Made by a program: the position numbers and the translations under genes. From the NCBI RefSeq assembly GCF_013839425.1, contig NZ_JACDNP010000009.1:1-64000 (forward strand): a stretch of DNA of 64,000 bases, read 5' to 3'. How positions within the stretch are numbered: position 1 is the first letter of the stretch; every line of letters begins with the position of its first letter. Source of the DNA: Halorhabdus salina (GTDB lineage: Archaea > Halobacteriota > Halobacteria > Halobacteriales > Haloarculaceae). The notes under the pieces were generated by a model, which saw only the letters and a list, made by a program, of their open reading frames with translations, had not been told where the DNA came from and ran no database searches. Positions 1-64,000 of this stretch are shown one piece after another.

Positions 1-364
1 TTGTAATACGGATCTCAGCGTTAATACAATTCAACTCCTGAACAGCCCCTAATTCCGTGGATATTTCTGTGTTTGATCCTTCAATAGTGGCGAAAATATG
101 GTACTCTGCTGGTGTCTTCGAAAATGTCTCTCCAAGCACAGCGAGCGATTTACGCCCATCACTCCGAGCAGAAACTTCGATAGTTTTGTTGACTATCACT
201 TCACCGTTACGTTCAATTTTACTCTGAAGAGTATGTGCCGTGTCGTCAAGATTCCGAACAATAACAGAATCTACGGTGGCTTCTGAAATCGATTGGTTAT
301 TTTCAAGACACCCAGTAGTGATGATGCCCGCGCACACAGTGAGCATGGATCGGCGTGATAGCAT
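1..364 (-). CDS. Secreted lipoprotein, 3' end outside window
   Basis: The reading frame is open from an ATG at 364 to the window edge, giving about 121 residues. The N-terminus has two arginines, a short hydrophobic stretch and a lipobox ending in TTGC near residue 19, so the product is probably a lipid-anchored exported protein. The mature part begins with a region like VIVRNLDDTAHTLQSKIERN, a beta-rich pattern common in haloarchaeal lipoproteins of unknown function. An AT-rich stretch with TATA-like sequence lies just upstream (365-392 on the minus strand). Base composition is lower in GC than the neighbouring proC. The function is unknown. Confidence 0.7.
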   Translation of the reverse strand, partial: MLSRRSMLTVCAGIITTGCLENNQSISEATVDSVIVRNLDDTAHTLQSKIERNGEVIVNKTIEVSARSDGRKSLAVLGETFSKTPAEYHIFATIEGSNTEISTELGAVQELNCINAEIRIT

Positions 365-620
365 ATTTATTTTATTTAGTATATACTATTCTACAATACT
401 TTTTCTTTTCGGAGTAGTTTGACTTATTTGCTGGGCCGAATAGAATCACATCCATAATTGGTTGTTCAACCTGATACATAGTCACGTAACGGAATTTCGA
501 TATCTTGCTTCCAGCAGTGCCGCCAACTCGTGGTTCTGGCGTCACAGCCACAACTATTTCATCATACCCAAAAGACATGCGCGGCTCATTTGGATCGCGT
601 CGTCGGGAACCGCCTTGCTG

Positions 621-1388
621 TCACTTATCGGCGACCTCGCTGGTAATCTCCGCCGAGCGGCGTTCGGTCGCTTTCACGGTCTCAGCGAGGACGGCTTCGA
701 CGTCACTGTCCCACAGGACGTCCATGCCTTCGATCGTCGTTCCGCCCTCGGTTGCGACGGCGTCGATCAGTTCCTCGACGCTCTCATCGCTCTGGAGGAC
801 AGTCTCGGCGGCCCCCTTGAACGTCTGTGCCGCGAGTGCCTGGGCGGCGTCCGGGTCGAGCCCACCCGCGACGCCCGCTTCGGCCATCGCGCCGATCAGG
901 TAGAAGACAAAGGCCGGCCCGCTGCCGTTGATCGCGGTCGCGAGGTCCATCTGTGCTTCCTCGATTGTCACCCAGGTACCCAGATCGGCAAGCAGTGCGG
1001 CAACGTCTCCCCCTGGTTCGGGCGTCACTGCCGCAGCCATCTCGCCGAACTCGGCAGCGAGGTTGGGCATCATCCGGACGACTGCGGCATCCGTTCGCGC
1101 CGCCAGGAAGTCGGTTGAGACGCCCGCCGCCACCGAGACGACCGTCTGGTCGGCCGAAAGATCCGCTTCGCGCAGGACCTCTCCCACGATGTCCGGCTCG
1201 ACAGCGAGTACGACGACCGGTGACTCGACCGCTGTCGGGTCAGTCGTCGTCTCGTCAGCGACGCCCGTGAGGGCATCAAGCGCCGATTCGTCGACGTCGC
1301 AGGCCGTCACCCGGTGCTCGCTGTCAGCGAGCCCGCGGACGATCGCCCCGCCCATGTGGCCACAGCCGATGACGCTCGCGTGAACCAT
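621..1388 (-). CDS. proC: Pyrroline-5-carboxylate reductase
   Basis: Catalyses the last step of proline synthesis, the NAD(P)H-dependent reduction of 1-pyrroline-5-carboxylate in the cytoplasm. The 255-residue product has the normal family length. The N-terminal Rossmann motif GCGHMG lies at residues 8-13. The C-terminal dimerisation domain carries the family signature region starting GSGPAFVFYL near residue 155. The ATG at 1388 is the first start in frame and directly precedes the Rossmann strand. The gene stands alone on the minus strand; the 107 bases to the next gene hold no feature I can name. Confidence 0.95.
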   Translation of the reverse strand: MVHASVIGCGHMGGAIVRGLADSEHRVTACDVDESALDALTGVADETTTDPTAVESPVVVLAVEPDIVGEVLREADLSADQTVVSVAAGVSTDFLAARTDAAVVRMMPNLAAEFGEMAAAVTPEPGGDVAALLADLGTWVTIEEAQMDLATAINGSGPAFVFYLIGAMAEAGVAGGLDPDAAQALAAQTFKGAAETVLQSDESVEELIDAVATEGGTTIEGMDVLWDSDVEAVLAETVKATERRSAEITSEVADK

Positions 1389-1495
1389 TCTCTGGCTATT
1401 GCTCGATCACTGAGCGATATACCAATGGCGATTCCGTCTCGGCTTTCGTGAGTATTCGAGACGATCGAAGACAGCCAGAATCGTTTTTGCACCAG

Positions 1496-2221
1496 TCACT
1501 CGGAGACCGCCCAGATCTGGACGTTCTGGCCGGAGCGGCCGAAGACGGCGTCTTGAAGCCCCTGCTCGTCGAGTTGCTCGTCCAGAACGCGATCGAGCCG
1601 ATTGACGCTGGTCATGTCCAGATCGTACGTCTCGAGCAGGTGCCGGTATCGCTCGTCGTCGGTGATCGACTCGAAGTGATCGTACAGCGAGGCCATTTCG
1701 TCGGGCGTCAATTCGGCGAGTCGCTCGGGATCGTCCAGGCCGAGTGCACCCTGGCGCTCGCTGTCGACGACGTGCTGGATGGCGACCAGGGCGACTTTGG
1801 GGATCGCCCGCTGGCTGCCAAATGCCGTGAGATCGATTTCGGTCATGATGCCCAGCACGCGATCGCGTTCCCAGGGCGTCAGATCCAGGGCGTTACACAG
1901 GGCGTGAGTGATCCGGGCCTTGTCGAGGCGGTGCATCCGCTCGGCGTGACCGGCCATTGCGGGATGTTGTTCGTCGTGTAAGCGCCGCAGCGAGTCAGCA
2001 AGGTCGTCGCCGGGTCGGTCGGGCCGACCGATCGTGGTGGCACTCGGCGTGACCATATCCCACTGCCTGATCAGTTCGTCTCGCCGGGCCTGTGCCCGCG
2101 AAAGTGAGCCGTCGCCCGGCTGGGTGGAGACGTCCCGCTGCTGGCGCCACTCGCGACGCTCACGCTCGGCCGGTTCGGCGACCTGTCCACCGCTGTCGAC
2201 GCCCTCGCCGTTCATCGTCAC
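1496..2221 (-). CDS. Putative haloarchaeal RNA polymerase epsilon protein
   Basis: 241 residues, rich in charged amino acids. The core after residue 50 (VVTPSATTIGRPDRP, then LRRLHDEQHP and LCNALDLTPWERDR) matches my memory of the conserved haloarchaeal protein annotated as DNA-directed RNA polymerase subunit epsilon. The first 40 residues are low-complexity, so translation could start slightly downstream. Its promoter region carries a 50-bp element (2291-2340) that is repeated in front of serS, suggesting shared control with the translation machinery. The assignment is from recalled family sequence, not from a catalytic motif. Confidence 0.6.
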   Translation of the reverse strand: MTMNGEGVDSGGQVAEPAERERREWRQQRDVSTQPGDGSLSRAQARRDELIRQWDMVTPSATTIGRPDRPGDDLADSLRRLHDEQHPAMAGHAERMHRLDKARITHALCNALDLTPWERDRVLGIMTEIDLTAFGSQRAIPKVALVAIQHVVDSERQGALGLDDPERLAELTPDEMASLYDHFESITDDERYRHLLETYDLDMTSVNRLDRVLDEQLDEQGLQDAVFGRSGQNVQIWAVSE

Positions 2222-2290
2222 CTAGTCGTCGCTACGGACAGTTGAATCCACGGGCTACGCAGCCGTGGCTCGTGTACGAAAAATCACCTC

Positions 2291-2340
2291 AGAAACCCCG
2301 TCTATATCTTCACCTTATAACCAGAACCACTTAAAGAAAC
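2291..2340 (-). promoter_or_regulatory. 50-bp promoter-associated element, copy A
   Basis: Read on the minus strand, these 50 bases match 4798-4847 on the plus strand at 48 of 50 positions. Each copy begins with a TTTCTTTAAGTG block that could be a TATA box and ends with GACGGGGTTTCT. Copy A ends 70 bases before the start of the gene at 1496-2221; copy B ends 87 bases before serS. With initiation about 25 bases after the TTTAAG box, the second half of the element would be the 5' end of each transcript. I see nothing else in the 2222-2535 gap. Confidence 0.7.
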
Positions 2341-2535
2341 GACGCTGGTTCTGCCCAAGACCGAGTGGATCGCATCATGCAGACACTCGATGACGCCCCG
2401 TGTAGCCTCGGCTCCGGGAAATGCGGGCCTTGGACGTTCGACCCCTCTCGGGTTCCAGTCGACGAATACGCTTTCACGCTCGAACGCCGGCCGGTTCATC
2501 GTCCCGGGCCGTTCGCCGTCGATCAAGGTGGACAG

Positions 2536-3120
2536 TTAGAAGTCGCCCAGTTCCGCCTGCCCACCGTCGCCGGCCAGCTCGCTCGCCTGCTCGATGGTCG
2601 ACTCGAACGTCTCGCGCTGACTGCGATCGTACAGCGTCGCCGCTGGATGGACACACACCAGCACGCGCCGAGTCGTCCCACTGATCTCGACGTCCTCGAT
2701 CGATCCCGCTTCGTTCGTGACGGCGAGGTCCCGGCCGAGCAGGTGTTCGCCGGGCACCTTCCCCAGCGTGACGATCACTTCGGGATCGACAATCTCGATC
2801 TCGCGTTCGAGGTACGGTCGGCAATTTGCCAGTTCCCCGCTCGTTGGATCGCGATTCTCGGGTGGGCGACACCGCACGCAGTTGGTGATGCGCACGTCCG
2901 CCCGAGCCAGTCCTGCGTCCCGCAACCCATCGTCGAGGACGTCCCCGCTCCGGCCGACGAACGGTTCGCCTCCCTGATCCTCCTGCTCGCCCGGGGCTTC
3001 GCCGACGAACAGCAGGTCGGCGTCGGCGGGCCCCACGCCGTCGACGATTCGCGAGCGCGACTCGACGAGCGCTTCGCAACGTCGACAGCCGGTCACGGAA
3101 AGGTCGTCCATGTGTTCCAT
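2536..3120 (-). CDS. Uracil-DNA glycosylase, family 4
   Basis: A 194-residue base-excision repair enzyme that removes uracil from DNA. Motif 1 is GEAPGEQEDQGGEPFVGRSG (residues 40-59). The later motif VHPAATLYD (about 158-166) carries the family His. Cysteines at 12, 15, 84 and 100 are placed to hold the [4Fe-4S] cluster typical of family 4. The ATG at 3120 was chosen over a much longer open frame because homology starts with MDDLSVTGCRRC; ATG 3111 is an alternative. The DUF99 gene lies upstream on the same strand, 76 bases away. Confidence 0.88.
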   Translation of the reverse strand: MEHMDDLSVTGCRRCEALVESRSRIVDGVGPADADLLFVGEAPGEQEDQGGEPFVGRSGDVLDDGLRDAGLARADVRITNCVRCRPPENRDPTSGELANCRPYLEREIEIVDPEVIVTLGKVPGEHLLGRDLAVTNEAGSIEDVEISGTTRRVLVCVHPAATLYDRSQRETFESTIEQASELAGDGGQAELGDF

Positions 3121-3196
3121 GGCCGGGGGTGTGGGCCGTGTCGGCAAAAGCGTCGCTATCGATCCCGAGGCGTTCGCTGGACACTGGCGCTCAGCT

Positions 3197-3754
3197 TTAC
3201 TGCACGTCGAATTCCGCATCGGCGGCTCTGGCGGCCAGTCGAGCCACCCGAAGTGGTTCGGGCCGCCCGCCCTCGGGCGTGAACGCGCGGACGAGTTCTC
3301 GGGCCGCCTCGTGATCACAGCCGACCTGTCGGACGAAGACAGTCTCGTCGTTGACGGTGACGCGCTCGCGTGGGGGTTGGGCCCGGTACGTTGCCAGCCG
3401 CCAGTCGAGTGCGTCGCCGTCGAACTCCGCACGGAGCGTCGCTTCGAGGCCCGAACTGTCCTCGAAAGTGACGGCAATGACGGGCAGTCCCGTCTCGTCG
3501 TGCAGCCTCGGCAGGTCGAAGAGGTTGAACCACGCGGGTGCGATCCCCGCGAGGATGAGGTAGTGGACGTCGGCCCGGTCCAGGCGGTCGACCATCTCGA
3601 TGACGGTTGCGGTCGCGTCACGACCGCCGACCGTACACCGACCGAACACGAACCCGTCGACGACGCGACTCGCGCGGACGACTGCGCCACAGAGCGTCGA
3701 TTGCTTGCCGGAAAAGGATTCGGCGATTCCGAGGGCACGGACGCCGGATTTCAT
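3197..3754 (-). CDS. DUF99 family protein (UPF0215)
   Basis: A 185-residue archaeal conserved protein. It starts MKSGVRALGIAESF and contains GGRDATATVIEMVDRLDR and LILAGIAPAWFNLFDL, both characteristic of DUF99, a family related in fold to endonuclease V. Whether it cleaves nucleic acid is not known. It lies between a small DUF5786-like gene and the uracil-DNA glycosylase on the same strand, so a repair link is possible but is inference. Length is normal for the family. Confidence 0.85.
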   Translation of the reverse strand: MKSGVRALGIAESFSGKQSTLCGAVVRASRVVDGFVFGRCTVGGRDATATVIEMVDRLDRADVHYLILAGIAPAWFNLFDLPRLHDETGLPVIAVTFEDSSGLEATLRAEFDGDALDWRLATYRAQPPRERVTVNDETVFVRQVGCDHEAARELVRAFTPEGGRPEPLRVARLAARAADAEFDVQ

Positions 3755-3820
3755 GGCGGTGACCGTCTCGGGCGGTCGAAGAGAGGTCCCTCGAGGGTGG
3801 TCCCGGCGACGGCCACGCCA

Positions 3821-4006
3821 GTCACGTCACGTGTTCTCCTTGATATCGGATAACTGATCGAGCAGTTCGTCGTTCGAAGCGGTGAATTCGAACTCGACGT
3901 CGCCGTTGTGTGTGTTTTCTTCGGCGTTAACCCCGTCATCATCGTCGAAATCGGCATCAAGGTCCTGCTTGTCCTGTTCGGATTCGTCGTAGCTTCCGAA
4001 CCCCAT
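3821..4006 (-). CDS. Small acidic protein, DUF5786-like
   Basis: 61 codons read from the ATG at 4006 to a TGA at 3821. The product starts MGFGSYDESEQDKQDLDADF and ends with a short LLDQLSDIKGEHVT tail. The GFGSYDESEQ opening is, to my knowledge, characteristic of a small conserved haloarchaeal family (DUF5786). It is strongly acidic with no predicted membrane segment, and its function is unknown. The stop lies 67 bases before the DUF99 start, so the two may be co-transcribed. Confidence 0.75.
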
Positions 4007-4135
4007 GTCATGTGAGACTATGACTTTCGTGGTGAAAAATCACACGCACTCTCCGTGTTTTATGCTAACGAGACAGACCAGGGACCATCCCGGACCACCG
4101 TCAGACTCAACAGCACGCTGGTCCCACGCTCGTGT

Positions 4136-4741
4136 ATGGACGTTTACAATGTCACAGCCGACGCGGAGACGTTCACCTGCAACGCCTACCTGGCGACCGG
4201 TGACCGCCCGACGATCGTCGATCCCGGATCGATGGCTGGCGTCGTCGACGTCATCCGCGAGTATAGTGACGAGGTTGACGCCGTCGTGCTCACCCACCAG
4301 CATGGCGATCACGTCGCCGAACTCGATGCCGTCCTCGATGCCTTCGACGCCGAGCTGTACGCCTATGCTGCACATCCACGCCGGACGGACGCACTCGCGG
4401 ACGGTGACACGCTCCAGGTCGGCGACGAGTCCTTCGAGGTCGTCTATACGCCCGGCCACGCCGACGATCACGTCTCGCTGCTCAGCGAGTCGACGCTGTT
4501 CTCGGGTGACGTCGTGGTCCACAACGATGGGGCCTTCGAGTACGGTAGTTTCGGCCGGACGGACAACCCGGGCCAGTCTCGCGAGCGACTTATCGAGAGC
4601 ATCCGTGAAATCCTCGACCGGTTGCCCGAGGGTGTCGAGCACATGTACAGCGGCCACGGCGGCGTCTTCCACGGCGACGTCAGGGACGTCGTCGAGACGG
4701 CATTAGAGCGGGCCGAAAAGCGAGAGCCGAAATACGACTGA
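4136..4741 (+). CDS. MBL-fold metallo-hydrolase
   Basis: A 201-residue metallo-beta-lactamase-fold hydrolase of the glyoxalase II-like branch. The metal-binding motif THQHGDH is at residues 53-59, a second metal His lies in TPGHADDH (about 106-112), and the bridging Asp in SGDVVVH (about 124-130). The start at 4136 (MDVYNVTADAETF) puts the first beta strand at the usual position; the frame is open further upstream without conserved sequence. The substrate cannot be told from sequence. Confidence 0.88.
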   Translation: MDVYNVTADAETFTCNAYLATGDRPTIVDPGSMAGVVDVIREYSDEVDAVVLTHQHGDHVAELDAVLDAFDAELYAYAAHPRRTDALADGDTLQVGDESFEVVYTPGHADDHVSLLSESTLFSGDVVVHNDGAFEYGSFGRTDNPGQSRERLIESIREILDRLPEGVEHMYSGHGGVFHGDVRDVVETALERAEKREPKYD

Positions 4742-4797
4742 CGGATCGTCAGTTGCGACCCACTCGACTGCTCGGGATGCGTTGATTCGACCCGCGA

Positions 4798-4847
4798 GTT
4801 TCTTTAAGTGCTTCTGGTTACAAGGTGAAGATATAGACGGGGTTTCT
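4798..4847 (+). promoter_or_regulatory. 50-bp promoter-associated element, copy B (serS)
   Basis: 48 of 50 bases match the minus-strand element at 2291-2340; the two differences are at 4811 and 4821. The TTTAAG block (4803-4808) is a candidate TATA box. The element ends 87 bases before the serS start codon, implying an untranslated leader of roughly 100 bases, unusual for haloarchaea where many mRNAs are leaderless. Conservation continues past the expected transcription start, so the RNA leader itself may be functional. Confidence 0.7.
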
Positions 4848-4933
4848 CCGGAAAGCCGATCGACGAGCAACTGCTGTTTCCGGGAGACGGCCAGAGCGAT
4901 ACGGTTTTGAAACGCCACCGAGAAACAGCGTCC

Positions 4934-6292
4934 ATGTTATCACGCCAGTACGTCCGCGAGCATCCCGGGGAGGTTCGAGAGATCCTCGCCGCTCGCGGCG
5001 TCACGGACGTCGACCTCGACGAAATCCTGGAGATCGACGAAGAGTGGCGCGAACTGAAAGCCCGCGGTGACGACCTGCGACACGAGCGTAACGAAGTCTC
5101 CTCGAAGATCGGCGAGTTGAAACAGGCTGGCGACGAGGAAGCGGCCCAGGAGGCCATCGAGCGCTCCCAGGAACTCAAGGCCGAACTGCAGGACGTCGAA
5201 CAGCGTGCCGACGAACTCGAAACCGAACTCGAAGAGCGACTGCTGGAGATTCCGAACATCCCCCAGGAGGGCGTTCCCGAGGGCGAGGACGAAAGCGACA
5301 ACGTTGAAGTCCGCCGGTGGGGATTCGACCAATTGCGTGATCTGCCCGACGAGGTGACCCCACACTACGATCTCGGCGAGCAGTTGGACATTCTGGACTT
5401 CGAGCGCGGGGCGAAAGTCTCGGGTGGTGGCTTTTACTTCCTGAAAGGCGAAGCGGCCCGGCTGGAACACGCGCTTATCCAGTTCATGCGGGACGTTCAC
5501 CGCGAGCAGGACTATCAGGAGGTATTTCCGCCAATCCCCGTCAACAGCGAGTCGATGACGGGCACGGGCCAGCTCCCGAAATTCGCCGACGACGCCTACA
5601 AACTCGAAGACGAGGACCTCTGGCTGTGTCCCACAGCCGAGGTGCCGGTGACGAACATGTATCGCGACGAGATTCTGCTGGCCGACGATCTGCCGCTGAA
5701 ACACCAGGCCTACACGCCGAATTTCCGCCAGGAAGCAGGCGAGCACGGCACCGAGACCCGCGGGATGGTCCGCGTCCACCAGTTCAACAAGGTGGAGCTG
5801 GTCAACTTCGTCGAACCAGCGGAGAGCGACGAACGTCTGGAGGGACTGCTGGACGAGGCCGAAGCGGTGCTCCGTCGCCTTGGATTGCCGTATCGGGTGC
5901 TCGACCTCTGTACTGGCGATCTGACCTTCGCCTCGGCGAAAACCTACGATATCGAAGTCTGGGCACCGGGCGACGACATGGACGACGGCCCCGCGGAAGG
6001 GGGCCGCTGGCTCGAAGTGTCCTCGGCGTCGAACTTCGAGGACTTCCAGGCCCGACGGGCCGGCCTGCGCTATCGGCCAGAACGTCACGAATCCGCCGAC
6101 TACCTCCACACGCTGAACGCCTCCGGGGTGGCGTTGCCTCGCGTCCTCGTCGCGATCCTCGAATACTACCAGAACGACGACGGGACCGTGACCGTGCCCG
6201 AGGCGCTCGTCCCGTACATGGACGGTGCCGAGCGCATCGAGGGGTCGGAGAAGGTCGGTGAAAGTGCCCTCGGGGCCGGCGATCGGGACTGA
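4934..6292 (+). CDS. serS: Seryl-tRNA synthetase, class II
   Basis: A 452-residue enzyme that charges tRNA-Ser. An N-terminal antiparallel coiled-coil arm (about residues 30-105) is followed by the class II catalytic core. Motif 2 lies around FRQEAGEHGTETRGMVRVHQ (about 265-285) and motif 3 around SASNFEDFQARRAGLRYR (about 360-380). It is the common bacterial-type SerRS, not the rare methanogen form. The start MLSRQYVREHPGEV fits the family; an upstream in-frame ATG at 4907 adds nine unconserved residues. Confidence 0.96.
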   Translation: MLSRQYVREHPGEVREILAARGVTDVDLDEILEIDEEWRELKARGDDLRHERNEVSSKIGELKQAGDEEAAQEAIERSQELKAELQDVEQRADELETELEERLLEIPNIPQEGVPEGEDESDNVEVRRWGFDQLRDLPDEVTPHYDLGEQLDILDFERGAKVSGGGFYFLKGEAARLEHALIQFMRDVHREQDYQEVFPPIPVNSESMTGTGQLPKFADDAYKLEDEDLWLCPTAEVPVTNMYRDEILLADDLPLKHQAYTPNFRQEAGEHGTETRGMVRVHQFNKVELVNFVEPAESDERLEGLLDEAEAVLRRLGLPYRVLDLCTGDLTFASAKTYDIEVWAPGDDMDDGPAEGGRWLEVSSASNFEDFQARRAGLRYRPERHESADYLHTLNASGVALPRVLVAILEYYQNDDGTVTVPEALVPYMDGAERIEGSEKVGESALGAGDRD

Positions 6293-6627
6293 ACTACTGA
6301 CTCGATTCTGACGCTCTCGGCTTTCTCGCTAGCTACCAATTCTCAGCCGGCAGTTGAATCTCCCTGCCAAGAGTGATGCGTAGAACAGTCTGAAAACGAG
6401 TCACTGCACGTCCAAAGGGGCTCGGAGTGGACATCGGCCGGGCTCGTCTCGCAGGCCAACGGCCCGTTCGCCTGTAACGAAACCTCCGCTTCACGCAGGC
6501 CCCGCTTGCCTCGCGGGTCGGTACCTCCCCGCTCGGCTGTCCGGAGAGCCTCAGTTCCTTCGACTCTTCTGGCTCGCGGCTTCGCCGCTCGCCTTCTCGA
6601 GGTTTCTCGCTGCGCTGGAAACCTCGC
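6293..6627 (+). other. Intergenic region with hairpins between convergent serS and thermosome
   Basis: 335 bases with no convincing gene. An 8-bp-arm inverted repeat (6599-6606 with 6618-6625, 11-base loop) lies directly beyond the thermosome stop codon, and a 5-bp stem (6576-6580 with 6584-6588) sits next to it. These are candidates for 3'-end structure or a bidirectional termination zone. No clear T-tract is present. Confidence 0.45.
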
Positions 6628-8283
6628 TTACATCATGCCGCCCATACCGCCACCCATACCGCCCATACCGCCGGGGGCGCCGCCCGGACCGCCCGCACCG
6701 CCTTCGCCTTCCGTCTGTTCGGCCTGGATGATGTCGTCGATCTTCAGGACCAGGTTTGCGGCTTCTGCAGCACTGGATAGTGCCTGGGTCTTGGCGTGGG
6801 CCGGCTCGACGACACCGTCATCGTAGGTGTCGACGACGTCGCCACTGAAGACGTTCAGCCCGGCGCGTTCATCGCCGCTCTCGTGGGCTGAGCGAAGCTC
6901 GACTAGCGTGTCGATCGAATCGAGGCCGGCGTTCTCGGCGAGGACGCGCGGAACGAGTTCGAGCGCGTCGGCGAACGCTTCGACCGCGAGCTGTTCACGG
7001 CCACTGACGCTGTCGGCGTAATCGCGGATGCGACCAGCGAGTTCAACCTCGGTCGCGCCGCCACCAGCCAGGACGCGACCGTCGCTGACGGTTGAGGCGA
7101 CGACATCTAAGGCGTCGTTGATCCCCCGCTCGAGTTCATCACTGACGTGTTCGGTCGACCCACGGATCAACAGCGTCACACCGTGCCCGTCGCTCTCGAC
7201 GACGAACCACTCATCGTCGTCGTCCCGGGAGATGTCGCCGGTCCCGAGGTCGGCATTGGTCAGCGATTCCAGGTCCGAGACGATCCGCGCGCCCAGAACT
7301 TCCGTGAGGAACTCGATGTCGGATTTCTTTGCGCGCTCGACGGCGAGAATGTCCCGCTTGGCCAGGAGGTGCTCGACCATGTCGTCGATACCCTTCTGGC
7401 AGAAGACGACGTCAGCGCCCGTCTCGTCGATCGTCTCGACCATCTCCCGGAGCTGGGCTTCTTCTTGCTCGATGAATTGCTGGAGCTGCTCGGGGTCGTC
7501 GACGCTGAGCTGGGCGTCGGCTTCGGTCTCGTCGAGTTCCAGTGCCGTATCCAGCAGGAGGACGTTCGCGTCCGTGAGGTTCGTCGGCATGTCCTCGTGG
7601 ACGGGGTCCTCGTCGACGACTGCACCCTCGACGAGCTTCGAGTCGCTTGCGGGTCGGCCCGGCTTGGACTCGATGTCGATGAACTCCAGGTCGACGATCG
7701 TCGAGCCGTTGTCGGCGTCGACGGTGACGGCCTGGATCGCGCTGACGACCAGATCCGAGAGGAGGTCCAGATTGAGTTCAGCACCCTTGCCGGTCATGCT
7801 CGTCTCGGCGACGGACTTGAGAATCGCCTCGTCGTCGGGCTCGACGGTCTCGGCGATGTCGTCGATCTCCTCGCGGGCCTGTTTGACGGCCATATCGAAC
7901 CCGCGAATGATCGCTGTCGGGTGGATGTCCTGCTCCAGCAGGTCCTCGGCGTTTTTCAGGAGCTCGCCCGCCGTGGCGACTGCCGTCGTCGTGCCGTCGC
8001 CAGCTTCGTCCTCCTGGGCCTCGGCGACTTCGACGACCATCTCCGCGGTCGGGTTGTCGATGTCCATCTCCTGGAGGATGGTGACGCCGTCGTTGGTGAT
8101 CGTGACGTCTCCGATCTGGGAGACGAGCATCTTGTCCATGCCCTTCGGTCCGAGTGTCGACCGGACCGACTGCGCGACCGCTCGAGCCGCCGAAATGTTG
8201 TGGCTTTGGGCGTCCTGATCCTTCATCCGCTGGGCCTCGTCGTCGAGAATGACCATCGGTTGGCCCTGCATTTGCTGGCTCAT
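6628..8283 (-). CDS. ths: Thermosome subunit (group II chaperonin)
   Basis: A 551-residue CCT/TCP-1 family chaperonin subunit that forms the double-ring ATP-driven folding machine. The N-terminal region has [16 protein letters not shown], and the ATPase motif GDGTTTAV lies near residues 94-101. The C-terminus is a glycine-methionine tail (repeated GGMGG) typical of haloarchaeal thermosomes. A strong TATA box sits at 8311-8320. Haloarchaea usually have two or three paralogues; which one this is cannot be settled from one copy. Confidence 0.96.
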
Positions 8284-8310
8284 GTGTCGATCGAAAGTTT
8301 GTCTGTGGTT

Positions 8311-8320
8311 CTATATAAAT
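8311..8320 (-). promoter_or_regulatory. TATA box of the thermosome gene
   Basis: The minus strand reads ATTTATATAG, 28-37 bases upstream of the ATG at 8283, predicting a very short or absent leader. The strong TATA match fits a highly expressed, heat-inducible chaperonin gene; heat-shock control is inference. Confidence 0.7.
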
Positions 8321-8407
8321 GTACGGGTTTCTGTGCCCGCCCGTGACGTGGATCGCACGCCACTGTTTGGCCAATAATCGCAGTACAGCGGGCAGAAATC
8401 GCTGACT

Positions 8408-8424
8408 ATGTTACGGCATAACAT
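8408..8424. promoter_or_regulatory. Inverted repeat upstream of thermosome
   Basis: Perfect 6-bp arms ATGTTA/TAACAT separated by five bases, about 90 bases upstream of the thermosome TATA box and about 60 bases beyond the stop of the next gene. It could be an operator or a structural element; no regulator can be assigned. Confidence 0.35.
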
Positions 8425-8486
8425 GCGATTAGGCCGGATCCGTACATTGCATCCGCTGCGGTATTTATATACTATATAGCTCCTGT

Positions 8487-9512
8487 TCACTCGTCGCTCG
8501 TCCGGGAGAGATCAAGCTGAATCGTCGGGTACCAGCCCGCCAACGCCGGCAGATAGACGCCGAGAAAGCGATCGATGAGGATCGTCGGCGCGCCGACTGC
8601 CGGCGGGACGCCCAGTGCGGCCAGGACGAGCGTCCCCGAGGCCTCGGCGACGCCGACGCCACCGGGCGTGACGGGGACGAACGTGACGGCGTAGGCGGTC
8701 ACCAGCGCCAGCGGCAGGAGGATCGCCGGCGTGAACGGCTCGCCGACGGCGTCTAAGAGCAGCCAGCTCCGTGCGCCGGGGACGACCATCAGCGCGATGA
8801 CCCACCCAGAAGCGTACGTGACTGGCGTCCGGGGGGAACCGAGCAGCGTGGAAAACGTCTCGGCGGCCTCGGCGCTCAGGTCCGGCAGCGCCCCCAGAAA
8901 CCGCTCGATTGCCCCGCCCGCAAGCGGGATGCGATGGGTCGGGATTCGGCGTTCAATCGTGCTCGCGAGCGCGCCCACGCCGTCGAGGCGTGTCCCAGCC
9001 ACGATCACCGTCAGTCCCACGACCAGGTAGACCCCCGCCGATGCCGCGAGGGCGAATAGCAACCACGGCTCCATCCGCATCCCGAATACCACCAGACCGA
9101 GGGTGGCGACCAGTCCATACAGCATCGCGTACAGCGCCGTGTGGAGTGCAGCGACCGCGACGAGCGGACCCCAGGACTGGCCCGTGTACTGCCGGAGGAC
9201 GGCAGGCGCGAGCGACCGCCCGACGGCCTGGGTCGGGCTGAGATGATTGACGAACGCGACTGACAGCGTCGTGCCTGCCGCCACGCGAAACGGCGTCCGA
9301 GTGAGTCGATTGAGCAGGACGTGCCAGGTCCAAAAGCGAGCCAGCAGCCCCACGATCGACAGGCCGAGGATCGCCAGGACGACGAGCGGCTCGATCCGGC
9401 CGAAGGTGCGAACGATTCGTCCCCAGTCGGTCTGGCTCACCAGCCACGCGAGCACCGCCAGTCCGATCGCGTAGCGGGCGGCGGTCACCAGCCGCTGGCG
9501 TCTCTCACTCAT
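8487..9512 (-). CDS. Flippase-like LPG synthase TM-region protein (UPF0104)
   Basis: A 341-residue integral membrane protein with about eight hydrophobic helices. It has the marker motif TPGGVGVAEA near residue 290 and an early NHLSPTQAVGRS region, as in lysylphosphatidylglycerol synthase membrane domains and the related flippase-like proteins that move lipid-linked substrates. It is the last gene of a minus-strand series after a sulfatase and a deacetylase, suggesting a role in surface glycan or lipid assembly. The substrate is unknown. Confidence 0.82.
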   Translation of the reverse strand: MSERRQRLVTAARYAIGLAVLAWLVSQTDWGRIVRTFGRIEPLVVLAILGLSIVGLLARFWTWHVLLNRLTRTPFRVAAGTTLSVAFVNHLSPTQAVGRSLAPAVLRQYTGQSWGPLVAVAALHTALYAMLYGLVATLGLVVFGMRMEPWLLFALAASAGVYLVVGLTVIVAGTRLDGVGALASTIERRIPTHRIPLAGGAIERFLGALPDLSAEAAETFSTLLGSPRTPVTYASGWVIALMVVPGARSWLLLDAVGEPFTPAILLPLALVTAYAVTFVPVTPGGVGVAEASGTLVLAALGVPPAVGAPTILIDRFLGVYLPALAGWYPTIQLDLSRTSDE

Positions 9513-9538
9513 CGTTTCGCTCCTCCCTTCGAGGCCGG

Positions 9539-10687
9539 CTAGCCGGCGTCGGCATACCCCAGGTCCTTGAGTTGTTGCTCGACGTCCGCCGAGACGTCAC
9601 TCGAACTGACGGCCGCTGTCTCTTCGCCACGGTGGAGCGATACCTCGGCGTCGCGAGCAATGAGTTTCCGCTCGAAGTCCTGCCAGCAGACCGTCGCCTC
9701 TTCGTGCCACGGCGCGACCGTTATCGTCTGTTCGGTCCGAGAACTCGTGAGATCAGTCCCTTGCCAGGCGTCGGGGATCTCCAGGCCGACGCCCGCAGCC
9801 AGCGTCGGTGCGATATCGAGCAGGCTCAGCCGGTCTCCGAGCGTCTCGACGCCGTCGAGGACGACCGGGACTTGAATGAGCGAGTCGGCCACCCGGCGGC
9901 GATAGCCCTGGTGGTAGTAGTAGCCGTCTTCGCCGAGTTCTTCACCGTGGTCGGCCGCGAACGCGAAAATTGGATCGCTGTCGATCGTTTCGAGCAACTG
10001 CTCGATCCGCTCGTCGGCCCGTCCGAGTGCGTCACGATAGGCCGAGACGATCCGTTCGTGGCCCGCTTCGCTCACCTCGTTCGAGCCAAACCAGTGGCGA
10101 CCGCCTGCGGCTTCGGCTGTTCGGTCGAGGTCGTTGGGGATCCCCTCGTCACCGGAGCCGTATGGGCGGTGGGTTCCCATGAGGTGAATCCAGAGGAACC
10201 GCGGCGCGTCGGCGTCGTTGAACTGCTCGATCGCGGTTTCGAGGACTTCCTCGTCGTCGGGCAGGTCGTCCATGTTGGCGGCCATCGGGTAGACTCGCCG
10301 GTAGACTTGCCGGACGACATCGAACGAGCCCAGGTACTCCCGGAGGCGGCTGCGCCGGTTCTTCGCTGGGTTGCCCGCGCCGGACATGAAATTGTCGTAG
10401 TAGTCGAAGCCGGCGTTGAAATCGAACGTCGGATCGGCCTGGGCCGAGGGGACGAGGCCGATAGTGATGTAGCCCGCCTCAGCGAGCACGTTCGCCAGTG
10501 TCGGCCCGATGACTTTCGATTCGATAGCGGCGCGCAACCGGGAGGATTGCAGCGCCGCCAGACTTGGGCGCGTGTAGTGACCGGCGGTCACGCCGGTGAG
10601 GACGTCGTGGCTGTCGAGAAACGACATCGCGTCGACGAAGTCCCGGCGCACGGAGTCGGCCGTCACGAGGACGATGTCGTCGGTCAT
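9539..10687 (-). CDS. Sulfatase / alkaline-phosphatase superfamily hydrolase
   Basis: 382 residues. The metal-binding start is DDIVLVTADSVRRD. The nucleophile region HYTRPSLAAL has Thr where classical sulfatases have Cys or Ser, so a phospho-group transferase or phosphodiesterase activity is possible. The late metal site ADHGEELGEDGYYYHQG is near residue 250. No signal peptide is seen, so the enzyme is probably cytoplasmic. It is 26 bases from the flippase-like gene on the same strand, in a glycan-related cluster. The natural substrate is not known. Confidence 0.85.
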   Translation of the reverse strand: MTDDIVLVTADSVRRDFVDAMSFLDSHDVLTGVTAGHYTRPSLAALQSSRLRAAIESKVIGPTLANVLAEAGYITIGLVPSAQADPTFDFNAGFDYYDNFMSGAGNPAKNRRSRLREYLGSFDVVRQVYRRVYPMAANMDDLPDDEEVLETAIEQFNDADAPRFLWIHLMGTHRPYGSGDEGIPNDLDRTAEAAGGRHWFGSNEVSEAGHERIVSAYRDALGRADERIEQLLETIDSDPIFAFAADHGEELGEDGYYYHQGYRRRVADSLIQVPVVLDGVETLGDRLSLLDIAPTLAAGVGLEIPDAWQGTDLTSSRTEQTITVAPWHEEATVCWQDFERKLIARDAEVSLHRGEETAAVSSSDVSADVEQQLKDLGYADAG

Positions 10688-10757
10688 GTCGGTCTTGGGT
10701 CAACCTCCCCCCGGGCGAATACAATAGCTTCGGTCTGGGCACGCGATCGGCCAGAAT

Positions 10758-11624
10758 CTATCCGTCCGCGTCCGCTGGCGTGCCCGGTTCGAAGGCGTCA
10801 GTCTCGCTCTCAAGTACCGACCGGGCGGTGACGAACTCGAAGTCGGTGTTCAGGATACGTTCGAGCGCTCGCCACATCCACGCGCCGGTCCGGACGTACA
10901 CGCGGCGGGGAACCCCCTCGACGCGTGGCAGATCGGCGAACTCCCAGGGGTGGACGTACAGCACGGGCGCGATCCCCCGCCTCGCCAGCCATCGCATCCC
11001 GGCGATCGTATAGCGGACGCCGAAAAACCGTAGCCACGTCCCCGTCAGGGGCAATCGCAGGCCGGGCATCACGGCGACCGGGAGTTCGCCGATCGACGCT
11101 GGCGCGCCAGACTGGATTGTGTCGGCGGTTGTCGGCCGCTGGGTCGACCACTCGCCGCCGTACCAGCCTGGGATCGATCGACACGGGACGGTACTGGAGT
11201 CATATCGGTAGCCCGTCTCGGCAAGCATCTCGAAGTGGTCGGCCGCGATCTCGAAGGAGGGTGCCCGGAACCCGGCCACTGGCTGGCCAGTGAGGGCTTC
11301 GAGGGACTCCCGCGAGTCCCGCAGTTCCGACCGTCGCCGGTCGGCATCGAGTTCCGTGAGGTGGCGGTGGGTCATCGTGTGCGAGGCGATCTCGTGGCCC
11401 TTCGAGGCGACTCGTTCGATCCGATCGGGGTGATCGCGGGCCAGTTCACCGACGACGAACCAGGTGGCCGTCGCCTCGTGGGCGTCGAGGGTCTCGACGA
11501 GACGGTCGATCTGTTCGGGGCCGACATCTGGATCGGGGACGGTGCCACTCGCTGTTCGATAGGCGGGCGTGTGAGCGAAGCTCTCGGCGTCGATCGTGAG
11601 GGCGGCCCGCGGTGGTGACGCCAT
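10758..11624 (-). CDS. Polysaccharide deacetylase (NodB domain)
   Basis: A 288-residue carbohydrate esterase family 4-like protein. The catalytic Asp lies in LTIDAESFAH (about residue 12), the zinc HxxxH motif in ASHTMTHRHL (about 80), and the following conserved motif is FRAPSFEI. The C-terminal half (YVHPWEFADLPR) resembles members with a DUF3473-type tail involved in exopolysaccharide systems. It is transcribed away from the adjacent plus-strand glycosyltransferase, with 97 bases between them as the shared promoter region. Confidence 0.88.
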   Translation of the reverse strand: MASPPRAALTIDAESFAHTPAYRTASGTVPDPDVGPEQIDRLVETLDAHEATATWFVVGELARDHPDRIERVASKGHEIASHTMTHRHLTELDADRRRSELRDSRESLEALTGQPVAGFRAPSFEIAADHFEMLAETGYRYDSSTVPCRSIPGWYGGEWSTQRPTTADTIQSGAPASIGELPVAVMPGLRLPLTGTWLRFFGVRYTIAGMRWLARRGIAPVLYVHPWEFADLPRVEGVPRRVYVRTGAWMWRALERILNTDFEFVTARSVLESETDAFEPGTPADADG

Positions 11625-11721
11625 GGGTCGGCCCGGGAGTTCTCGGCCGGTCCACGTACGCCTGTCGGTGTCGGCCGACGATGCACAAGGCCTAATATCC
11701 GCATCGCCGAGCGTCTAGCCA

Positions 11722-12810
11722 ATGGGAACATTGCCCCTCCTGCCCCTCGATAGGGGGGTGACGGTCCTCCAGACGCCCGCGCTGGGGAGCCCGGAACTGA
11801 CGACAGCCCTTGGTATCCTCGCCGTCGTCGTCCTCCTGTGGGGCCTGGAACGCTACCGGACGACCTTCTCGAAGGCGGAGTTGCTGGTCTCGCTTGCCCT
11901 CTCTGGGGGTATCGCGCTGATGGCCTTCGCGCCGACGATGTTCAACCGGATCGGGGCCCTGCTCAACATCGAACAGCGTCCGTTGGTCATCGCGCTGTTG
12001 TCGAACGTGACGCTGACGGTGCTCGTCCTCTGGCTGTTCGCCCGGACGCGCTCGAATCATCTCACGATCGGTGACCTCACGCGCTCGCTGACGGTCGAGC
12101 GCGCACCGACGGTCGAGACGCCCGAAGACCCGGTGGCGTTCGTCGTCATTCCGGCGTACAACGAAGGCGCGGCGGTCGCCGATGTGGTCGCTTCGCTACC
12201 CGAGCGTGCCGGGGGCTACGCCATCCAGGCGGTCGTCGTCTCGGACGGGTCGACGGACGACACTGCCACCGTGGTCGCTGACACGCGCGCAATGGTTGTC
12301 GAACACCCGATCAACCAGGGCCAGGGTGGCGCGCTCCAGACTGGCTTTGCGATCGCCCAACGCAACGGTGCCGACGCGGTCGTGACGATGGACGCTGACG
12401 GCCAGCACCCCGTCGAGTACCTCCAAGAGTTACTGGACCCAATTGCGACCGACCGGGCGGACTTCGTGGTCGGATCCCGATACGTCGGCGACGACCGTTC
12501 GGACAACGGGCCGGCCAGACAGGCGGGCATCAGGGTGTTCACGGCGCTGATCAACCTGGTCGCGAAACTCGATGTCACGGACTGTACCAACGGCTATCGA
12601 GCGATCCGCGGATCGGCCCTCTCCGAGCTGACGTTGACCGAAGAGCGCTTTAGCGCCCCCGAACTCCTGATCGAGGCCCGGAAGAACGCGCTCCGGATCG
12701 AGGAAGTGCCGGTGACGATCCGCGAGCGAGACGAAGGCGAGAGCAAGAAACCGACGCTTGGCTATGCCTTCGGGCTGACGCGGACAATTTTCGTCACCTG
12801 GCTGCGGTAG
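11722..12810 (+). CDS. Glycosyltransferase family 2 with N-terminal membrane domain
   Basis: 362 residues. The first ~115 residues contain three hydrophobic helices in a DUF2304-like arrangement. The rest is a GT-A domain with VIPAYNEG (about 136), SDGSTDDT (about 173) and the DxD-type MDADGQHP (about 220), resembling dolichyl-phosphate sugar synthases. The likely role is making lipid-linked sugar for surface glycans or protein N-glycosylation. The GT39-type gene follows 82 bases downstream on the same strand and could use the product. Confidence 0.88.
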   Translation: MGTLPLLPLDRGVTVLQTPALGSPELTTALGILAVVVLLWGLERYRTTFSKAELLVSLALSGGIALMAFAPTMFNRIGALLNIEQRPLVIALLSNVTLTVLVLWLFARTRSNHLTIGDLTRSLTVERAPTVETPEDPVAFVVIPAYNEGAAVADVVASLPERAGGYAIQAVVVSDGSTDDTATVVADTRAMVVEHPINQGQGGALQTGFAIAQRNGADAVVTMDADGQHPVEYLQELLDPIATDRADFVVGSRYVGDDRSDNGPARQAGIRVFTALINLVAKLDVTDCTNGYRAIRGSALSELTLTEERFSAPELLIEARKNALRIEEVPVTIRERDEGESKKPTLGYAFGLTRTIFVTWLR

Positions 12811-12892
12811 TTGTTCTGTCTTTGCTTCACAGCCGCCCGCTGCTCGGTCGCTCTCGGCAGGTTTATTCGGGCGAGCGCCGGATGGTCCCTCG

Positions 12893-14716
12893 ATGGGCGC
12901 CCTCCGTGACTTGCTCGGACGCGCACGCGGACAGGTTAAAGCTGACCTGGCAGCAGACCGGAAACTCCGGTACATCCTGCTGTTGTCGGCGGCTCTGTCC
13001 CTGTTTTGGATCTGGCATCGTGTCCCCAACTTCGCGACCCGAGACGAGCGCTGGCGCGTCGTCGACCCGCTCGAAGTGCTGGGCTTCTACCTTGACGACC
13101 CGAGCGTCCAGGGGCTTCGGGACGGCCTGTCCCACTGGCGGGCCTACGGCCCGACGATGTATCTCTACGGGCTGACGGCGCTGCCGGTGATCGCGCTCAC
13201 TGTGGTTTCGGGTGATCTCGGGATCTTCGCCAACATCCGGGCGGCCGCGACGAAGGATCTCTTCGCTCACTGGCACGCCCTCCCGGGCTGGGTCTGGACG
13301 GGGACGATCGTGCTCGCGCGGCTCACGACCGTCGTACTGGCGGTCGGGTGTGTCTATCTCGTCTATCGAATCGGGACGCAGTTGCGCGATCGTGCGACCG
13401 GTCGACTGGCTGCCCTCTTGTTGGCACTGACCTGGGCACTGGTTTCGCTGACTCACGAGGCAGGCGAAGACGTCCCAATGCTGTTTTGCTTACTTCTGGT
13501 CCTGTATCTCTCGCTCCGGTTCCTGGAAACCGGCGACGGGGACCTTGTGGTCGCCGGGGCAGGGCTGACTGGACTGGCGATGGCATTCAAGCTCACGGCG
13601 GGGATCGGCGTGATCTTCTTCGGAGTCGCGTACCTGCTCCGGGCCCGACGCTCGGCTGATTTCTGGGACTCGGTGTACCGACCGACGGTGATCAAGCGCT
13701 CGGTGGTACTTGGCCTGCTGGTGTTTTTCCTGTCGTTCCCGAGTGTCTTCGCCGAAGGGCCCATGGTCGTCCTCGAACGGATCGGCAGGGGTGTTTCGGC
13801 GAAATCCTCGCCCCACGGCTGGCTGTACGATCACCCCTCGTGGTGGTGGATCACTCGGAGTTACCTCAACGGCCTCGGCTGGCCGCTGTTCGTCGGCGTC
13901 CTCGGTGGCCTGGCTGCGACTCTCGGTCGACTCCGTGAACGGTCGCGAGAGACAGACGGCGTCATCGTCATCCTGTCGGGACTGGTCGTCGCACTCGGCG
14001 TGTTCTCGCTGTGGGCCTACCTCCGGACCCACCATCTCATGCCGACGATTCCGCTGCTCGTCCTGTTGTTGGCCATCGCACTCAGACGACTAGCCGAGCG
14101 CCGGAAGCGCCTCGCTCGCGTGCTGGTCGTCGGGCTGGTCGTATCGACGGCCATCTACACCGGGATCGGCACCGTCGGATACGCGTCCCAGCCACGTGAC
14201 CAGGCCGTCTCGTACATTTCGAGCAACGCCGGGCCGAACGCGACGGTCGAAACCTACCCCTGGGATCCCCAGGAAGCGGCTGTCCCGCACGGGCTGGAGA
14301 CCTATCGCTGGTCGAACCGGACCGATACAAGCCAGTCGATCGGCGACTGGATGGGCGACCTGCCCGAGCGGTGTCCGGACTTTATCGCTCTCAACCACCA
14401 GCAGGCAATGTTGTATCTCGCGTCAGAGAATCACAGTGCGCTCTCGGCGAGTTACACGGATCCCACCGTCGAGGCGTACCTCCGTGATCTTCTCTACACG
14501 GACACCTATCCCTACGAGATCGGCGGCCGGTTCGGCCCGGAACCGATCTTCCTATCGACTGGCTCGCCACGGGACTCGACGTGGGACCTCCTCCAGGCCG
14601 GCGTCAATCCGCGCTCGATACAGTACGGCGATCCACAGGACTTCGGCGTCGACCAGTACGTGATCGTCCTCGAACGGACGGGCAACTGCACGGTCGGTAG
14701 CCTCAGCGACCCCTAA
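12893..14716 (+). CDS. GT39-like membrane glycosyltransferase
   Basis: A 607-residue polytopic protein with about ten membrane helices in the first 430 residues and a C-terminal outside domain. The first external loop has a charged RDERWRVVD region, as expected for the acidic catalytic loop of GT-C enzymes of the PMT/ArnT type. It probably transfers sugar from a lipid carrier on the outer face of the membrane. The last four bases overlap the convergent HemAT gene. The substrate is unknown. Confidence 0.8.
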
Positions 14717-16278
14717 TCGTCTCGGTTCAACCGCCTGACTACCTCCTGAATCTGGCGGACGTTGGCCGTCTGTTCTTCGTTGGCGGCGGCCACCTCGTCG
14801 ACCTCGTTGGCGATGGTCTCGGCCTGCTCGACGAGTTCGTCGACCATCGCGGCGACCTCCTCCGTGGATGCGGCTTGATCGTCGGTCGCTTCGGCGACTT
14901 CCTGAATACCCCCCGAGGTCTCAGTGATTGCGTCGACGATGTCCTCGAGATTCGCCATCGCAGCCTCGACCCGATCGATCCCCTGCTGGACCTGCTCGGT
15001 CGTCCGGGCGAGGCTCTCGACGGTCTGTTCGGTATCGTCCTGGATCGCGCCAACCATCGACTCGATCTCGCTGGCGTGTTCCTGTGACTCCCCGGCAAGT
15101 GACTTTACCTCGTCGGCGACGACCGCGAACCCGTCGCCAGCCTCGCCGGCACGGGCGGCCTCGATCGAGGCGTTCAGCGCGAGGATGTTCGTCTGTTCGG
15201 CGATGTCGTTGATCACGTCGACGACCTCGTCGATCTCACCGACGCGGCGCTGGAGACGATCGACATCCTCGGCCACGTCCTGGGCCGAGCCATCGACCGA
15301 TTGCATGACGTCGATCGCGTCATCGGCCGCTTCGCGGCCGTCTTCGGCGAGTTGCTCGGCCTGCGCGCTGGTCTCGTCGACGTCCTCGGCGGTGGCGGCG
15401 ATCTCCTCGATCGTCGCGCTCATGTTCGAGACCTCGCCAGCGACCTCGCTCACGTTCGTCGCCTGATTGTCGGTGACGTCGTTGATCTGTTCGGCACTCG
15501 CCGCGAGATCCTCGGCGGCGTCGTGGGTCTCATCGACCGCTTGCTCGACTTCGCTGGCGACCTCCCGACGGCGTTGTAACTCTCTCTCGACGCGCTGGTT
15601 GTACGAGTGGATGTAGGTGTCCATTGCCACCTGCTGATCGAGATTCAGGAGTTTCAGCGCCGACAGCGACCGTTCGACGATAGCGTCGATCGCTTCCTCC
15701 GGCGTCATTGTGTCCACTGATCCGTCAGGGTCGCTCTCTGGAGCGGCCGCATCGGCGTCACGTTCGCTGGCCACACCGACTGACATCGCCCCGCCGCCGT
15801 CAGTCGCGGCCAGTTCCGCTTTGACGTTCTCGGCGATCGTCTCCATGATCCCCTGATAGTAGATGACGTAGGCCCCGAGGTAGAACTTCGGCCCCATGTC
15901 CAGCATGTCGTGGAGCTTCCCGATCCGTGCCCGCCGGTCGAAGTACGACTGGTCGTATTCGCCATCCCCCAGCGCCCGAAGGTAGCCCGACTGGGTCTGT
16001 TTTAGCTGCTCGACGCCCTTGCTCGAGCGCCCCATCACGTCGACAGTGTCGCCGTACTCCTGCAGATGATCGTAAAATTCCTCAGCGAGGTCGTCTGCGA
16101 GATCGTCGAAATCCGCGGACATCCCGGCCAGTCGCTCGGCATCCGCCGCCTCGAACTGCGTGAAGGCTTTCCGCCAGCGGATCTCCTCGGCGTCGATCCC
16201 GATCTCGTCGGTCAGCGTCTCGCCGTCAACAGTTCGTCGCTTCTGGGCGTCGATAACGTCACGTTCGTTCGATGTCAT
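14713..16278 (-). CDS. hemAT: Globin-coupled methyl-accepting transducer (HemAT)
   Basis: A 521-residue soluble chemotaxis transducer that senses oxygen. The N-terminal globin (about residues 25-190) has the proximal heme His at 123 in [16 protein letters not shown]. The C-terminal methyl-accepting signalling domain carries the conserved hairpin tip ([19 protein letters not shown], about residues 365-385) and ends in the NRDD tail. No membrane segments are present. The domain order is that of HemAT from Halobacterium and Bacillus. It would drive aerotaxis through CheA/CheW encoded elsewhere. Confidence 0.94.
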
Positions 16279-16480
16279 GAGTGGGTTCTGGATGTCCCGC
16301 AGTCGGCCGGCCCGTGACGGGCACGGGTGTCGCGTCGTACGGGTCGTGACGACAATCTAGTTCTACCCACCGTAATGTTTTCCCTCCAATTTCAAATCTG
16401 ATTTCTACTGGATTGTATTGGATATATATGAGGGAAGTGGACAAATACACAACTCGATGGTCGGGCGATCGATCGACACC

Positions 16481-16490
16481 CTTTATGGAG
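16481..16490 (+). promoter_or_regulatory. Probable TATA box of hisA
   Basis: CTTTATGGAG lies 21-30 bases before the hisA ATG, consistent with a leaderless mRNA. An additional AT-rich block lies further upstream at about 16420-16430. Confidence 0.5.
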
Positions 16491-16510
16491 TGGCTGACCC
16501 GGACGGAGAT

Positions 16511-17233
16511 ATGTTCCCGGCGTTCGAGGTTATCCCGGCGGTGGATATGCAAGATGGCGAGGTCGTCCAGCTGGTCGGTGGCGAGCGAGGGACGGAGACG
16601 ACCTACGGTGATCCAGTGGCGGCAGCCGAACGCTGGACCGAGGCCGGCGCGGAAACGCTCCACCTGGTCGATCTGGACGGTGCCTTCGAAGGCGAACGCA
16701 AGAATGCCCCGGCGATTGACGCAATCGTCGACGCCGTCGACGTCGACGTCCAACTCGGTGGCGGCATCCGTACGGCCGAGGGTGCCCGGGACCTGCTCGA
16801 CACCGGCGTCGATCGGGTCATCCTCGGGACGGCCGCCGTCGAGAACCCGGAGATCGTCGAAGAAATCAGCGAGACCCATCTGGGGAGCGTCCTCGTCAGC
16901 CTGGACGCCAGCGATGGGGAGGTCGTCGTCTCGGGCTGGACGGAAGGCACGGGTCTCGATCCCGCTGAGGCAGCCCAACGGTACGCCGACCTCGGGGCAG
17001 GCGGGATTCTGTTCACCGACGTCGACGTGGAAGGGCGGCTGGACGGGGTCCGAACCGGTCCAGTCGAACGGGTCGTCGAAGCTGTAGATATTCCCGTCGT
17101 CGCCAGCGGGGGTGTCGCCTCGATCGAGGACGTACGGGCGCTGAAAGACGCGGGTGCGGCCGCAGTCGTCGTCGGGAGCGCACTCTACGAGGGCTCGTTC
17201 ACGCTCGCGACAGCACAAGATGCGGTCCGCTGA
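16511..17233 (+). CDS. hisA: ProFAR isomerase HisA
   Basis: 240 residues, the usual length. A TIM-barrel enzyme of histidine synthesis that isomerises the ProFAR aminoaldose to the aminoketose. The two catalytic Asp regions are IPAVDMQDG (near residue 8) and TDVDVEGRLDG (near 170). Phosphate-binding loops GGGIR and ASGGV are present. The ATG at 16511 gives the canonical start MFPAFEVIPAVDM; the upstream in-frame extension is not conserved. hisB follows about 530 bases downstream, separated by a decayed transporter gene. Confidence 0.95.
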   Translation: MFPAFEVIPAVDMQDGEVVQLVGGERGTETTYGDPVAAAERWTEAGAETLHLVDLDGAFEGERKNAPAIDAIVDAVDVDVQLGGGIRTAEGARDLLDTGVDRVILGTAAVENPEIVEEISETHLGSVLVSLDASDGEVVVSGWTEGTGLDPAEAAQRYADLGAGGILFTDVDVEGRLDGVRTGPVERVVEAVDIPVVASGGVASIEDVRALKDAGAAAVVVGSALYEGSFTLATAQDAVR

Positions 17234-17334
17234 GCCACCACATTCCGTCAGGCGTCCGATCGGTGGACTGAACTCGGTCGGCCGGAAATAGCCCAGTCGT
17301 GACTGAGGAGCCACCCGCCGGCATTCGCCGCTAG

Positions 17335-17636
17335 TGGACGGCTGGGATCGCATTGGCGATCGTCCTCTCCGGACTTGGCTTGCAGATGCGCGGGGCAGTC
17401 ATTCCGGAACTCGCGACCGAATTTCGGGTCTCGAAGGGGCTGCTCGGTCTCCTCGGCCCGGCGGGAACACTCGGCTACGTCGTCGCGATCGCGGTCGTCG
17501 GGACGATCGCCGCCCACTCGACGTGGAACGGTGGTGCGTGCTCGGACTCGTCGTGCTGGTCGTGACGATCGGCGTCCTGCCGACGATCCTGGCCGCCAGA
17601 CGGTCGATCTTGCTCCGGGGCGGACTGCTAGAGTGA
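17335..17636 (+). pseudogene. MFS transporter fossil
   Basis: After an in-frame TAG (17332-17334) the frame reads WTAGIALAIVLSGLGLQMRG and continues through two helices typical of the N-terminus of a major facilitator transporter. The sequence then switches frame near 17525 to VLGLVVLVVTIGVLPTILAA and an ending RRSILLRGGLLE, which looks like the last helix and tail. Most of the protein (about 300 residues) is missing. This is a remnant with a lost start, a large internal deletion and a frameshift. Confidence 0.7.
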
Positions 17637-17767
17637 GTCGCGAGCAGCCCTGGACTGTCGTGACTTTCTCGACGCTATCGAAGGCCGGGCCTCGCTCAGA
17701 CGCTCCGCTGTCCGACATCTCCCGGGAAGCCACAATCACCAAATAGCCGGGCCGTCTGGGTCGATCC

Positions 17768-18355
17768 ATGACTGACCGAACGGTGACGGTGACTCGGGAG
17801 ACGGGGGAGACGGCGATCGAGGTAATGCTCGACATCGACGGAAGCGGCGAGGCGACCGTCGAGACGGGAATCGGGTTCCTCGATCACATGCTCGATAGCT
17901 TCGCCACCCACGGCCTGTTCGACCTGACGGTCGCGTGTGACGGCGACCTCGCTGTCGACGACCACCACACGACAGAGGACGTCGCGATCACGCTTGGACA
18001 GGCGATCGATGAGGCGCTGGGGGATCGCGCCGGGATTGTCAGGTTTGCCGATCGCCGCGTCCCGCTCGACGAAGCCGTCGCCGACATCGTGCTTGACGTC
18101 AGCGGCCGCCCGTTCTTTGCCTTCGACGGCGAGTTCTCCCAGGGCGAGGTCGGCGATCTCACGAGCGTCATGGCCGAACACTTCCTGCGCTCGCTGGCGA
18201 CCAATGCGGGACTCACCCTGCACGCGGGCGTCGAGGGGGCCAACGCTCATCACGAGATCGAGGCGCTATTCAAAGGACTGGCCAGAGCGTTGGACGATGC
18301 GACGCGGATCGACGACCGCCGGACAGACGCACCATCGACGAAGGGCGAGCTGTGA
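17768..18355 (+). CDS. hisB: Imidazoleglycerol-phosphate dehydratase
   Basis: A 195-residue monofunctional HisB that dehydrates imidazoleglycerol phosphate in histidine synthesis. Metal-binding His/Glu motifs are visible: [13 protein letters not shown] (about 38-50), DDHHTTED (about 65-72) and [17 protein letters not shown] (about 160-176). There is no phosphatase domain, as expected outside enterobacteria. The stop codon lies next to the ATG of an ACT-domain gene, so the two are probably translationally coupled. Confidence 0.95.
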
Positions 18356-18357
18356 CC

Positions 18358-18876
18358 ATGGCCGAGTCGGCCTCCTTCGAGGCGATCATGGAGAAGTTCG
18401 AGGACAGCCCGAGCCAGCAGCGAGTCATTCGCCTCCTGCTTGAACGCGGGTTCTCGGTCAACGACGAGGGGCGAGTGGTTTCGGGGGGCATCGAAATCCC
18501 CAATACGGGTATCGCCCGCGAGATCGACGTCGATCGCCGGGTCGTCGACGCGACGACCGACGCAATCCTTTCCGATCCACAACTCCGGCGGATCTTCCAG
18601 AATATCTCAGCCATTCCGAGCCTGCTGGACCTGGCACCTGTCCTCGACCTGGCGGCGATGACCGTTACCGTCCGTGAGGCCGAGGAGTCCGGCATCGTCG
18701 CCCATATCACGAACATGCTCGCCGATCGGGACATCTCGATCCGGCAGGTCATGACCGAAGATCCGGAGTTTACCGACCAGCCCCGGCTGTACGTCATCAC
18801 CGACGAACAGTTGCCGGGCGAGTTACTCAACGAGATTCGCGAGTTGCCGTTCGTCATCAAGATCGAGTTGCAGTAA
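18358..18876 (+). CDS. ACT-domain amino-acid-binding regulator
   Basis: 172 residues. The N-terminal half looks like a winged-helix or HTH unit (SQQRVIRLLLERGFSVNDEG, then GIAREIDVDRRVVDATTDAI). The C-terminal half is an ACT fold starting MTVTVREAEESGIVAHITNML, used for sensing amino acids. This is the archaeal ACT-containing regulator type (COG2150-like). The position right after hisB suggests control of histidine or related synthesis; the ligand is unknown. ATG 18358 was preferred to a GTG at 18352 that overlaps the hisB stop. Confidence 0.75.
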   Translation: MAESASFEAIMEKFEDSPSQQRVIRLLLERGFSVNDEGRVVSGGIEIPNTGIAREIDVDRRVVDATTDAILSDPQLRRIFQNISAIPSLLDLAPVLDLAAMTVTVREAEESGIVAHITNMLADRDISIRQVMTEDPEFTDQPRLYVITDEQLPGELLNEIRELPFVIKIELQ

Positions 18877-18893
18877 CGATCCGATTGTTCCGG

Positions 18894-19736
18894 TCACACT
18901 GATTCGAGAAACGATCGCAACTCCGCTGTCGCCTGTTCGCGCTCGTCTCGAAAGACCGTGTGACCGGCACCGTCGACGTGGACGAGGGAGCCATCTGGCA
19001 GCAACGAGGCGACGTCCTGATGACGCCCTCGCTCGCCCTCGTCGGCGTCGGCTTTGAGGATCAGCGTCGGTACCGTGATCTGGGGATAGGTTTCCCGTGG
19101 ATCGAGCCAGCCATCCTCGAAGACCGCCGCGATCGCCGGATCGACCCGCAAATTGGCGGCCGCGATTCGCTTCGCCAACCGCATTTGACCCGCCTCGACG
19201 TGGGCTTGCAGTTCCGGATCGTCTCTCAGGAGTTCCGCAGTCGTGTGCTCGTGCCACTCGGCGATCCGTTCGCGGACCGCCGAAACGAGATCGTCGCGGT
19301 CTCGTTCGGTGTCGTCGCCCTTCTCCTCCCCGAGCATTCCCGCCGGATCGACCAGTACGAGCGCCTGGACCCGATCAGGGTGGGCAGCGGCGGTCGCCGC
19401 GACAGTGTCTCCCCCCATCGAGTGGCCCAGAAGCGTCGCCGTATCGATCTCCAGGGCCTCCAGTACGCCCACGAGGTCGGTGACGCGATCGTCCATTTCG
19501 TAACCGGTCTCAGGGGCCGACGAACGCCCGTGACCGCGGGCGTCGTAAGCGATCACGTCATAGTCTGTGAGTTCCTCGAGTAGCGGTTTCCGGCACAACG
19601 CGTCCTCGTAGACGCCGTGGGCGAGCACGACTGGCGGGCCGTCCCCTCCAGTCCGAACGTAGTGAACGTCGATACTGTTCACACGAACGGTCCCGCTGGT
19701 CCAGGTCGCCGGCACGCCAAGCGAATCGTCGCTCAT
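18894..19736 (-). CDS. Alpha/beta-fold hydrolase
   Basis: 280 residues. The nucleophile elbow is GHSMGG (about 108-113), the oxyanion region HGVYED, an acid near LILKADAD and the catalytic His in GAGHTVFRDE. It resembles epoxide hydrolase or haloperoxidase-type hydrolases with a small cap; the substrate is unknown. The ATG at 19736 (MSDDSLGVPATW) was chosen because the frame further upstream only runs antisense to pgi. It is divergent from pgi, with about 110 bases between the starts. Confidence 0.88.
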   Translation of the reverse strand: MSDDSLGVPATWTSGTVRVNSIDVHYVRTGGDGPPVVLAHGVYEDALCRKPLLEELTDYDVIAYDARGHGRSSAPETGYEMDDRVTDLVGVLEALEIDTATLLGHSMGGDTVAATAAAHPDRVQALVLVDPAGMLGEEKGDDTERDRDDLVSAVRERIAEWHEHTTAELLRDDPELQAHVEAGQMRLAKRIAAANLRVDPAIAAVFEDGWLDPRETYPQITVPTLILKADADEGERGRHQDVASLLPDGSLVHVDGAGHTVFRDEREQATAELRSFLESV

Positions 19737-19844
19737 CGGGCGATCGTTCGCCGGACGCGACAAAAAATCCCCGTACGCTCGACTGTCGGCGACCTGTCGT
19801 CCGGAATCGATAAACGTAGGTGGGTGCGTTCGGATCGTTGGGGC

Positions 19845-21137
19845 ATGCGAGTAGACATCGGCAACGCACTCGACGAGGTCGCCACGCCGGGGATTCCCCG
19901 CGAAGCACTCGATCGACTCGACGATCGTGTCGCGACGGCCCACGAACGCATCGAGGACGGACGCGCGAATAACGAACACGGGTACGAAGCGCTCAACCAG
20001 CCCGACAACGTCGACGTTGCAGCGATCGAAGAAGCCGTCGAACCGTTCGACGATTGCGAGACGCTCATCAACGTCGGCATCGGCGGCAGTGCGCTGGGCG
20101 CGGCGACGATCTCGGCAGCCCTCGATAGCGATGTCGAGGCCTACTATCTCGACAACGTGGATCCGAAGTGGGTGGCCGACCACGTCGACGAGCTCGACCT
20201 CTCGAAGACGGCGCTGAACGTCGTTTCGAAATCTGGGACGACCGCCGAGACGCTCTCGAACTTCCTGGTGGTTCGGGACGCCATGACTGACGCGGGCGTC
20301 GACTGGACCGAACGCACGTGGGTCACGACGGGGCCCGAAGGCAACCTCCGGGATCTCGCCGAGAAACACAATCTGCCGTCGCTTCGCGTCCCTGACGGCG
20401 TGCCTGGCCGCTTCTCCGTGCTCTCGACGGTCGGACTTGCGGCCGCGGCGTTGCAGGGCCACGACATCGAGGCGATCCTCGACGGCGCCCGGGCCGCTGA
20501 CGACGATCTGGGGCCGTCGCTCTTTGACTCGCCGGCCTACGCCTACGGCGCGGTCGCCTATGCGCTCGATCAGCGCGGCGCGGGGGTCAACGCCCTGCTG
20601 CCGTACGCTGAATCCCTGGAGACGCTCGCCGAATGGTACTCCCAGCTGTGGGCGGAAAGTGTCGGCAAGGACGGGCTCGGCCAGACGCCCGTCCGGGCGA
20701 TGGGTGCGACCGACCAGCACTCCCAGCTCCAACTCTACCGGGCTGGCCCTCACGACAAGATGGTCACCTTCATCCGACCCACCGAGCGCGATGACACGGC
20801 GATTCCGGAGACCGATCTGGAGGGGCTGTCGTATCTCGGGGGCTCGACGCTGGGCGAGTTGATCGACGCCGAATTCGAGGCCACGGAGGCCAGCCTCGCG
20901 AATGCGGGCCTGCCGAATGTCCGCGTTGAGATCGACCGCGTCGACGAGCACGGACTCGGCGAACTCCTCTACAGCATGGAGGCCGCGACGGTCATGGCTG
21001 GCGAGTTGTACAATGTTGACGCGTTCGTCCAGCCAGCCGTCGAGTGGGGCAAGAAAGCCACCCGCGGGCTGCTAGGGGGCGGTGACTTCGAGGAAGCCGA
21101 GGAAGTCCAGGCAAAGACCGAGCTGACGATCGAATAA
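19845..21137 (+). CDS. pgi: Glucose-6-phosphate isomerase
   Basis: A 430-residue cytoplasmic isomerase interconverting glucose-6-phosphate and fructose-6-phosphate. The sugar-phosphate-binding loop is VGIGGSALG (about 77-85); later motifs are VSKSGTTAETLSNF (about 127-140) and the late KGLxxGG-like region GLLGGGDFEEAEE. It belongs to the classical PGI superfamily, not the cupin type. The ATG at 19845 precedes MRVDIGNALDEV; a TATA-like GATAAACG lies about 35 bases upstream. Confidence 0.93.
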   Translation: MRVDIGNALDEVATPGIPREALDRLDDRVATAHERIEDGRANNEHGYEALNQPDNVDVAAIEEAVEPFDDCETLINVGIGGSALGAATISAALDSDVEAYYLDNVDPKWVADHVDELDLSKTALNVVSKSGTTAETLSNFLVVRDAMTDAGVDWTERTWVTTGPEGNLRDLAEKHNLPSLRVPDGVPGRFSVLSTVGLAAAALQGHDIEAILDGARAADDDLGPSLFDSPAYAYGAVAYALDQRGAGVNALLPYAESLETLAEWYSQLWAESVGKDGLGQTPVRAMGATDQHSQLQLYRAGPHDKMVTFIRPTERDDTAIPETDLEGLSYLGGSTLGELIDAEFEATEASLANAGLPNVRVEIDRVDEHGLGELLYSMEAATVMAGELYNVDAFVQPAVEWGKKATRGLLGGGDFEEAEEVQAKTELTIE

Positions 21138-21169
21138 CCGTATCGGGCGATCTCCGCGCTGGATACCTC

Positions 21170-21343
21170 TCAGTCGTCCCGGAAGGAATCGATCAACGCT
21201 GCTTTCGAGTCGAACTGTCTGCTGACGATCCGGTCGAGCAGTTCCTGTTGGGTAACCTTCCGGCCCGTCTCGAGTTTGATCTCGGCCTGTAACTGCTCGA
21301 TCTTGTCCTTCGTGTCCGTCGCGATCTTTACGGACGTCGCCAT
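21170..21343 (-). CDS. Small ribbon-helix-helix-like protein
   Basis: 57 residues read from the ATG at 21343. It starts MATSVKIATDTKDKIEQLQA and continues ETGRKVTQQELLDRIVSRQF: a short beta strand followed by two helices with a TQQELLD turn, the layout of an RHH/CopG-type DNA-binding or antitoxin-like protein. No toxin partner is adjacent. An AT-rich promoter-like stretch lies at 21350-21385. The fold is an inference from pattern only. Confidence 0.7.
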   Translation of the reverse strand: MATSVKIATDTKDKIEQLQAEIKLETGRKVTQQELLDRIVSRQFDSKAALIDSFRDD

Positions 21344-21472
21344 ACCTGTCTATAGCAGTTACTACGCTGTATACTTTTCTACCACTCTGGTTGCGGGAGC
21401 TATCTCCCGGTAACTCAAACGCCTGTTGTAGCCATCTCAAGGGCCTTTAGGTGGGCTTTCGAATCGAGAGAT

Positions 21473-22360
21473 ATGCATCGACGCGAGTTTCTCGCACTGG
21501 GTGGCTTTGGCATCGCTGGTCTCGCTGGCTGTCTTGGCTCTACCGGGGCCAATACGGACGATCCAACAGCGACGGTGACGCCAACGGACACATCGACGCC
21601 GACAGACACCTCGACCGAGACGCCGACGGACACGACGACCGTGTCCGGGCCTGAACTGTCGGTCACCGTCGAACGAGTACAGCCGGCCGTCGTCGAGTTG
21701 ACCAACCCCGACAGTATCGGCGTCACCGGCGGCGATGAGGCGAAGTATCTCTCCCTGTGGATCGACGTCACCGACGGAGAGCCACCGGCACGGGAAGCGT
21801 TACAGTTCCGCCTTGGCGGCGACCGTCACGAGCTGCGACCGGCCGAGCAGACGTTCGGACTCTATCGGGCGTATCACCACGAGGACGAACGGTACGACGC
21901 TGAACGCGGGTCGGGCTGGGCCCTCTTCGAACTCCCCAAGGTCGAGGACGCGAGCGACGCGGCATTGATCTGGCCCACTGGGGAGTAGTACCCTGAGCAG
22001 GATCTGCGTGATCGGCTCGCGTCGCCGGCACCACCGTTGTCGGTCGAATGGGCTGCCCCTGAGACGGTCACACCGGGTACCGAACCGGAGATCGAATTCA
22101 CCGTTACGAATGAGGGCGACATCGACGGTCGGTTCGTCGCGGCGCTAAACCGGACCGGCGGTGGGATCGCGTACATGCCAGTGGCCGCAATCCAGCAGCT
22201 GATCCCGGCGGGCGAACGCGTCTCCTGGTCCGTGACGGACACCTACGACGTTCGGGCACCGCCGGCGGACGAGATCGGTGACGGCGAGACCGATTTGACG
22301 TACAAGCTCGCCCGGATTGATGACCGGCTGGAGCAGGAGGTTCGTATCGTCGACCCGTGA
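21473..22360 (+). pseudogene. Tat lipoprotein gene split by one in-frame amber codon
   Basis: The frame begins MHRREFLALGGFGIAGLAGC: a twin-arginine signal followed by a lipobox ending at Cys 20. A Thr/Pro/Asp-rich linker and a beta-rich domain follow. A TAG at 21986-21988 stops the frame after 171 residues. The same frame continues without another stop to 22360 with a clean beta domain (SVEWAAPETVTPGTEPEIEF, then LTYKLARIDDRLEQEVRIVD). The full protein would be about 295 residues; the TAG probably replaced a Trp codon. Whether the half protein works is unknown. Confidence 0.75.
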
Positions 22361-22475
22361 GCTGGCAGAGCCACCCCTCCCGGATCGGGCATGGGCCGGC
22401 CGCTCGGTGAGGATCCGCGAGACATCGACAACGACAAGCCCTTTATTCGGACTGACGAAAGCAAAGATAGATCCA

Positions 22476-23471
22476 ATGGTAGCGCCGATCATCGACGGCC
22501 TGGCTGCGCTGCACGGCTACGCCGGGTCGATCGCCTGGCTCGTGCTCGGGGTGTTCCTCGCCGGGGCTATCCTCGAACGATACGACGACGAACTGGGTGC
22601 TCGCGTCTACGCAGGCGGCTGGGTTGTCCTGACCGGCTACTGGCTCGCCTACGTCCACTACTTCGTCTTCGCCCAGAAGTCGATCACCGAGAGTGCCGGC
22701 GTTATCATCGGCATCCCGCTCTCGCTGTACGTCGCCTACCTGATCCTCGACGGCCGGCATCGACTGCTTGTTGTCTCACGGGCTGTGGCGTTTGCCTGGC
22801 TGTTCTTCCTTCCCCTCTCAGCACTGGCGTTCGTCCGTCGGCCGTTGATCGAACTGACGACGGCCCACACCGATTTCGTCCTGTCGCTGCTGGGGAATAA
22901 CTATCATCTCGGCGACTGGTATCCGGCGCTCCCGGCCGATCTCGTCCTTCCGGACGGGTCGACGCTCGGAACCGAGAGTACACTCCCGGACAAGCACTTC
23001 CCGTATCAGAATACTTTCCTCTATGCCCCGGACGGCCACGCGATCACCTACACGATCAGGATGGCCTGTACCGGGATCGGAAGTATGTCTATTTTCGTCG
23101 GCCTGATCGGAGCAGTGCGAGGATCGCTCCGTCGGAAAGCCAAGGCACTCGCTGTCGCGATCGGCGTCATCTACGTGCTCAACATCGCTCGGAACGTCTT
23201 TATCGCCTACACGATGGGCAACCAGCGGTTGCACATTTTCCCCGATCTGATCCTCTCACTGTTCTCATCGAACGACCCGTATCTGGTGTCGTACTTCATC
23301 GGCGATCGTATCATTGCCCAGTTTGGCTCTGTGATCGCCCTGGTCGCCATCACGTGGCTCGTCGTCCGCTGGGTGCCCGACGTCCTCCGCGTTGTCGAGG
23401 AAGGGATGTATCTGGTCACTCGCCGCGAGTACGAGCTTAAAGGGGCCTTGGGCGTCGAGGAGACGGAATAA
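22476..23471 (+). CDS. artA: Archaeosortase A
   Basis: A 331-residue polytopic membrane transpeptidase-like enzyme that processes PGF-CTERM surface proteins, including S-layer glycoprotein, coupling C-terminal cleavage to lipid attachment. The catalytic Cys is in RMACTGIGS (Cys 198) and the conserved Arg in NIARNVF (Arg 239); another Arg follows in FIGDRI. About eight helices are predicted. The ATG at 22476 is preceded by a CCTTTATTCG promoter-like box about 30 bases upstream. Length and motifs match haloarchaeal ArtA. Confidence 0.9.
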   Translation: MVAPIIDGLAALHGYAGSIAWLVLGVFLAGAILERYDDELGARVYAGGWVVLTGYWLAYVHYFVFAQKSITESAGVIIGIPLSLYVAYLILDGRHRLLVVSRAVAFAWLFFLPLSALAFVRRPLIELTTAHTDFVLSLLGNNYHLGDWYPALPADLVLPDGSTLGTESTLPDKHFPYQNTFLYAPDGHAITYTIRMACTGIGSMSIFVGLIGAVRGSLRRKAKALAVAIGVIYVLNIARNVFIAYTMGNQRLHIFPDLILSLFSSNDPYLVSYFIGDRIIAQFGSVIALVAITWLVVRWVPDVLRVVEEGMYLVTRREYELKGALGVEETE

Positions 23472-23476
23472 CTGAC

Positions 23477-24268
23477 TCACTCGGCCAGGTACTCTTCGAG
23501 GAGTGACTCGGGCGCGTCGGCGATCGTCGCCAGTGCGTCCCGTTCGATGTAATGGAGTGAACTTGGCAGGAGAAGCAAGTGCAGGGGATCGCCGAAGTCC
23601 ATCGTAGCCAGCGTGTCGAGGGTGTCTGCCCGGATGACGGGATCGGGACTCCCGGCGCGGGCGACGACGACGCCCAGCGCGTCCGGTCGCCAGTGGTCGG
23701 CCAGTAGTTCCGCAGCGGTGTCGCCGGCCATGTAGGCCTCTCCATCGTCGTCGACGTCGATGTCCAGAAAGACCAGCGTGTGGAGATCGCGCTCGGCGTT
23801 GTCCTCGATCGTCTCGACGACGCTTGCCGGCACCCCATCGCCACCGTGTGACCGCTCGAATGGGAGCGTCGTCGCTTTGCCAAACCGGTAGTTTTGCAAG
23901 CCAGTCAGCGAACTTGCGGCCGCCTGGGCGCTCGTCCCGTGGATGACGCGGGTCTCGATGCCACGGGCCTCGGCCCGCAGGCGGAGATCGACGTGTGTCG
24001 TCGAGATCATCGTGTCCCCAGCTGTCAAGAAGACTGCGTCACCCGTCGCCGCTGCGTCGAGGACCGGGTCGGGCGTCTGCTCGACGCCCGCTCGGTCGCG
24101 AACCTCGATGTCGACGTCGTGGAACGCTTCGATGTCTGTGACGGTCGCGCCGACGAGGCGACTGGTGTAAAACTCCGCGAAGACCCGGTCGGCGCTGGCG
24201 ATGGCGTCCCGGCCGGCGAGCGTGATCGAGCGCTCGTCATACAGTCCGAGCCCGACGAACGTGAGCAT
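23477..24268 (-). CDS. dphB: Diphthine synthase
   Basis: A 263-residue SAM-dependent methyltransferase of diphthamide synthesis on elongation factor 2. The N-terminal MLTFVGLGLYDERSITL and the tetrapyrrole-methylase-like fold with GDTMISTTH and VIHGTSAQAAASSLTGLQNY are diagnostic. The start at 24268 fits the family; the frame extends 14 codons upstream without conservation. It is convergent with artA, with only five bases between the stop codons. Confidence 0.93.
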   Translation of the reverse strand: MLTFVGLGLYDERSITLAGRDAIASADRVFAEFYTSRLVGATVTDIEAFHDVDIEVRDRAGVEQTPDPVLDAAATGDAVFLTAGDTMISTTHVDLRLRAEARGIETRVIHGTSAQAAASSLTGLQNYRFGKATTLPFERSHGGDGVPASVVETIEDNAERDLHTLVFLDIDVDDDGEAYMAGDTAAELLADHWRPDALGVVVARAGSPDPVIRADTLDTLATMDFGDPLHLLLLPSSLHYIERDALATIADAPESLLEEYLAE

Positions 24269-24346
24269 ACCCCCGTTGGGTGTGCCGGCGGGAAAAACCG
24301 ACCGCTCCACGTCCTGAATGGCGGTCTGGATCGCCCCGACCCTGCC

Positions 24347-25186
24347 TCAGCTGACTCGGTAGTTGTCCGGGTCGTTCCCGCCGATGACGGTCCCACAGCC
24401 GCTACAGCGCCACGTGTCCGCACCGATCTTCTTGTAGCCGGATTCGAGATCTGACCCGTGCCAGGTGTCCCAGGCGAGCCCGCAGTTCGAACATTTCTTT
24501 GGCAGCCCCGCGACAGAGAGCTCATCGTCACGGAAGAGGTCGTTTATCATCCGCTCGATCGACTCTCGTCGATCCCGGATTGCCTCGATATCGCCGGGTT
24601 GGAGGTACTGCTTGAAGTACTGGAGATGTGATTCCATCAACTCCCGCGAATCTGTGAGCTTCCGGAGTCGTTCGTCGTCCTCGTGTTGGTCGTCGAGTTT
24701 CGCAAGCCGGTTCTGTCTGGCGATGCTGACCGTATAGTATCGTTGCACTGATGCCTCATAGTAGGCCTGAACGTAGAGTCGCTTGAGCCGATTTCGAAAC
24801 GTCTTGCGGTCGGTCGACTTGTAGAAGATTTCGTCGTGTGGAATCGGCGTCTCTCTGATCCGATCCCGATCTCCGGTCAGGAGTCCAACTCTCGCGTATT
24901 TCGTTTCCTGGACCGTGCTGAGGCTCGCTGTCAGTAGCTCGTCTTCGGAGCGGCGCATCGAGAGTAACACAACTGCAACGTTTCCGCCCAGCTCCTCCGT
25001 GAGCGTGTCCGCGTCTTCGAAGGTTCGAACGGAAATCGAGTCCGGAATCGCCTTGTGGATCGACCGCCGCCGGGCTTGATCCCGGGCGAACAGGAATATC
25101 TCTGCGCGGAGTTCTGGCGGCCGCTCTTCGCTCTCGTCCCCGGCAGCCGTCCCGAATAGCTCGTCCTGTTGATTGGACTGGCCCAT
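24347..25186 (-). CDS. HalX-domain protein with pseudo-receiver and zinc ribbon
   Basis: 279 residues. Residues about 25-130 resemble a response-regulator receiver, but the phosphoacceptor strand reads VAVVLLSMRRSEDE, with Ser where the Asp should be. Next comes a HalX helical domain (RLKRLYVQAYYEASVQRYYT and following coiled coil). The C-terminus is a zinc ribbon with CSNC and CSGC pairs (about 233-265). The protein is therefore probably not phosphorylated and may act in signalling or nucleic-acid binding. The partner is unknown; it stands alone on the minus strand. Confidence 0.8.
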   Translation of the reverse strand: MGQSNQQDELFGTAAGDESEERPPELRAEIFLFARDQARRRSIHKAIPDSISVRTFEDADTLTEELGGNVAVVLLSMRRSEDELLTASLSTVQETKYARVGLLTGDRDRIRETPIPHDEIFYKSTDRKTFRNRLKRLYVQAYYEASVQRYYTVSIARQNRLAKLDDQHEDDERLRKLTDSRELMESHLQYFKQYLQPGDIEAIRDRRESIERMINDLFRDDELSVAGLPKKCSNCGLAWDTWHGSDLESGYKKIGADTWRCSGCGTVIGGNDPDNYRVS

Positions 25187-25787
25187 CGGCCGTTACTAGC
25201 TATCGTGTTTCGAGATAATAAAGCCACCGAGAGAACCACTTCTTCACGAGCAGGATGACTGCGCTACTTGAGCGATAACCGTTCGACTAGATGCGATCGC
25301 TCCCGATCAATCAAGTGAATGAGACCGCTTTCTACGCCGATACCTTCCGTTTTGATAACGCTGGCTAAAGCCGTCGCTGTCGGCGACGGCTGACCCATCC
25401 AAGTGAGACGAAACCAGCCGAACGAATCAAACGAGCTGTTCCAGTGCGTGCGGACTTTCTGGCTGGTTCGCGAGACGCTCCCCTTCACCGGCTGGCGTTG
25501 CCCCAGCCAGTAGACTAGACCCAGCCCAGCCAACGCAGCGAACAATTCGGACAAGACACCGTTCAGCGGTTTCGAGTGATAATCGATCGCCCGATCGTCG
25601 CGTCTGGGCAGATACCTACTGCAAGCGCACTATTGGATTCGGTTTCGACTGTTATCGCGTCCTGGATACCAGTCCACAATTTCCGAGGCCATTTCGCACG
25701 TGCTGGCTGCAAAGGGTGGCGTCGGGGATAGCTGGTGACCGCTCCGTGAAACGTTAGGCTTACCGCGAATAGGCACTGACTTGACGT
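25187..25787. other. 601-base intergenic region with a hairpin
   Basis: No convincing gene. A minus-strand frame with only a TTG start (25264-25554) exists but lacks recognisable features. A perfect 8-bp-arm inverted repeat AGCCGTCG/CGACGGCT lies at 25369-25391 with a seven-base loop. The right end must contain the trm5 promoter; a TACCGCGAATAGG block is about 25 bases before its ATG. Confidence 0.4.
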
Positions 25788-26768
25788 ATGACTGTCCCGT
25801 GTGTTCGCGTCCCGCGTGAAGATGGCGAGAAAACCCGCACCATCCTTGCCGACCGGGACGTCATCGCCAAAGGCCACGAGATCACTGTCGAGGAAGGCTC
25901 GATCTACATCCCTGTGACCGACCCGACTGCAGTCCCGTCGGCGTGCACCGTGGTCCAGCGAGACGTTCCCGCACGGCACACGCAGACGATGCCTGCCGAC
26001 GTGCTGGGGTTCGAACCCAGCTACGAACGACTGGGTGAAGTCGTCATCCTCGACGAAGATGACGCCGATCGCACCCGGGACATCGCCGAAGCGATCATGG
26101 CCTCGGACCTGCCGGCCGAGACGGTGCTCAACCGAGCCTCGAAGGTCAAAGGCGAGCAGCGTGTCCGCGAGTGGGATATTTTGGCTGGCGACGGCACCGA
26201 GGCGATCCACCGAGAGTACGGCTGTGACTTCGCGGTCGATCTTGCGGACATGTATTTCTCGCCACGCCTGGCCACCGAGCGCCATCGCGTTGCCAAGCAG
26301 GTTACGGCGGGCGAGCAAGCCTTCGATATGTTCGCCGGCGTCGGCCCCTTCGTGATCCCATTCGCCGACCGCGGCGCGACGTGTGTCGGCGTCGACGTCA
26401 ATCCCGACGCGATCGAGTACCTCCGAGAGAACGCCCGGCGCAACGGCGTCGAGAATCGAGTTACGACGATCGAGGGTGACGTGCGCGAGGTGGTAGCCGA
26501 CTACGGGAACTGGGCCGATCGGCTCGTGATGAATCTGCCCCACAGCGCCGACGAATTTCTGGAAACGGCTGTCGAGTTGGCGAGCGATGACTGCGTCGTC
26601 CACTACTACGACATCCAGCACGAGGACGACCCCTTCGGGCCGGGCGAGCGAGCGATCCGGGAGGCTGCCGGCGATGAGTACGATGTCGCGGTCGAGACTC
26701 GGCGGACCGTCCGGTCGTACGCGCCCCACGAGTTGAACGTGGTGCTGGACGTGCGACTATCTCGCTAA
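25788..26768 (+). CDS. trm5: tRNA (guanine37-N1)-methyltransferase
   Basis: A 326-residue SAM-dependent enzyme making m1G37 in tRNA, which prevents frameshifting. The archaeal/eukaryal Trm5 hallmark motifs are FSPRLATER (157-165), the SAM loop FAGVGPF (182-188), GVDVNP (201-206) and the catalytic NLP (249-251). An N-terminal D1-like domain precedes the methyltransferase domain. The length is typical of archaeal Trm5. It lies just before tRNA-Thr. Confidence 0.95.
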   Translation: MTVPCVRVPREDGEKTRTILADRDVIAKGHEITVEEGSIYIPVTDPTAVPSACTVVQRDVPARHTQTMPADVLGFEPSYERLGEVVILDEDDADRTRDIAEAIMASDLPAETVLNRASKVKGEQRVREWDILAGDGTEAIHREYGCDFAVDLADMYFSPRLATERHRVAKQVTAGEQAFDMFAGVGPFVIPFADRGATCVGVDVNPDAIEYLRENARRNGVENRVTTIEGDVREVVADYGNWADRLVMNLPHSADEFLETAVELASDDCVVHYYDIQHEDDPFGPGERAIREAAGDEYDVAVETRRTVRSYAPHELNVVLDVRLSR

Positions 26769-26937
26769 GGGATTCGGATTCGCAATCCTTATTGCGGTCT
26801 TGTCCACTATCAGGTATTACACGCCAGTGCCTACCCGAACGCAGTGAGGCAAGGCTCGGGGCGCGAGGAACGAAGCGTGCCGGTGGTGAGCAGTTCCGAA
26901 GGAACTGCGATCCTCGGCAGACGAGCAGTGCGAGTCT

Positions 26938-27012
26938 GCCGGTGTAGCTCAGACTGGCTAGAGCGAATCCTTCGTAAGGATTAGGCCGGGGGTTCAAATC
27001 CCCCCACCGGCT
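26938..27012 (+). tRNA. tRNA-Thr (anticodon CGU)
   Basis: 75 bases folding into a full cloverleaf: acceptor GCCGGTG/CACCGGC, D stem GCTC/GAGC, anticodon stem AATCC/GGATT with loop TTCGTAA (anticodon CGT in DNA), and T stem GGGGG/CCCCC with loop TTCAAAT. The discriminator base is T at 27012. It reads ACG threonine codons. No intron and no encoded CCA. A 7-bp-arm hairpin (26891-26907) lies 30 bases upstream. Confidence 0.96.
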
Positions 27013-27178
27013 CTTCTACGAGCGAACGAACGTGAGCAGCGAAAGCCATGGGGATTTGAATCAGGGTGTGGAGCGTAGCGAAACGAGCAGCCCCGTCGTG
27101 GTTCACAATTTTCCACCGGCTTAGACGACTTGTGCGTCATCTTGTTATCAAACCCGTACTGTCGGGATTCGCGCTCGC
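27013..27178. repeat. tRNA-derived scraps downstream of tRNA-Thr
   Basis: 27050-27062 (GGGGATTTGAATC) is an inverted near-copy of the tRNA T arm (12 of 13). At 27100-27121 a 22-base block starting GGTTCA and ending CCACCGGCT matches 16 of 22 positions of the tRNA 3' end. Such remnants are what old integration at a tRNA 3' end can leave, but no integrase remains nearby. Confidence 0.4.
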
Positions 27179-27721
27179 CTATGTTGCGGACAATGTTTGT
27201 TCGATCACGACCGCGTTCGTCGGCGTATGGACAACTCGAACAGTGATCGTATCTCCGCTATTGAGTTTACATCCGCCGCTCTTAATTCGAAAAGTAGCAG
27301 TTTCGCCAGCACTCCAAATACCATCTGCACTCGTATCAAGTTCTCCTCCGTCCGGGCTATAGTAGTCGAATATATTGTCGCCGTCATAATTTGCTGACCC
27401 AAGAGTGTTTGTCGGGAGATTCACAATCCGGGATTGCTTCCCACAGGCATCCGTTGCATCCACAGCGATTTCCAACTTGGATACGTCTAAATCATCGCCC
27501 GCAATGTGGGTAAGTCGAACGATTTGATCAGTACGTTTACCGGTCGGTTGGTCAGAAATGAGCTCGCCGCTTGATTGCCCGACGATCGGGCCGGGTTGGG
27601 TACTGTCGTCGGCAAACCCAAGCGCAAACACCGAGACTGTCGCGGCGAGTATCACCACGATGGCGACCAGCAAAATATTCCCGATAACTGGTGTCGCCGC
27701 CCGGGACGATCTGGGTATCAC
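27179..27721 (-). CDS. Archaeal type IV pilin-like protein
   Basis: 180 residues. The N-terminus RAATPVIGNILLVAIVVILA is the class III signal/hydrophobic helix of haloarchaeal pilins (DUF1628 type), cleaved before the helix by PibD. The remainder is an acidic beta-rich head domain. The start is GTG at 27721. No pilus assembly genes are adjacent, so it is an orphan pilin, perhaps swapped in for adhesion or surface variation. Codon use is less GC-rich than in core genes, and it lies in a stretch after the tRNA that looks acquired. Confidence 0.85.
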   Translation of the reverse strand: MIPRSSRAATPVIGNILLVAIVVILAATVSVFALGFADDSTQPGPIVGQSSGELISDQPTGKRTDQIVRLTHIAGDDLDVSKLEIAVDATDACGKQSRIVNLPTNTLGSANYDGDNIFDYYSPDGGELDTSADGIWSAGETATFRIKSGGCKLNSGDTITVRVVHTPTNAVVIEQTLSAT

Positions 27722-28430
27722 TGTGTGGACGCCAATGGCTCAGTGCCACAAATTCGTTTCCCCTACTCGATTCTCGAACTCGCTACGAGCCAGCCTGATT
27801 CAGCGAGAGAACCCCGCCCGTGAGAGACGAGTGTCCCGACGCTCTGTCGGAACCGAGGGGTAAACAGGGTGGGAGTGAATCGCACAAGATCTGGTGAGAA
27901 ATTGTCACGTTACTGCTGGTCTTGAGTCTCCAACGTGTCGAGTCCCGCTTCTAACACCGTTGTGTATGCTTCTGACACCGATAGGCCGCGTTCTTCTGCA
28001 CATTCGAGAGACACGCCGACCTAACACCGTTCGCAAGACGCGGCGCGTCTTCTGTGCCCACGAGAACGTACGGTTCTCGGGACGTCAGAAACGTTCCTGA
28101 AGCGGCATGCGAGCAACGCAGACAGACTAATGGCATGGCCCGTGCCCTCGGAAACCTCCGGTTTCGGGGATGCTGAAAAGCCTTCGGCAACAGGATCAGC
28201 TCCGTCTCGGCAAAGACTGCAGGTTCGTGCTCGCGGACCCAGAGAATCTTCGGCGCGATGTCCGCTCGCACTCCAGAAATCTAACTCAATCCAGTCGCTA
28301 TTGCCACTGAGGCGTGTGATTTCTGGCATAGAACACCATCTACTCACACCGTCTCACTTTTTACGCTTCACTACACACCGCCACTCGTTCGGTGCCAGTC
28401 TTCAAGACACCTCCTGCCCAACGACCGACA
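27722..28430. other. 709-base hairpin-rich region without a clear gene
   Basis: I find no supported coding sequence. Three short perfect hairpins occur close together: 28036-28050 (arms AGACGC/GCGTCT), 28061-28079 (CGAGAAC/GTTCTCG) and 28151-28165 (GAAACC/GGTTTC). Clusters of palindromes like this often mark the ends of IS200/IS605-type elements or their non-coding derivatives in haloarchaea, but I cannot assign a family. The last ~50 bases must hold the promoter of the next gene. Confidence 0.35.
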
Positions 28431-29402
28431 ATGACGGGAGTTTCAGTCGGCCCACGCCTCCATGCCGGCTTTCAGAACCTTTCGCTCGCGCGCGATCGAC
28501 TCTACGGGGGGATCGGTCTCGCGATCGACGAGCCCCGACTCGTCCTCGACGCCGATCGCGCCGAAACCCTCGTCTGCTCCGATAGGGCGGTCGAACCATA
28601 CGCACGCAGGGCGATCGAGGCCCTGGACGTTCCGGGCGCAGCGATCACGGTCAGCCAGCGCTTCGACCGTCACACCGGCCTCGGGAGCGGGACGCGCCTC
28701 GCGCTCGCCGCGCTGGTCGCGATCGCCGACGCGTACGATCGGGAATCGGCCGTTCGGGACCGGGCCCCGGCACTCGGTCGTGGCGGCCGTAGCGGCGTCG
28801 GGATCGCTACCTTTCTCGATGGTGGGTTCGTGATCGACGGCGGCCACCCGACCGAGCGCTTCACCCACAGCCCGCCCGAGACGGGAGCCTGGACGACGCC
28901 GCCGGTCGTCGCTCGCCACGACGTGCCCGAGACGTGGCGGTTCGTCCTCGTCACGCCGGCGGGTGAGACGGGTCGGAGTGACGAACGCGAGGACGAAAGC
29001 ATGCGAACCGCTGTCGAACGGGCCGATCCCGGGATCGCCGACGAGATTGCTCCGTTGCTGACCCAGCGCTTGCTCCCCGCGATCGCTGAAGGCGACCGGG
29101 CCACGTTCGGGGCAGCGATCTCGCGCCTGGGTCGCCTCAACGGTGCCTGGTACGCCGACGAACAGGGTGGTGTCTACCGACCGCCCGCAGGCCAGTTGAT
29201 CGAGCACCTCTCGGGGGTGCCCGCGGTCGACGGCGTCACCCAGTCCTCCTGGGGCCCGACGGTCTACGCGATCACGGGGGCAGAGCGGAGCGATAGTGTC
29301 CGTGAGGCGGCCGTCGAGGCACTTGACGCGGCCGGCGTCGACGGCACGGTTCGCGTCGTCTCGCCGGACAACGAGGGGTATCGACTCGAATCTGGCGAGT
29401 GA
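28431..29402 (+). CDS. Beta-RFA-P synthase-like GHMP-family protein
   Basis: A 323-residue protein of the beta-ribofuranosylaminobenzene 5'-phosphate synthase family, within the GHMP kinase fold. The N-terminus RLHAGFQNLSLARDRLYGGI and the glycine/serine loop HTGLGSGTRLALA (about 80-92) are typical. In methanogens this enzyme starts the methanopterin pathway; haloarchaea make folate-type cofactors, so the haloarchaeal role may differ. The ATG at 28431 gives the canonical MTGVSVGPRLHAG start. Confidence 0.85.
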   Translation: MTGVSVGPRLHAGFQNLSLARDRLYGGIGLAIDEPRLVLDADRAETLVCSDRAVEPYARRAIEALDVPGAAITVSQRFDRHTGLGSGTRLALAALVAIADAYDRESAVRDRAPALGRGGRSGVGIATFLDGGFVIDGGHPTERFTHSPPETGAWTTPPVVARHDVPETWRFVLVTPAGETGRSDEREDESMRTAVERADPGIADEIAPLLTQRLLPAIAEGDRATFGAAISRLGRLNGAWYADEQGGVYRPPAGQLIEHLSGVPAVDGVTQSSWGPTVYAITGAERSDSVREAAVEALDAAGVDGTVRVVSPDNEGYRLESGE

Positions 29403-29462
29403 TACCGCCAGCTACGCGCCCCATACCGTCAACACTGGCTAGCCCGGAGGGGCCCCAATCTG

Positions 29463-30470
29463 TCATTCTGAACCGTTGCCGTCGAGGTGCTCGGTCAGGA
29501 ATCGTCGCTGTTTCGGGAGCGTCTGCTCACGCCAGTCCGGGTTGTCGATCATGCCGTGCCCGGCGTCGTCGCCGGTGAGTACTTCGACCGTCACGCCTGC
29601 GTCCCGGTAAGCGTCGGCGAGGACCTCCGTCGAGCGATACGGAACGACGCCGTCCGCCGTTCCGTGGACCAGCAATGCCGGCGGATCACCGCCGTCGACG
29701 TGCGTGACCGGTGATCCCTCCCGGAGCGTTTGTGCGTCCGCCTCGGGGCCGAAGAACGCGGCGACCAGTGGATTGTCCCCGGTACCGGATTCGGTGAAGT
29801 CGTAGGGGCCACTGTAGCCCACCAGCGCGTCGACGGCGACCGGAACGTCCGGATGAAAGGCGGCGGGCTGGAACGACTCGTGATCCGGGGCGACAGCGAC
29901 GAGTGCCGCGAGGTGTGCCCCGGCGGAGTACCCCGCTAGCGCGCCACGTTCCGGGTCGATTCCGTGGGCGTCGGCGTTGGCCCGGAGCCACTTCACGGCC
30001 GCGACGACGTCCCGGACGGCCGCGGGATACTGTTTCTCCTGGGCCAGCCGGTATTGGACGTCCGCGACGACGAACCCGGCATCGACCAGCTCGTCGAACA
30101 TCGGTCGGTACCCCTTGTCGCCGCCGATCCAGCCCCCGCCGTGGGCGAAGATCACGAATGGTCTCTCAGCACCGCCCGGGGGCGAGTAAAGATCAAGTTC
30201 GAGCGTCCGCTCGGGCGTTTCCCTGAACGGCACGTCCGTCTGTCGGTCGATGTCGGCGCTGGTCGTGGTCGTCTCGGCGCGGTCAGTTTCGGATGGGGGA
30301 TCGTCCGTCGTCGTGGCCGGAGACTCCTCGTCACTTCGGGTCGGCCGATCGTTGGTCGTCGCTGGCGGCGGGTCCGTCGTCTCGGCTGGCCCCTCCGTGC
30401 CCGTGCAACCGGCGACGGCGGCCGTCAGACTCGCCAACACGGCCCGGCGCGACCAGCGATGGGCTGTCAT
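29463..30470 (-). CDS. Esterase/lipase-like alpha/beta hydrolase, Tat lipoprotein
   Basis: 335 residues. The signal MTAHRWSRRAVLASLTAA, ending in a lipobox VAGC, indicates Tat export and lipid anchoring. A Thr/Asp/Pro linker follows. The catalytic domain is of the hormone-sensitive-lipase type: HGGGW oxyanion motif, nucleophile GYSAGA, Asp in HGTADGVVP and His near GDDAGHGM. It probably hydrolyses esters outside the cell. The ATG at 30470 was chosen for the signal peptide; the frame extends further upstream without one. Confidence 0.88.
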   Translation of the reverse strand: MTAHRWSRRAVLASLTAAVAGCTGTEGPAETTDPPPATTNDRPTRSDEESPATTTDDPPSETDRAETTTTSADIDRQTDVPFRETPERTLELDLYSPPGGAERPFVIFAHGGGWIGGDKGYRPMFDELVDAGFVVADVQYRLAQEKQYPAAVRDVVAAVKWLRANADAHGIDPERGALAGYSAGAHLAALVAVAPDHESFQPAAFHPDVPVAVDALVGYSGPYDFTESGTGDNPLVAAFFGPEADAQTLREGSPVTHVDGGDPPALLVHGTADGVVPYRSTEVLADAYRDAGVTVEVLTGDDAGHGMIDNPDWREQTLPKQRRFLTEHLDGNGSE

Positions 30471-30546
30471 ACGTCTCGTCTCTGGCGAGAGCCACAAAAA
30501 GACCGCTACTCTGGCTCGGGTGGGACTCGGCGCTGCCCACGCACGA

Positions 30547-32604
<2,058 letters not shown>

Positions 32605-32814
32605 AGTATGCCCAATTCAGGCTGGAGGGCTTTTACCGGTTCGCTTGGAGGTTAAACGGTACATGAAACGCACCCTATGGAAATTATCCTGGAGTTTATA
32701 TTAACAAACCGGAAGAGGCGAAGGTGTGTGTTGGTTCACAGAGTGTGGGTTGAAGAAAGGACTCTCCACCTCAACGCCGGAATTACTGAGTGGATTGGAT
32801 TCAAGTTACTAACT

Positions 32815-33729
32815 ATGCAGGATGAGAGTATCCACACTGATGCGGGGAATTTTCTGCGTCGTGTGGATGATAAAGATAGCTTCATACAGCTTTGTAGGGA
32901 GTATTTTGAAATCGCTATTGGCTATCGCAGACCCTCCGATGAAGAGCGAACACAGGCAAGTAAATGGCTAATCAAGGGAGGGTTCTTTGGTGAAGAAGTG
33001 ACACCTGAGAGGATTGTGAAGATTATGAAGTATCCATATTCCTTCAACAGACAGGAACACATTCAGACCATATATCAGTTTGAGTATATTATCTTTCAGA
33101 TTCTCGCTGAGGAAACCACTATTGTAGAGGGGCCGTACCTTCCGATGTTTCGGTACGAGATTCTAAAACAAAAATCGCTCGCGAAAGAATCACGGTATGA
33201 TACCGCTGTTCTTCGCCAATCAGCGTTTCTTGAGACTCTTTTCAAAATGAAGATGGGGAAATGGAAAGATAGTGAGGGGAATTTTCTCAATTGGGAGTTG
33301 TGTGTCGCTTGTGTCTATCGGGGAGAGAATTTGATAACTGAAGACATGAAAGATTCCCTACGGATAATGGCCTCTGTTCGGAACAGGTACGCCCATGATT
33401 GGCGGCAGTATGCTATGAGAAAGGAAGCCGACAAGACGGAAATCAAAGAAGCATTTGTCTGTGGGCTGGGGGTGATCGCAGAAGTCGATTCCAAAGAACT
33501 CTCGCACACATACTCAGATTACACTTCAAAACACGTCTCAAAGCGACTCCCCATAACGTGGGCAGACAGGGAGAAATCAGAAATGACGGGTTCAGCTACA
33601 ACCACGGTCGGGATCACCTGCGATAGCTGTAGTCATGAATTCAAACCGCGTCATGAAGGATGGAAACGCTGTCCAAAATGTGACTCTTCTCACGACTATC
33701 TTGAACAATCCAGTACACCGGACGGTTAG
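32815..33729 (+). CDS. HEPN-motif protein with C-terminal zinc ribbon
   Basis: 304 residues from the ATG at 32815; the frame is open from 32677, but the earlier part looks non-conserved. A helical middle region contains VRNRYAHDW, giving an RxxxxH motif (Arg 189, His 194) of the kind found in HEPN ribonucleases. The C-terminus has a zinc ribbon with Cys 269, 272, 286 and 289. Codon use is AT-rich, unlike flanking core genes, indicating recent transfer. I do not recognise the family; RNA cleavage in defence is an inference from the motif and context. Confidence 0.65.
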   Translation: MQDESIHTDAGNFLRRVDDKDSFIQLCREYFEIAIGYRRPSDEERTQASKWLIKGGFFGEEVTPERIVKIMKYPYSFNRQEHIQTIYQFEYIIFQILAEETTIVEGPYLPMFRYEILKQKSLAKESRYDTAVLRQSAFLETLFKMKMGKWKDSEGNFLNWELCVACVYRGENLITEDMKDSLRIMASVRNRYAHDWRQYAMRKEADKTEIKEAFVCGLGVIAEVDSKELSHTYSDYTSKHVSKRLPITWADREKSEMTGSATTTVGITCDSCSHEFKPRHEGWKRCPKCDSSHDYLEQSSTPDG

Positions 33730-33847
33730 CTCAGGGTATCAGATATTCGCTGATGGGTTTTCCACTCACCAAGGGTAGGCTAAGAATCTACTTCTACATA
33801 CCGGTTGAAGACCGGCGTGACATGTTTGATAAGATGGGATGATACCC

Positions 33848-34426
33848 CTACCGCAGATGCTCAAGAATCTGTAGGATGCGGAATCCAAGCTCACCGTAGT
33901 CTTTCTCCGTCTCAGATGCCTTCTCTCGAAGTTTTTCCATCTTCTCAGTATAGCACTCGTTGATGACCAACTCCATTTCCATCCTCGTCTCTTCCTCAAA
34001 CTCGGATTCCAAGGCGTTCAGTCCGCCCAGCAAATATTCCTCATCAGAATTTCCGGGGACAATCGGACTCCATAGTTGAAACACATAGGAATCAGCGGAG
34101 TCAAAGAGTTCAGTCACGTAGTTCCAGTCTGAATTGAATTTCCGCCAAAGGCGCTCTAAGGAATGTTGATAGTCACTATTGCCGTATTCAGCCCACCTGT
34201 CGGTATCAGGTGTCCCGGAATAATGCAGCCCATTCAGGTGGGTCACAACTTCGCAGGTGTAGACCGCTTGTTCCCCTTCATCTGTATTATCTACCCCTAT
34301 CACGTCAATTTCCGATTGGTCGCCTTCAGCCTGAGTACGCTGATTATACATCACCAACTCGCACTCTTCTATTAGCCTCAGGTACGCTCCAACAAGGAGT
34401 TCGCCAGATTCAGGCTGTTTGGTCAT
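33848..34426 (-). CDS. Unknown protein, possibly restriction-nuclease-like
   Basis: 192 residues, acidic, in AT-rich DNA. A segment reading QSEIDVIGVDN, then VYTCEVVTHL (Asp 41, Glu 59), preceded by a helix with two Glu residues (20-21), resembles the core of PD-(D/E)xK nucleases. The usual Lys is absent at the third position (EVV), so activity is uncertain. A C-terminal charged helix follows. It is divergent from the 34486 gene (59 bases apart) and convergent with the 32815 gene. The function is not recognised. Confidence 0.5.
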   Translation of the reverse strand: MTKQPESGELLVGAYLRLIEECELVMYNQRTQAEGDQSEIDVIGVDNTDEGEQAVYTCEVVTHLNGLHYSGTPDTDRWAEYGNSDYQHSLERLWRKFNSDWNYVTELFDSADSYVFQLWSPIVPGNSDEEYLLGGLNALESEFEEETRMEMELVINECYTEKMEKLREKASETEKDYGELGFRILQILEHLR

Positions 34427-34485
34427 AGTTCACTAACCTGTTTTTCCAACATAAACCACATTACCGTGCCATTTGATTTCAAGCT

Positions 34486-35127
34486 ATGGGAACTTATGAC
34501 GTAATGCAGGTTTGTATGAATGGCCACAAAATCACTCATTCCTATGTTGAAAATCCTGAATTTCGGCAGTCCGCTTGTGATCAATGTGGTGCTGATACTA
34601 TCCACAAATGTCCTGAGTGTGGTGAGCCAATCAGGGGAAAATACCTTGTGGAAGGGGTAGCGTCAGTGGGTGGCCCCGACCCGCCCGAACATTGTCATGA
34701 GTGTGGTGATCCGTATCCCTGGGAAGATGAAGCCGACCAATTCGCGGAGGTTGATGCATCTGTGCTTGATGATGAACTCGCGGAACGGTGTCTATCTGAA
34801 TATGAATCGGGCCATTACCAAAGCGCGGTTAGAACAGCTTTCACCGTGCTTGAAGGTCGGGTTCGGGACAAGGGTGGATTCCCTCAAGGACTCAGCGGAG
34901 CGAAGCTAATGCTTGAAGCGTTCAATGCAGATGAAGGGCCACTGTCGTTTGGTCAAACGGAAGGAGAACAGGATGGGGTGATGTTCCTCTATCGGGGTGC
35001 ATTCCAAGCTCTCCGGAATCCTGTAAGTCACCGATTCGTTGAAGACGTGGATGAAGACTACGCTCGTGACGCCATTCACACGGTGAATCTGCTACTCCGA
35101 CTCCTTGATGAGAACACCTCAGCATAG
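34486..35127 (+). CDS. DUF2321 zinc-ribbon protein fused to HEPN-like Ymh domain
   Basis: 213 residues. The first ~80 match the DUF2321 layout: MGTYDVMQVCMNGHKITHSY, Cys pairs at 31/34, 42/45 and 70/73, and the ending DPYPWED. The C-terminal ~120 residues resemble the TIGR02391 (Ymh) family, with FLYRGAFQALRNPVSH giving RxxxxH at Arg 177 and His 182, a HEPN-type motif. This is the second HEPN-like protein in the same 2.5-kb insert. Codon use is AT-rich. The partner and target are unknown. Confidence 0.7.
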   Translation: MGTYDVMQVCMNGHKITHSYVENPEFRQSACDQCGADTIHKCPECGEPIRGKYLVEGVASVGGPDPPEHCHECGDPYPWEDEADQFAEVDASVLDDELAERCLSEYESGHYQSAVRTAFTVLEGRVRDKGGFPQGLSGAKLMLEAFNADEGPLSFGQTEGEQDGVMFLYRGAFQALRNPVSHRFVEDVDEDYARDAIHTVNLLLRLLDENTSA

Positions 35128-35140
35128 TTCTTCTTCGTCG

Positions 35141-35232
35141 TTTCGCCGTCGGGACGGTCTGGCGAGAGGGGGCCGCCGGTGTCGCTCACAGTACATCCAA
35201 TTCGGGCTGGAAGACTTTTACGGGTTCGCTTG
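35141..35232 (-). repeat. uvrB 5'-end/promoter repeat, copy 2 (orphan)
   Basis: About 88% identical to 32556-32647. The copy keeps the GTG start and codes for about 12 UvrB-like residues (starting [12 protein letters not shown]), then diverges into the insert. It lies next to the native downstream neighbour of the 35283 gene, so it is probably the original uvrB 5' end left behind when the insert arrived with its own replacement. Confidence 0.8.
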
Positions 35233-35282
35233 CGACCACTGTCGCCGCCGCTCGTGAGGGCCCGGATACAATCGTGTCGGCG

Positions 35283-36968
35283 TCAGCTATCGTCATTCTC
35301 GACCCAGATCGGCCCCGCCCACGCCATGCCGTCGTCGGCCTGTTTCAGGCGAACGTAGTAGACATCGGCGTCTGTCCCGCGAGCCTCGTCCCAGGTCATC
35401 CCCGTGATCGGCATCTCGTCGATCCAGGACGCCTCGACGGTGTAAGTATCGAGATCGGCCTCCGGATTGGCCGTCCCCTCGAAGACGCGCCAATCCTCGT
35501 TGTTCTTGACGATCGTCACGCGTTCGATTGGGGCTGTTCCGGCCGCCGTGATAGACACCTGCAGCTCGGCTGTTTCGCCCTCGACGGTGACGGTACTGTC
35601 CGAATCGGCGACATGCGTGTCGTTGATCTCGAATTCGACGCGAATACGATGGGGCTGGCTTGTCCCGTAGACCTGCCGGTCGCGAAGGCTCTCGAAGACC
35701 GTTTCCCGGGTGAGTTCTGACGCATAGATGCCCACGAGCCCGCCGGGGTAGCTCGGTTCGTTCCAGATCCGCCAGATCAGTCCCCAGCCGAGCCCCTTCT
35801 CGCGCCACTCTTTCAGGGAGGGGAGGTGGGCGTCGGCGTGTAACAGCGAGTGGCCTGGCCGGGCGTCGTGGTAGTCCGCCGAGGCCATGAGTCCGACCTG
35901 ATGCCCCATCTCCAGGGCGTCCTGGACGTGGTGGCCCGGGCGCTCGGCCTCGCCATGGCCCATCTCGATGGGGTGGTCGTTGCCCTCCCAGGCCGGGCGT
36001 TCGCTGTTGCCCCACTGGGAGTAGATCTCCACCAGTGGGGCCACTTCGTCGTCGTAGTCAGTGGCGTCGAAATCGAAGGGGTAGGAAGATTCAGCCGTAT
36101 GGTGGGGCGCAGCGACCGCTCGACCCTCGCCCCGGTCGTTGAACTCCCGCAAGCGATCGAACAGTTTCTCGTAGGTGTCGCTCTCCTCGCTGATCGAGTC
36201 GAACAGTTCGGCCTCCTCGATACAGTCGAAGTAGACGTTGACGTGCCCGCCAACGGTGGGCTGTTGGGTCCACTCGTACCCCAGTAAGGGCAGAAATTGG
36301 CCTTCGTCGGTGAACTCCCGGACGATTTCTTTCATTCGTGGGAAATACTGCCGTTCCATCCGGCGGCGCTGGAGCCGTGGCGGGATGAAAAACCCCATCG
36401 TATCGTGATCGGCGTAGGCGACCACGTCCAGATCCATCACGTCACGGCCAAAGCGCAATCCTTGCCCGGGCGACCCACAGCCATCGGAGAACTGCGAGTG
36501 CAGGTGGAGGTCACCCCAGAACAGTCGCCGATCCGGGTCGCCCTCGGTGACGCGCACGGGGTTCGAGACGAACCGTTCCCCGGTCCCGTCATGGGTGAAC
36601 GTGAGGTACTGGATCCCAGGGGTTTCGAATGCAATGCCGTCGACGGTCGTGAGTCCGCCGTTGCGCGCCGGAAACGTAATCTGGTCGGGACGGGTCGCCG
36701 CGTCGTCGGTCGACTCGACCACGAAGGTCCCTCGGAAGTCGTCGACCAGGCGTTCACATTGATCCCAGGCCTGGAGTGTAAGCGTCAGTTGCTCGTCCGT
36801 GGTAGCGTCCGACGGCAATATCGCGTGTGCCTCGGTGAACTCCTGGCGTCGGTTCGCCAGTAGTCGCCGGATCGACGGGCGCTGACGGGCCATCGACCCC
36901 AGGGCCATTTTCGCCTTATAGGCCATTCCCTCGGCCGGGGAGACGTCGTCCCCGTCGTTCGTCGCCAT
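35283..36968 (-). CDS. DUF3604 / PHP-like metal-dependent hydrolase
   Basis: 561 residues. The metal-binding start is LFWGDLHLHSQFSDG (about 150-165), with YADHDTMGFF further on and later HHTAESS, EMGHQVGLMASADYHDA and similar His-rich blocks, as in DUF3604 proteins related to PHP phosphoesterases. The C-terminal ~130 residues form a beta domain. Start ATG 36968 was chosen; a GTG two codons upstream is possible. The physiological substrate is unknown. It lies just upstream of the displaced uvrB 5' end. Confidence 0.82.
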   Translation of the reverse strand: MATNDGDDVSPAEGMAYKAKMALGSMARQRPSIRRLLANRRQEFTEAHAILPSDATTDEQLTLTLQAWDQCERLVDDFRGTFVVESTDDAATRPDQITFPARNGGLTTVDGIAFETPGIQYLTFTHDGTGERFVSNPVRVTEGDPDRRLFWGDLHLHSQFSDGCGSPGQGLRFGRDVMDLDVVAYADHDTMGFFIPPRLQRRRMERQYFPRMKEIVREFTDEGQFLPLLGYEWTQQPTVGGHVNVYFDCIEEAELFDSISEESDTYEKLFDRLREFNDRGEGRAVAAPHHTAESSYPFDFDATDYDDEVAPLVEIYSQWGNSERPAWEGNDHPIEMGHGEAERPGHHVQDALEMGHQVGLMASADYHDARPGHSLLHADAHLPSLKEWREKGLGWGLIWRIWNEPSYPGGLVGIYASELTRETVFESLRDRQVYGTSQPHRIRVEFEINDTHVADSDSTVTVEGETAELQVSITAAGTAPIERVTIVKNNEDWRVFEGTANPEADLDTYTVEASWIDEMPITGMTWDEARGTDADVYYVRLKQADDGMAWAGPIWVENDDS

Positions 36969-37029
36969 ACACACGAGATACGCCGTGGGCGAATAAAACG
37001 AGGGGCTGGTTCACCCACCCGTCGAGCGG

Positions 37030-38067
37030 TCACTCGTCGACGAATTCCTCGACGCCGTCCAGATCGAGGACGTATGCAGGACCGAAGGCCGTTGCCGGCG
37101 TCTGGTAGCCGGTCAGGTCCGTGTCCGAGCCAATCCGTTCGAGCGCCGTTGTCGCTGCATCGATCGTCAACGCGTACGTTTCGGGTGTTTCCAGTCGCGA
37201 CGTGACGGTTCGGTCGCCATCAGTCGCCTCTCCCCAGACGGAGACCCGATCGCGTTGCCGTACGCGCTCGGACGGCCCGGTGACGAGCGCCCGGGCGAGT
37301 GCCTGCAACCCACGCTTTACCGTGGGGATCGCCAGCAGCGGTGACACATAGGAACTCGTCCGGAGCAGGTACTCGGCGTACTCGGGGGCGGTCAGATACA
37401 CCTCGATGGTCTCGATGCCGGTCGAATAGTATGCCGTCGAGACGTCACCCATCGGCGCGCTGACAGCGTGTGTCGGCCCCGTTCCGAAGTCGATGGGTCG
37501 CGTTCTCGATCCCGGGGGTTCCGACTTGAGTGCCCCTCCCCTCCGAATCATCCCGCCTGCATCAACCTGGTCGAGGGCAGTCGCCAGCGTCCCTCCGGAG
37601 ACCGATCCCGGCGTGTCTATCCCCAGTCTGAGTTGCGTCGCACTCGGCAGTCTGTCGTGGAGATGAGCGGCCAGACAGTCAGTCGGAACGACGTCGAAGC
37701 CGATCCCCGGAAGGAGACAGACGTCCGCCTCTTCGGCGTCCCGGTCGCGCTCTGCCAGTGCCTCGAAGACGGGGATCTCGCCAGTGATGTCGAGATAGTG
37801 CGTCCCGGTTGCCAGACAGGCCTCGACCATCGGGTCGGCGGTTTTGCTGAAGGGGCCGGCACAGTTGAGGACAGTGTCGATCCCATCGAGATGGCTCCGG
37901 GCGTCCTTGAGGGGGAAGACGCAGGAGTCGACACCCAACTGGAAGGCGAGTCCGCGGGTCTTCGTCCCGTTGCGCCCGGCGAGGACGACGTCGAGGCCTC
38001 GATCGACTGCTTCCCGGGCGATGAGTTCGCCCGTGTACCCGTAGGCCCCGTAGATGAGTGCGGTCAT
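37030..38067 (-). CDS. Saccharopine dehydrogenase-like oxidoreductase
   Basis: 345 residues. The N-terminal NAD(P)-binding motif GAYGYTG (7-13) is followed by a Rossmann fold (LNCAGPFSKTADPMVEACLA). It resembles the saccharopine dehydrogenase NADP-binding family of uncharacterised or trans-acting enoyl-reductase-like proteins. The C-terminal half is less conserved. The substrate is unknown; a lipid or isoprenoid role is only a guess. The gene starts about 110 bases from the left copy of a 34-bp repeat. Confidence 0.8.
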   Translation of the reverse strand: MTALIYGAYGYTGELIAREAVDRGLDVVLAGRNGTKTRGLAFQLGVDSCVFPLKDARSHLDGIDTVLNCAGPFSKTADPMVEACLATGTHYLDITGEIPVFEALAERDRDAEEADVCLLPGIGFDVVPTDCLAAHLHDRLPSATQLRLGIDTPGSVSGGTLATALDQVDAGGMIRRGGALKSEPPGSRTRPIDFGTGPTHAVSAPMGDVSTAYYSTGIETIEVYLTAPEYAEYLLRTSSYVSPLLAIPTVKRGLQALARALVTGPSERVRQRDRVSVWGEATDGDRTVTSRLETPETYALTIDAATTALERIGSDTDLTGYQTPATAFGPAYVLDLDGVEEFVDE

Positions 38068-38179
38068 ATTCAGATATCGGGCTCAGTTGACAAAAGAATG
38101 CGTGCTCACACTCTGTGAGAGCTGAGACGAGCCGCCAGGGTTTCCGGATGCCGGACCGTGGTCGGTCTTTGGCGTCCGA

Positions 38180-38213
38180 TCAACAGACCGGCTTCGGGTT
38201 GACGCCCATCGAC
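38180..38213. repeat. 34-bp direct repeat, left copy
   Basis: Identical at all 34 bases to 39025-39058. The sequence equals the last 34 bases (stop codon included) of the rubrerythrin-like gene on the minus strand, but here no gene is attached. With its partner it brackets an 811-base segment carrying only the TumE-type toxin and its HTH partner, like a duplicated attachment site. Confidence 0.9.
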
Positions 38214-38245
38214 CCCATGGAACCGCTGGCCGTATCGTGAGGACG

Positions 38246-38277
38246 ACAACGTTTAACCTGTTGTGGTGGGTAACAAC
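38246..38277 (+). promoter_or_regulatory. Promoter/operator of the TumE-type module
   Basis: A TATA-like GTTTAACC at 38251-38258 lies about 28 bases before the toxin ATG. It is bracketed by ACAAC (38246-38250) and GTTGT (38260-38264); another ACAAC follows at 38273-38277. The half-sites suggest binding of the HTH partner and autorepression. Confidence 0.5.
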
Positions 38278-38281
38278 GGTC

Positions 38282-38593
38282 ATGGCCGGCGACGAGGAAA
38301 CAAAGTTGCTCGTCGACGTCACCAAGGATTTCGGCGACCGGTACGCGGAGATCTCCGCGTACGAGGTTCCGGAATCCGAGCGCTATCCCGACGGCGTCAA
38401 GTACGCGATGCAGTACGGCAATGCGGCCGGGGAAACGATCATTCGATACGACAACTTCCCCGATCATCCCGAGGTCGGCCGCCACCACAAGCATCGGGCT
38501 GACGGCACTGTCGAAGCGATCGAGTTCGAGGGATTGCGGGCGCTGTACGAGCGATTCAAGTCAGAGGTGATAAAACATGGTCACGACTGGTAA
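38282..38593 (+). CDS. tumE: TumE-family toxin (DUF6516-like)
   Basis: 103 residues. It has the family pattern YAMQYGNAAGETIIRYDN followed by HHKHRADG and a C-terminal helix ALYERFKSEV. TumE proteins are toxins in type II-like modules with an HTH partner, widespread in archaea and cyanobacteria. The gene overlaps the partner by 17 bases, so translation is coupled. It is leaderless by position of the TATA box. The biochemical target is not known to me. Confidence 0.78.
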   Translation: MAGDEETKLLVDVTKDFGDRYAEISAYEVPESERYPDGVKYAMQYGNAAGETIIRYDNFPDHPEVGRHHKHRADGTVEAIEFEGLRALYERFKSEVIKHGHDW

Positions 38594-38999
38594 CGAGGAA
38601 TATCATTCCGTTCGCACGCTACACGTTCGGTTCCGTGAGGGCGACGACGAGGCCCTCGAAGATGCATTGGACGCCCTCGATCGGGGCGAGTCACCGGACT
38701 CACACCTCGAAGTCGTCTATCATGATCCGGCGGACATCCATCAGGTAACCCGGCCAAAAACCCTCACACTCCTCCGGACGATCGTCCAGCACGAACCGTC
38801 GAGCATCCGCGAAACGGCACGTCTCGTCGATCGCGACGTCAGTCAGGTCCACCGGAACCTGCAGGAACTCGCTGACCTACATCTTGTTGAGTTGATCGAC
38901 GACGGTAACGCCAAACGTCCGTCGGTGTGGTACGACGCCATCGACATCGATCTTCCGCTCACTCAGTCTGCGATCGATTCGGAAAACGTCCGTGCCTGA
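38577..38999 (+). CDS. HTH antitoxin/regulator (HVO_A0114-like)
   Basis: 140 residues. A winged-helix region is clear: LTLLRTIVQHEPSSIRETAR, then DRDVSQVHRNLQELADLHLV, with a wing near DDGNAKRPSVWYD. This matches the haloarchaeal HVO_A0114-type DNA-binding protein commonly paired with TumE toxins. It likely neutralises the toxin and represses the promoter at 38246-38277. The stop lies 26 bases before the right 34-bp repeat. Confidence 0.8.
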   Translation: MVTTGNEEYHSVRTLHVRFREGDDEALEDALDALDRGESPDSHLEVVYHDPADIHQVTRPKTLTLLRTIVQHEPSSIRETARLVDRDVSQVHRNLQELADLHLVELIDDGNAKRPSVWYDAIDIDLPLTQSAIDSENVRA

Positions 39000-39024
39000 C
39001 CGTTAACAGGTATCACTACGCTCC

Positions 39025-39058
39025 TCAACAGACCGGCTTCGGGTTGACGCCCATCGAC
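39025..39058. repeat. 34-bp direct repeat, right copy (3' end of rubrerythrin-like gene)
   Basis: A perfect match to 38180-38213. The left edge coincides exactly with the stop codon of the minus-strand gene 39025-39660, and the repeat codes for its last ten residues (ending GVNPKPVC). It looks like the gene-end target used by the TumE segment. Confidence 0.9.
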
Positions 39059-39660
39059 TCCAGGGATTCGGTATAGGCGTCGTAGGCTTCTTGGATCGCA
39101 CCACTCGCGGCCTCGGCCGCTCGCTCCCATTCTTCTTCCGCGTCCTCTTCACAGACCGATTCGAGTAATTCGCTAGCCCGCTCCAGTTGCGGGTCGAGAT
39201 CCCCGCCGACGTCCCGGAACAGCTGTGCCGTCTGGGGATCGGCCTCGCCGACGAAGTAGCCCGTGAACTGCTCTTTTGACTTCTCGGCGGCGATCGTTCG
39301 GCCGACAAACCCACCCAGGCGCTCGACAGTGTCGTCCAGATCACGGAGATATTGTTGGATCGCGGGCACGGTCTCGCCCGGTTCGTGCTCGTCGAGTTTC
39401 CCGGACACGCGCTCGTAGTGATCCCGTTCTTCGGCGGCCGTTTCCGCGAAGGCGTCGGCGACCGCGTCGGTGTCCTCGCTGTCGGCCCACTGCTGATAGG
39501 TAACGGCAGCGTGGTGTTCGGCGTCGGCGGCCGCCGCGAGGACCGTGTCGTCGTCCATGTCCCCGTCAGTGTCGGCGTAGAGGGCTTTCGAGGAGCCCAG
39601 TCGCGAGAGGGCGGTGTCGTTGTCCGTACGAATCCGATCGATGAATTGCGTTGCGTCCAT
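39025..39660 (-). CDS. Rubrerythrin-like ferritin-fold protein
   Basis: 211 residues. A four-helix pattern with DAEHHAAVTYQQWADSEDTD and ETAAEERDHYERVSGKLDEH (Glu/His clusters about residues 50-95) fits a ferritin-like di-iron fold seen in haloarchaeal rubrerythrin-type proteins. There is no C-terminal rubredoxin domain. It ends in an unusual NPKPVC. The ATG at 39660 was chosen because sequence further upstream is not conserved. Its 3' end is duplicated at 38180-38213. Confidence 0.75.
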   Translation of the reverse strand: MDATQFIDRIRTDNDTALSRLGSSKALYADTDGDMDDDTVLAAAADAEHHAAVTYQQWADSEDTDAVADAFAETAAEERDHYERVSGKLDEHEPGETVPAIQQYLRDLDDTVERLGGFVGRTIAAEKSKEQFTGYFVGEADPQTAQLFRDVGGDLDPQLERASELLESVCEEDAEEEWERAAEAASGAIQEAYDAYTESLESMGVNPKPVC

Positions 39661-39765
39661 ACCCGGGGTTGGCCCGCGGTGGGTTAGAAGCCACCGGTGG
39701 CTGCAAACGTCACGAGTGCCCCCGATCGGCGTAACACACAAGCGGACTGGCCGTGACCGTGGGAT

Positions 39766-40602
39766 ATGGAGCGCATCCCCTTGGGTATCCAGCAACTGGA
39801 TTCGCTGATCGACGGCGGGGCACCCCGCGGGACGGTCGTCTTGCTATCTGGCGAATCGGGGGCCGGCGCACGCGAGTTCATGTACACTGCCGCAACGATG
39901 AACGGCCTCGCGAGGGGCGAGGCGGAACTCCACGACCTCTATTACGGCGATCTCGCGGCAAACGCGACGCTCCCTGAGGAAATCCACTACGTCTCCTTTA
40001 CTGCTGGGGAGTCACAGTTCCGCTGGGAACTCTCACAGACCCTCGAGACGGATATCGTCGAGGGCGCTGCCGACGCGATCACGTTCCACGACCTCTCGAC
40101 GGACTTCTTTCATGCCAGTCCACTTCCCCGGGAGTGGTACGCCGAACGCACGCCGAGCGTGACCGATCTCCGATCGCGGACTGACCGGGAAGGGTTGCTG
40201 TCGGCCTTTGGCGACCTGATGACCGACAATGCGGCCGATAATCTCGTCGTGATCGACTCACTGACGGATCTCGTCGCCGCAAACGACGAGGACATCTCCT
40301 GGTCGGACATCAATTACGTCCTCAAGGGCCTCCAAAAGGCAGCCCACCGCTGGGATGGACTCATTCTTGCCCACATCAATCACGAGACGATCTCACCAGA
40401 GCGACTCGGCCAGCTGGTCGACGCCGTCAACGGGACCATGCGCTTCGAGTGGGAGAGCGGCGGCAGCACCCGCGCCCGGACGCTCGTCGTCAAGCAGTTC
40501 CGGGGCGTGCTTTCACAGCTCGAAGACGAGAACATCGTTCGCTTCGAGACCGAGATCGACGACGACGGCTTTGACATCTCGGACATCCGGAAGATCCGCT
40601 AA
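39766..40602 (+). CDS. RAD55/KaiC-like ATPase-fold protein (HTR-like)
   Basis: 278 residues of RecA-superfamily type. It starts MERIPLGIQQLDSLIDGGAP, the usual opening of archaeal KaiC-like proteins. The P-loop reads SGESGAGAREF, with Ala where the Walker A Lys should be, so ATP hydrolysis is doubtful. Walker B-like NLVVIDSLTDL (about 163-173) and the C-terminal core VKQFRGVLSQLEDENIVRFE are kept. It is divergent from the rubrerythrin-like gene. It probably has a signalling or scaffold role. Confidence 0.8.
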   Translation: MERIPLGIQQLDSLIDGGAPRGTVVLLSGESGAGAREFMYTAATMNGLARGEAELHDLYYGDLAANATLPEEIHYVSFTAGESQFRWELSQTLETDIVEGAADAITFHDLSTDFFHASPLPREWYAERTPSVTDLRSRTDREGLLSAFGDLMTDNAADNLVVIDSLTDLVAANDEDISWSDINYVLKGLQKAAHRWDGLILAHINHETISPERLGQLVDAVNGTMRFEWESGGSTRARTLVVKQFRGVLSQLEDENIVRFETEIDDDGFDISDIRKIR

Positions 40603-40676
40603 CCGTCGGCCCGGCCGTCAGTATCGATCCTGGGAACGCGTGGCAAACCCTTAACTGTCCGCTCGGAGAACTGCCG

Positions 40677-41615
40677 ATGATGGGAAGGGAGTCGACGGAT
40701 TCGCAGGACTCGACGGCCTCGTTACCCGCGGACCTGGTCGAGTGGCTCGACGAGCGAGCCGCTGAACTCGACATCGACCGCGACGTGGTGCTCGAACAGC
40801 TCGTGGCGGCCTACCGGCAGACTGCAGACCACGATGGTGACACCCCCGCGGACGTTGGAGTCAGTTCCGTCGACCGCGAGCGGATCGAAGCCGTCGTGGC
40901 TGAGGTCCTCGAACAGCGACAGCCCGAAATCGCCGACGACGTCGCCGCGGCAGTTAGCGAGCGTTTCGCAGATAGCGAAGCCGTCGAGGAACGCATTGGG
41001 GCCGTTGAACGGAATTTCCAGTCGAAACTCGAAGACGTTCGCGAGCGGGTCGTCCAGGTCAAACGCGAGACCGACGGGAAGGCATCAGCTGACCACGCCC
41101 ACGACGCCTTTGATCGACTGGAGACGATCGACGACCGTCTGGCTGATATCGAAGCCGAGGTGGCCGCTCTGGAGGCGGAGATCGACGCGGCTCCCGACGC
41201 GAACGAGTTGGCAGCGCTGGAATCGGCCGTCGAGGATCTCACTGACTCGGTCGAGGCCCGCGAACAACGACTCACAGACGCCGAGGAGAAACTCCGGACG
41301 GTTGGCTGGGCGATCAGCGATCTCCGGGACGAACGCGACCAGCGGGGAACCGACACGCTCGAACGGCTCAAAGCCGCTGCGGCCGGACACGACGTTAGCC
41401 GGGCGGTCTGTCAGAACTGTGGCAATGCTGTTGAAATTAGCCTGATGACTCGGCCCGCTTGTCCGCACTGCAACGCCGCGGTGACCAACGTCGAACCGGC
41501 GAGTGGCTTTTTCAGTAAACCCGCGCTGGTCACCGCGTCCCAGATCGAGGCCGGAGACGACAGAGACGCCCGAGATGGCGATGTTTCGGCGACAGGACAA
41601 GGTGACTGGCGATGA
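40677..41615 (+). CDS. RHH-like, coiled-coil and zinc-ribbon protein
   Basis: 312 residues. The N-terminus (SLPADLVEWLDERAAELDID, then RDVVLEQLVAAYRQ) looks like a ribbon-helix-helix unit. A long coiled coil follows (about 60-230), then a zinc ribbon with CQNC and CPHC pairs (about 243-265). The layout suggests a DNA- or protein-binding scaffold; no known function. The last four bases overlap the next gene (ATGA), so they form an operon. Confidence 0.75.
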   Translation: MMGRESTDSQDSTASLPADLVEWLDERAAELDIDRDVVLEQLVAAYRQTADHDGDTPADVGVSSVDRERIEAVVAEVLEQRQPEIADDVAAAVSERFADSEAVEERIGAVERNFQSKLEDVRERVVQVKRETDGKASADHAHDAFDRLETIDDRLADIEAEVAALEAEIDAAPDANELAALESAVEDLTDSVEAREQRLTDAEEKLRTVGWAISDLRDERDQRGTDTLERLKAAAAGHDVSRAVCQNCGNAVEISLMTRPACPHCNAAVTNVEPASGFFSKPALVTASQIEAGDDRDARDGDVSATGQGDWR

Positions 41616-42238
41616 GTGACGAAGACGACGAGAACAGCGACGAGACCCCATTCGATGCGGTTGACGCCAGCGAGGACGATCCGTTCGACCGGATCGACGT
41701 CGAGGATCGTCCGGACGATCCGTTCGCCGACCTTGCTGATCGACAGGACCGCGACCGCGATGCCGAGGCGGCCCGGTTCGACGACTTCGGATACGAAGAC
41801 GATCGGACTGACTCCACCCCTGCGGACGTCGATCACCAGCCGGATGCAGGCGACAGCGTCGAGGAAGAACCGGTCGTCGAGCGTGGAATCGACGACCCGT
41901 TCGATCGGTTCGGCGTCGATCGCCGCGAGGCCGATCCGTTCGAGCAACTGGGCGAGCGTAGCGAACCTGTCGACGCCGAACAGGACTCCGAGATGTGGGA
42001 GACCCTCTCCCGGAGCGAAGCCGAACCGGAGACCGAAAAACAGGGCCAGCGACGCTTCGCCGAGGTGTCGAAACACAGCTACTGTGAGCAGTGTGACTAC
42101 TTCTCCGACCCGCCCGAGGTCGCCTGTTCGAACGAGGGCACGGACATCATCGAGTTCGTCGACAGCGAGACCGTCCGGGTGGCCGACTGTCCGATCGTCG
42201 CCGAACGCGAGGAATTGGCCGATTACGAGTCCGAGTAG
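41612..42238 (+). CDS. Acidic haloarchaeal protein with Cys motif
   Basis: 208 residues. The first ~140 are very acidic with repeated DDPFDRID/DPFADL-type units (DPF at about 23, 36, 95 and 107). The C-terminal domain contains HSYCEQCDYFSDPPEVACSNEGT, a likely metal-binding knuckle. It is translationally coupled to the 40677 gene. I do not recognise a function; the repeated DPF motifs could be short docking sites. Confidence 0.72.
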   Translation: MSDEDDENSDETPFDAVDASEDDPFDRIDVEDRPDDPFADLADRQDRDRDAEAARFDDFGYEDDRTDSTPADVDHQPDAGDSVEEEPVVERGIDDPFDRFGVDRREADPFEQLGERSEPVDAEQDSEMWETLSRSEAEPETEKQGQRRFAEVSKHSYCEQCDYFSDPPEVACSNEGTDIIEFVDSETVRVADCPIVAEREELADYESE

Positions 42239-42286
42239 GGACAGACGAGTGACTTTTGGCCCCCTGGCCCGTCCGTCTGCGTATCA

Positions 42287-42598
42287 ATGCAGTTCTGCGA
42301 CGAGTGTGGTTCGATGATGCACGCTGACGGCGACGAGATGATCTGTCAGAGCTGTGGCTATCGCGAGCCCAAAGATCAGGAACTGGCCGAGTCGTTCGTC
42401 TCGACGGAAGATCAGAGCGACGACGACGTCATCGAGACCGAGGAAGACGCCAACTTCGAGGGGAAACCCACCGCTGACGACGTGGTTTGTGACGAGTGTG
42501 GCCACGGCGAAGCCTGGTACACGATCAAACAGACCGGTGCGGCGGATGAACCGCCGACGCGGTTTTTCAAGTGCCAGAAACGCAAGAGTGTAGCATAA
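42287..42598 (+). CDS. tfs: Transcription factor S with altered C-terminus
   Basis: 103 residues. TFS (TFIIS/RPB9-like) rescues backtracked RNA polymerase. The N-terminal zinc ribbon (CDEC...CQSC) and the C-terminal ribbon up to FFKC are intact, including the catalytic acidic pair in TGAADEPPTRFF. The canonical ending with the last zinc Cys and the RWRDYN tail is replaced by QKRKSVA, so one zinc ligand is lost. GC drops sharply right after the gene, indicating that a rearrangement hit the 3' end. Confidence 0.85.
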   Translation: MQFCDECGSMMHADGDEMICQSCGYREPKDQELAESFVSTEDQSDDDVIETEEDANFEGKPTADDVVCDECGHGEAWYTIKQTGAADEPPTRFFKCQKRKSVA

Positions 42599-42684
42599 TT
42601 GTAATCAAAAATCGGAATTTCTATCGCTATTTGAGAATTCGAATCTCTGTTTGAAACCGTTGACTCTGGACTCGACAACGATTC

Positions 42685-43005
42685 TCAGTTGTAGTCTCTC
42701 CACCGATTCCCGCAATCAGTACATTTGAAGAATCGAGTTGGTGGCTCATCAGCAGATCCAGTTTGCTTGATCGTGTACCACGCTTCGCCGTTTCCACAGT
42801 CATCACAGGTTACGCTATCATCCGTTGGCTTCCCCTCGAAGTTTGCGTCTTCCTCAGTCTCGATTAATTCATCACCTGTCTGTTCAGTTGTCGTCACGAA
42901 ATCAGACGCATCGCCCTCTTGCTCCGCCTCGCATCCACAGCTGGCACAGACCATCATCCGGTCTTGCTTTTTCATCATCGAGCCGCATTCGTCGCAAAAT
43001 TGCAT
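42685..43005 (-). CDS. tfs: Transcription factor S, second intact copy
   Basis: 106 residues with both zinc ribbons complete: CDEC/CASC near the N-terminus and CDDC...CTDC with the RWRDYN ending. The catalytic acidic pair lies in TGSADEPPTRFF. Codon use is AT-richer than the neighbouring copy, and the gene faces it tail to tail 86 bases away, so it was probably brought in by transfer. Start ATG 43005. Interleaved inverted repeats (43013-43018 with 43031-43036, and 43017-43022 with 43034-43039) occupy its promoter. Confidence 0.88.
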   Translation of the reverse strand: MQFCDECGSMMKKQDRMMVCASCGCEAEQEGDASDFVTTTEQTGDELIETEEDANFEGKPTDDSVTCDDCGNGEAWYTIKQTGSADEPPTRFFKCTDCGNRWRDYN

Positions 43006-43374
43006 GTTACACATAACCTATACAGTTGGTGGTTATAGGCTTTACATTTGGATCCCCAAGTCCGCGGTAAAACCAGTATCACAACAACCAATGGGATCGC
43101 ATAGACGTTGTGAGACAGGATTCACTCTGTCCTCAGATGAGATCTCTCTCGGACGATTCGTGGATGGTGAGCCTGAAACCGAGGAATCTTTCGACGACCT
43201 CCGACCTGCGATTGCTCGACTGAATGCTCAGATATAGTAATCTCCAGAAGTTTCTACTCACATCTTTCGGCCTTATTCCAAAAAAAACCGACAGACTTCA
43301 CCTGTTTCCATCCGTGGCCTCGACGAAGACTTCCAGATTCTACTATAACACCTCTTGACGACACTCCACTAACC
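43006..43374. other. Low-GC spacer with a short open frame
   Basis: Contains the promoter of the second TFS gene and a 48-codon plus-strand frame (43091-43237) ending SFDDLRPAIARLNAQI, which looks like the tail of a larger lost protein. No intact gene is seen. Confidence 0.3.
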
Positions 43375-43539
43375 GTGCGTGAGCACGAGGTTTGGTGGCT
43401 CACGAGTGAGCATTCTCACAAGCAGGTTGCTGACTGGTTGGGAATAACCGATGAAACTGTATATACTCACCTCTCAAATATCCCTCAAAAGCGTCAAACG
43501 GCTCAACAGACTCTCAGCCTACTCAGAGCAAGTAACTGA
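43375..43539 (+). CDS. Small HTH-type protein or fragment
   Basis: 54 codons from a GTG at 43375 to a TGA at 43539. The sequence REHEVWWLTSEHSHKQVADW and following LGITDETVYTHLSNI is a clear LuxR/sigma-type helix-turn-helix pattern. Upstream in-frame sequence is open for a few codons without ATG, so this may be the remaining DNA-binding domain of a larger protein. It is surrounded by decayed genes. Confidence 0.4.
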   Translation: MREHEVWWLTSEHSHKQVADWLGITDETVYTHLSNIPQKRQTAQQTLSLLRASN

Positions 43540-43590
43540 GCCTATTTTCGATTCGTGGCGTGGCAACATCCACAGCAGTAGCATCTGTGA

Positions 43591-44392
43591 GTGAAATTCA
43601 TGAGTCAACTTGTGTTAACGTGCACCATAGTTGGTGAGGTGATGAAACCAGAGGACAAATTCGGCAACGAGATCTACACGCACGTGTACGACGAGCTCTA
43701 CGAATACGGCGTCCGCTTGATGAAGATTGGCTATCAGGAGTCACGAAACAAACCAAATCTCTTCTACTTCCCGAAATTCGGTGATGTGACGTTCTTTTTG
43801 GATATTCGAGGGACTCGGGAAGTGAAAATCTGGGAGGATACTCACCCCTGTTCTACTGGAATATCGACCTCACGGTGCCTGACTGGGCTAAGCGACGGAT
43901 GCTCAAGGAGGAAGGGGAACGGTTGTTGGATCATCAGATACTGCTTCGCCTGAGTTTCTACGCTGGACTTGGGTCGCCACTCAGTACTGACGACGATACG
44001 CTCTCTGATCCGCTTGGTTTCCCAGATGGCTACTGCCGTGTCTGTGGTACGGACATCCGTGAGAACGAGAACTACTGTTCAGTTGAGTGTGAACAAGAGG
44101 CACTACCGAGTAGATTCTGTGAAGCCTTCGAAGACCCGCTTGACTGGGACGATACGATACATCACCACGTGAGCTAGTTCCCTGAAGAGACGGTCACAGT
44201 TTGTCGGTCGTGCCACAACAAGATACATATGGATGAGAGATTCCACCAGATATTGAATTCCTACACAAACTGGAAGGGGAAGTGTTGGAAGAAGCAGAAG
44301 AAAAGTTCCAGGATTTCTCAGACGGCACATTGTACGAGGAAGAGAACGAGAGGGGAAGACAGACGATGCAGGAGCTCCAGAATCTCGGTTAG
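43591..44392 (+). pseudogene. HNH-endonuclease-like gene, broken
   Basis: Reading starts at 43591 (GTG) or 43600 (ATG). A frameshift occurs near 43850, a TAG interrupts at 44175-44177, and a second frameshift lies near 44265. Joined, the product has a Cys cluster (YCRVCGTDI, NYCSVEC) and then IHHHVS followed by FPEETVTVCRSCHNKIH, the HNH finger. The TAG probably replaced a Tyr codon inside the finger. A nuclease, perhaps from a defence or selfish element, now inactive. AT-rich DNA. Confidence 0.75.
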
Positions 44393-45601
44393 CATTCTGA
44401 GAGCAGTTGTTTCGGGGCAATCGAGTGCAGTAGGACTTGACCCATTCCACGCATCGATGAAGCCACTAACTCTTCTGGAGAGGCGAACTCCATCAAGTCA
44501 TCTTCTTCATACTTCTCTTGGAACTTGACGTACATCGCAACGCTGTACAGAGCAACTGAAACAACGTAGCGTTCTTGAACGAATGTGCACGAGCTCTCTG
44601 AGATTCCTGTTCTGAAGGACTCGTCGGATTGCCGCTGCGTGCATGTTGACGTAGATATCCATGTCGCTAATACTGTCTCCAGCCGTGGCAATTCTCACAC
44701 TATCGTGTTCATCGAACTTGTGGTCACCCCAATCTTCTTTGACTCTGTTGATGTTTGGTAAGCTTAGACCAGCGTATCCTGTCGGCTCAGGCGGGTCTCC
44801 GCTTCGGGTCTTTGTTTCTTGCTCCTCTACAAACTCTACGTTGACCCGTTGAGATAGAGCGTCATCGTCTGGTCTGGAAACGTTCAATGTTAGGGTGAGA
44901 ACGTCGCCTTTGTTGTAGTCATTTGGTACTGTGATTCCAACAGTTAGAACTCCTTTATTCAGATTCGTCCACTTCACTGCGTCAGTAGTGGGACGAATCC
45001 TCACCTCTCCCTGTCCATCATCAGTGAGGTAATCGTTCGGAGCGTTCAGGTAGAAGCGGACTTGTCGAGTACGGTTGACAGGGACTTCCAGAGAATACCG
45101 TCCGTCCTTGTCAGTGTCATGGAATTCGTGGTCTCCGCTCGGGTCGTACGTCTAGATGATCTCGAACGTGTCTGGAACCTCTGGCGGGTTGTACGGAGCC
45201 TCTTCTTCAGCAGGCACGTCGGCAGTCGCTTTGTCACCGCTCTCGAAGAATCTCTGGAGGTCGGGATCTTCTTCCAGAATGCTCTGTAGAAATTCGTCCA
45301 AGATTTCGCCAGATTCGTCACTTGCTAATTTCTGACGCCAACGTTCCTTCTCCTCAATGAGCCATTCGTCGTTTTCGATGGCATCCTCTGTTCCTTCACG
45401 GAAGGCATTTGCGATCTCAGAGCGTATCACTCTGTCACGAGTCGGTTGAAAGAGATCAACCAGATCTGTCCCAGCTAAGTCAGAACAATCGACAAGAACG
45501 AGAGTGTCTGTTCCAAGTCTGGGTTCCTCACATCGGTTAGTTAAGAAGGTTGCACCTTCGTTTCCGTGAGTCTGACCGTTGACGGTGTAGAGAACCGCCA
45601 T
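44389..45601 (-). pseudogene. C-terminal remnant of a large GHKL-ATPase-like protein
   Basis: One frame runs from 45601 (VLYTVNGQTHGNEG, then DTLVLVDCSDLAGTDLVDLF) to a TAG at 45152-45154 and continues in frame to about 44600. There it shifts to the frame ending RYVVSVALYSVAMYVKFQ and VLLHSIAPKQLLSEC at 44389. The NGQ-H and DCS-L...RDR pattern and the C-terminal block resemble large HSP90/MORC-like ATP-binding proteins of defence islands; the ATP-binding N-terminus is missing. The family assignment is tentative. It is inactive by truncation, nonsense and frameshift. Confidence 0.55.
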
Positions 45602-45821
45602 ATCTCTGTGCTCACCACCGCCGACGAATCGCTTCTTGTGCCTACTGTGATTTCGTCTTCTTCTAGTAGCTCATCGATCTTGTCGCCTGTAACTCCCGTG
45701 AGTATCAGACACGATAACACTGTGCACAGGATTAAGTATACCTTCACGAATAACCATCATGTGGATTGTGGCGAGAGGCAGTCCGTACCTCCATACTGGA
45801 CACCTATAAGAAAACAAGACA

Positions 45822-48242
45822 ATGAAATCCGAACGCTACTTACCGACGATAATCCGACGAAGCTACACTCGCAAGTTTGCGATTTCAGCACTCCTCGTTC
45901 TGATAGTTGTCGCTTCGGTCGGATTCTATGCCCAGACACGTGTGTCTGCGGAGGTAACTCAGCAACAGGAGAGTTCCCTGCTGGGCAACGCCCAACTGGA
46001 AGCCGATAGCGTCAGACAGTGGATTGACACGCAACGGCAGACGACGAAGTCCCTGTCCGAACACCGGGGGTTGGCGTCCGATAGTGATGCTGACGCCCGC
46101 GAGATGATGGCCGCGAAAATGGACGAATTGCCGTCCGAGGTGGTTACACTCCACTACGTCAACTACGAGACTGGAGAGATAACGGCTAGCACCCGGCAGG
46201 AGGCCGAGGACACCCAAATCACCGATACGGAAATCGTGTGGGCGATGGAACAGCCGTTCAGTGAGTTGACGTTCAACGACCCCCAGAAGGTCACCCAGTC
46301 CTGGGTGTACTCGTCCGCATCGGGAAAGGCGTCCATCGCCATGCTCTCGCCGGTCCCGGAGTCCGACCATGCGTTGGTGATGGTCATCGAGACGGGTGAG
46401 CGCGCCGAGAAATTCCGGAGTTCTATCGACGGCACGGAGACCTCAGTCGTCGGTAGCACGACTGGCGACCTGTTGTTCGACAAAAACGAGGATGCACTCT
46501 TGTCCCCGTACGACGGGACTGGGGCCAACGCCACATTGAGCGCCATCGAGGAGGATACAGAGGGGACGCTAACGACGAACGACTCGCTGGTCGCGTTCAG
46601 CGCGGTCGGCGGTGACTCGAACTGGGTTGTCGTCAAGACCGCTCCGAAATCGACGGCACTGAGTGCCCAACGCGAGGCCCAGAACATTGTGTTTGCCCTC
46701 GTCCTCACGTCAGTTCTTGGGCTACTGGTGCTTGGTCTCATGATTCGGCGTGGACCAGTGCGCTCGCTCAAAGAACTCTCGGAGCAGGCAACCGCTGTAG
46801 CCAGCGGCGAGTTAGACGAGGACATCACTGACGAAGGGCGCATCGACGAGGTCGGACAAGCTCGGTCCGGGTTCAGAGACATCACACGGTATCTCACGAC
46901 TGTCGCTGACCAGGCCGATGCAATCTCGGACCAGCGGTTCGATGCCGCCGTGCTCGACGAGGATGTCCCGGGCCGATTGGGCACCTCTCTGGATACGATG
47001 CGTGCTGATCTCGAACAGTTCATCGAGGATGTCGAAACTGCCCGCGAAGACGCCGAACAGTCCCGCGAGGAGGCCCAGCAGCTGGCCGAAAACCTCGAAC
47101 GACAGGCCGAGGAGTTCGGGTCTGTCGTCACCCGCGCGGCGGACGGCGACCTCACCGCGCGACTGGACACGGATATCGACAACGACGCGATGTACGAGAT
47201 CGCGTCATCGGTCAACACCATGCTGGACGATATCGAATCGGCCATGATGGAAATCCAGGCGTTTTCCCAACAGGTCGCGGCCGGGAGTGAGGAGGCCAGT
47301 GCCGGGGCCCGTGAAGCAAAGCGGGCAAGCGAACAGATCAGCCAGAGCGTTCAGGAAATCGCAACTGGTTCCGACGACCAGCGGGACCGACTCGAAACAA
47401 TTTCCGGTGAGATGAACAACCTCTCGGCGACCATCGAGGAAGTCGCCTCGACGACCCAGTCCGTCGCTACCACCTCACAGGAGACCGAAGACATCGCCTC
47501 GAACGGTGAACAGACAGCAACGCAGGCGATTGCCGGCATCGAGGACGTCCGCGAGACGATGGTTGCCACCGTGGAGAACGTCGAGACGCTCGACGAGTTG
47601 ATGACCGAAATCGACGAAATCGTCGAACTCATCGCGGACATCGCTGAGAAGACGAACATGCTGGCGCTGAACGCCAACATCGAGGCTGCACGCGCTGGCG
47701 ACAGCGCGACCGACGGCAGCGGCTTTGCGGTCGTCGCAGATGAGGTCAAGCAACTGGCCAGTGAGACCCAGGAGTCGGCCGAAGACGTGGCCCAGTTGAT
47801 CGACGAGGTGCAACACCAGACTTCCGTCACCGTCGACGAAATCCAGACTGCGGACGCGCAGGTTCAGGAGACCGTCGACGCTGTCGAGGAGACAGCCGAG
47901 GCGTTCACGGAGGTCGTTGCAAACATCGAGACGACCAACGACGGTGTGCAGGAAATTAGCGAGGCGATGGACGACCAGGCGGCAAGTTCCGAAGAGGTGC
48001 TTACCATGTTCGATGACGTGGCCGAAATCAGCCAGTCGACGGCTGCGGAGGCTGAAACCGTCTCCGCGAGCGCCGAAGAACAGGCTTCTTCGATGACTGA
48101 GGTGACAGCAAGCGTCGAGTCTCTCGCCGAGCAGGCTGAACAGCTACAGGCACGCCTCGAGGACTTCGAAGTCAGTAGCGGCGATGGGGCCACGGGTGGC
48201 AGCGCCACTACAGACTCCGGCACCCAAAGCGGCATGTCGTAG
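45822..48242 (+). CDS. Membrane methyl-accepting chemotaxis transducer
   Basis: An intact 806-residue transducer. Helix 1 is about residues 20-36, an outside sensor domain about 37-285, and helix 2 about 287-307, followed by HAMP domains and a long signalling coiled coil with the hairpin tip (EKTNMLALNANIEAARAGD, about 607-625). It ends in a Gly/Thr-rich tail. The ligand is unknown; the outside domain resembles Cache-type sensors. A CTATAAG block is only 12-18 bases from the ATG, so the real promoter may lie upstream. It is flanked on both sides by gene remnants. Confidence 0.9.
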   Translation: MKSERYLPTIIRRSYTRKFAISALLVLIVVASVGFYAQTRVSAEVTQQQESSLLGNAQLEADSVRQWIDTQRQTTKSLSEHRGLASDSDADAREMMAAKMDELPSEVVTLHYVNYETGEITASTRQEAEDTQITDTEIVWAMEQPFSELTFNDPQKVTQSWVYSSASGKASIAMLSPVPESDHALVMVIETGERAEKFRSSIDGTETSVVGSTTGDLLFDKNEDALLSPYDGTGANATLSAIEEDTEGTLTTNDSLVAFSAVGGDSNWVVVKTAPKSTALSAQREAQNIVFALVLTSVLGLLVLGLMIRRGPVRSLKELSEQATAVASGELDEDITDEGRIDEVGQARSGFRDITRYLTTVADQADAISDQRFDAAVLDEDVPGRLGTSLDTMRADLEQFIEDVETAREDAEQSREEAQQLAENLERQAEEFGSVVTRAADGDLTARLDTDIDNDAMYEIASSVNTMLDDIESAMMEIQAFSQQVAAGSEEASAGAREAKRASEQISQSVQEIATGSDDQRDRLETISGEMNNLSATIEEVASTTQSVATTSQETEDIASNGEQTATQAIAGIEDVRETMVATVENVETLDELMTEIDEIVELIADIAEKTNMLALNANIEAARAGDSATDGSGFAVVADEVKQLASETQESAEDVAQLIDEVQHQTSVTVDEIQTADAQVQETVDAVEETAEAFTEVVANIETTNDGVQEISEAMDDQAASSEEVLTMFDDVAEISQSTAAEAETVSASAEEQASSMTEVTASVESLAEQAEQLQARLEDFEVSSGDGATGGSATTDSGTQSGMS

Positions 48243-48529
48243 GGTCGCCCACACCTCCTTTGTGATTGGTAGCCAGCTAGTCGCTTCCAGCGGGCGCACT
48301 CGATGAAGCCGATGGCGTCCTGAAGGTCATCTTCCCGGACCCGCCAGCGGACCTGGCAATCGGTGGCGCGACGCCCGGTCGACAGGCGACCTGGCTGACG
48401 CCGACGAGGCGGACGCCGAGGTCGACGACAGACTCATCGTCGCCGTGTCCGAGCGATTGGACTGCTCATCGGATGACTTCGAGGAGATGGATGACCGTGT
48501 GCTGTGGTTCAAATCAGGGATTCACGTTT
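48243..48529 (+). other. GC-rich gene remnant before the IS5 fragment
   Basis: Short stretches of coding-like sequence, for example ALDEADGVLKVIFPDPPADL and then in another frame SERLDCSSDDFEEMDDRVLW, with frameshifts between. It looks like the end of an unidentified host gene interrupted by the insertion element that follows. Confidence 0.35.
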
Positions 48530-48967
48530 ATACGTTCAGAGCGGTGAAAACCACCGGGTTGATTGACTGCAAAACTAGTGCAATTCTATATATACATTGT
48601 TCGATGAAACAACTGCACGATACACAGATTGCGTGGCAGCTACTTATGCGTAACCTAGAAAAACTGAGCATTTTGACCGCAGACAAAGGCTACGACTGGG
48701 AGATACTTCGTCGGAGACTCTGTTCAGAGGGCGTTAAACCGGTCATCAAGCACCGCGAGTTCGGCTGGCACGGCGTCGCAAACAATGTTTTTTCTCGATG
48801 ATAGAACATACCACCAACGCTCAAATATCGAATCGACGTTTTTCGCGCTCTGTGGAAAATACGGCGAGATCGTGCGCGCTCGAACCTGGTTTGGTCAGTT
48901 CCGCGAGCTCGTGTTGAAATGTGCCGTCAGAAACGTCGAACTAGCTCTCGACCGCTCAAACGCATGA
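48530..48967 (+). pseudogene. IS5-family transposase remnant
   Basis: After a truncated 5' end the frame reads RAVKTTGLIDCKTSAILYIH, then ILTADKGYDWEILRRRL and VKPVIKHREFGWHG. It shifts near 48790 to TYHQRSNIESTFFAL, then RARTWFGQFRELVLKCAVRN and a stop at 48967. This is the C-terminal half of a haloarchaeal ISH-type IS5 transposase, with the ADKGYD and YxxRS..E motifs visible. The 5' part with the first catalytic Asp is missing and a frameshift is present, so it is dead. Confidence 0.75.
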
Positions 48968-48969
48968 AT

Positions 48970-49209
48970 TTAGGCGTCTAAACAAGACACAATCCAATCC
49001 GTGTCAACATCTCTCGCAGGATTCCCGTCAAAACCAGAGCGTTTCTCGTACCAGTCAAAGAACAGGCGAACCGCGGTCAAGTACTCGTAAGCAGTACGAT
49101 TCGACACGTCTCCGTTAGCCATCCAAGTCAAGAAACTCTCCAGTTTCACAGCATCCAGATCGCCTAACTCGTAATTCTTCTCGCTCACCCACTCATCCAA
49201 CTTCTTCAA
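48970..49209 (-). pseudogene. Tyrosine integrase N-terminal fragment
   Basis: 79 residues resembling the SAM-like core-binding domain of XerC/D-type recombinases: DAVKLESFLTWMANGDVSNR, then TAYEYLTAVRLFFDWYEKR. It ends soon after the linker region (NPARDVDTDWIVS), so the whole catalytic domain is missing. It lies tail to tail with the IS5 fragment. It may be a scrap of the element that delivered the surrounding accessory DNA. Confidence 0.6.
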
Positions 49210-49294
49210 ACCGCTTTATCGATTGTATACGGTGTTACAACGCTTCAAATGCAAGGAGTGTGGCAAGCGCTGGGGGGAGATAGTTGACCGACGC

Positions 49295-49783
49295 TTACTC
49301 GTCGAACAGTTTTCTCGCTCGCCGGTAAATCGGCGCGTCGAGCCAGTCTTCTCCAGTGGCAAGTTGCTCGACGTCTGCCAGCGCGTCCTCGCGGTCAAGC
49401 ACGCCGCAATCGAGCAGCGCCCGCAATACGATCGGCGAGATTGCGACCCGGGCCTCAGTGGCGGCCTGCAGTTCGGGGAGCGCCCGTAGGTCGTCGGTCA
49501 GCAGAAAGTCGGCGTCCCGTTTCCGGGCGAATACGACGACGCTCCCTTCGCCCGCATCGATCCGTGCGGATTCGATCGATTCCTCGACCTGGTGGACGGC
49601 AAGGTTATCCTGCCTGTCGAGTACTGCTCGGGCGGCTGTCGCGTGGGTGTCCTCGTATTCGGCCGTCTCTTTGAGCTCTGTGACCACGGTTGCGGTCGTG
49701 TGCACGTCGAACCCCGTGAGAAGGCGGTCCAGCCGGTCGATCGTCGAAAGCGAAACCAGCGCGCTCGTGTCCGCGACGATCAT
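49295..49783 (-). CDS. PIN-domain toxin (VapC-like)
   Basis: 162 residues. The PIN fold opens with IVADTSALVSLSTID (acidic Asp 4), followed by a conserved Glu in VVTELKETAEYED and acidic residues in DAGEGSVVVFARKRDADFLLTDD, the expected RNase metal site. It overlaps the upstream RHH gene by four bases (ATGA), as in VapBC modules. It would cleave RNA when freed from the antitoxin. Confidence 0.85.
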   Translation of the reverse strand: MIVADTSALVSLSTIDRLDRLLTGFDVHTTATVVTELKETAEYEDTHATAARAVLDRQDNLAVHQVEESIESARIDAGEGSVVVFARKRDADFLLTDDLRALPELQAATEARVAISPIVLRALLDCGVLDREDALADVEQLATGEDWLDAPIYRRARKLFDE

Positions 49784-50094
49784 GCCTCGTCGTCAAGTGC
49801 TGCGAGATCGGCGGCCAACTCCTCACCGTCGTCCAGCAACGACTTCGAGGCACGGACTGACTCGGCGTCCTGCCGGCCGACGAAGGCCTGCAAGACGTCG
49901 AAGTCGATTTCGTCGTCCAGATAGAGCTCGACGATTGCCTCACGGAATCGCTCGTCGTCCTCGACGTCGGCCAGATACTCCTGCAGTGCTTCCATCACAA
50001 TATCGGTCCGGTCGGTATGACTCACCTCGGCAGCGACGTCGGCCTTCTCGACCAACTCCTCGGGCAGGCGGAAGTTGACGCGTTTGGTCCCCAT
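49780..50094 (-). CDS. RHH antitoxin partner of the PIN toxin
   Basis: 104 residues. The N-terminal ribbon-helix-helix MGTKRVNFRLPEELVEKADV, then TDRTDIVMEALQEYL, is clear, with an acidic C-terminal tail likely to wrap the PIN protein. The ATG at 50094 was chosen to start with the beta strand. An upstream AT-rich stretch (50100-50130) is the probable promoter, open to autorepression. Confidence 0.85.
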   Translation of the reverse strand: MGTKRVNFRLPEELVEKADVAAEVSHTDRTDIVMEALQEYLADVEDDERFREAIVELYLDDEIDFDVLQAFVGRQDAESVRASKSLLDDGEELAADLAALDDEA

Positions 50095-50144
50095 CGTTCT
50101 GTACATACATTGTCTGTACAATCGAAAAACTCTTTCGGCGATGA

Positions 50145-50363
50145 TCACGCGGGATCGGCTGCTTTCTTTGGCAACTCGAAGACGTCCTCGATTTCAGCGT
50201 CGAACTCGCGGGCGATCCGCCAGGCCAGTTCCAGGGAGGGGTTGTACTCGCCCTTCTCGACGTAGAGGATCGTCTGGCGGGTCACGCCGACGCGGTCTGC
50301 CAATTCGGCCTGTGTGAGGCCAGCGTCTTCGCGACACTTCTTGATCGTCGTCTCGAAGTCCAT
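50145..50363 (-). CDS. XRE-type HTH repressor
   Basis: 72 residues. A complete Cro/cI-type HTH: FETTIKKCREDAGLTQAELA, then DRVGVTRQTILYVEKGEYNP and SLELAWRIAREFD. It is coupled to the membrane gene just upstream (one base gap), a pairing common in archaea and bacteria. The likely binding site is the perfect palindrome at 50819-50842 in the operon promoter. The short C-terminus ELPKKAADPA has no sensing domain, so the membrane partner may act as sensor. Confidence 0.9.
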   Translation of the reverse strand: MDFETTIKKCREDAGLTQAELADRVGVTRQTILYVEKGEYNPSLELAWRIAREFDAEIEDVFELPKKAADPA

Positions 50364-50364
50364 C

Positions 50365-50817
50365 TCAGTCCACCAGTCGACGGGCACGGACCACGTTCCA
50401 TCCCTTGTGGGCAATCGACGAGACGATCGCTGCCATGCCGACCCAGACGAACACGATCTCACCCTGCTGGACCAGCGTCTTGAGCGGTTCGGACAGGCTC
50501 CCTTGCATTTCGACCATCGCTCCGAGCACGTAGGCTCCGAATCCGATCGCGAACAGGGCATAGAGCGCTCGACTGGCCGCCGTCTGGATCAGCGTTCGCA
50601 CTCGCTCGTCGTTCTCCTCGATTCCGAGTCGAGTACCCACCCAGCGACTCGCCGGCAGAAAGCCGACGAACAGTACCCCGCCGAGGGCGATCAGCGGTGG
50701 CGACTCGAACCCGATCCCGGCGTTCAACAACCCGATCACTAGCAGGAGGAAGAGCGCTCGCACAACCCGGTACTGTGTCTGGGGGCTCCCGACCCCGGTG
50801 TTAGGTTTGTTTAACAT
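50365..50817 (-). CDS. Four-helix membrane protein (DUF2178-like)
   Basis: 150 residues with four hydrophobic helices (about 18-35, 40-57, 83-103 and 120-137). It resembles the small membrane proteins encoded with XRE repressors in the DUF2178 group. The start ATG at 50817 overlaps a half-palindrome, and a 24-bp palindrome lies right upstream. It may tether or modulate the repressor; the signal is unknown. Confidence 0.75.
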   Translation of the reverse strand: MLNKPNTGVGSPQTQYRVVRALFLLLVIGLLNAGIGFESPPLIALGGVLFVGFLPASRWVGTRLGIEENDERVRTLIQTAASRALYALFAIGFGAYVLGAMVEMQGSLSEPLKTLVQQGEIVFVWVGMAAIVSSIAHKGWNVVRARRLVD

Positions 50818-50842
50818 GCCGTGTTAGAAATATCTAACACGG
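50799..50842. promoter_or_regulatory. Tandem operators of the XRE/membrane operon
   Basis: The main site (50819-50842) is a perfect palindrome: 10-bp arms CCGTGTTAGA and TCTAACACGG around AATA. A second, weaker site (50799-50816, TGTTA...TAACA) overlaps the start codon of the 50365 gene. An ATAAGT block about 30-38 bases upstream of the ATG could be the TATA box. Both sites would cover the transcription start, giving autorepression. Confidence 0.75.
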
Positions 50843-50935
50843 AAGGACTTATTTCTTGTGGCGCCTTCGGTCGGCGAGCCGGTGGGAATGCGCTCGATAC
50901 TGCCGGTCTAAACAGTTACTAACCAGGATTCCCGA

Positions 50936-53374
50936 CTATTCGACGACGACGGTCCCCTCCATTCCCACCGCTTCGTGGGGGATGCAGAGGTAGCCGTGTT
51001 CGCCGGTGGTCTCGAAAGTGTGGACGTAGGACTGGCCGGACTGGACGGCCCCTTCGCCGTTCGACCAGCCATCGCGGGCGGCGTCCTCGCTGTCGAAGTC
51101 CCCGGAGGCCCAGTATTCGGCGTCCTCGGGAATCTGCTCGCTGTATGCCGTGACCGTGTGGGGTTCTCCACCGGCATGCGTCCAGGCGATCGTGTCGCCG
51201 GCCGAGACGGTCAACTCTGTTGGCTCGAAGGCTGCGGCCGTCATGTCGACGACGTGGTCGGCGTCATCGGGGACGCCTTCGACGACGTTGGGGCCACCGG
51301 AGAGATTGCTGTTGTGGCCGCCACTCGAACTCTCCTCGCTGTGGCCGCCCGAGGGTGCGCCCGCGAGATCGAGATCGAGCGGTACGTCCTCGCTGGCATC
51401 GACCAGTGCGAACTGTGCGTACTGGGAAGCGTTAGCGAAGGTATCGGCGGCGCTTGCGACGTCACCAGCGCCGTCGAGTGACTCGATCAGCCCCTCCAGG
51501 GAGGCCTCGAAGGACTCGTAGGCGTTGCGGTCGGCCTCTTCGAGTAGCTCGTGGACGCGGGCACTCTCGAAGCGAGCAAAGGCGTCCTCGGCGATGCCGA
51601 GCGCGACCTCACGCTGTGGGCCGCCCGCGGCCTCGACCACGGCGTACGCGGAGGCGACGGCCTCCTCGCCGAAGGTCTTTGTCGGCGGGTAGACGGCCTC
51701 GCCGTTCCCGGCTGCCTGAATCACCGCGCCGATGGCTCCTTCGAAGCCCTCGTAGATCTCGGCATCGGCCTCTTCCAGTGCCTCGTGATAGCCGCCGGGA
51801 TCTCCCTCAAAGTGCTCGAAGACCCACTGGGCGATTGCCTGTGCGCGATCGTCGTTGCCCAGCGTATCGAGGACGGCAGCATCGAACCCACGGGCGGTGA
51901 CAACCGCTGCCTCGCCCGCGCTCACGACCGACGTTTCGGCTGCGGTCGTCGCGTATTCCAGTAGCGTCGACTGGACGCCTTCGTAGTGGGTTGTGACGGC
52001 TTCGCTGTCCCCGGCCTCGAAGGCCTCGATCAGCCCCGCGAGGTGCTCTTCCTCGAAGGCGTGATAGAGCTCCTCGCTCGTCTCCTCGACGGCCTCGTGG
52101 AACCCGAGTTCGTCCTCCTCGAAGCGGGTGAACAGGTCCTGGGCGATCGACGCCGCGGCGTCACCCTCGTCGCGACGATAGCGCTCACGAGCGTCGGCGA
52201 TCCGCGCCCGGAAGAATGCGGCGGCCAGAATCGGGGCCGCCTCGCCAGTCAGCGCCTCGATTCCGGCCACGAGGTTTTCGTCGACAGTTGCCAGCGGATC
52301 CGATATGTCGTCGCCCGCTTCGATGGCCGTCCGGAGGGCTTCGAGCCCGGACTCGAAGCCCTCGTAGGCTTCGCCGTCCGCGGATTCGAGGCCCTCGTGG
52401 GCGCGTGCCCCCTCGAAGTGCGCGAAGACATCGGTCACGACCGTCGCAGCTCGTTCGCGCTCGCCCGCTGCGGCGAGCCAGGCGGCGTCGGCAATCCGGG
52501 CCCGGTACGTACTCAGCGTTGCGGCGTGGGCGACCCCGAGAGAGGGGCCACCCAGCGAAGCAAGCGCTGCAGCGTCCCAGCCCATTGCCTGGAAGAGCGC
52601 CACGTGGCCGGCCCCTGCCGCGTGCTCGTCGTCGGCTATGGCATAGCTCCCGGCTAGGGCAGCTTCGAAGGTCAAATCAGCATTGGTCAGCGCCGACTCG
52701 CTGTTGCCCGATCCGGTGTTCGAAACGAGATTCCCCAGACTCCCTTCGAAGGACTCGAAGGTGTCGCTGTCAGTCGATTCGAATGCCTTCTGGACGCCGT
52801 CTCGGAAGCGTGCCTGTGTGTCCTCAGCGACGGTCGCCGCGGCGTCGGGATTGTCTGTCTCGAGGAGGAACACAGCGTTCTGGACAGCCGCCGCGAGTGC
52901 CTGCAGATCGTAGGCCTGTACCGTCCCCTCGCTGAGTAGCGCGCTTTGTGCGTCGGCCAGGTGGTCCGTCGCGGTGTCTGCGGCATCGCTTGCCCGTTGG
53001 AGGTCGCCCGCGGACAGTCCCTCTGACCGAAGGGCACCCAGCGCTGACTCGAAGCCCTCGTAGGCCTCGCTATCGGTCCCTTCGAGCACTTCGTGAGCGC
53101 CGTATTCGCCGCTTGCCTTCTCGAAGCGAGCGAAGACGTTCTGGGCGACGGCCTCACCACCATCGGATGCTCCGGCCCGTCCAAGCGCGACTGCGTCTCG
53201 CACTCTAGCTCGCATCGCGTTCCACTCGGCCGCGACCGCCAGATCCGCGTTCGCCTGTCCGGCATCGTTCGGATCCCTCTCGGTCGTCGTTTCTCCAGGG
53301 GCTGAACAACCCGCCAGTCCGACTGTTCCCAACAGCGTTGCGCCGCCCGCCAGTATTTCTCGTCTGGATGGCAT
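50936..53374 (-). CDS. DUF5059 repeat lipoprotein with C-terminal halocyanin domain
   Basis: 812 residues. Signal MPSRREILAG with lipobox LAGC (Cys 23): Tat-exported and lipid-anchored. Residues about 45-660 hold six degenerate repeats of the pattern FARFE...HE.LE..D.EAYE.FE, at about 80, 186, 316, 414, 518 and 598. A Ser/Gly/His linker leads to a blue-copper domain (700-812) with ligands His 739, Cys 797, His 800 and Met 805. The metal boxes at 53381-53430 suggest control by a DtxR-type regulator. Role: surface electron transfer, possibly tied to metal uptake. Confidence 0.87.
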   Translation of the reverse strand: MPSRREILAGGATLLGTVGLAGCSAPGETTTERDPNDAGQANADLAVAAEWNAMRARVRDAVALGRAGASDGGEAVAQNVFARFEKASGEYGAHEVLEGTDSEAYEGFESALGALRSEGLSAGDLQRASDAADTATDHLADAQSALLSEGTVQAYDLQALAAAVQNAVFLLETDNPDAAATVAEDTQARFRDGVQKAFESTDSDTFESFEGSLGNLVSNTGSGNSESALTNADLTFEAALAGSYAIADDEHAAGAGHVALFQAMGWDAAALASLGGPSLGVAHAATLSTYRARIADAAWLAAAGERERAATVVTDVFAHFEGARAHEGLESADGEAYEGFESGLEALRTAIEAGDDISDPLATVDENLVAGIEALTGEAAPILAAAFFRARIADARERYRRDEGDAAASIAQDLFTRFEEDELGFHEAVEETSEELYHAFEEEHLAGLIEAFEAGDSEAVTTHYEGVQSTLLEYATTAAETSVVSAGEAAVVTARGFDAAVLDTLGNDDRAQAIAQWVFEHFEGDPGGYHEALEEADAEIYEGFEGAIGAVIQAAGNGEAVYPPTKTFGEEAVASAYAVVEAAGGPQREVALGIAEDAFARFESARVHELLEEADRNAYESFEASLEGLIESLDGAGDVASAADTFANASQYAQFALVDASEDVPLDLDLAGAPSGGHSEESSSGGHNSNLSGGPNVVEGVPDDADHVVDMTAAAFEPTELTVSAGDTIAWTHAGGEPHTVTAYSEQIPEDAEYWASGDFDSEDAARDGWSNGEGAVQSGQSYVHTFETTGEHGYLCIPHEAVGMEGTVVVE

Positions 53375-53380
53375 TAGGAA

Positions 53381-53430
53381 TTAGGCTTGCCTAAACAGTG
53401 ATAAGGCTATCGTTTTTTAGGCGGGCCAAA
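53381..53430. promoter_or_regulatory. Two DtxR/Idr-like metal-regulator boxes
   Basis: Box 1 (53381-53394) is the perfect palindrome TTAGGCTTGCCTAA, 7-20 bases before the start codon of the DUF5059 gene. Box 2 (53417-53430), TTAGGCGGGCCAAA, differs from the palindromic pattern at one position; the centres are 36 bp apart. Sites of TTAGGC-N2-GCCTAA form are typical of DtxR-family iron or manganese repressors such as haloarchaeal Idr/SirR. Confidence 0.65.
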
Positions 53431-53734
53431 ATCATGCAGAACCGATCCATTCCGCCGCCATCGACCACAAGTGTCGCCGTCGCGTCGAGGTCTGTTCGGG
53501 TACGCAGTCGCCGAGTTCACCTTCTCGTTCACAGGCGGTACAAGGCGGATGCCCCGACCCTTGAGGTCGGGGAGGAACTCGACACCCCATGACACAAATC
53601 ACGTTACAAGGGTGTGCTATCCGAGCCGGACACGCGCCGGGGATTCTGAGACGGATTGCTGTCACTGTGTGCCGATGAGTACCCGAATGCAGGCGGTCGA
53701 TGCGAAACTGTCTGCGCCCAATCCGTCTGAGAGA
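53431..53734. mobile_element. Probable IS200/IS605-type end remnant
   Basis: No gene. A perfect 8-bp hairpin (CCCCGACC at 53552-53559 and GGTCGGGG at 53565-53572, loop CTTGA), preceded by GGCGGATG, resembles the conserved palindrome at the right end of haloarchaeal IS1341/IS605-type elements and their short non-coding derivatives. No TnpA or TnpB reading frame remains, and the left end was not found. Confidence 0.45.
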
Positions 53735-54610
53735 CTACGTGACGAGCAGCCAGGCGAAGACGACGGCCACGCCGCCTAAGGTCGTCGAGAAGAGCGACTG
53801 GACGCGGAGCCGATCCAGCAGTTCGTGTGAGGTTTCAGTCATGCCTGCGGCCTGGTCGATCTCACCGCCGACCTCACAGGACGGCAGGAAGTCCATCGCG
53901 ACGTGGAGGAACACGCCGGCGGCGAACCCGAAGATGACAGCGTTAATCGCCGGCGCACTCGGCAGGTTCACCATCGCGACTGGCAGGGCCGTCAGGCCGA
54001 CGCCGGCCGCAGGCAACAACAGCGGGACAGTCGGCTTGCCGTCTAGAGCGAGCCGACGCGCGGCAGCGTAGCCTGCCGGCCCCTTATGAGAGATGATTGC
54101 CAGTCCCAAGAGGAGCCCGAGGTCCGGCATCTGGCCGTAGATGAGGCCGATGATCAATCCCGCCGAGAGCGCGTGAGCCGCTAGTTCAGTCGCTGTTGTG
54201 TCCATCGGCAGGTCCAGGTGCGAGAGCCGGTGGCCGATCGTGTGGGCATTGTAGCCCACGAGGATCCCGCCTGCGATACCGAATCCACCGAGGCGTGGGT
54301 CCTGGCTGATGCCGATCGCCTGCGGGACGAGAAACGCCGCTGCGCTGGCTATCATTGCGCCGCTTGCCAGTCCATAGCCCCACACGAGCCTGCGAGGGTG
54401 GCGCCCACTCGACCAGGCCCCGACGAGTGCGCCGCCAGCCATCGCTCCGAAGGCAACCCACGAAATGACGACAAGCTTCCCCAATCCGCCGTCGTTGCCG
54501 AATCCGACCACTGCCAGCACCGTCAATCCGAGCAATATCGCCGTCGAAAGAGCGCCGAGAAGCATTTCTGCCCGAAAGTTATTAAGAATACTTCTGTTGT
54601 TAATACTCAT
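53735..54610 (-). CDS. ZIP-family divalent metal transporter
   Basis: 291 residues, about eight membrane helices. The family-defining helix IV/V pair is visible: HALSAGLIIGLIYGQMP and ISHKGPAGYAAARRLAL; a later helix is GFAAGVFLHVAMDFLP. It would import zinc, iron or manganese. The position next to a gene with DtxR-like boxes supports metal homeostasis, though the boxes are downstream of this gene. An AT-rich TTATTAAGAATAC stretch at the start is its own promoter or leader. Confidence 0.82.
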   Translation of the reverse strand: MSINNRSILNNFRAEMLLGALSTAILLGLTVLAVVGFGNDGGLGKLVVISWVAFGAMAGGALVGAWSSGRHPRRLVWGYGLASGAMIASAAAFLVPQAIGISQDPRLGGFGIAGGILVGYNAHTIGHRLSHLDLPMDTTATELAAHALSAGLIIGLIYGQMPDLGLLLGLAIISHKGPAGYAAARRLALDGKPTVPLLLPAAGVGLTALPVAMVNLPSAPAINAVIFGFAAGVFLHVAMDFLPSCEVGGEIDQAAGMTETSHELLDRLRVQSLFSTTLGGVAVVFAWLLVT

Positions 54611-54725
54611 CGGCTGGTTGTTCCCGACCGACGGATATGAACGTGTCGGTGAGGGGTGACGGATCGGTGTGATCGCCGATCCTCGTGCCGACCTTTAAGC
54701 GGGTACCGGTCGTTGGTTCGTCCCG

Positions 54726-56231
54726 ATGACCGACTCGACAAACACCGACGTGACGATCGTCGGCGGGGGCTTCGGTGGGCTCTCGGCCGCCTGCCACCTT
54801 GCCGACGCCGGCAGAGACGTGACGGTTCTCGAGAAGAACGGGCAGGTCGGGGGCCGGGCCAGCCGCCTCGAACGCGAGGGGTTCGTTTTCGACATGGGAC
54901 CATCGTGGTACCTCATGCCGGAAGTGTTCGAACGGTTCTTCGAGCATTTTGATCACGAGCCTGAGGACTACTACGAACTCGAACGACTGGACCCCCACTA
55001 CAAGATCTACTTCAAGGACGGTGACGAGGTCGATATCAGTGCGGATCGCAACGAAAATCGGGAACTCTTCGAATCATACGAGGACGGGGCGGGCGAGGCG
55101 TTCGACGACTACCTGGCGACGAGCCAGCGCCACTACGAGACCTCGATGGAGAACTTCGTCTACGAGTATCGGCCGACCTGGAAAGACTGGATCGATCCGT
55201 CCCTGATGAAGACCGGGACGTTGGGACTGAAGTTGCTGGGTTCGATGCAAGGCCACGTCGAAGACTACTTCGAGAACCAGAAACTCCGCCAGATCGTCCA
55301 GTACACGCTGGTGTTCCTTGGGGGTTCACCGAAGAACACGCCCGCGATCTACAACATGATGAGCCACGCCGACTTCAACCTCGGTGTCTACTACCCCCAG
55401 CCAGTCGACGGCGGTCCGGGCGGGATCGGGGCTGTCGTCGATGCGGTCGTCGACCTGGCCGACGAACTGGGCGTCACTATCGAAACTGGCACCGAAGTCA
55501 CGGAGATTACGCGCCGCAAGGACGGGTTCCTGGTAGAGACAGAACACGGCGACCAGCGCCGCCCCGACGTCGTCGTCGCCAACGCCGACTACGCCCACGC
55601 CGAACAGGATCTCATGCCGGCCCACGAACGCCAGTACGACGCCGAGTACTGGGACGAGCGGACGTACGCGCCCTCCGCATTCTTGCTCTATCTTGGCATC
55701 GAAGGCGATGTTCCGGAATTGGCTCACCACACGCTGGTTCTCCCGAGCGACTGGAACGCATACTTCGACGATATCTTCGAGGACCCGGCCTGGCCGGAAG
55801 ATCCATCGTACTACCTGTGTGTCCCCTCCAAGACCGACGACGACGTAGCGCCGGAGGGCCACACCAACCTCTTTGCGCTGGTGCCGATCGCGACCAGGCT
55901 CGACGACCCGCAGGAGACGCGGGATCGCTATCGTGAGAAGATTCTTGACGACATTGCCCAGAACACCGGCGTCGAACTGGAAGATCGGATCGTCGTCGAG
56001 GAACAGTTCTCTATCTCGGAGTTCGCCGAGCGGTACAACGCCTATCAAGGTACCGCGATGGGACTGGCCCATACACTCCGCCAGACAGCGATGTTCCGGC
56101 CACCGATCGAATCCGACGCGGTCGAGGATCTGTATTTTACCGGTGGCTACTCGACGCCAGGGGTCGGTGTGCCGATGTGTCTGATCAGCGGCGAACACGC
56201 GGCCGAGGCCGTACTTTCGAACAGTCGATGA
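54726..56231 (+). CDS. crtD: Carotenoid 3,4-desaturase (CrtI/CrtD type)
   Basis: A 501-residue FAD-dependent phytoene-desaturase-family enzyme. The dinucleotide motif VGGGFGGLSAACHLADAG (about 12-29) and the C-terminal signature YFTGGYSTPGVGVPMCLISG (about 472-491) are present. In haloarchaea the crtD-lyeJ-cruF cluster makes bacterioruberin; CrtD introduces the 3,4 double bonds. The TATA-like CTTTAAGC is about 30 bases before the ATG, so the operon mRNA is likely leaderless. It overlaps lyeJ by four bases. Confidence 0.9.
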   Translation: MTDSTNTDVTIVGGGFGGLSAACHLADAGRDVTVLEKNGQVGGRASRLEREGFVFDMGPSWYLMPEVFERFFEHFDHEPEDYYELERLDPHYKIYFKDGDEVDISADRNENRELFESYEDGAGEAFDDYLATSQRHYETSMENFVYEYRPTWKDWIDPSLMKTGTLGLKLLGSMQGHVEDYFENQKLRQIVQYTLVFLGGSPKNTPAIYNMMSHADFNLGVYYPQPVDGGPGGIGAVVDAVVDLADELGVTIETGTEVTEITRRKDGFLVETEHGDQRRPDVVVANADYAHAEQDLMPAHERQYDAEYWDERTYAPSAFLLYLGIEGDVPELAHHTLVLPSDWNAYFDDIFEDPAWPEDPSYYLCVPSKTDDDVAPEGHTNLFALVPIATRLDDPQETRDRYREKILDDIAQNTGVELEDRIVVEEQFSISEFAERYNAYQGTAMGLAHTLRQTAMFRPPIESDAVEDLYFTGGYSTPGVGVPMCLISGEHAAEAVLSNSR

Positions 56232-57109
56232 TGGCGACGGAGTCACGACGCGCGGGCGGTTTGAGCCTGTTCGACCGGCTACGGTATCTGCTGGTCCTCT
56301 CGCGGCCCCGGTTCTGGCTGTACCTGGCGGGCCCGGTCATTATTGGCGTTGTCTATGCCGCCGAGTCGACGGCCGAGTTGATCACACCCCTCTCGGTCGC
56401 GCTGTTTGCGTACTTCCTCTTACCGGCGAATATCTTTCTCTACGGCGTCAACGATGTCTTTGACGCCGACATCGACGTCGAGAATCCGAAGAAAGACGAG
56501 GGTCCCGAGGTTCGCTTTTCCGGCGATCGATGGGTCCTCGCGATCGTGATCGTCGCCGGGCTGGCCTCGCTCCCCTTTGCCCTTGTCGTGGGTCTGGCCG
56601 GGAAACTCACACTCGTGGCCTTTCTCGTCCTCGCCGTCGAATACAGCGCCCCGCCATGCCGATTCAAGACGACGCCCGGCCTCGATTCGCTGTCGAACGG
56701 GCTGTACGTCCTGCCCGGCGTCCTCGCGTTCACGGCCGTCGCGGGCGAACTTCCACCGCTCCCGGCGATCGTGGGCGGGTGGCTCTGGACGATGGCGATG
56801 CACACCTTCTCGGCGATCCCCGACATCGACCCGGATCGTCAGGCCGGGATCGCCACGACGGCGACCGTTCTCGGCCAGTCCCGAACCTACGCCTACTGTG
56901 GACTTGTCTGGGCGTTGGCCGCCGGCGCGTTCGCCCTGGTCCACCCGCTATTGGGCGCTGTCCTCGCCGTCTATCCGTTCTTGCAGGTCGCCATTGCCCT
57001 CTCGGGGGTGGCTGTCGATCGCGCTTACTGGTGGTTCCCGGCGATCAACACCGTGGTCGGGATGGTTCTGACCATGGGGTACCTCTGGAGGCTGATGTAC
57101 GGTGGTTGA
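56228..57109 (+). CDS. lyeJ: Lycopene elongase/hydratase, UbiA family
   Basis: A 293-residue integral membrane prenyltransferase with about eight helices. The first Asp-rich motif is NDVFDADIDVENPKKDEG (about 78-95) and the second SAIPDIDPDRQAG (about 198-210). LyeJ adds C5 units to lycopene ends, giving the C50 skeleton of bacterioruberin. The start ATG overlaps the crtD stop (ATGATGA); a second ATG follows at once. It overlaps cruF by eight bases. Confidence 0.92.
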   Translation: MMATESRRAGGLSLFDRLRYLLVLSRPRFWLYLAGPVIIGVVYAAESTAELITPLSVALFAYFLLPANIFLYGVNDVFDADIDVENPKKDEGPEVRFSGDRWVLAIVIVAGLASLPFALVVGLAGKLTLVAFLVLAVEYSAPPCRFKTTPGLDSLSNGLYVLPGVLAFTAVAGELPPLPAIVGGWLWTMAMHTFSAIPDIDPDRQAGIATTATVLGQSRTYAYCGLVWALAAGAFALVHPLLGAVLAVYPFLQVAIALSGVAVDRAYWWFPAINTVVGMVLTMGYLWRLMYGG

Positions 57110-57986
57110 ATTTGATCGACGACGTTTCGAGGCCCGACTCGACAGATATGTCGCTGAGAACCGCTTTTCAATCGCAGTCCTGTTTCCCGCGATCGGGGCC
57201 GTGATGCTGGTCGCTAGCGCCGAGGGCTGGTTTCCGGGAATCCTCGAATTCAATCCCTACCTGGTCCTGTTCGGGACGGCCGTGATGCGCTTGCCCCTGA
57301 TCGCCGGTATCGCCCCACTGATCGATCGCCGGGCTGCCCTTGCGATCGTCGGGTTGACACTCTATACGTACGTGATCGAGTTCACGGGCGTGCTAACGGG
57401 CCTGCCCTATGGACACTTCGAGTACGTGATCGACCTCGGGCCGATGCTGCTGGATACCGTCCCGGCGGCACTGCCGATCTTCTTTTTCCCTTTAGTCTTG
57501 AATGCCTATCTACTCTGTCTGCTCCTGCTGGGTGATCGTGCCTCGCTGACGCGAGTCCGCCTGCCGGCTGTCATCGCGACGGTCCTGGCGATGGATCTCG
57601 TGTTGGATCCGGGGGCCGTGGGACTGGGCTTCTGGGCGTACGCAGCCCCGCTCGCTGGCGACGGCCTCTGGGCGAGTGCGACGGCGATTCACTTCTATGG
57701 CGTGCCGCTGTCGAACTACCTCGGGTGGGTACTGAGCGCGAGCGTCGCCGTGCTCGCCTTTGATCTGGGTTTCAAACGAGCGGGATTGCTCGACCGACTC
57801 GAACGGACCGAGTTCATGCTCGACGACCTGGTGAGTTTTGTGATTTTGTGGGGCGCGATCAACGCCTGGTTTGGCAACTGGCTGGCAGTCGGCGTCGCGG
57901 GGCTGTTCGGCGTTAGTCTGTTGGCGACCGATCGGTTCGACTTCGGCGTGCGGGAGACGGTTCCAGTGGTTGGCTCTCGGCAGTGA
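57102..57986 (+). CDS. cruF: Bisanhydrobacterioruberin hydratase
   Basis: A 294-residue polytopic CruF-family protein that hydrates the C50 carotenoid in the last step to bacterioruberin. Marker segments are EFTGVLTGLPYGHFEYV (about 90-106) and MDLVLDPGAVGLGFWAY (about 165-181), both with conserved acidic and His residues inside the membrane. The start is GTG at 57102, overlapping lyeJ. It completes the crtD-lyeJ-cruF operon. Confidence 0.92.
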   Translation: MVEFDRRRFEARLDRYVAENRFSIAVLFPAIGAVMLVASAEGWFPGILEFNPYLVLFGTAVMRLPLIAGIAPLIDRRAALAIVGLTLYTYVIEFTGVLTGLPYGHFEYVIDLGPMLLDTVPAALPIFFFPLVLNAYLLCLLLLGDRASLTRVRLPAVIATVLAMDLVLDPGAVGLGFWAYAAPLAGDGLWASATAIHFYGVPLSNYLGWVLSASVAVLAFDLGFKRAGLLDRLERTEFMLDDLVSFVILWGAINAWFGNWLAVGVAGLFGVSLLATDRFDFGVRETVPVVGSRQ

Positions 57987-57999
57987 GCCTGGCTACCCA

Positions 58000-58302
58000 T
58001 CAATTTGCCAGTCGGTTTGCGTCGGTGATCAGTTTCAGCACCAGACCGACGAATCCGGCTATCAGCAACACGATCCCTGCCAGGAGTACCCCTAACTCGA
58101 CCAGTTCCCAGAAAACCAGTATCACCCCCGCTTTATGGACCAGATCCATGCTGGTATGAACCGAAAAACTCCCCCATTGCAGGAAAACCACACCGACGAG
58201 CTGCAGGAGTAGCAATCGACGGACTGTCGGTTGGAAGACGTATGCGACAGCGAACGCGAAATCGACCGGTGACTCTTGGATAGTCTCGAAGGGATCGGCC
58301 AT
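58000..58302 (-). CDS. Small three-helix membrane protein
   Basis: 100 residues with hydrophobic helices at about 30-46, 58-75 and 74-95. It starts MADPFETIQESPVDFAFAVA. It is convergent with cruF, 13 bases apart. The family is not recognised and the function unknown. The normal codon bias of the host supports it as a real gene. Confidence 0.65.
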   Translation of the reverse strand: MADPFETIQESPVDFAFAVAYVFQPTVRRLLLLQLVGVVFLQWGSFSVHTSMDLVHKAGVILVFWELVELGVLLAGIVLLIAGFVGLVLKLITDANRLAN

Positions 58303-58410
58303 GTACCGACTCCTGAACGCCTCATTGTGAAAACGTTTTGATCTGTTTCGGAACGGGAGAGAACTACCACTATCGGCAGGTCTTTGCTAGTCGGTCAGTA
58401 ATCGATGCTC

Positions 58411-58677
58411 ATGACGCGAACTGAACTCAAGACAGCGAGTGAGATACTCGAATCGGCAGCCGACAGCGCAGGGGACAACGCCGACAGACTCGCGGATCTC
58501 GCCGACCAACTCGACCAGCTCGCGGAGGCCGACCGTGGGCCGGATCACGGTCGCATGGCGCGCATCCAGACGGCGCTCGACGAGATTCAACAGGAGACAG
58601 ACGACGAGACAGCGGCGACCATCGAGGATGCCCGAACGGAGATCAGTGACTACCGGGCGACTGTCGACGGCGTCTGA
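58411..58677 (+). CDS. Small helical protein (DUF7553-like)
   Basis: 88 residues, entirely helical and acidic: TRTELKTASEILESAADSAG, then RLADLADQLDQLAEADRGPD and an end YRATVDGV. It resembles a short haloarchaeal family (DUF7553, from memory) of unknown function. The ATG at 58411 was preferred over one two codons upstream. There is no obvious partner gene. Confidence 0.65.
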   Translation: MTRTELKTASEILESAADSAGDNADRLADLADQLDQLAEADRGPDHGRMARIQTALDEIQQETDDETAATIEDARTEISDYRATVDGV

Positions 58678-58713
58678 GTCACGAGAAGGGGTGCTTGACG
58701 GGGCAATGGGGCC

Positions 58714-58773
58714 TCAGCGATGGGTGTCGATCAGATCCCGGACGGTCGGGTCGACGCCGTACTTCTCGATAAA
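58714..58773 (-). pseudogene. Tail of a lost gene
   Basis: After an in-frame stop, 19 codons read FIEKYGVDPTVRDLIDTHR and end in TGA, with typical host codon bias. It looks like the preserved C-terminus of a deleted protein. No start is present. Confidence 0.3.
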
Positions 58774-58908
58774 TCACGCCCCCAAATATCACTGCTGAAA
58801 TTTCCACTATCGGTCTTCTCCCCTCGTACGCGAGGCAACAATTCTGTTCCCGATGCTCGCTGGTACAATGAGTCCACTACTTACCCTGGGTGTACTCTAC
58901 GTCACCGG

Positions 58909-59313
58909 TCATAATTTGCCCGACCGCCCTCCGCTGGTCGTGGTCTGGCTGTCAACGTTCCATCCATCTTCGGTGTGGTCCTGTAAGCGCTCGAAGCACT
59001 GTCGTAGGCCCGCCGATTCTGTTTCGGGGAGCACGTGCAGTCGGATCGCCCCGTCCCGTATCGACGCCCGGAACACGTCGCCGGTCTCCTCATCGTTGAC
59101 CAAATAGACGACCATCGGCAGATCGAGGAAGTCACCGTACTGATACGGGCCGTCGTCGAGGACGCTATCGAGGTGTTTTCGCAGGGCACTGTCTGAGAGT
59201 CCGCCAACAGGTTCGAGCCGAAATATCATTGTGCCTTCGTAGGAGAGTCGGCCGGCACGATCATACTTCCGCTGTGGCCGGGACTCGATCGTGAACGCGG
59301 GCTCGTCGGCCAT
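58909..59313 (-). CDS. Conserved haloarchaeal protein of unknown function
   Basis: 134 residues from the ATG at 59313. It starts MADEPAFTIESRPQRKYDRA; a beta-rich core follows (GTMIFRLEPVGGLSDSALRK, then DLPMVVYLVNDEETGDVFRA). No known catalytic motif, signal or membrane segment. The frame extends upstream without conservation. It is a probable real gene by codon bias, but unassigned. Confidence 0.65.
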   Translation of the reverse strand: MADEPAFTIESRPQRKYDRAGRLSYEGTMIFRLEPVGGLSDSALRKHLDSVLDDGPYQYGDFLDLPMVVYLVNDEETGDVFRASIRDGAIRLHVLPETESAGLRQCFERLQDHTEDGWNVDSQTTTSGGRSGKL

Positions 59314-59484
59314 GGGACTACCCGTCTTTTGGACGTCATTGGATTTGAACGTACGGGCAACATTTCTGGGGGCAGGGTTTCGTTGGCGTTGGCGAACGGA
59401 CGCGCCGGACGGTGCCCGAGGAACGCGAGCGGACAATCCTCTCTGGTCCGCGCTCTTTGGTTGTTAGTGGTCGTACATCGACGC

Positions 59485-59689
59485 ATGTGCGGTCGATACG
59501 GATTGTTTATGCCGCCGGCTGATTTTGTCGCCCGACGCCGAGAGTCCCTGGCTGTCAGCTGACTCCGATCGAGCGACGTCGCTGCTAGAACCGATCGGAG
59601 TCGAGCGGCTCCGTGCCAATCCCGTCTCGCGGGCCGTCAACGATCCGACGGCGACGGGACCTGCTCTGGTCACGCCGATTGAGCAGTGA
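59485..59689 (+). pseudogene. SRAP/YedK (HMCES-like) gene fossil
   Basis: Starts MCGRYGLFMPPADFVARRRE, the diagnostic N-terminus of SOS-response-associated peptidases whose Cys 2 crosslinks abasic DNA. It stops after 25 codons. In another frame the downstream part reads IGVERLRANPVSRAVNDPTA and ends PALVTPIEQ, matching the family C-terminus. About 150 residues of the middle are missing, so the gene is dead. Confidence 0.7.
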
Positions 59690-59718
59690 GAGACACCGGC
59701 CGCTCATTGTCGTGCCGT

Positions 59719-60312
59719 TCAGCCCTCGACTATCTGGACGCCCGCTAACTCGTCGAGGTCGCTTGTCCACTCGATTCCGGCCAGGCCCACGTGTGAAAGC
59801 GTTCCTTCGACGGCAAATCCCTGTCCCTCGAAGACCAGCTGAGACGGGCGGTTGTCCGGCGCGACCAGCGCCAGGCAGGCTTCGGTCTCGTCGGCCGCGA
59901 CGGCCAGTGCCTGGGCGACGAGTGCTGACGCGATCCCGCGTTGCCGATAGGCTGGGGCGACGTACAGTGCCCAGATGTAGCCCCCATCGAATTTCAGGGC
60001 TGTATCGATCGGCTCGACGGTGACCTGCCGGTCGATCGAGAGGACGACTGATCCCACGATGCCGTCGACTGCCACGGCCCGGACGATCCAGTCGTCGGGG
60101 GCGATGGGTGCGTCGACGGCGTCGCTATCCAGATCGTCTCCGCGATCGACGGTCAGGGAGATGTCAGGCGAGAGTGACGGTTCAGGGACGTCGAACGTCT
60201 CTGTCCGGTAGAGGCGGAGGCGAGCGATTCGGATCCCCCGTTTCGTGAGTGCGTCCCACAGCGCTCGCCCGTACTTGGTCCGGGTGAGTCGCCAGAGTGG
60301 AACGGCGTCCAT
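59719..60312 (-). CDS. GNAT-family N-acetyltransferase
   Basis: 197 residues. The acetyl-CoA-binding motif A is ALYVAPAYRQRGIASALVAQ (about 115-134), followed by the motif B region LALVAPDNRPSQLVFEGQGF. The first ~60 residues are specific to this protein. The substrate is unknown. ATG 60312 was chosen; a GTG one codon upstream is possible. Confidence 0.85.
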   Translation of the reverse strand: MDAVPLWRLTRTKYGRALWDALTKRGIRIARLRLYRTETFDVPEPSLSPDISLTVDRGDDLDSDAVDAPIAPDDWIVRAVAVDGIVGSVVLSIDRQVTVEPIDTALKFDGGYIWALYVAPAYRQRGIASALVAQALAVAADETEACLALVAPDNRPSQLVFEGQGFAVEGTLSHVGLAGIEWTSDLDELAGVQIVEG

Positions 60313-60376
60313 CACCCAGGTAGTGGGAAGCGACGGCGATAAACGCTCTGCCCGTCTGTCGCTGGTGGATTGGGAG

Positions 60377-61222
60377 TCAATACCCGAGTTCCGAAAGCGC
60401 TGCCTCGAGACCGGGAAGATACTCGTCGCCGAACAGCCGGACGTGAATCAACAGCGGATACAGCCGGTAGACGAACCGGCGGGTCTCGAAGAAGCCCGCT
60501 TCGATCGACCGCAGCGATCGGTAGCGGTCGAAAAACGGGTCGCCGAACGTCTCGGTCCAGTCGATGTATGCCAGTTCGATCTCGGGATGGCCGTAGTACG
60601 TCGCCGGATCGAGGAAGGCTCGGATTTCGCCATCGGCTGCGAGGACGTTGGTCCGCCAGACGTCGCCGTGAATCAGTGCCGGCTCCTCGGGTGCGAGAAG
60701 CAATTCTTCCAAGTCGGCGGCGACCGCCTGCACCCGCGCTGCAAGGTCCTCGCCCAACGGTCCCTCCTCGCGAGCGCCACGAAGTTGCGGGCCCAATCGT
60801 TGCTCCCGGTAGAACGCGATCCAGTCCGACTGCCAGGGGTTGGGCTGGTCGAGCGGGCCGATGAGTGTCTCGAAGGGAAAGCCGACAGTCTCGGCGGTAA
60901 CGTCGTGTAACGCCGCCAGGTGGTCGGCGGCGTCTCGCTCGACCGCCGGCGTGATCGTCGACTCGCCCGCGATATGTTCGATGACCAGGAGCTCGTCACT
61001 GGCCCACAACACGTCGGGGACCGGCAACGTCGAGTGTTCCGCGAGGTAGTCCAACATCTTCGCCTCGATCGACAGTGGCGTCTCCCCAGTCTTTGCAACG
61101 ACCGGCGATCGCTCGGCGAACTCGACGCGGTGGACGCGGCCGATCATCCCGCCGTCGAGTTCCTGATAGCCAGTTACGGCCGCGTCGAGCGCGTCGGTAA
61201 CCTGCCCGGCAATCGACTCCAT
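60377..61222 (-). CDS. Fructosamine/ketosamine-3-kinase family protein
   Basis: 281 residues with a protein-kinase-like fold. The phosphotransfer loop is ALIHGDVWRTNVL (about 184-196), and the metal motif is in AFLDPATYYGHPEIELAYID (about 204-223). Family members phosphorylate sugar adducts on proteins, starting deglycation; the haloarchaeal substrate is untested. The start at 61222 (MESIAGQV) fits better than an ATG three codons upstream. Confidence 0.88.
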   Translation of the reverse strand: MESIAGQVTDALDAAVTGYQELDGGMIGRVHRVEFAERSPVVAKTGETPLSIEAKMLDYLAEHSTLPVPDVLWASDELLVIEHIAGESTITPAVERDAADHLAALHDVTAETVGFPFETLIGPLDQPNPWQSDWIAFYREQRLGPQLRGAREEGPLGEDLAARVQAVAADLEELLLAPEEPALIHGDVWRTNVLAADGEIRAFLDPATYYGHPEIELAYIDWTETFGDPFFDRYRSLRSIEAGFFETRRFVYRLYPLLIHVRLFGDEYLPGLEAALSELGY

Positions 61223-61331
61223 GGGTATCACTCGGGGTGGCGGTGGCTTGTCGGTCCCGGTTCAGTGTCACTGATTCCGGATTCTCCGCCGAGAAAATCG
61301 ACACGACGACGAACCAACCCAGAAACCGAGC

Positions 61332-61946
61332 TCAGGCCTGGCGGGCAAAGGCCAGGTTACCGTTGATCGATTCGATGTATGCCTCGACCACGTCGCCTTC
61401 GCTGGCTCCCGGGACGAAAATAGTGTAGTTGCCTTTCTCGGCGACGCCGTCACCTTTCCGGCCGGTGCCGACGATCTTGACTTCGTAGCTCTTGCCTTCT
61501 TCCAGGGTCGGGCGTTGGCCCTGGGAACTCGACGATGCTGCGCGCGTTTCGACAGGGCGAAATGCCCCGCAGGCCTGACAGCGGAGCATGTCGATGCCGT
61601 TCTCGGTCGCCAGAACGGTATCCGGCAGGCCACACTCCGAGCAGGTGACGTACTCGGCGACGTAGCTGTCGATCGCCGCGGCGAAGTCTACGCCGTCGAA
61701 CTCGCCGTTGTACCGGGCGCGATCATCTTCGAACTGCCCGCTGGTACCGAGTTCACGCTGGATCGAGCGGTGCACGTGTTCGGCATCCCGGGAGAGGGCG
61801 TCCGCGATCGCTCCCAGGTTCGTCAGTCGGGTAAACGCCCCGTCGGCCTCCCCTTCGGGGTCCGGAATCGAGAGTCGCTGTTCGTCGGCCGCCGGGCGGT
61901 CGGGCAGCGCGTCGTGTGCTCGCTCTAGGGCCTGTTCGTAGTTCAT
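61332..61946 (-). CDS. eif2b: Translation initiation factor aIF2 beta with TRAM domain
   Basis: 204 residues. The central domain (FTRLTNLGAIADALSRDAEH) and the zinc ribbon Cys 102/105 and 123/126 are typical of aIF2-beta/eIF5, a subunit of the factor delivering initiator tRNA. A C-terminal TRAM domain (about 149-204: EEGKSYEVKIVGTGRKGDGV, then IESINGNLAFAR) adds RNA binding, as in other haloarchaeal versions. ATG 61946. Confidence 0.92.
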   Translation of the reverse strand: MNYEQALERAHDALPDRPAADEQRLSIPDPEGEADGAFTRLTNLGAIADALSRDAEHVHRSIQRELGTSGQFEDDRARYNGEFDGVDFAAAIDSYVAEYVTCSECGLPDTVLATENGIDMLRCQACGAFRPVETRAASSSSQGQRPTLEEGKSYEVKIVGTGRKGDGVAEKGNYTIFVPGASEGDVVEAYIESINGNLAFARQA

Positions 61947-62028
61947 ACTGTCCGGACGTGATCCAGACGTAAGGGAACTCCGTGAGTCGTGATATGGTGG
62001 GCCACGCCCACTCTTCCCGGCGCGGGGG

Positions 62029-63054
62029 CTATCGATCGTCGTCGAGGACGTCACGGTAGACCGCGAGAAGGTCGTCGGCGATCGCATCGATGGTGTAGGC
62101 GTCACTCTGTTCTTTGGCCCGCTTGCCGAGTTGTTCGCGCAGCTCCGGATCGCGCAGGCGATCGAGCGGGTCGGTAAAGTCCTCGCTTGCCTTCAAGCAG
62201 TCCTCGCCATCGGTCAGCCACTCGAAGGTTGGGATATCTCTGAGGACCGGCGGCCGACCACAGGCCATCGCTTCGAGCAGCGCCATCCCTTCGTTCTCGT
62301 TTTTCGTCGGGAAGAAGAAGATGTCCCCCGCCGCGAACCCTCCCCGAATATCGTCGACATAGCCGGTAAAGGTGCAGTTGTCGGGCGCGTTTGCGACCAG
62401 CTTCTTGGCTCCCCGGGAGCGAAGCAGGCTATCGAGTCGGCCCCCGCCGGTGGGATTGAGATAGCCGAACCACGCAAAGTCCAGGTCCGGCATCGCCCTG
62501 GCTGTCTCGATGAAGGTTCGAAGGCCCTTGCGTTCGATGACGTGGCCGACGTTGAACACGACCGGCGGGTCGAGATCGTAGCGATCGAGATATTCCTCGC
62601 GGAGCGATTCGAACCCGTCGAGGCGGTCCGGATCGAACCCGTTGGAGACGACCGACGTGGGGACGTCACAGTAGGAATCGATCACGTTGCGGTTGTGTTC
62701 GGACGGACAGATCAACCGGTCGCCCAGCGCGTAGGCCCGTTCGAGGTAGGGCCCCAACGGTCGAGCGAGGACGTTCGAGAACGCGAAACTCTCCCTGAAA
62801 TCCGCCGCAGTCTGGTGGGTATGGATCACGACCGGGACACCCGCTCGCTGGGCTCGCCAGGCGTAGTAGACTGACCGGGGCCCCATGTTGTTGAGGTGTA
62901 AGAGATCGGCCCCGAGGTCGGGGTCGGTCGTGTACTCGATCCCGGCCCGGTCGAGGATTGTCCGTTGCTGGCGGACTGACTGGGCCTGTCCGCCGGTGAT
63001 CGCTTCCTCCCACTCGAAGTAGTGGCTAATCCGCACGCGTACGTTCGATCTCAC
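62029..63054 (-). CDS. Glycosyltransferase family 4
   Basis: 341 residues with a GT-B fold. The C-terminal donor-binding region has VVFNVGHVIERKGLRTFIE (about 165-183) and FFPTKNENEGMALLEAMACG (about 247-266), the E-x7-E motif. The acceptor half (HLNNMGPRSVYYAWRAQRAG) is soluble. It likely builds glycolipid or surface glycan. The start is GTG at 63054; a GTG six codons later is also possible. Confidence 0.88.
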   Translation of the reverse strand: MRSNVRVRISHYFEWEEAITGGQAQSVRQQRTILDRAGIEYTTDPDLGADLLHLNNMGPRSVYYAWRAQRAGVPVVIHTHQTAADFRESFAFSNVLARPLGPYLERAYALGDRLICPSEHNRNVIDSYCDVPTSVVSNGFDPDRLDGFESLREEYLDRYDLDPPVVFNVGHVIERKGLRTFIETARAMPDLDFAWFGYLNPTGGGRLDSLLRSRGAKKLVANAPDNCTFTGYVDDIRGGFAAGDIFFFPTKNENEGMALLEAMACGRPPVLRDIPTFEWLTDGEDCLKASEDFTDPLDRLRDPELREQLGKRAKEQSDAYTIDAIADDLLAVYRDVLDDDR

Positions 63055-63218
63055 GGCCCACCGTTCAGTACCTTCCGGATTCGCTTCGACTGTCGACCCT
63101 CGCCGGCCGCAACCATTTACTCACTGGGTGAGAACGAACTGACAGACATGGACCACGCAGACCAGAGCGATCGACGACGCCAGCGGTCACACTCGACAAC
63201 ATCTGGAGGGCACCCAGC

Positions 63219-64000
63219 ATGAGCCTGGGTCGCCGGATCGGCCTCGGGCTCGCCGGGGTGGTGCTGATTGTGGCCCTGGTCGGGAGTAACGCGTTCATTA
63301 CTGCCGGGCAAACCGCGTTGAGTGCCGACTACGTGACTGAGACGCTCGAGGATGAGGATGCGTATGCGGAGGCGACAGACGTCCTCGAAGAGCAGATCAG
63401 CAACGAGATTGGGGCCGTGGACTTCAACGCTGGCGGGTCGCTGCCCGCCCAGATCGACGCCTCTGGAGTCGAACCCGAGCAACTCGTCGACGACGCCCTC
63501 ACCGAGTCCTACGTCCGAACCCAGACCAACCAGAATATCGAAGCCATCTACGCGTTTCTCCACGGTGAGACTGACGCGTTGTTACTTGAAGTCGATCTCG
63601 TACCGGTAAAATCCAACTTCGCTGAGGCAGTCACCGAGGGCATGATCGCCGTCGACGCGCCCGCTTTGGCCGACGTCGCGGCCGACCAGGTCGACGGGGC
63701 CGGCGGACAGATCGACGCAACGACCGTCGAAGGGCTGCTCGAGAGTGAGTCGAGCTTCCAGCAGACCCGGGCCGAGTTCCAGGCGTCGCTGCCCGACGGG
63801 GCGGATCTGAATACGGTCAACGAGCAACTCAAGTCCGACCTCGAAACGGCGACGCGCCAGGAGATCGGTGGCTACGACCAGGGGATCACCGATGCGGCTG
63901 TCGACTTTGAATTCGCGACGGTCGACGCGCTGACGGGCGATCTCACCTACCAGAAGTACAGCCAGAAAGTCGAATCCCTCAAAAAGGATATTGCCGAGCG
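63219..64000 (+). CDS. Membrane-anchored unknown protein, 3' end outside window
   Basis: 260 codons visible from the ATG at 63219. One N-terminal helix (about 5-25, IGLGLAGVVLIVALVGSNAF) is followed by a long acidic, mainly helical outside part. It is coupled to a tiny upstream frame by an ATGA overlap. I do not recognise the family; the layout resembles haloarchaeal membrane proteins with a large extracellular loop. The end lies beyond the window. Confidence 0.75.
   Translation, partial: MSLGRRIGLGLAGVVLIVALVGSNAFITAGQTALSADYVTETLEDEDAYAEATDVLEEQISNEIGAVDFNAGGSLPAQIDASGVEPEQLVDDALTESYVRTQTNQNIEAIYAFLHGETDALLLEVDLVPVKSNFAEAVTEGMIAVDAPALADVAADQVDGAGGQIDATTVEGLLESESSFQQTRAEFQASLPDGADLNTVNEQLKSDLETATRQEIGGYDQGITDAAVDFEFATVDALTGDLTYQKYSQKVESLKKDIAE

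Follow-up and report, generated by a model that had tools for sequence, protein, structure and literature searches.

An integrase-less, probably mobile cassette with predicted defence-type genes at the 5′ end of uvrB in Halorhabdus salina

Members of the HEPN family Ymh (PF09509 / TIGR02391) share a conserved active site and are found either solo or fused to other domains in restriction-modification operons (PMC3710099). The fusions that have been listed are with paraMORC, AbiJ-NTD1 and AbiTii domains only (PMC3710099). Full-text searches of the literature returned no relevant functional work on DUF2321 or TIGR02391, nor on uvrB attachment sites. A DUF2321-Ymh fusion is encoded in Halorhabdus salina by one of three genes that lie on alternating strands between uvrB and a gene with a DUF3604 match (Table 1). 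The window referred to here is the whole 64,000-nucleotide stretch of DNA that was analysed; it belongs to a haloarchaeal genome of 2.86 Mb. In an initial annotation, the three genes were considered a candidate new defence or stress module that comprises two HEPN-motif proteins with zinc ribbons and a possible nuclease. Sequence comparisons point to a real foreign cassette with defence-type cargo of predicted activities, but do not establish a new system.

Table 1. Positions in the window of the insert, its genes and the flanking features
Feature	Position	Strand	Basis
uvrB, intact (685 aa)	30547..32604	-	ORF; Pfam UvrB domains
Direct repeat (92 bp), left copy, with codons 1-16 of uvrB and the 43 bp before them	32556..32647	.	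Sequence comparison
Protein 1, 304 aa, possible HEPN protein, orphan	32815..33729	+	ORF, motifs
Protein 2, 192 aa, PD-(D/E)xK-fold nuclease family not represented by a library model	33848..34426	-	ORF, alignment, AlphaFold
Divergent intergenic region, 59 bp, between the starts of proteins 2 and 3	34427..34485	.	Sequence
Protein 3, 213 aa: DUF2321 zinc ribbon (residues 3-83) and Ymh HEPN domain (residues 94-207)	34486..35127	+	Pfam
Direct repeat, right copy, probably the resident 5′ end of uvrB, displaced	35141..35232	.	Sequence comparison
Resident flanking gene, DUF3604 match	35283..36974	-	Pfam

The insert is flanked by a direct repeat of 92 bp (88% identity, E 3e-27), a duplication of the promoter and first 16 codons of uvrB that matches only two places in the genome. 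The copies are spaced 2,585 bp from start to start, which gives an insert of ∼2.6 kb, and they mark its true limits; the initial annotation did not include the repeat. In the congener G001, no gene lies between uvrB and the DUF3604 gene, which are separated by 75 bp, and the site is thus empty. Both an att-like flanking direct repeat and an empty site elsewhere, which are sought in integrative elements, are therefore present. Residues 1-301 of the UvrB encoded in the window are 92-94% identical to congener UvrB. When the coding bases of the repeat are compared with G001, the right copy matches at 47 of 49 positions and the left copy at 45 of 49; the flank past the right copy is continuous with G001, but the flank past the left copy is not. 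The left copy was probably imported with the cassette. The continuity of the flank weighs most in assigning this direction of import, the difference of 2 in 49 coding bases being small.

The genes of the insert have a GC content of 0.45-0.51 and a GC3 of 0.43-0.55, as compared with 0.63 and 0.80-0.84 in the flanking genes. The AT-rich insert with three open reading frames that was noticed at the outset is consequently borne out both by the ORF calls and by composition. The further mark of an integrative element, an integrase of its own, was not found among the three insert genes in the ORF list or with Pfam, and no recognised defence genes directly adjoin the insert. Elsewhere in the window, two adjoining genes for transcription factor S (TFIIS-like), one per strand (42287-42598, +; 42685-43014, -), lie beside an AT-rich stretch at ∼43.5-45.6 kb. 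At 49295-50148 (-), an open reading frame that is PIN-like by eye directly follows a ribbon-helix-helix protein (Pfam RHH_1), and the two are a candidate VapBC-type toxin-antitoxin pair.

A second uvrB locus with an insert is found in a haloarchaeon of another family (G058; L077, 9193-14427). A 5′ fragment of uvrB of ∼110 codons is followed there by a phage-type integrase gene (Pfam E 5e-22), a GmrSD-N/AlbA_2 fusion gene as cargo and a complete uvrB. This integrase-bearing element splits the gene at about codon 110, and haloarchaeal uvrB can thus be split by an element. The idea that uvrB is a frequent hotspot was rejected, as a comparable duplication is present only in G058 among ∼60 uvrB regions. 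Second uvrB matches in three genomes (G033, G194 and G373) are weak or disappear with a longer query, and in G094 two matches on two contigs each run to the contig end and are uninterpretable. The G058 integrase was likewise rejected as a means of marking elements at uvrB, as its closest relative (G019, 49%) is far from the uvrB gene of that genome.

The reading that we favour, with somewhat better than even confidence, is that of a foreign mobile cassette that lacks an integrase, is inserted at the Halorhabdus uvrB 5′ end and carries separate defence-type genes. The cassette (2,585 bp) would have brought its own uvrB promoter and first 16 codons, so that insertion rebuilt uvrB, and the resident 5′ end would have been stranded at the far side as the right repeat. 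Such an insertion would resemble integrase-mediated entry at a gene end, with the absent recombinase presumably acting in trans; the cassette could have arrived either via a trans-acting integrase or via homologous recombination. A passive insertion appears rather unlikely. By this explanation, DNA of a close relative, in which the genes were already upstream of uvrB, recombined via uvrB homology with no site-specific element involved, and the cargo is genomic-island debris. Haloarchaea recombine readily, the insert is without a recombinase, and the untranslated parts of the two repeat copies agree at 36 of 43 positions and are closer to each other than either is to G001, which points to a close relative as the source. 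However, the three open reading frames are intact with unbroken motif residues, and in G058 it is an integrase-bearing element that splits uvrB.

Among the cargo, protein 3 has secure domain assignments (Pfam E 2e-27 for DUF2321 and 4e-26 for Ymh). The Ymh match scores 91.6 bits against a cut-off of 25 in Pfam and 58.2 against 39.45 in NCBIfam, and the motif R177NPVSH182, with a polar residue after the arginine, is inside this confident match. CxxC pairs are present, and the Rx4-6H motif is retained in the relatives inspected. With both scores above the cut-offs, the original description of the fusion as a HEPN protein with R177/H182 and a zinc ribbon holds. Protein 3 was found in 8 of 97 related genomes. 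The DUF2321-Ymh fusion occurs in 3 of 392 haloarchaeal genomes, i.e., that of the window and two others (G344 and G038, 66-67% identity). Most Ymh relatives carry other N-termini, and DUF2321 is also found unaccompanied by Ymh, for instance in phages of staphylococci and lactobacilli. PADLOC gave a modest match of protein 3 to PD-Lambda-3_B (E 8e-6) and no match for proteins 1 and 2. Based on its families, protein 3 might use its zinc ribbon to sense or bind a trigger. Upon infection or stress, its Ymh HEPN domain, probably in dimeric form, would cut RNA, which could result in dormancy or abortive infection.

Protein 2 has no sequence-level match to any library family. Its relatives are present in 9 of 97 related genomes (its own counted), at 29 GTDB loci, including some in Planctomycetota, Bacillota and Gracilibacteria, and on seven plasmids; viral contigs and phages gave no match, and a viral origin was dropped. 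An alignment of 31 sequences displays 25 invariant columns, among them E9, E39, D41, E59, H63 and K96. The AlphaFold model, with the plasmid rows left out of the input alignment, is confident (pLDDT 86.9) and has an alpha-beta-beta-beta-alpha-beta core, which is the PD-(D/E)xK order of elements. The closest structure is AF1548 (Z 10.8, 119 residues, 3.0 Å), followed by VC1899 (Z 9.9) and FokI (Z 9.8), and EndoMS/NucS is also among the fold matches. The weak PD-(D/E)xK-like core first discerned in this protein is thus substantiated by the invariant columns of its relatives and by a restriction-nuclease-like fold. D41 and E59 are invariant, but there is no lysine at the ExK place, two residues after E59; the invariant K96, in the helix that follows, may stand in for the canonical lysine. 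The modelled fold suggests a small metal-dependent nuclease that probably cuts DNA.

The neighbours of protein 2 relatives include phage integrases, GmrSD, a type I methylase and a nucleotidyltransferase, and also plain metabolic genes. At E<=1e-10, 254 PADLOC models were counted in 114 neighbours and 5 in 114 control genes, a contrast that is only rough in that redundant models rather than proteins are counted and the control is the core region upstream of uvrB. Protein 2 relatives tend to lie near defence genes. In Haloarcula argentinensis (L151, 3878-6564), the gene for a relative and the end of a GmrSD gene overlap in an arrangement like a two-gene operon. Another genome (G008) has both a full copy, 88% identical to that of the window, and a relic that matches just the last 24 residues of protein 2 (L097, 8011-8082). 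An unannotated family with an RNDLVH motif, found in ∼35 of 392 haloarchaeal genomes, may represent an undescribed HEPN family. Genes of this family adjoin protein 2 relatives at L022 6960-8516 and L087 7836-9145, in different orientations. A conserved pairing of the two was dropped, as in 30 RNDLVH loci checked from a wider search, protein 2 adjoined in none but the known Natronosalvus plasmid.

Protein 1 stems from an open frame of 350 codons (32677-33729, +) and comprises 304 residues from an ATG at 32815. It displays E140-K144 (Ex3K), R189NRYAH194 and a C-terminal CxxC...CxxC zinc ribbon, and both parts of the HEPN motif pair, Rx4-6H and Ex3[KR], are therefore present. The R189/H194 motif is exactly where initially stated, and CxxC pairs are present, but membership in a HEPN family is only possible. 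A bare R[NHD]xxxH is found in ∼6% of shuffles of protein 1, and likewise of protein 3, so that RxxxxH alone says little for protein 1; the Ex3K and RNRYAH pair at the observed spacing occurs in 2.2% of shuffles. A weak match to the RNDLVH family profile over 29 columns (probability 4%) beats 40 of 40 shuffles. There is no Pfam HEPN match, and a relationship to Ymh was rejected, the Ymh profile score being no better than that of shuffles. No relatives were detected in haloarchaeal genomes, GTDB contigs, viral contigs, plasmids or phages, and order-wide matches are short, at threshold and mostly in the zinc ribbon. A single-sequence structure model is unusable (pLDDT 34). The motifs, together with the one profile match, provide a lead to a possible HEPN protein, perhaps a second zinc-ribbon HEPN RNase.

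That the three genes constitute one new defence or toxin system, with two HEPN RNases and a nuclease acting jointly, is improbable. They do share one compact insert and a similarly low GC, the 59 bp between the starts of proteins 2 and 3 would allow shared control, and a gene with the RNDLVH motif adjoins protein 2 relatives in two other places. On the other hand, the initial annotation had itself named a lack of co-occurrence as grounds for refutation, and the search detected proteins 2 and 3 together only in the genome of the window, i.e., in 0 of the other 96 genomes among the 97 (0.6 expected by chance, a count of low power alone). No relative of protein 1 or 3 was near protein 2 in any locus compared, no protein 2 relative is near the other two full fusions, whose neighbours are unrelated, and proteins 2 and 3 have each already been found singly, with their active sites intact, on other elements. 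The RNDLVH family is not generally associated with protein 2. The alternating strands show that the three genes are not one operon. The three-gene module is accordingly not supported, and what stands of the first description is a secure zinc-ribbon HEPN protein, a secure PD-(D/E)xK-fold protein and a possible zinc-ribbon HEPN protein on a foreign AT-rich insert. The best reading is that the genes are separate cargo on one cassette and presumably act independently, although a lineage-specific trio is conceivable, protein 1 having no relatives to compare. A housekeeping role of proteins 2 and 3 in DNA or RNA repair, with a chance position beside uvrB, is hardly credible. The uvrB neighbourhood and the EndoMS/NucS fold match of protein 2 might suggest such a role, but both proteins are patchily distributed, of foreign composition and missing from every congener sampled.

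The mobile cassette is supported by the repeat, the empty site, the G058 element, the foreign composition, the Ymh match, the fold and neighbours of protein 2 and the lack of co-occurrence. Counting against it are the missing recombinase in the insert, a duplication that differs in length from that in G058, the rarity of such events at uvrB, a direction of import that depends on 2 of 49 coding bases and on the continuity of the flank, and a PADLOC match that is modest for protein 3 and absent for proteins 1 and 2. The cargo would consist of three separately mobile, conflict-type genes, most likely acting singly, with a presumed role in defence. The mobile context of these genes is clear at the locus, which also indicates that uvrB can serve as an insertion site where occupants swap the promoter of a repair gene. 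The protein 2 family, an unmodelled nuclease-fold family of haloarchaea and a few bacteria that recurs close to genes for restriction and integrases, is a candidate currently missed by profile-based defence finders. A broader proposition, which we regard as doubtful, is that the uvrB 5′ end serves small haloarchaeal cassettes as an attachment site and that they supply the gene with a new promoter and start. Moved in trans by G058-like integrases, the cassettes would shuttle changing sets of defence genes for RNases and nucleases, which here would include a PD-(D/E)xK family that lacks a model and possibly a new family of zinc-ribbon HEPN proteins.

Comparison with known systems shows partial likenesses throughout. 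Protein 3 keeps the R177xxxxH182 motif of the Ymh family and matches it over residues 94-207, but is fused to DUF2321 instead of the listed partners. Its weak match to PD-Lambda-3_B is confined to the Ymh region, and the remaining components of PD-Lambda-3 are absent. Protein 2 differs from the PD-(D/E)xK nucleases AF1548, FokI, Card1/Can2 and EndoMS in having K96 instead of the ExK lysine and no sequence-level library match, but shares with them the fold, the order of elements and acidic residues on the expected strands. The G058 element has its own tyrosine integrase, unlike the insert in the window, its cargo is unrelated, and the duplicated part of uvrB is ∼110 codons long as compared with 16. 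In both, however, an insert with a defence-type cargo gene has a complete uvrB on one side and a 5′ fragment of that gene on the other.
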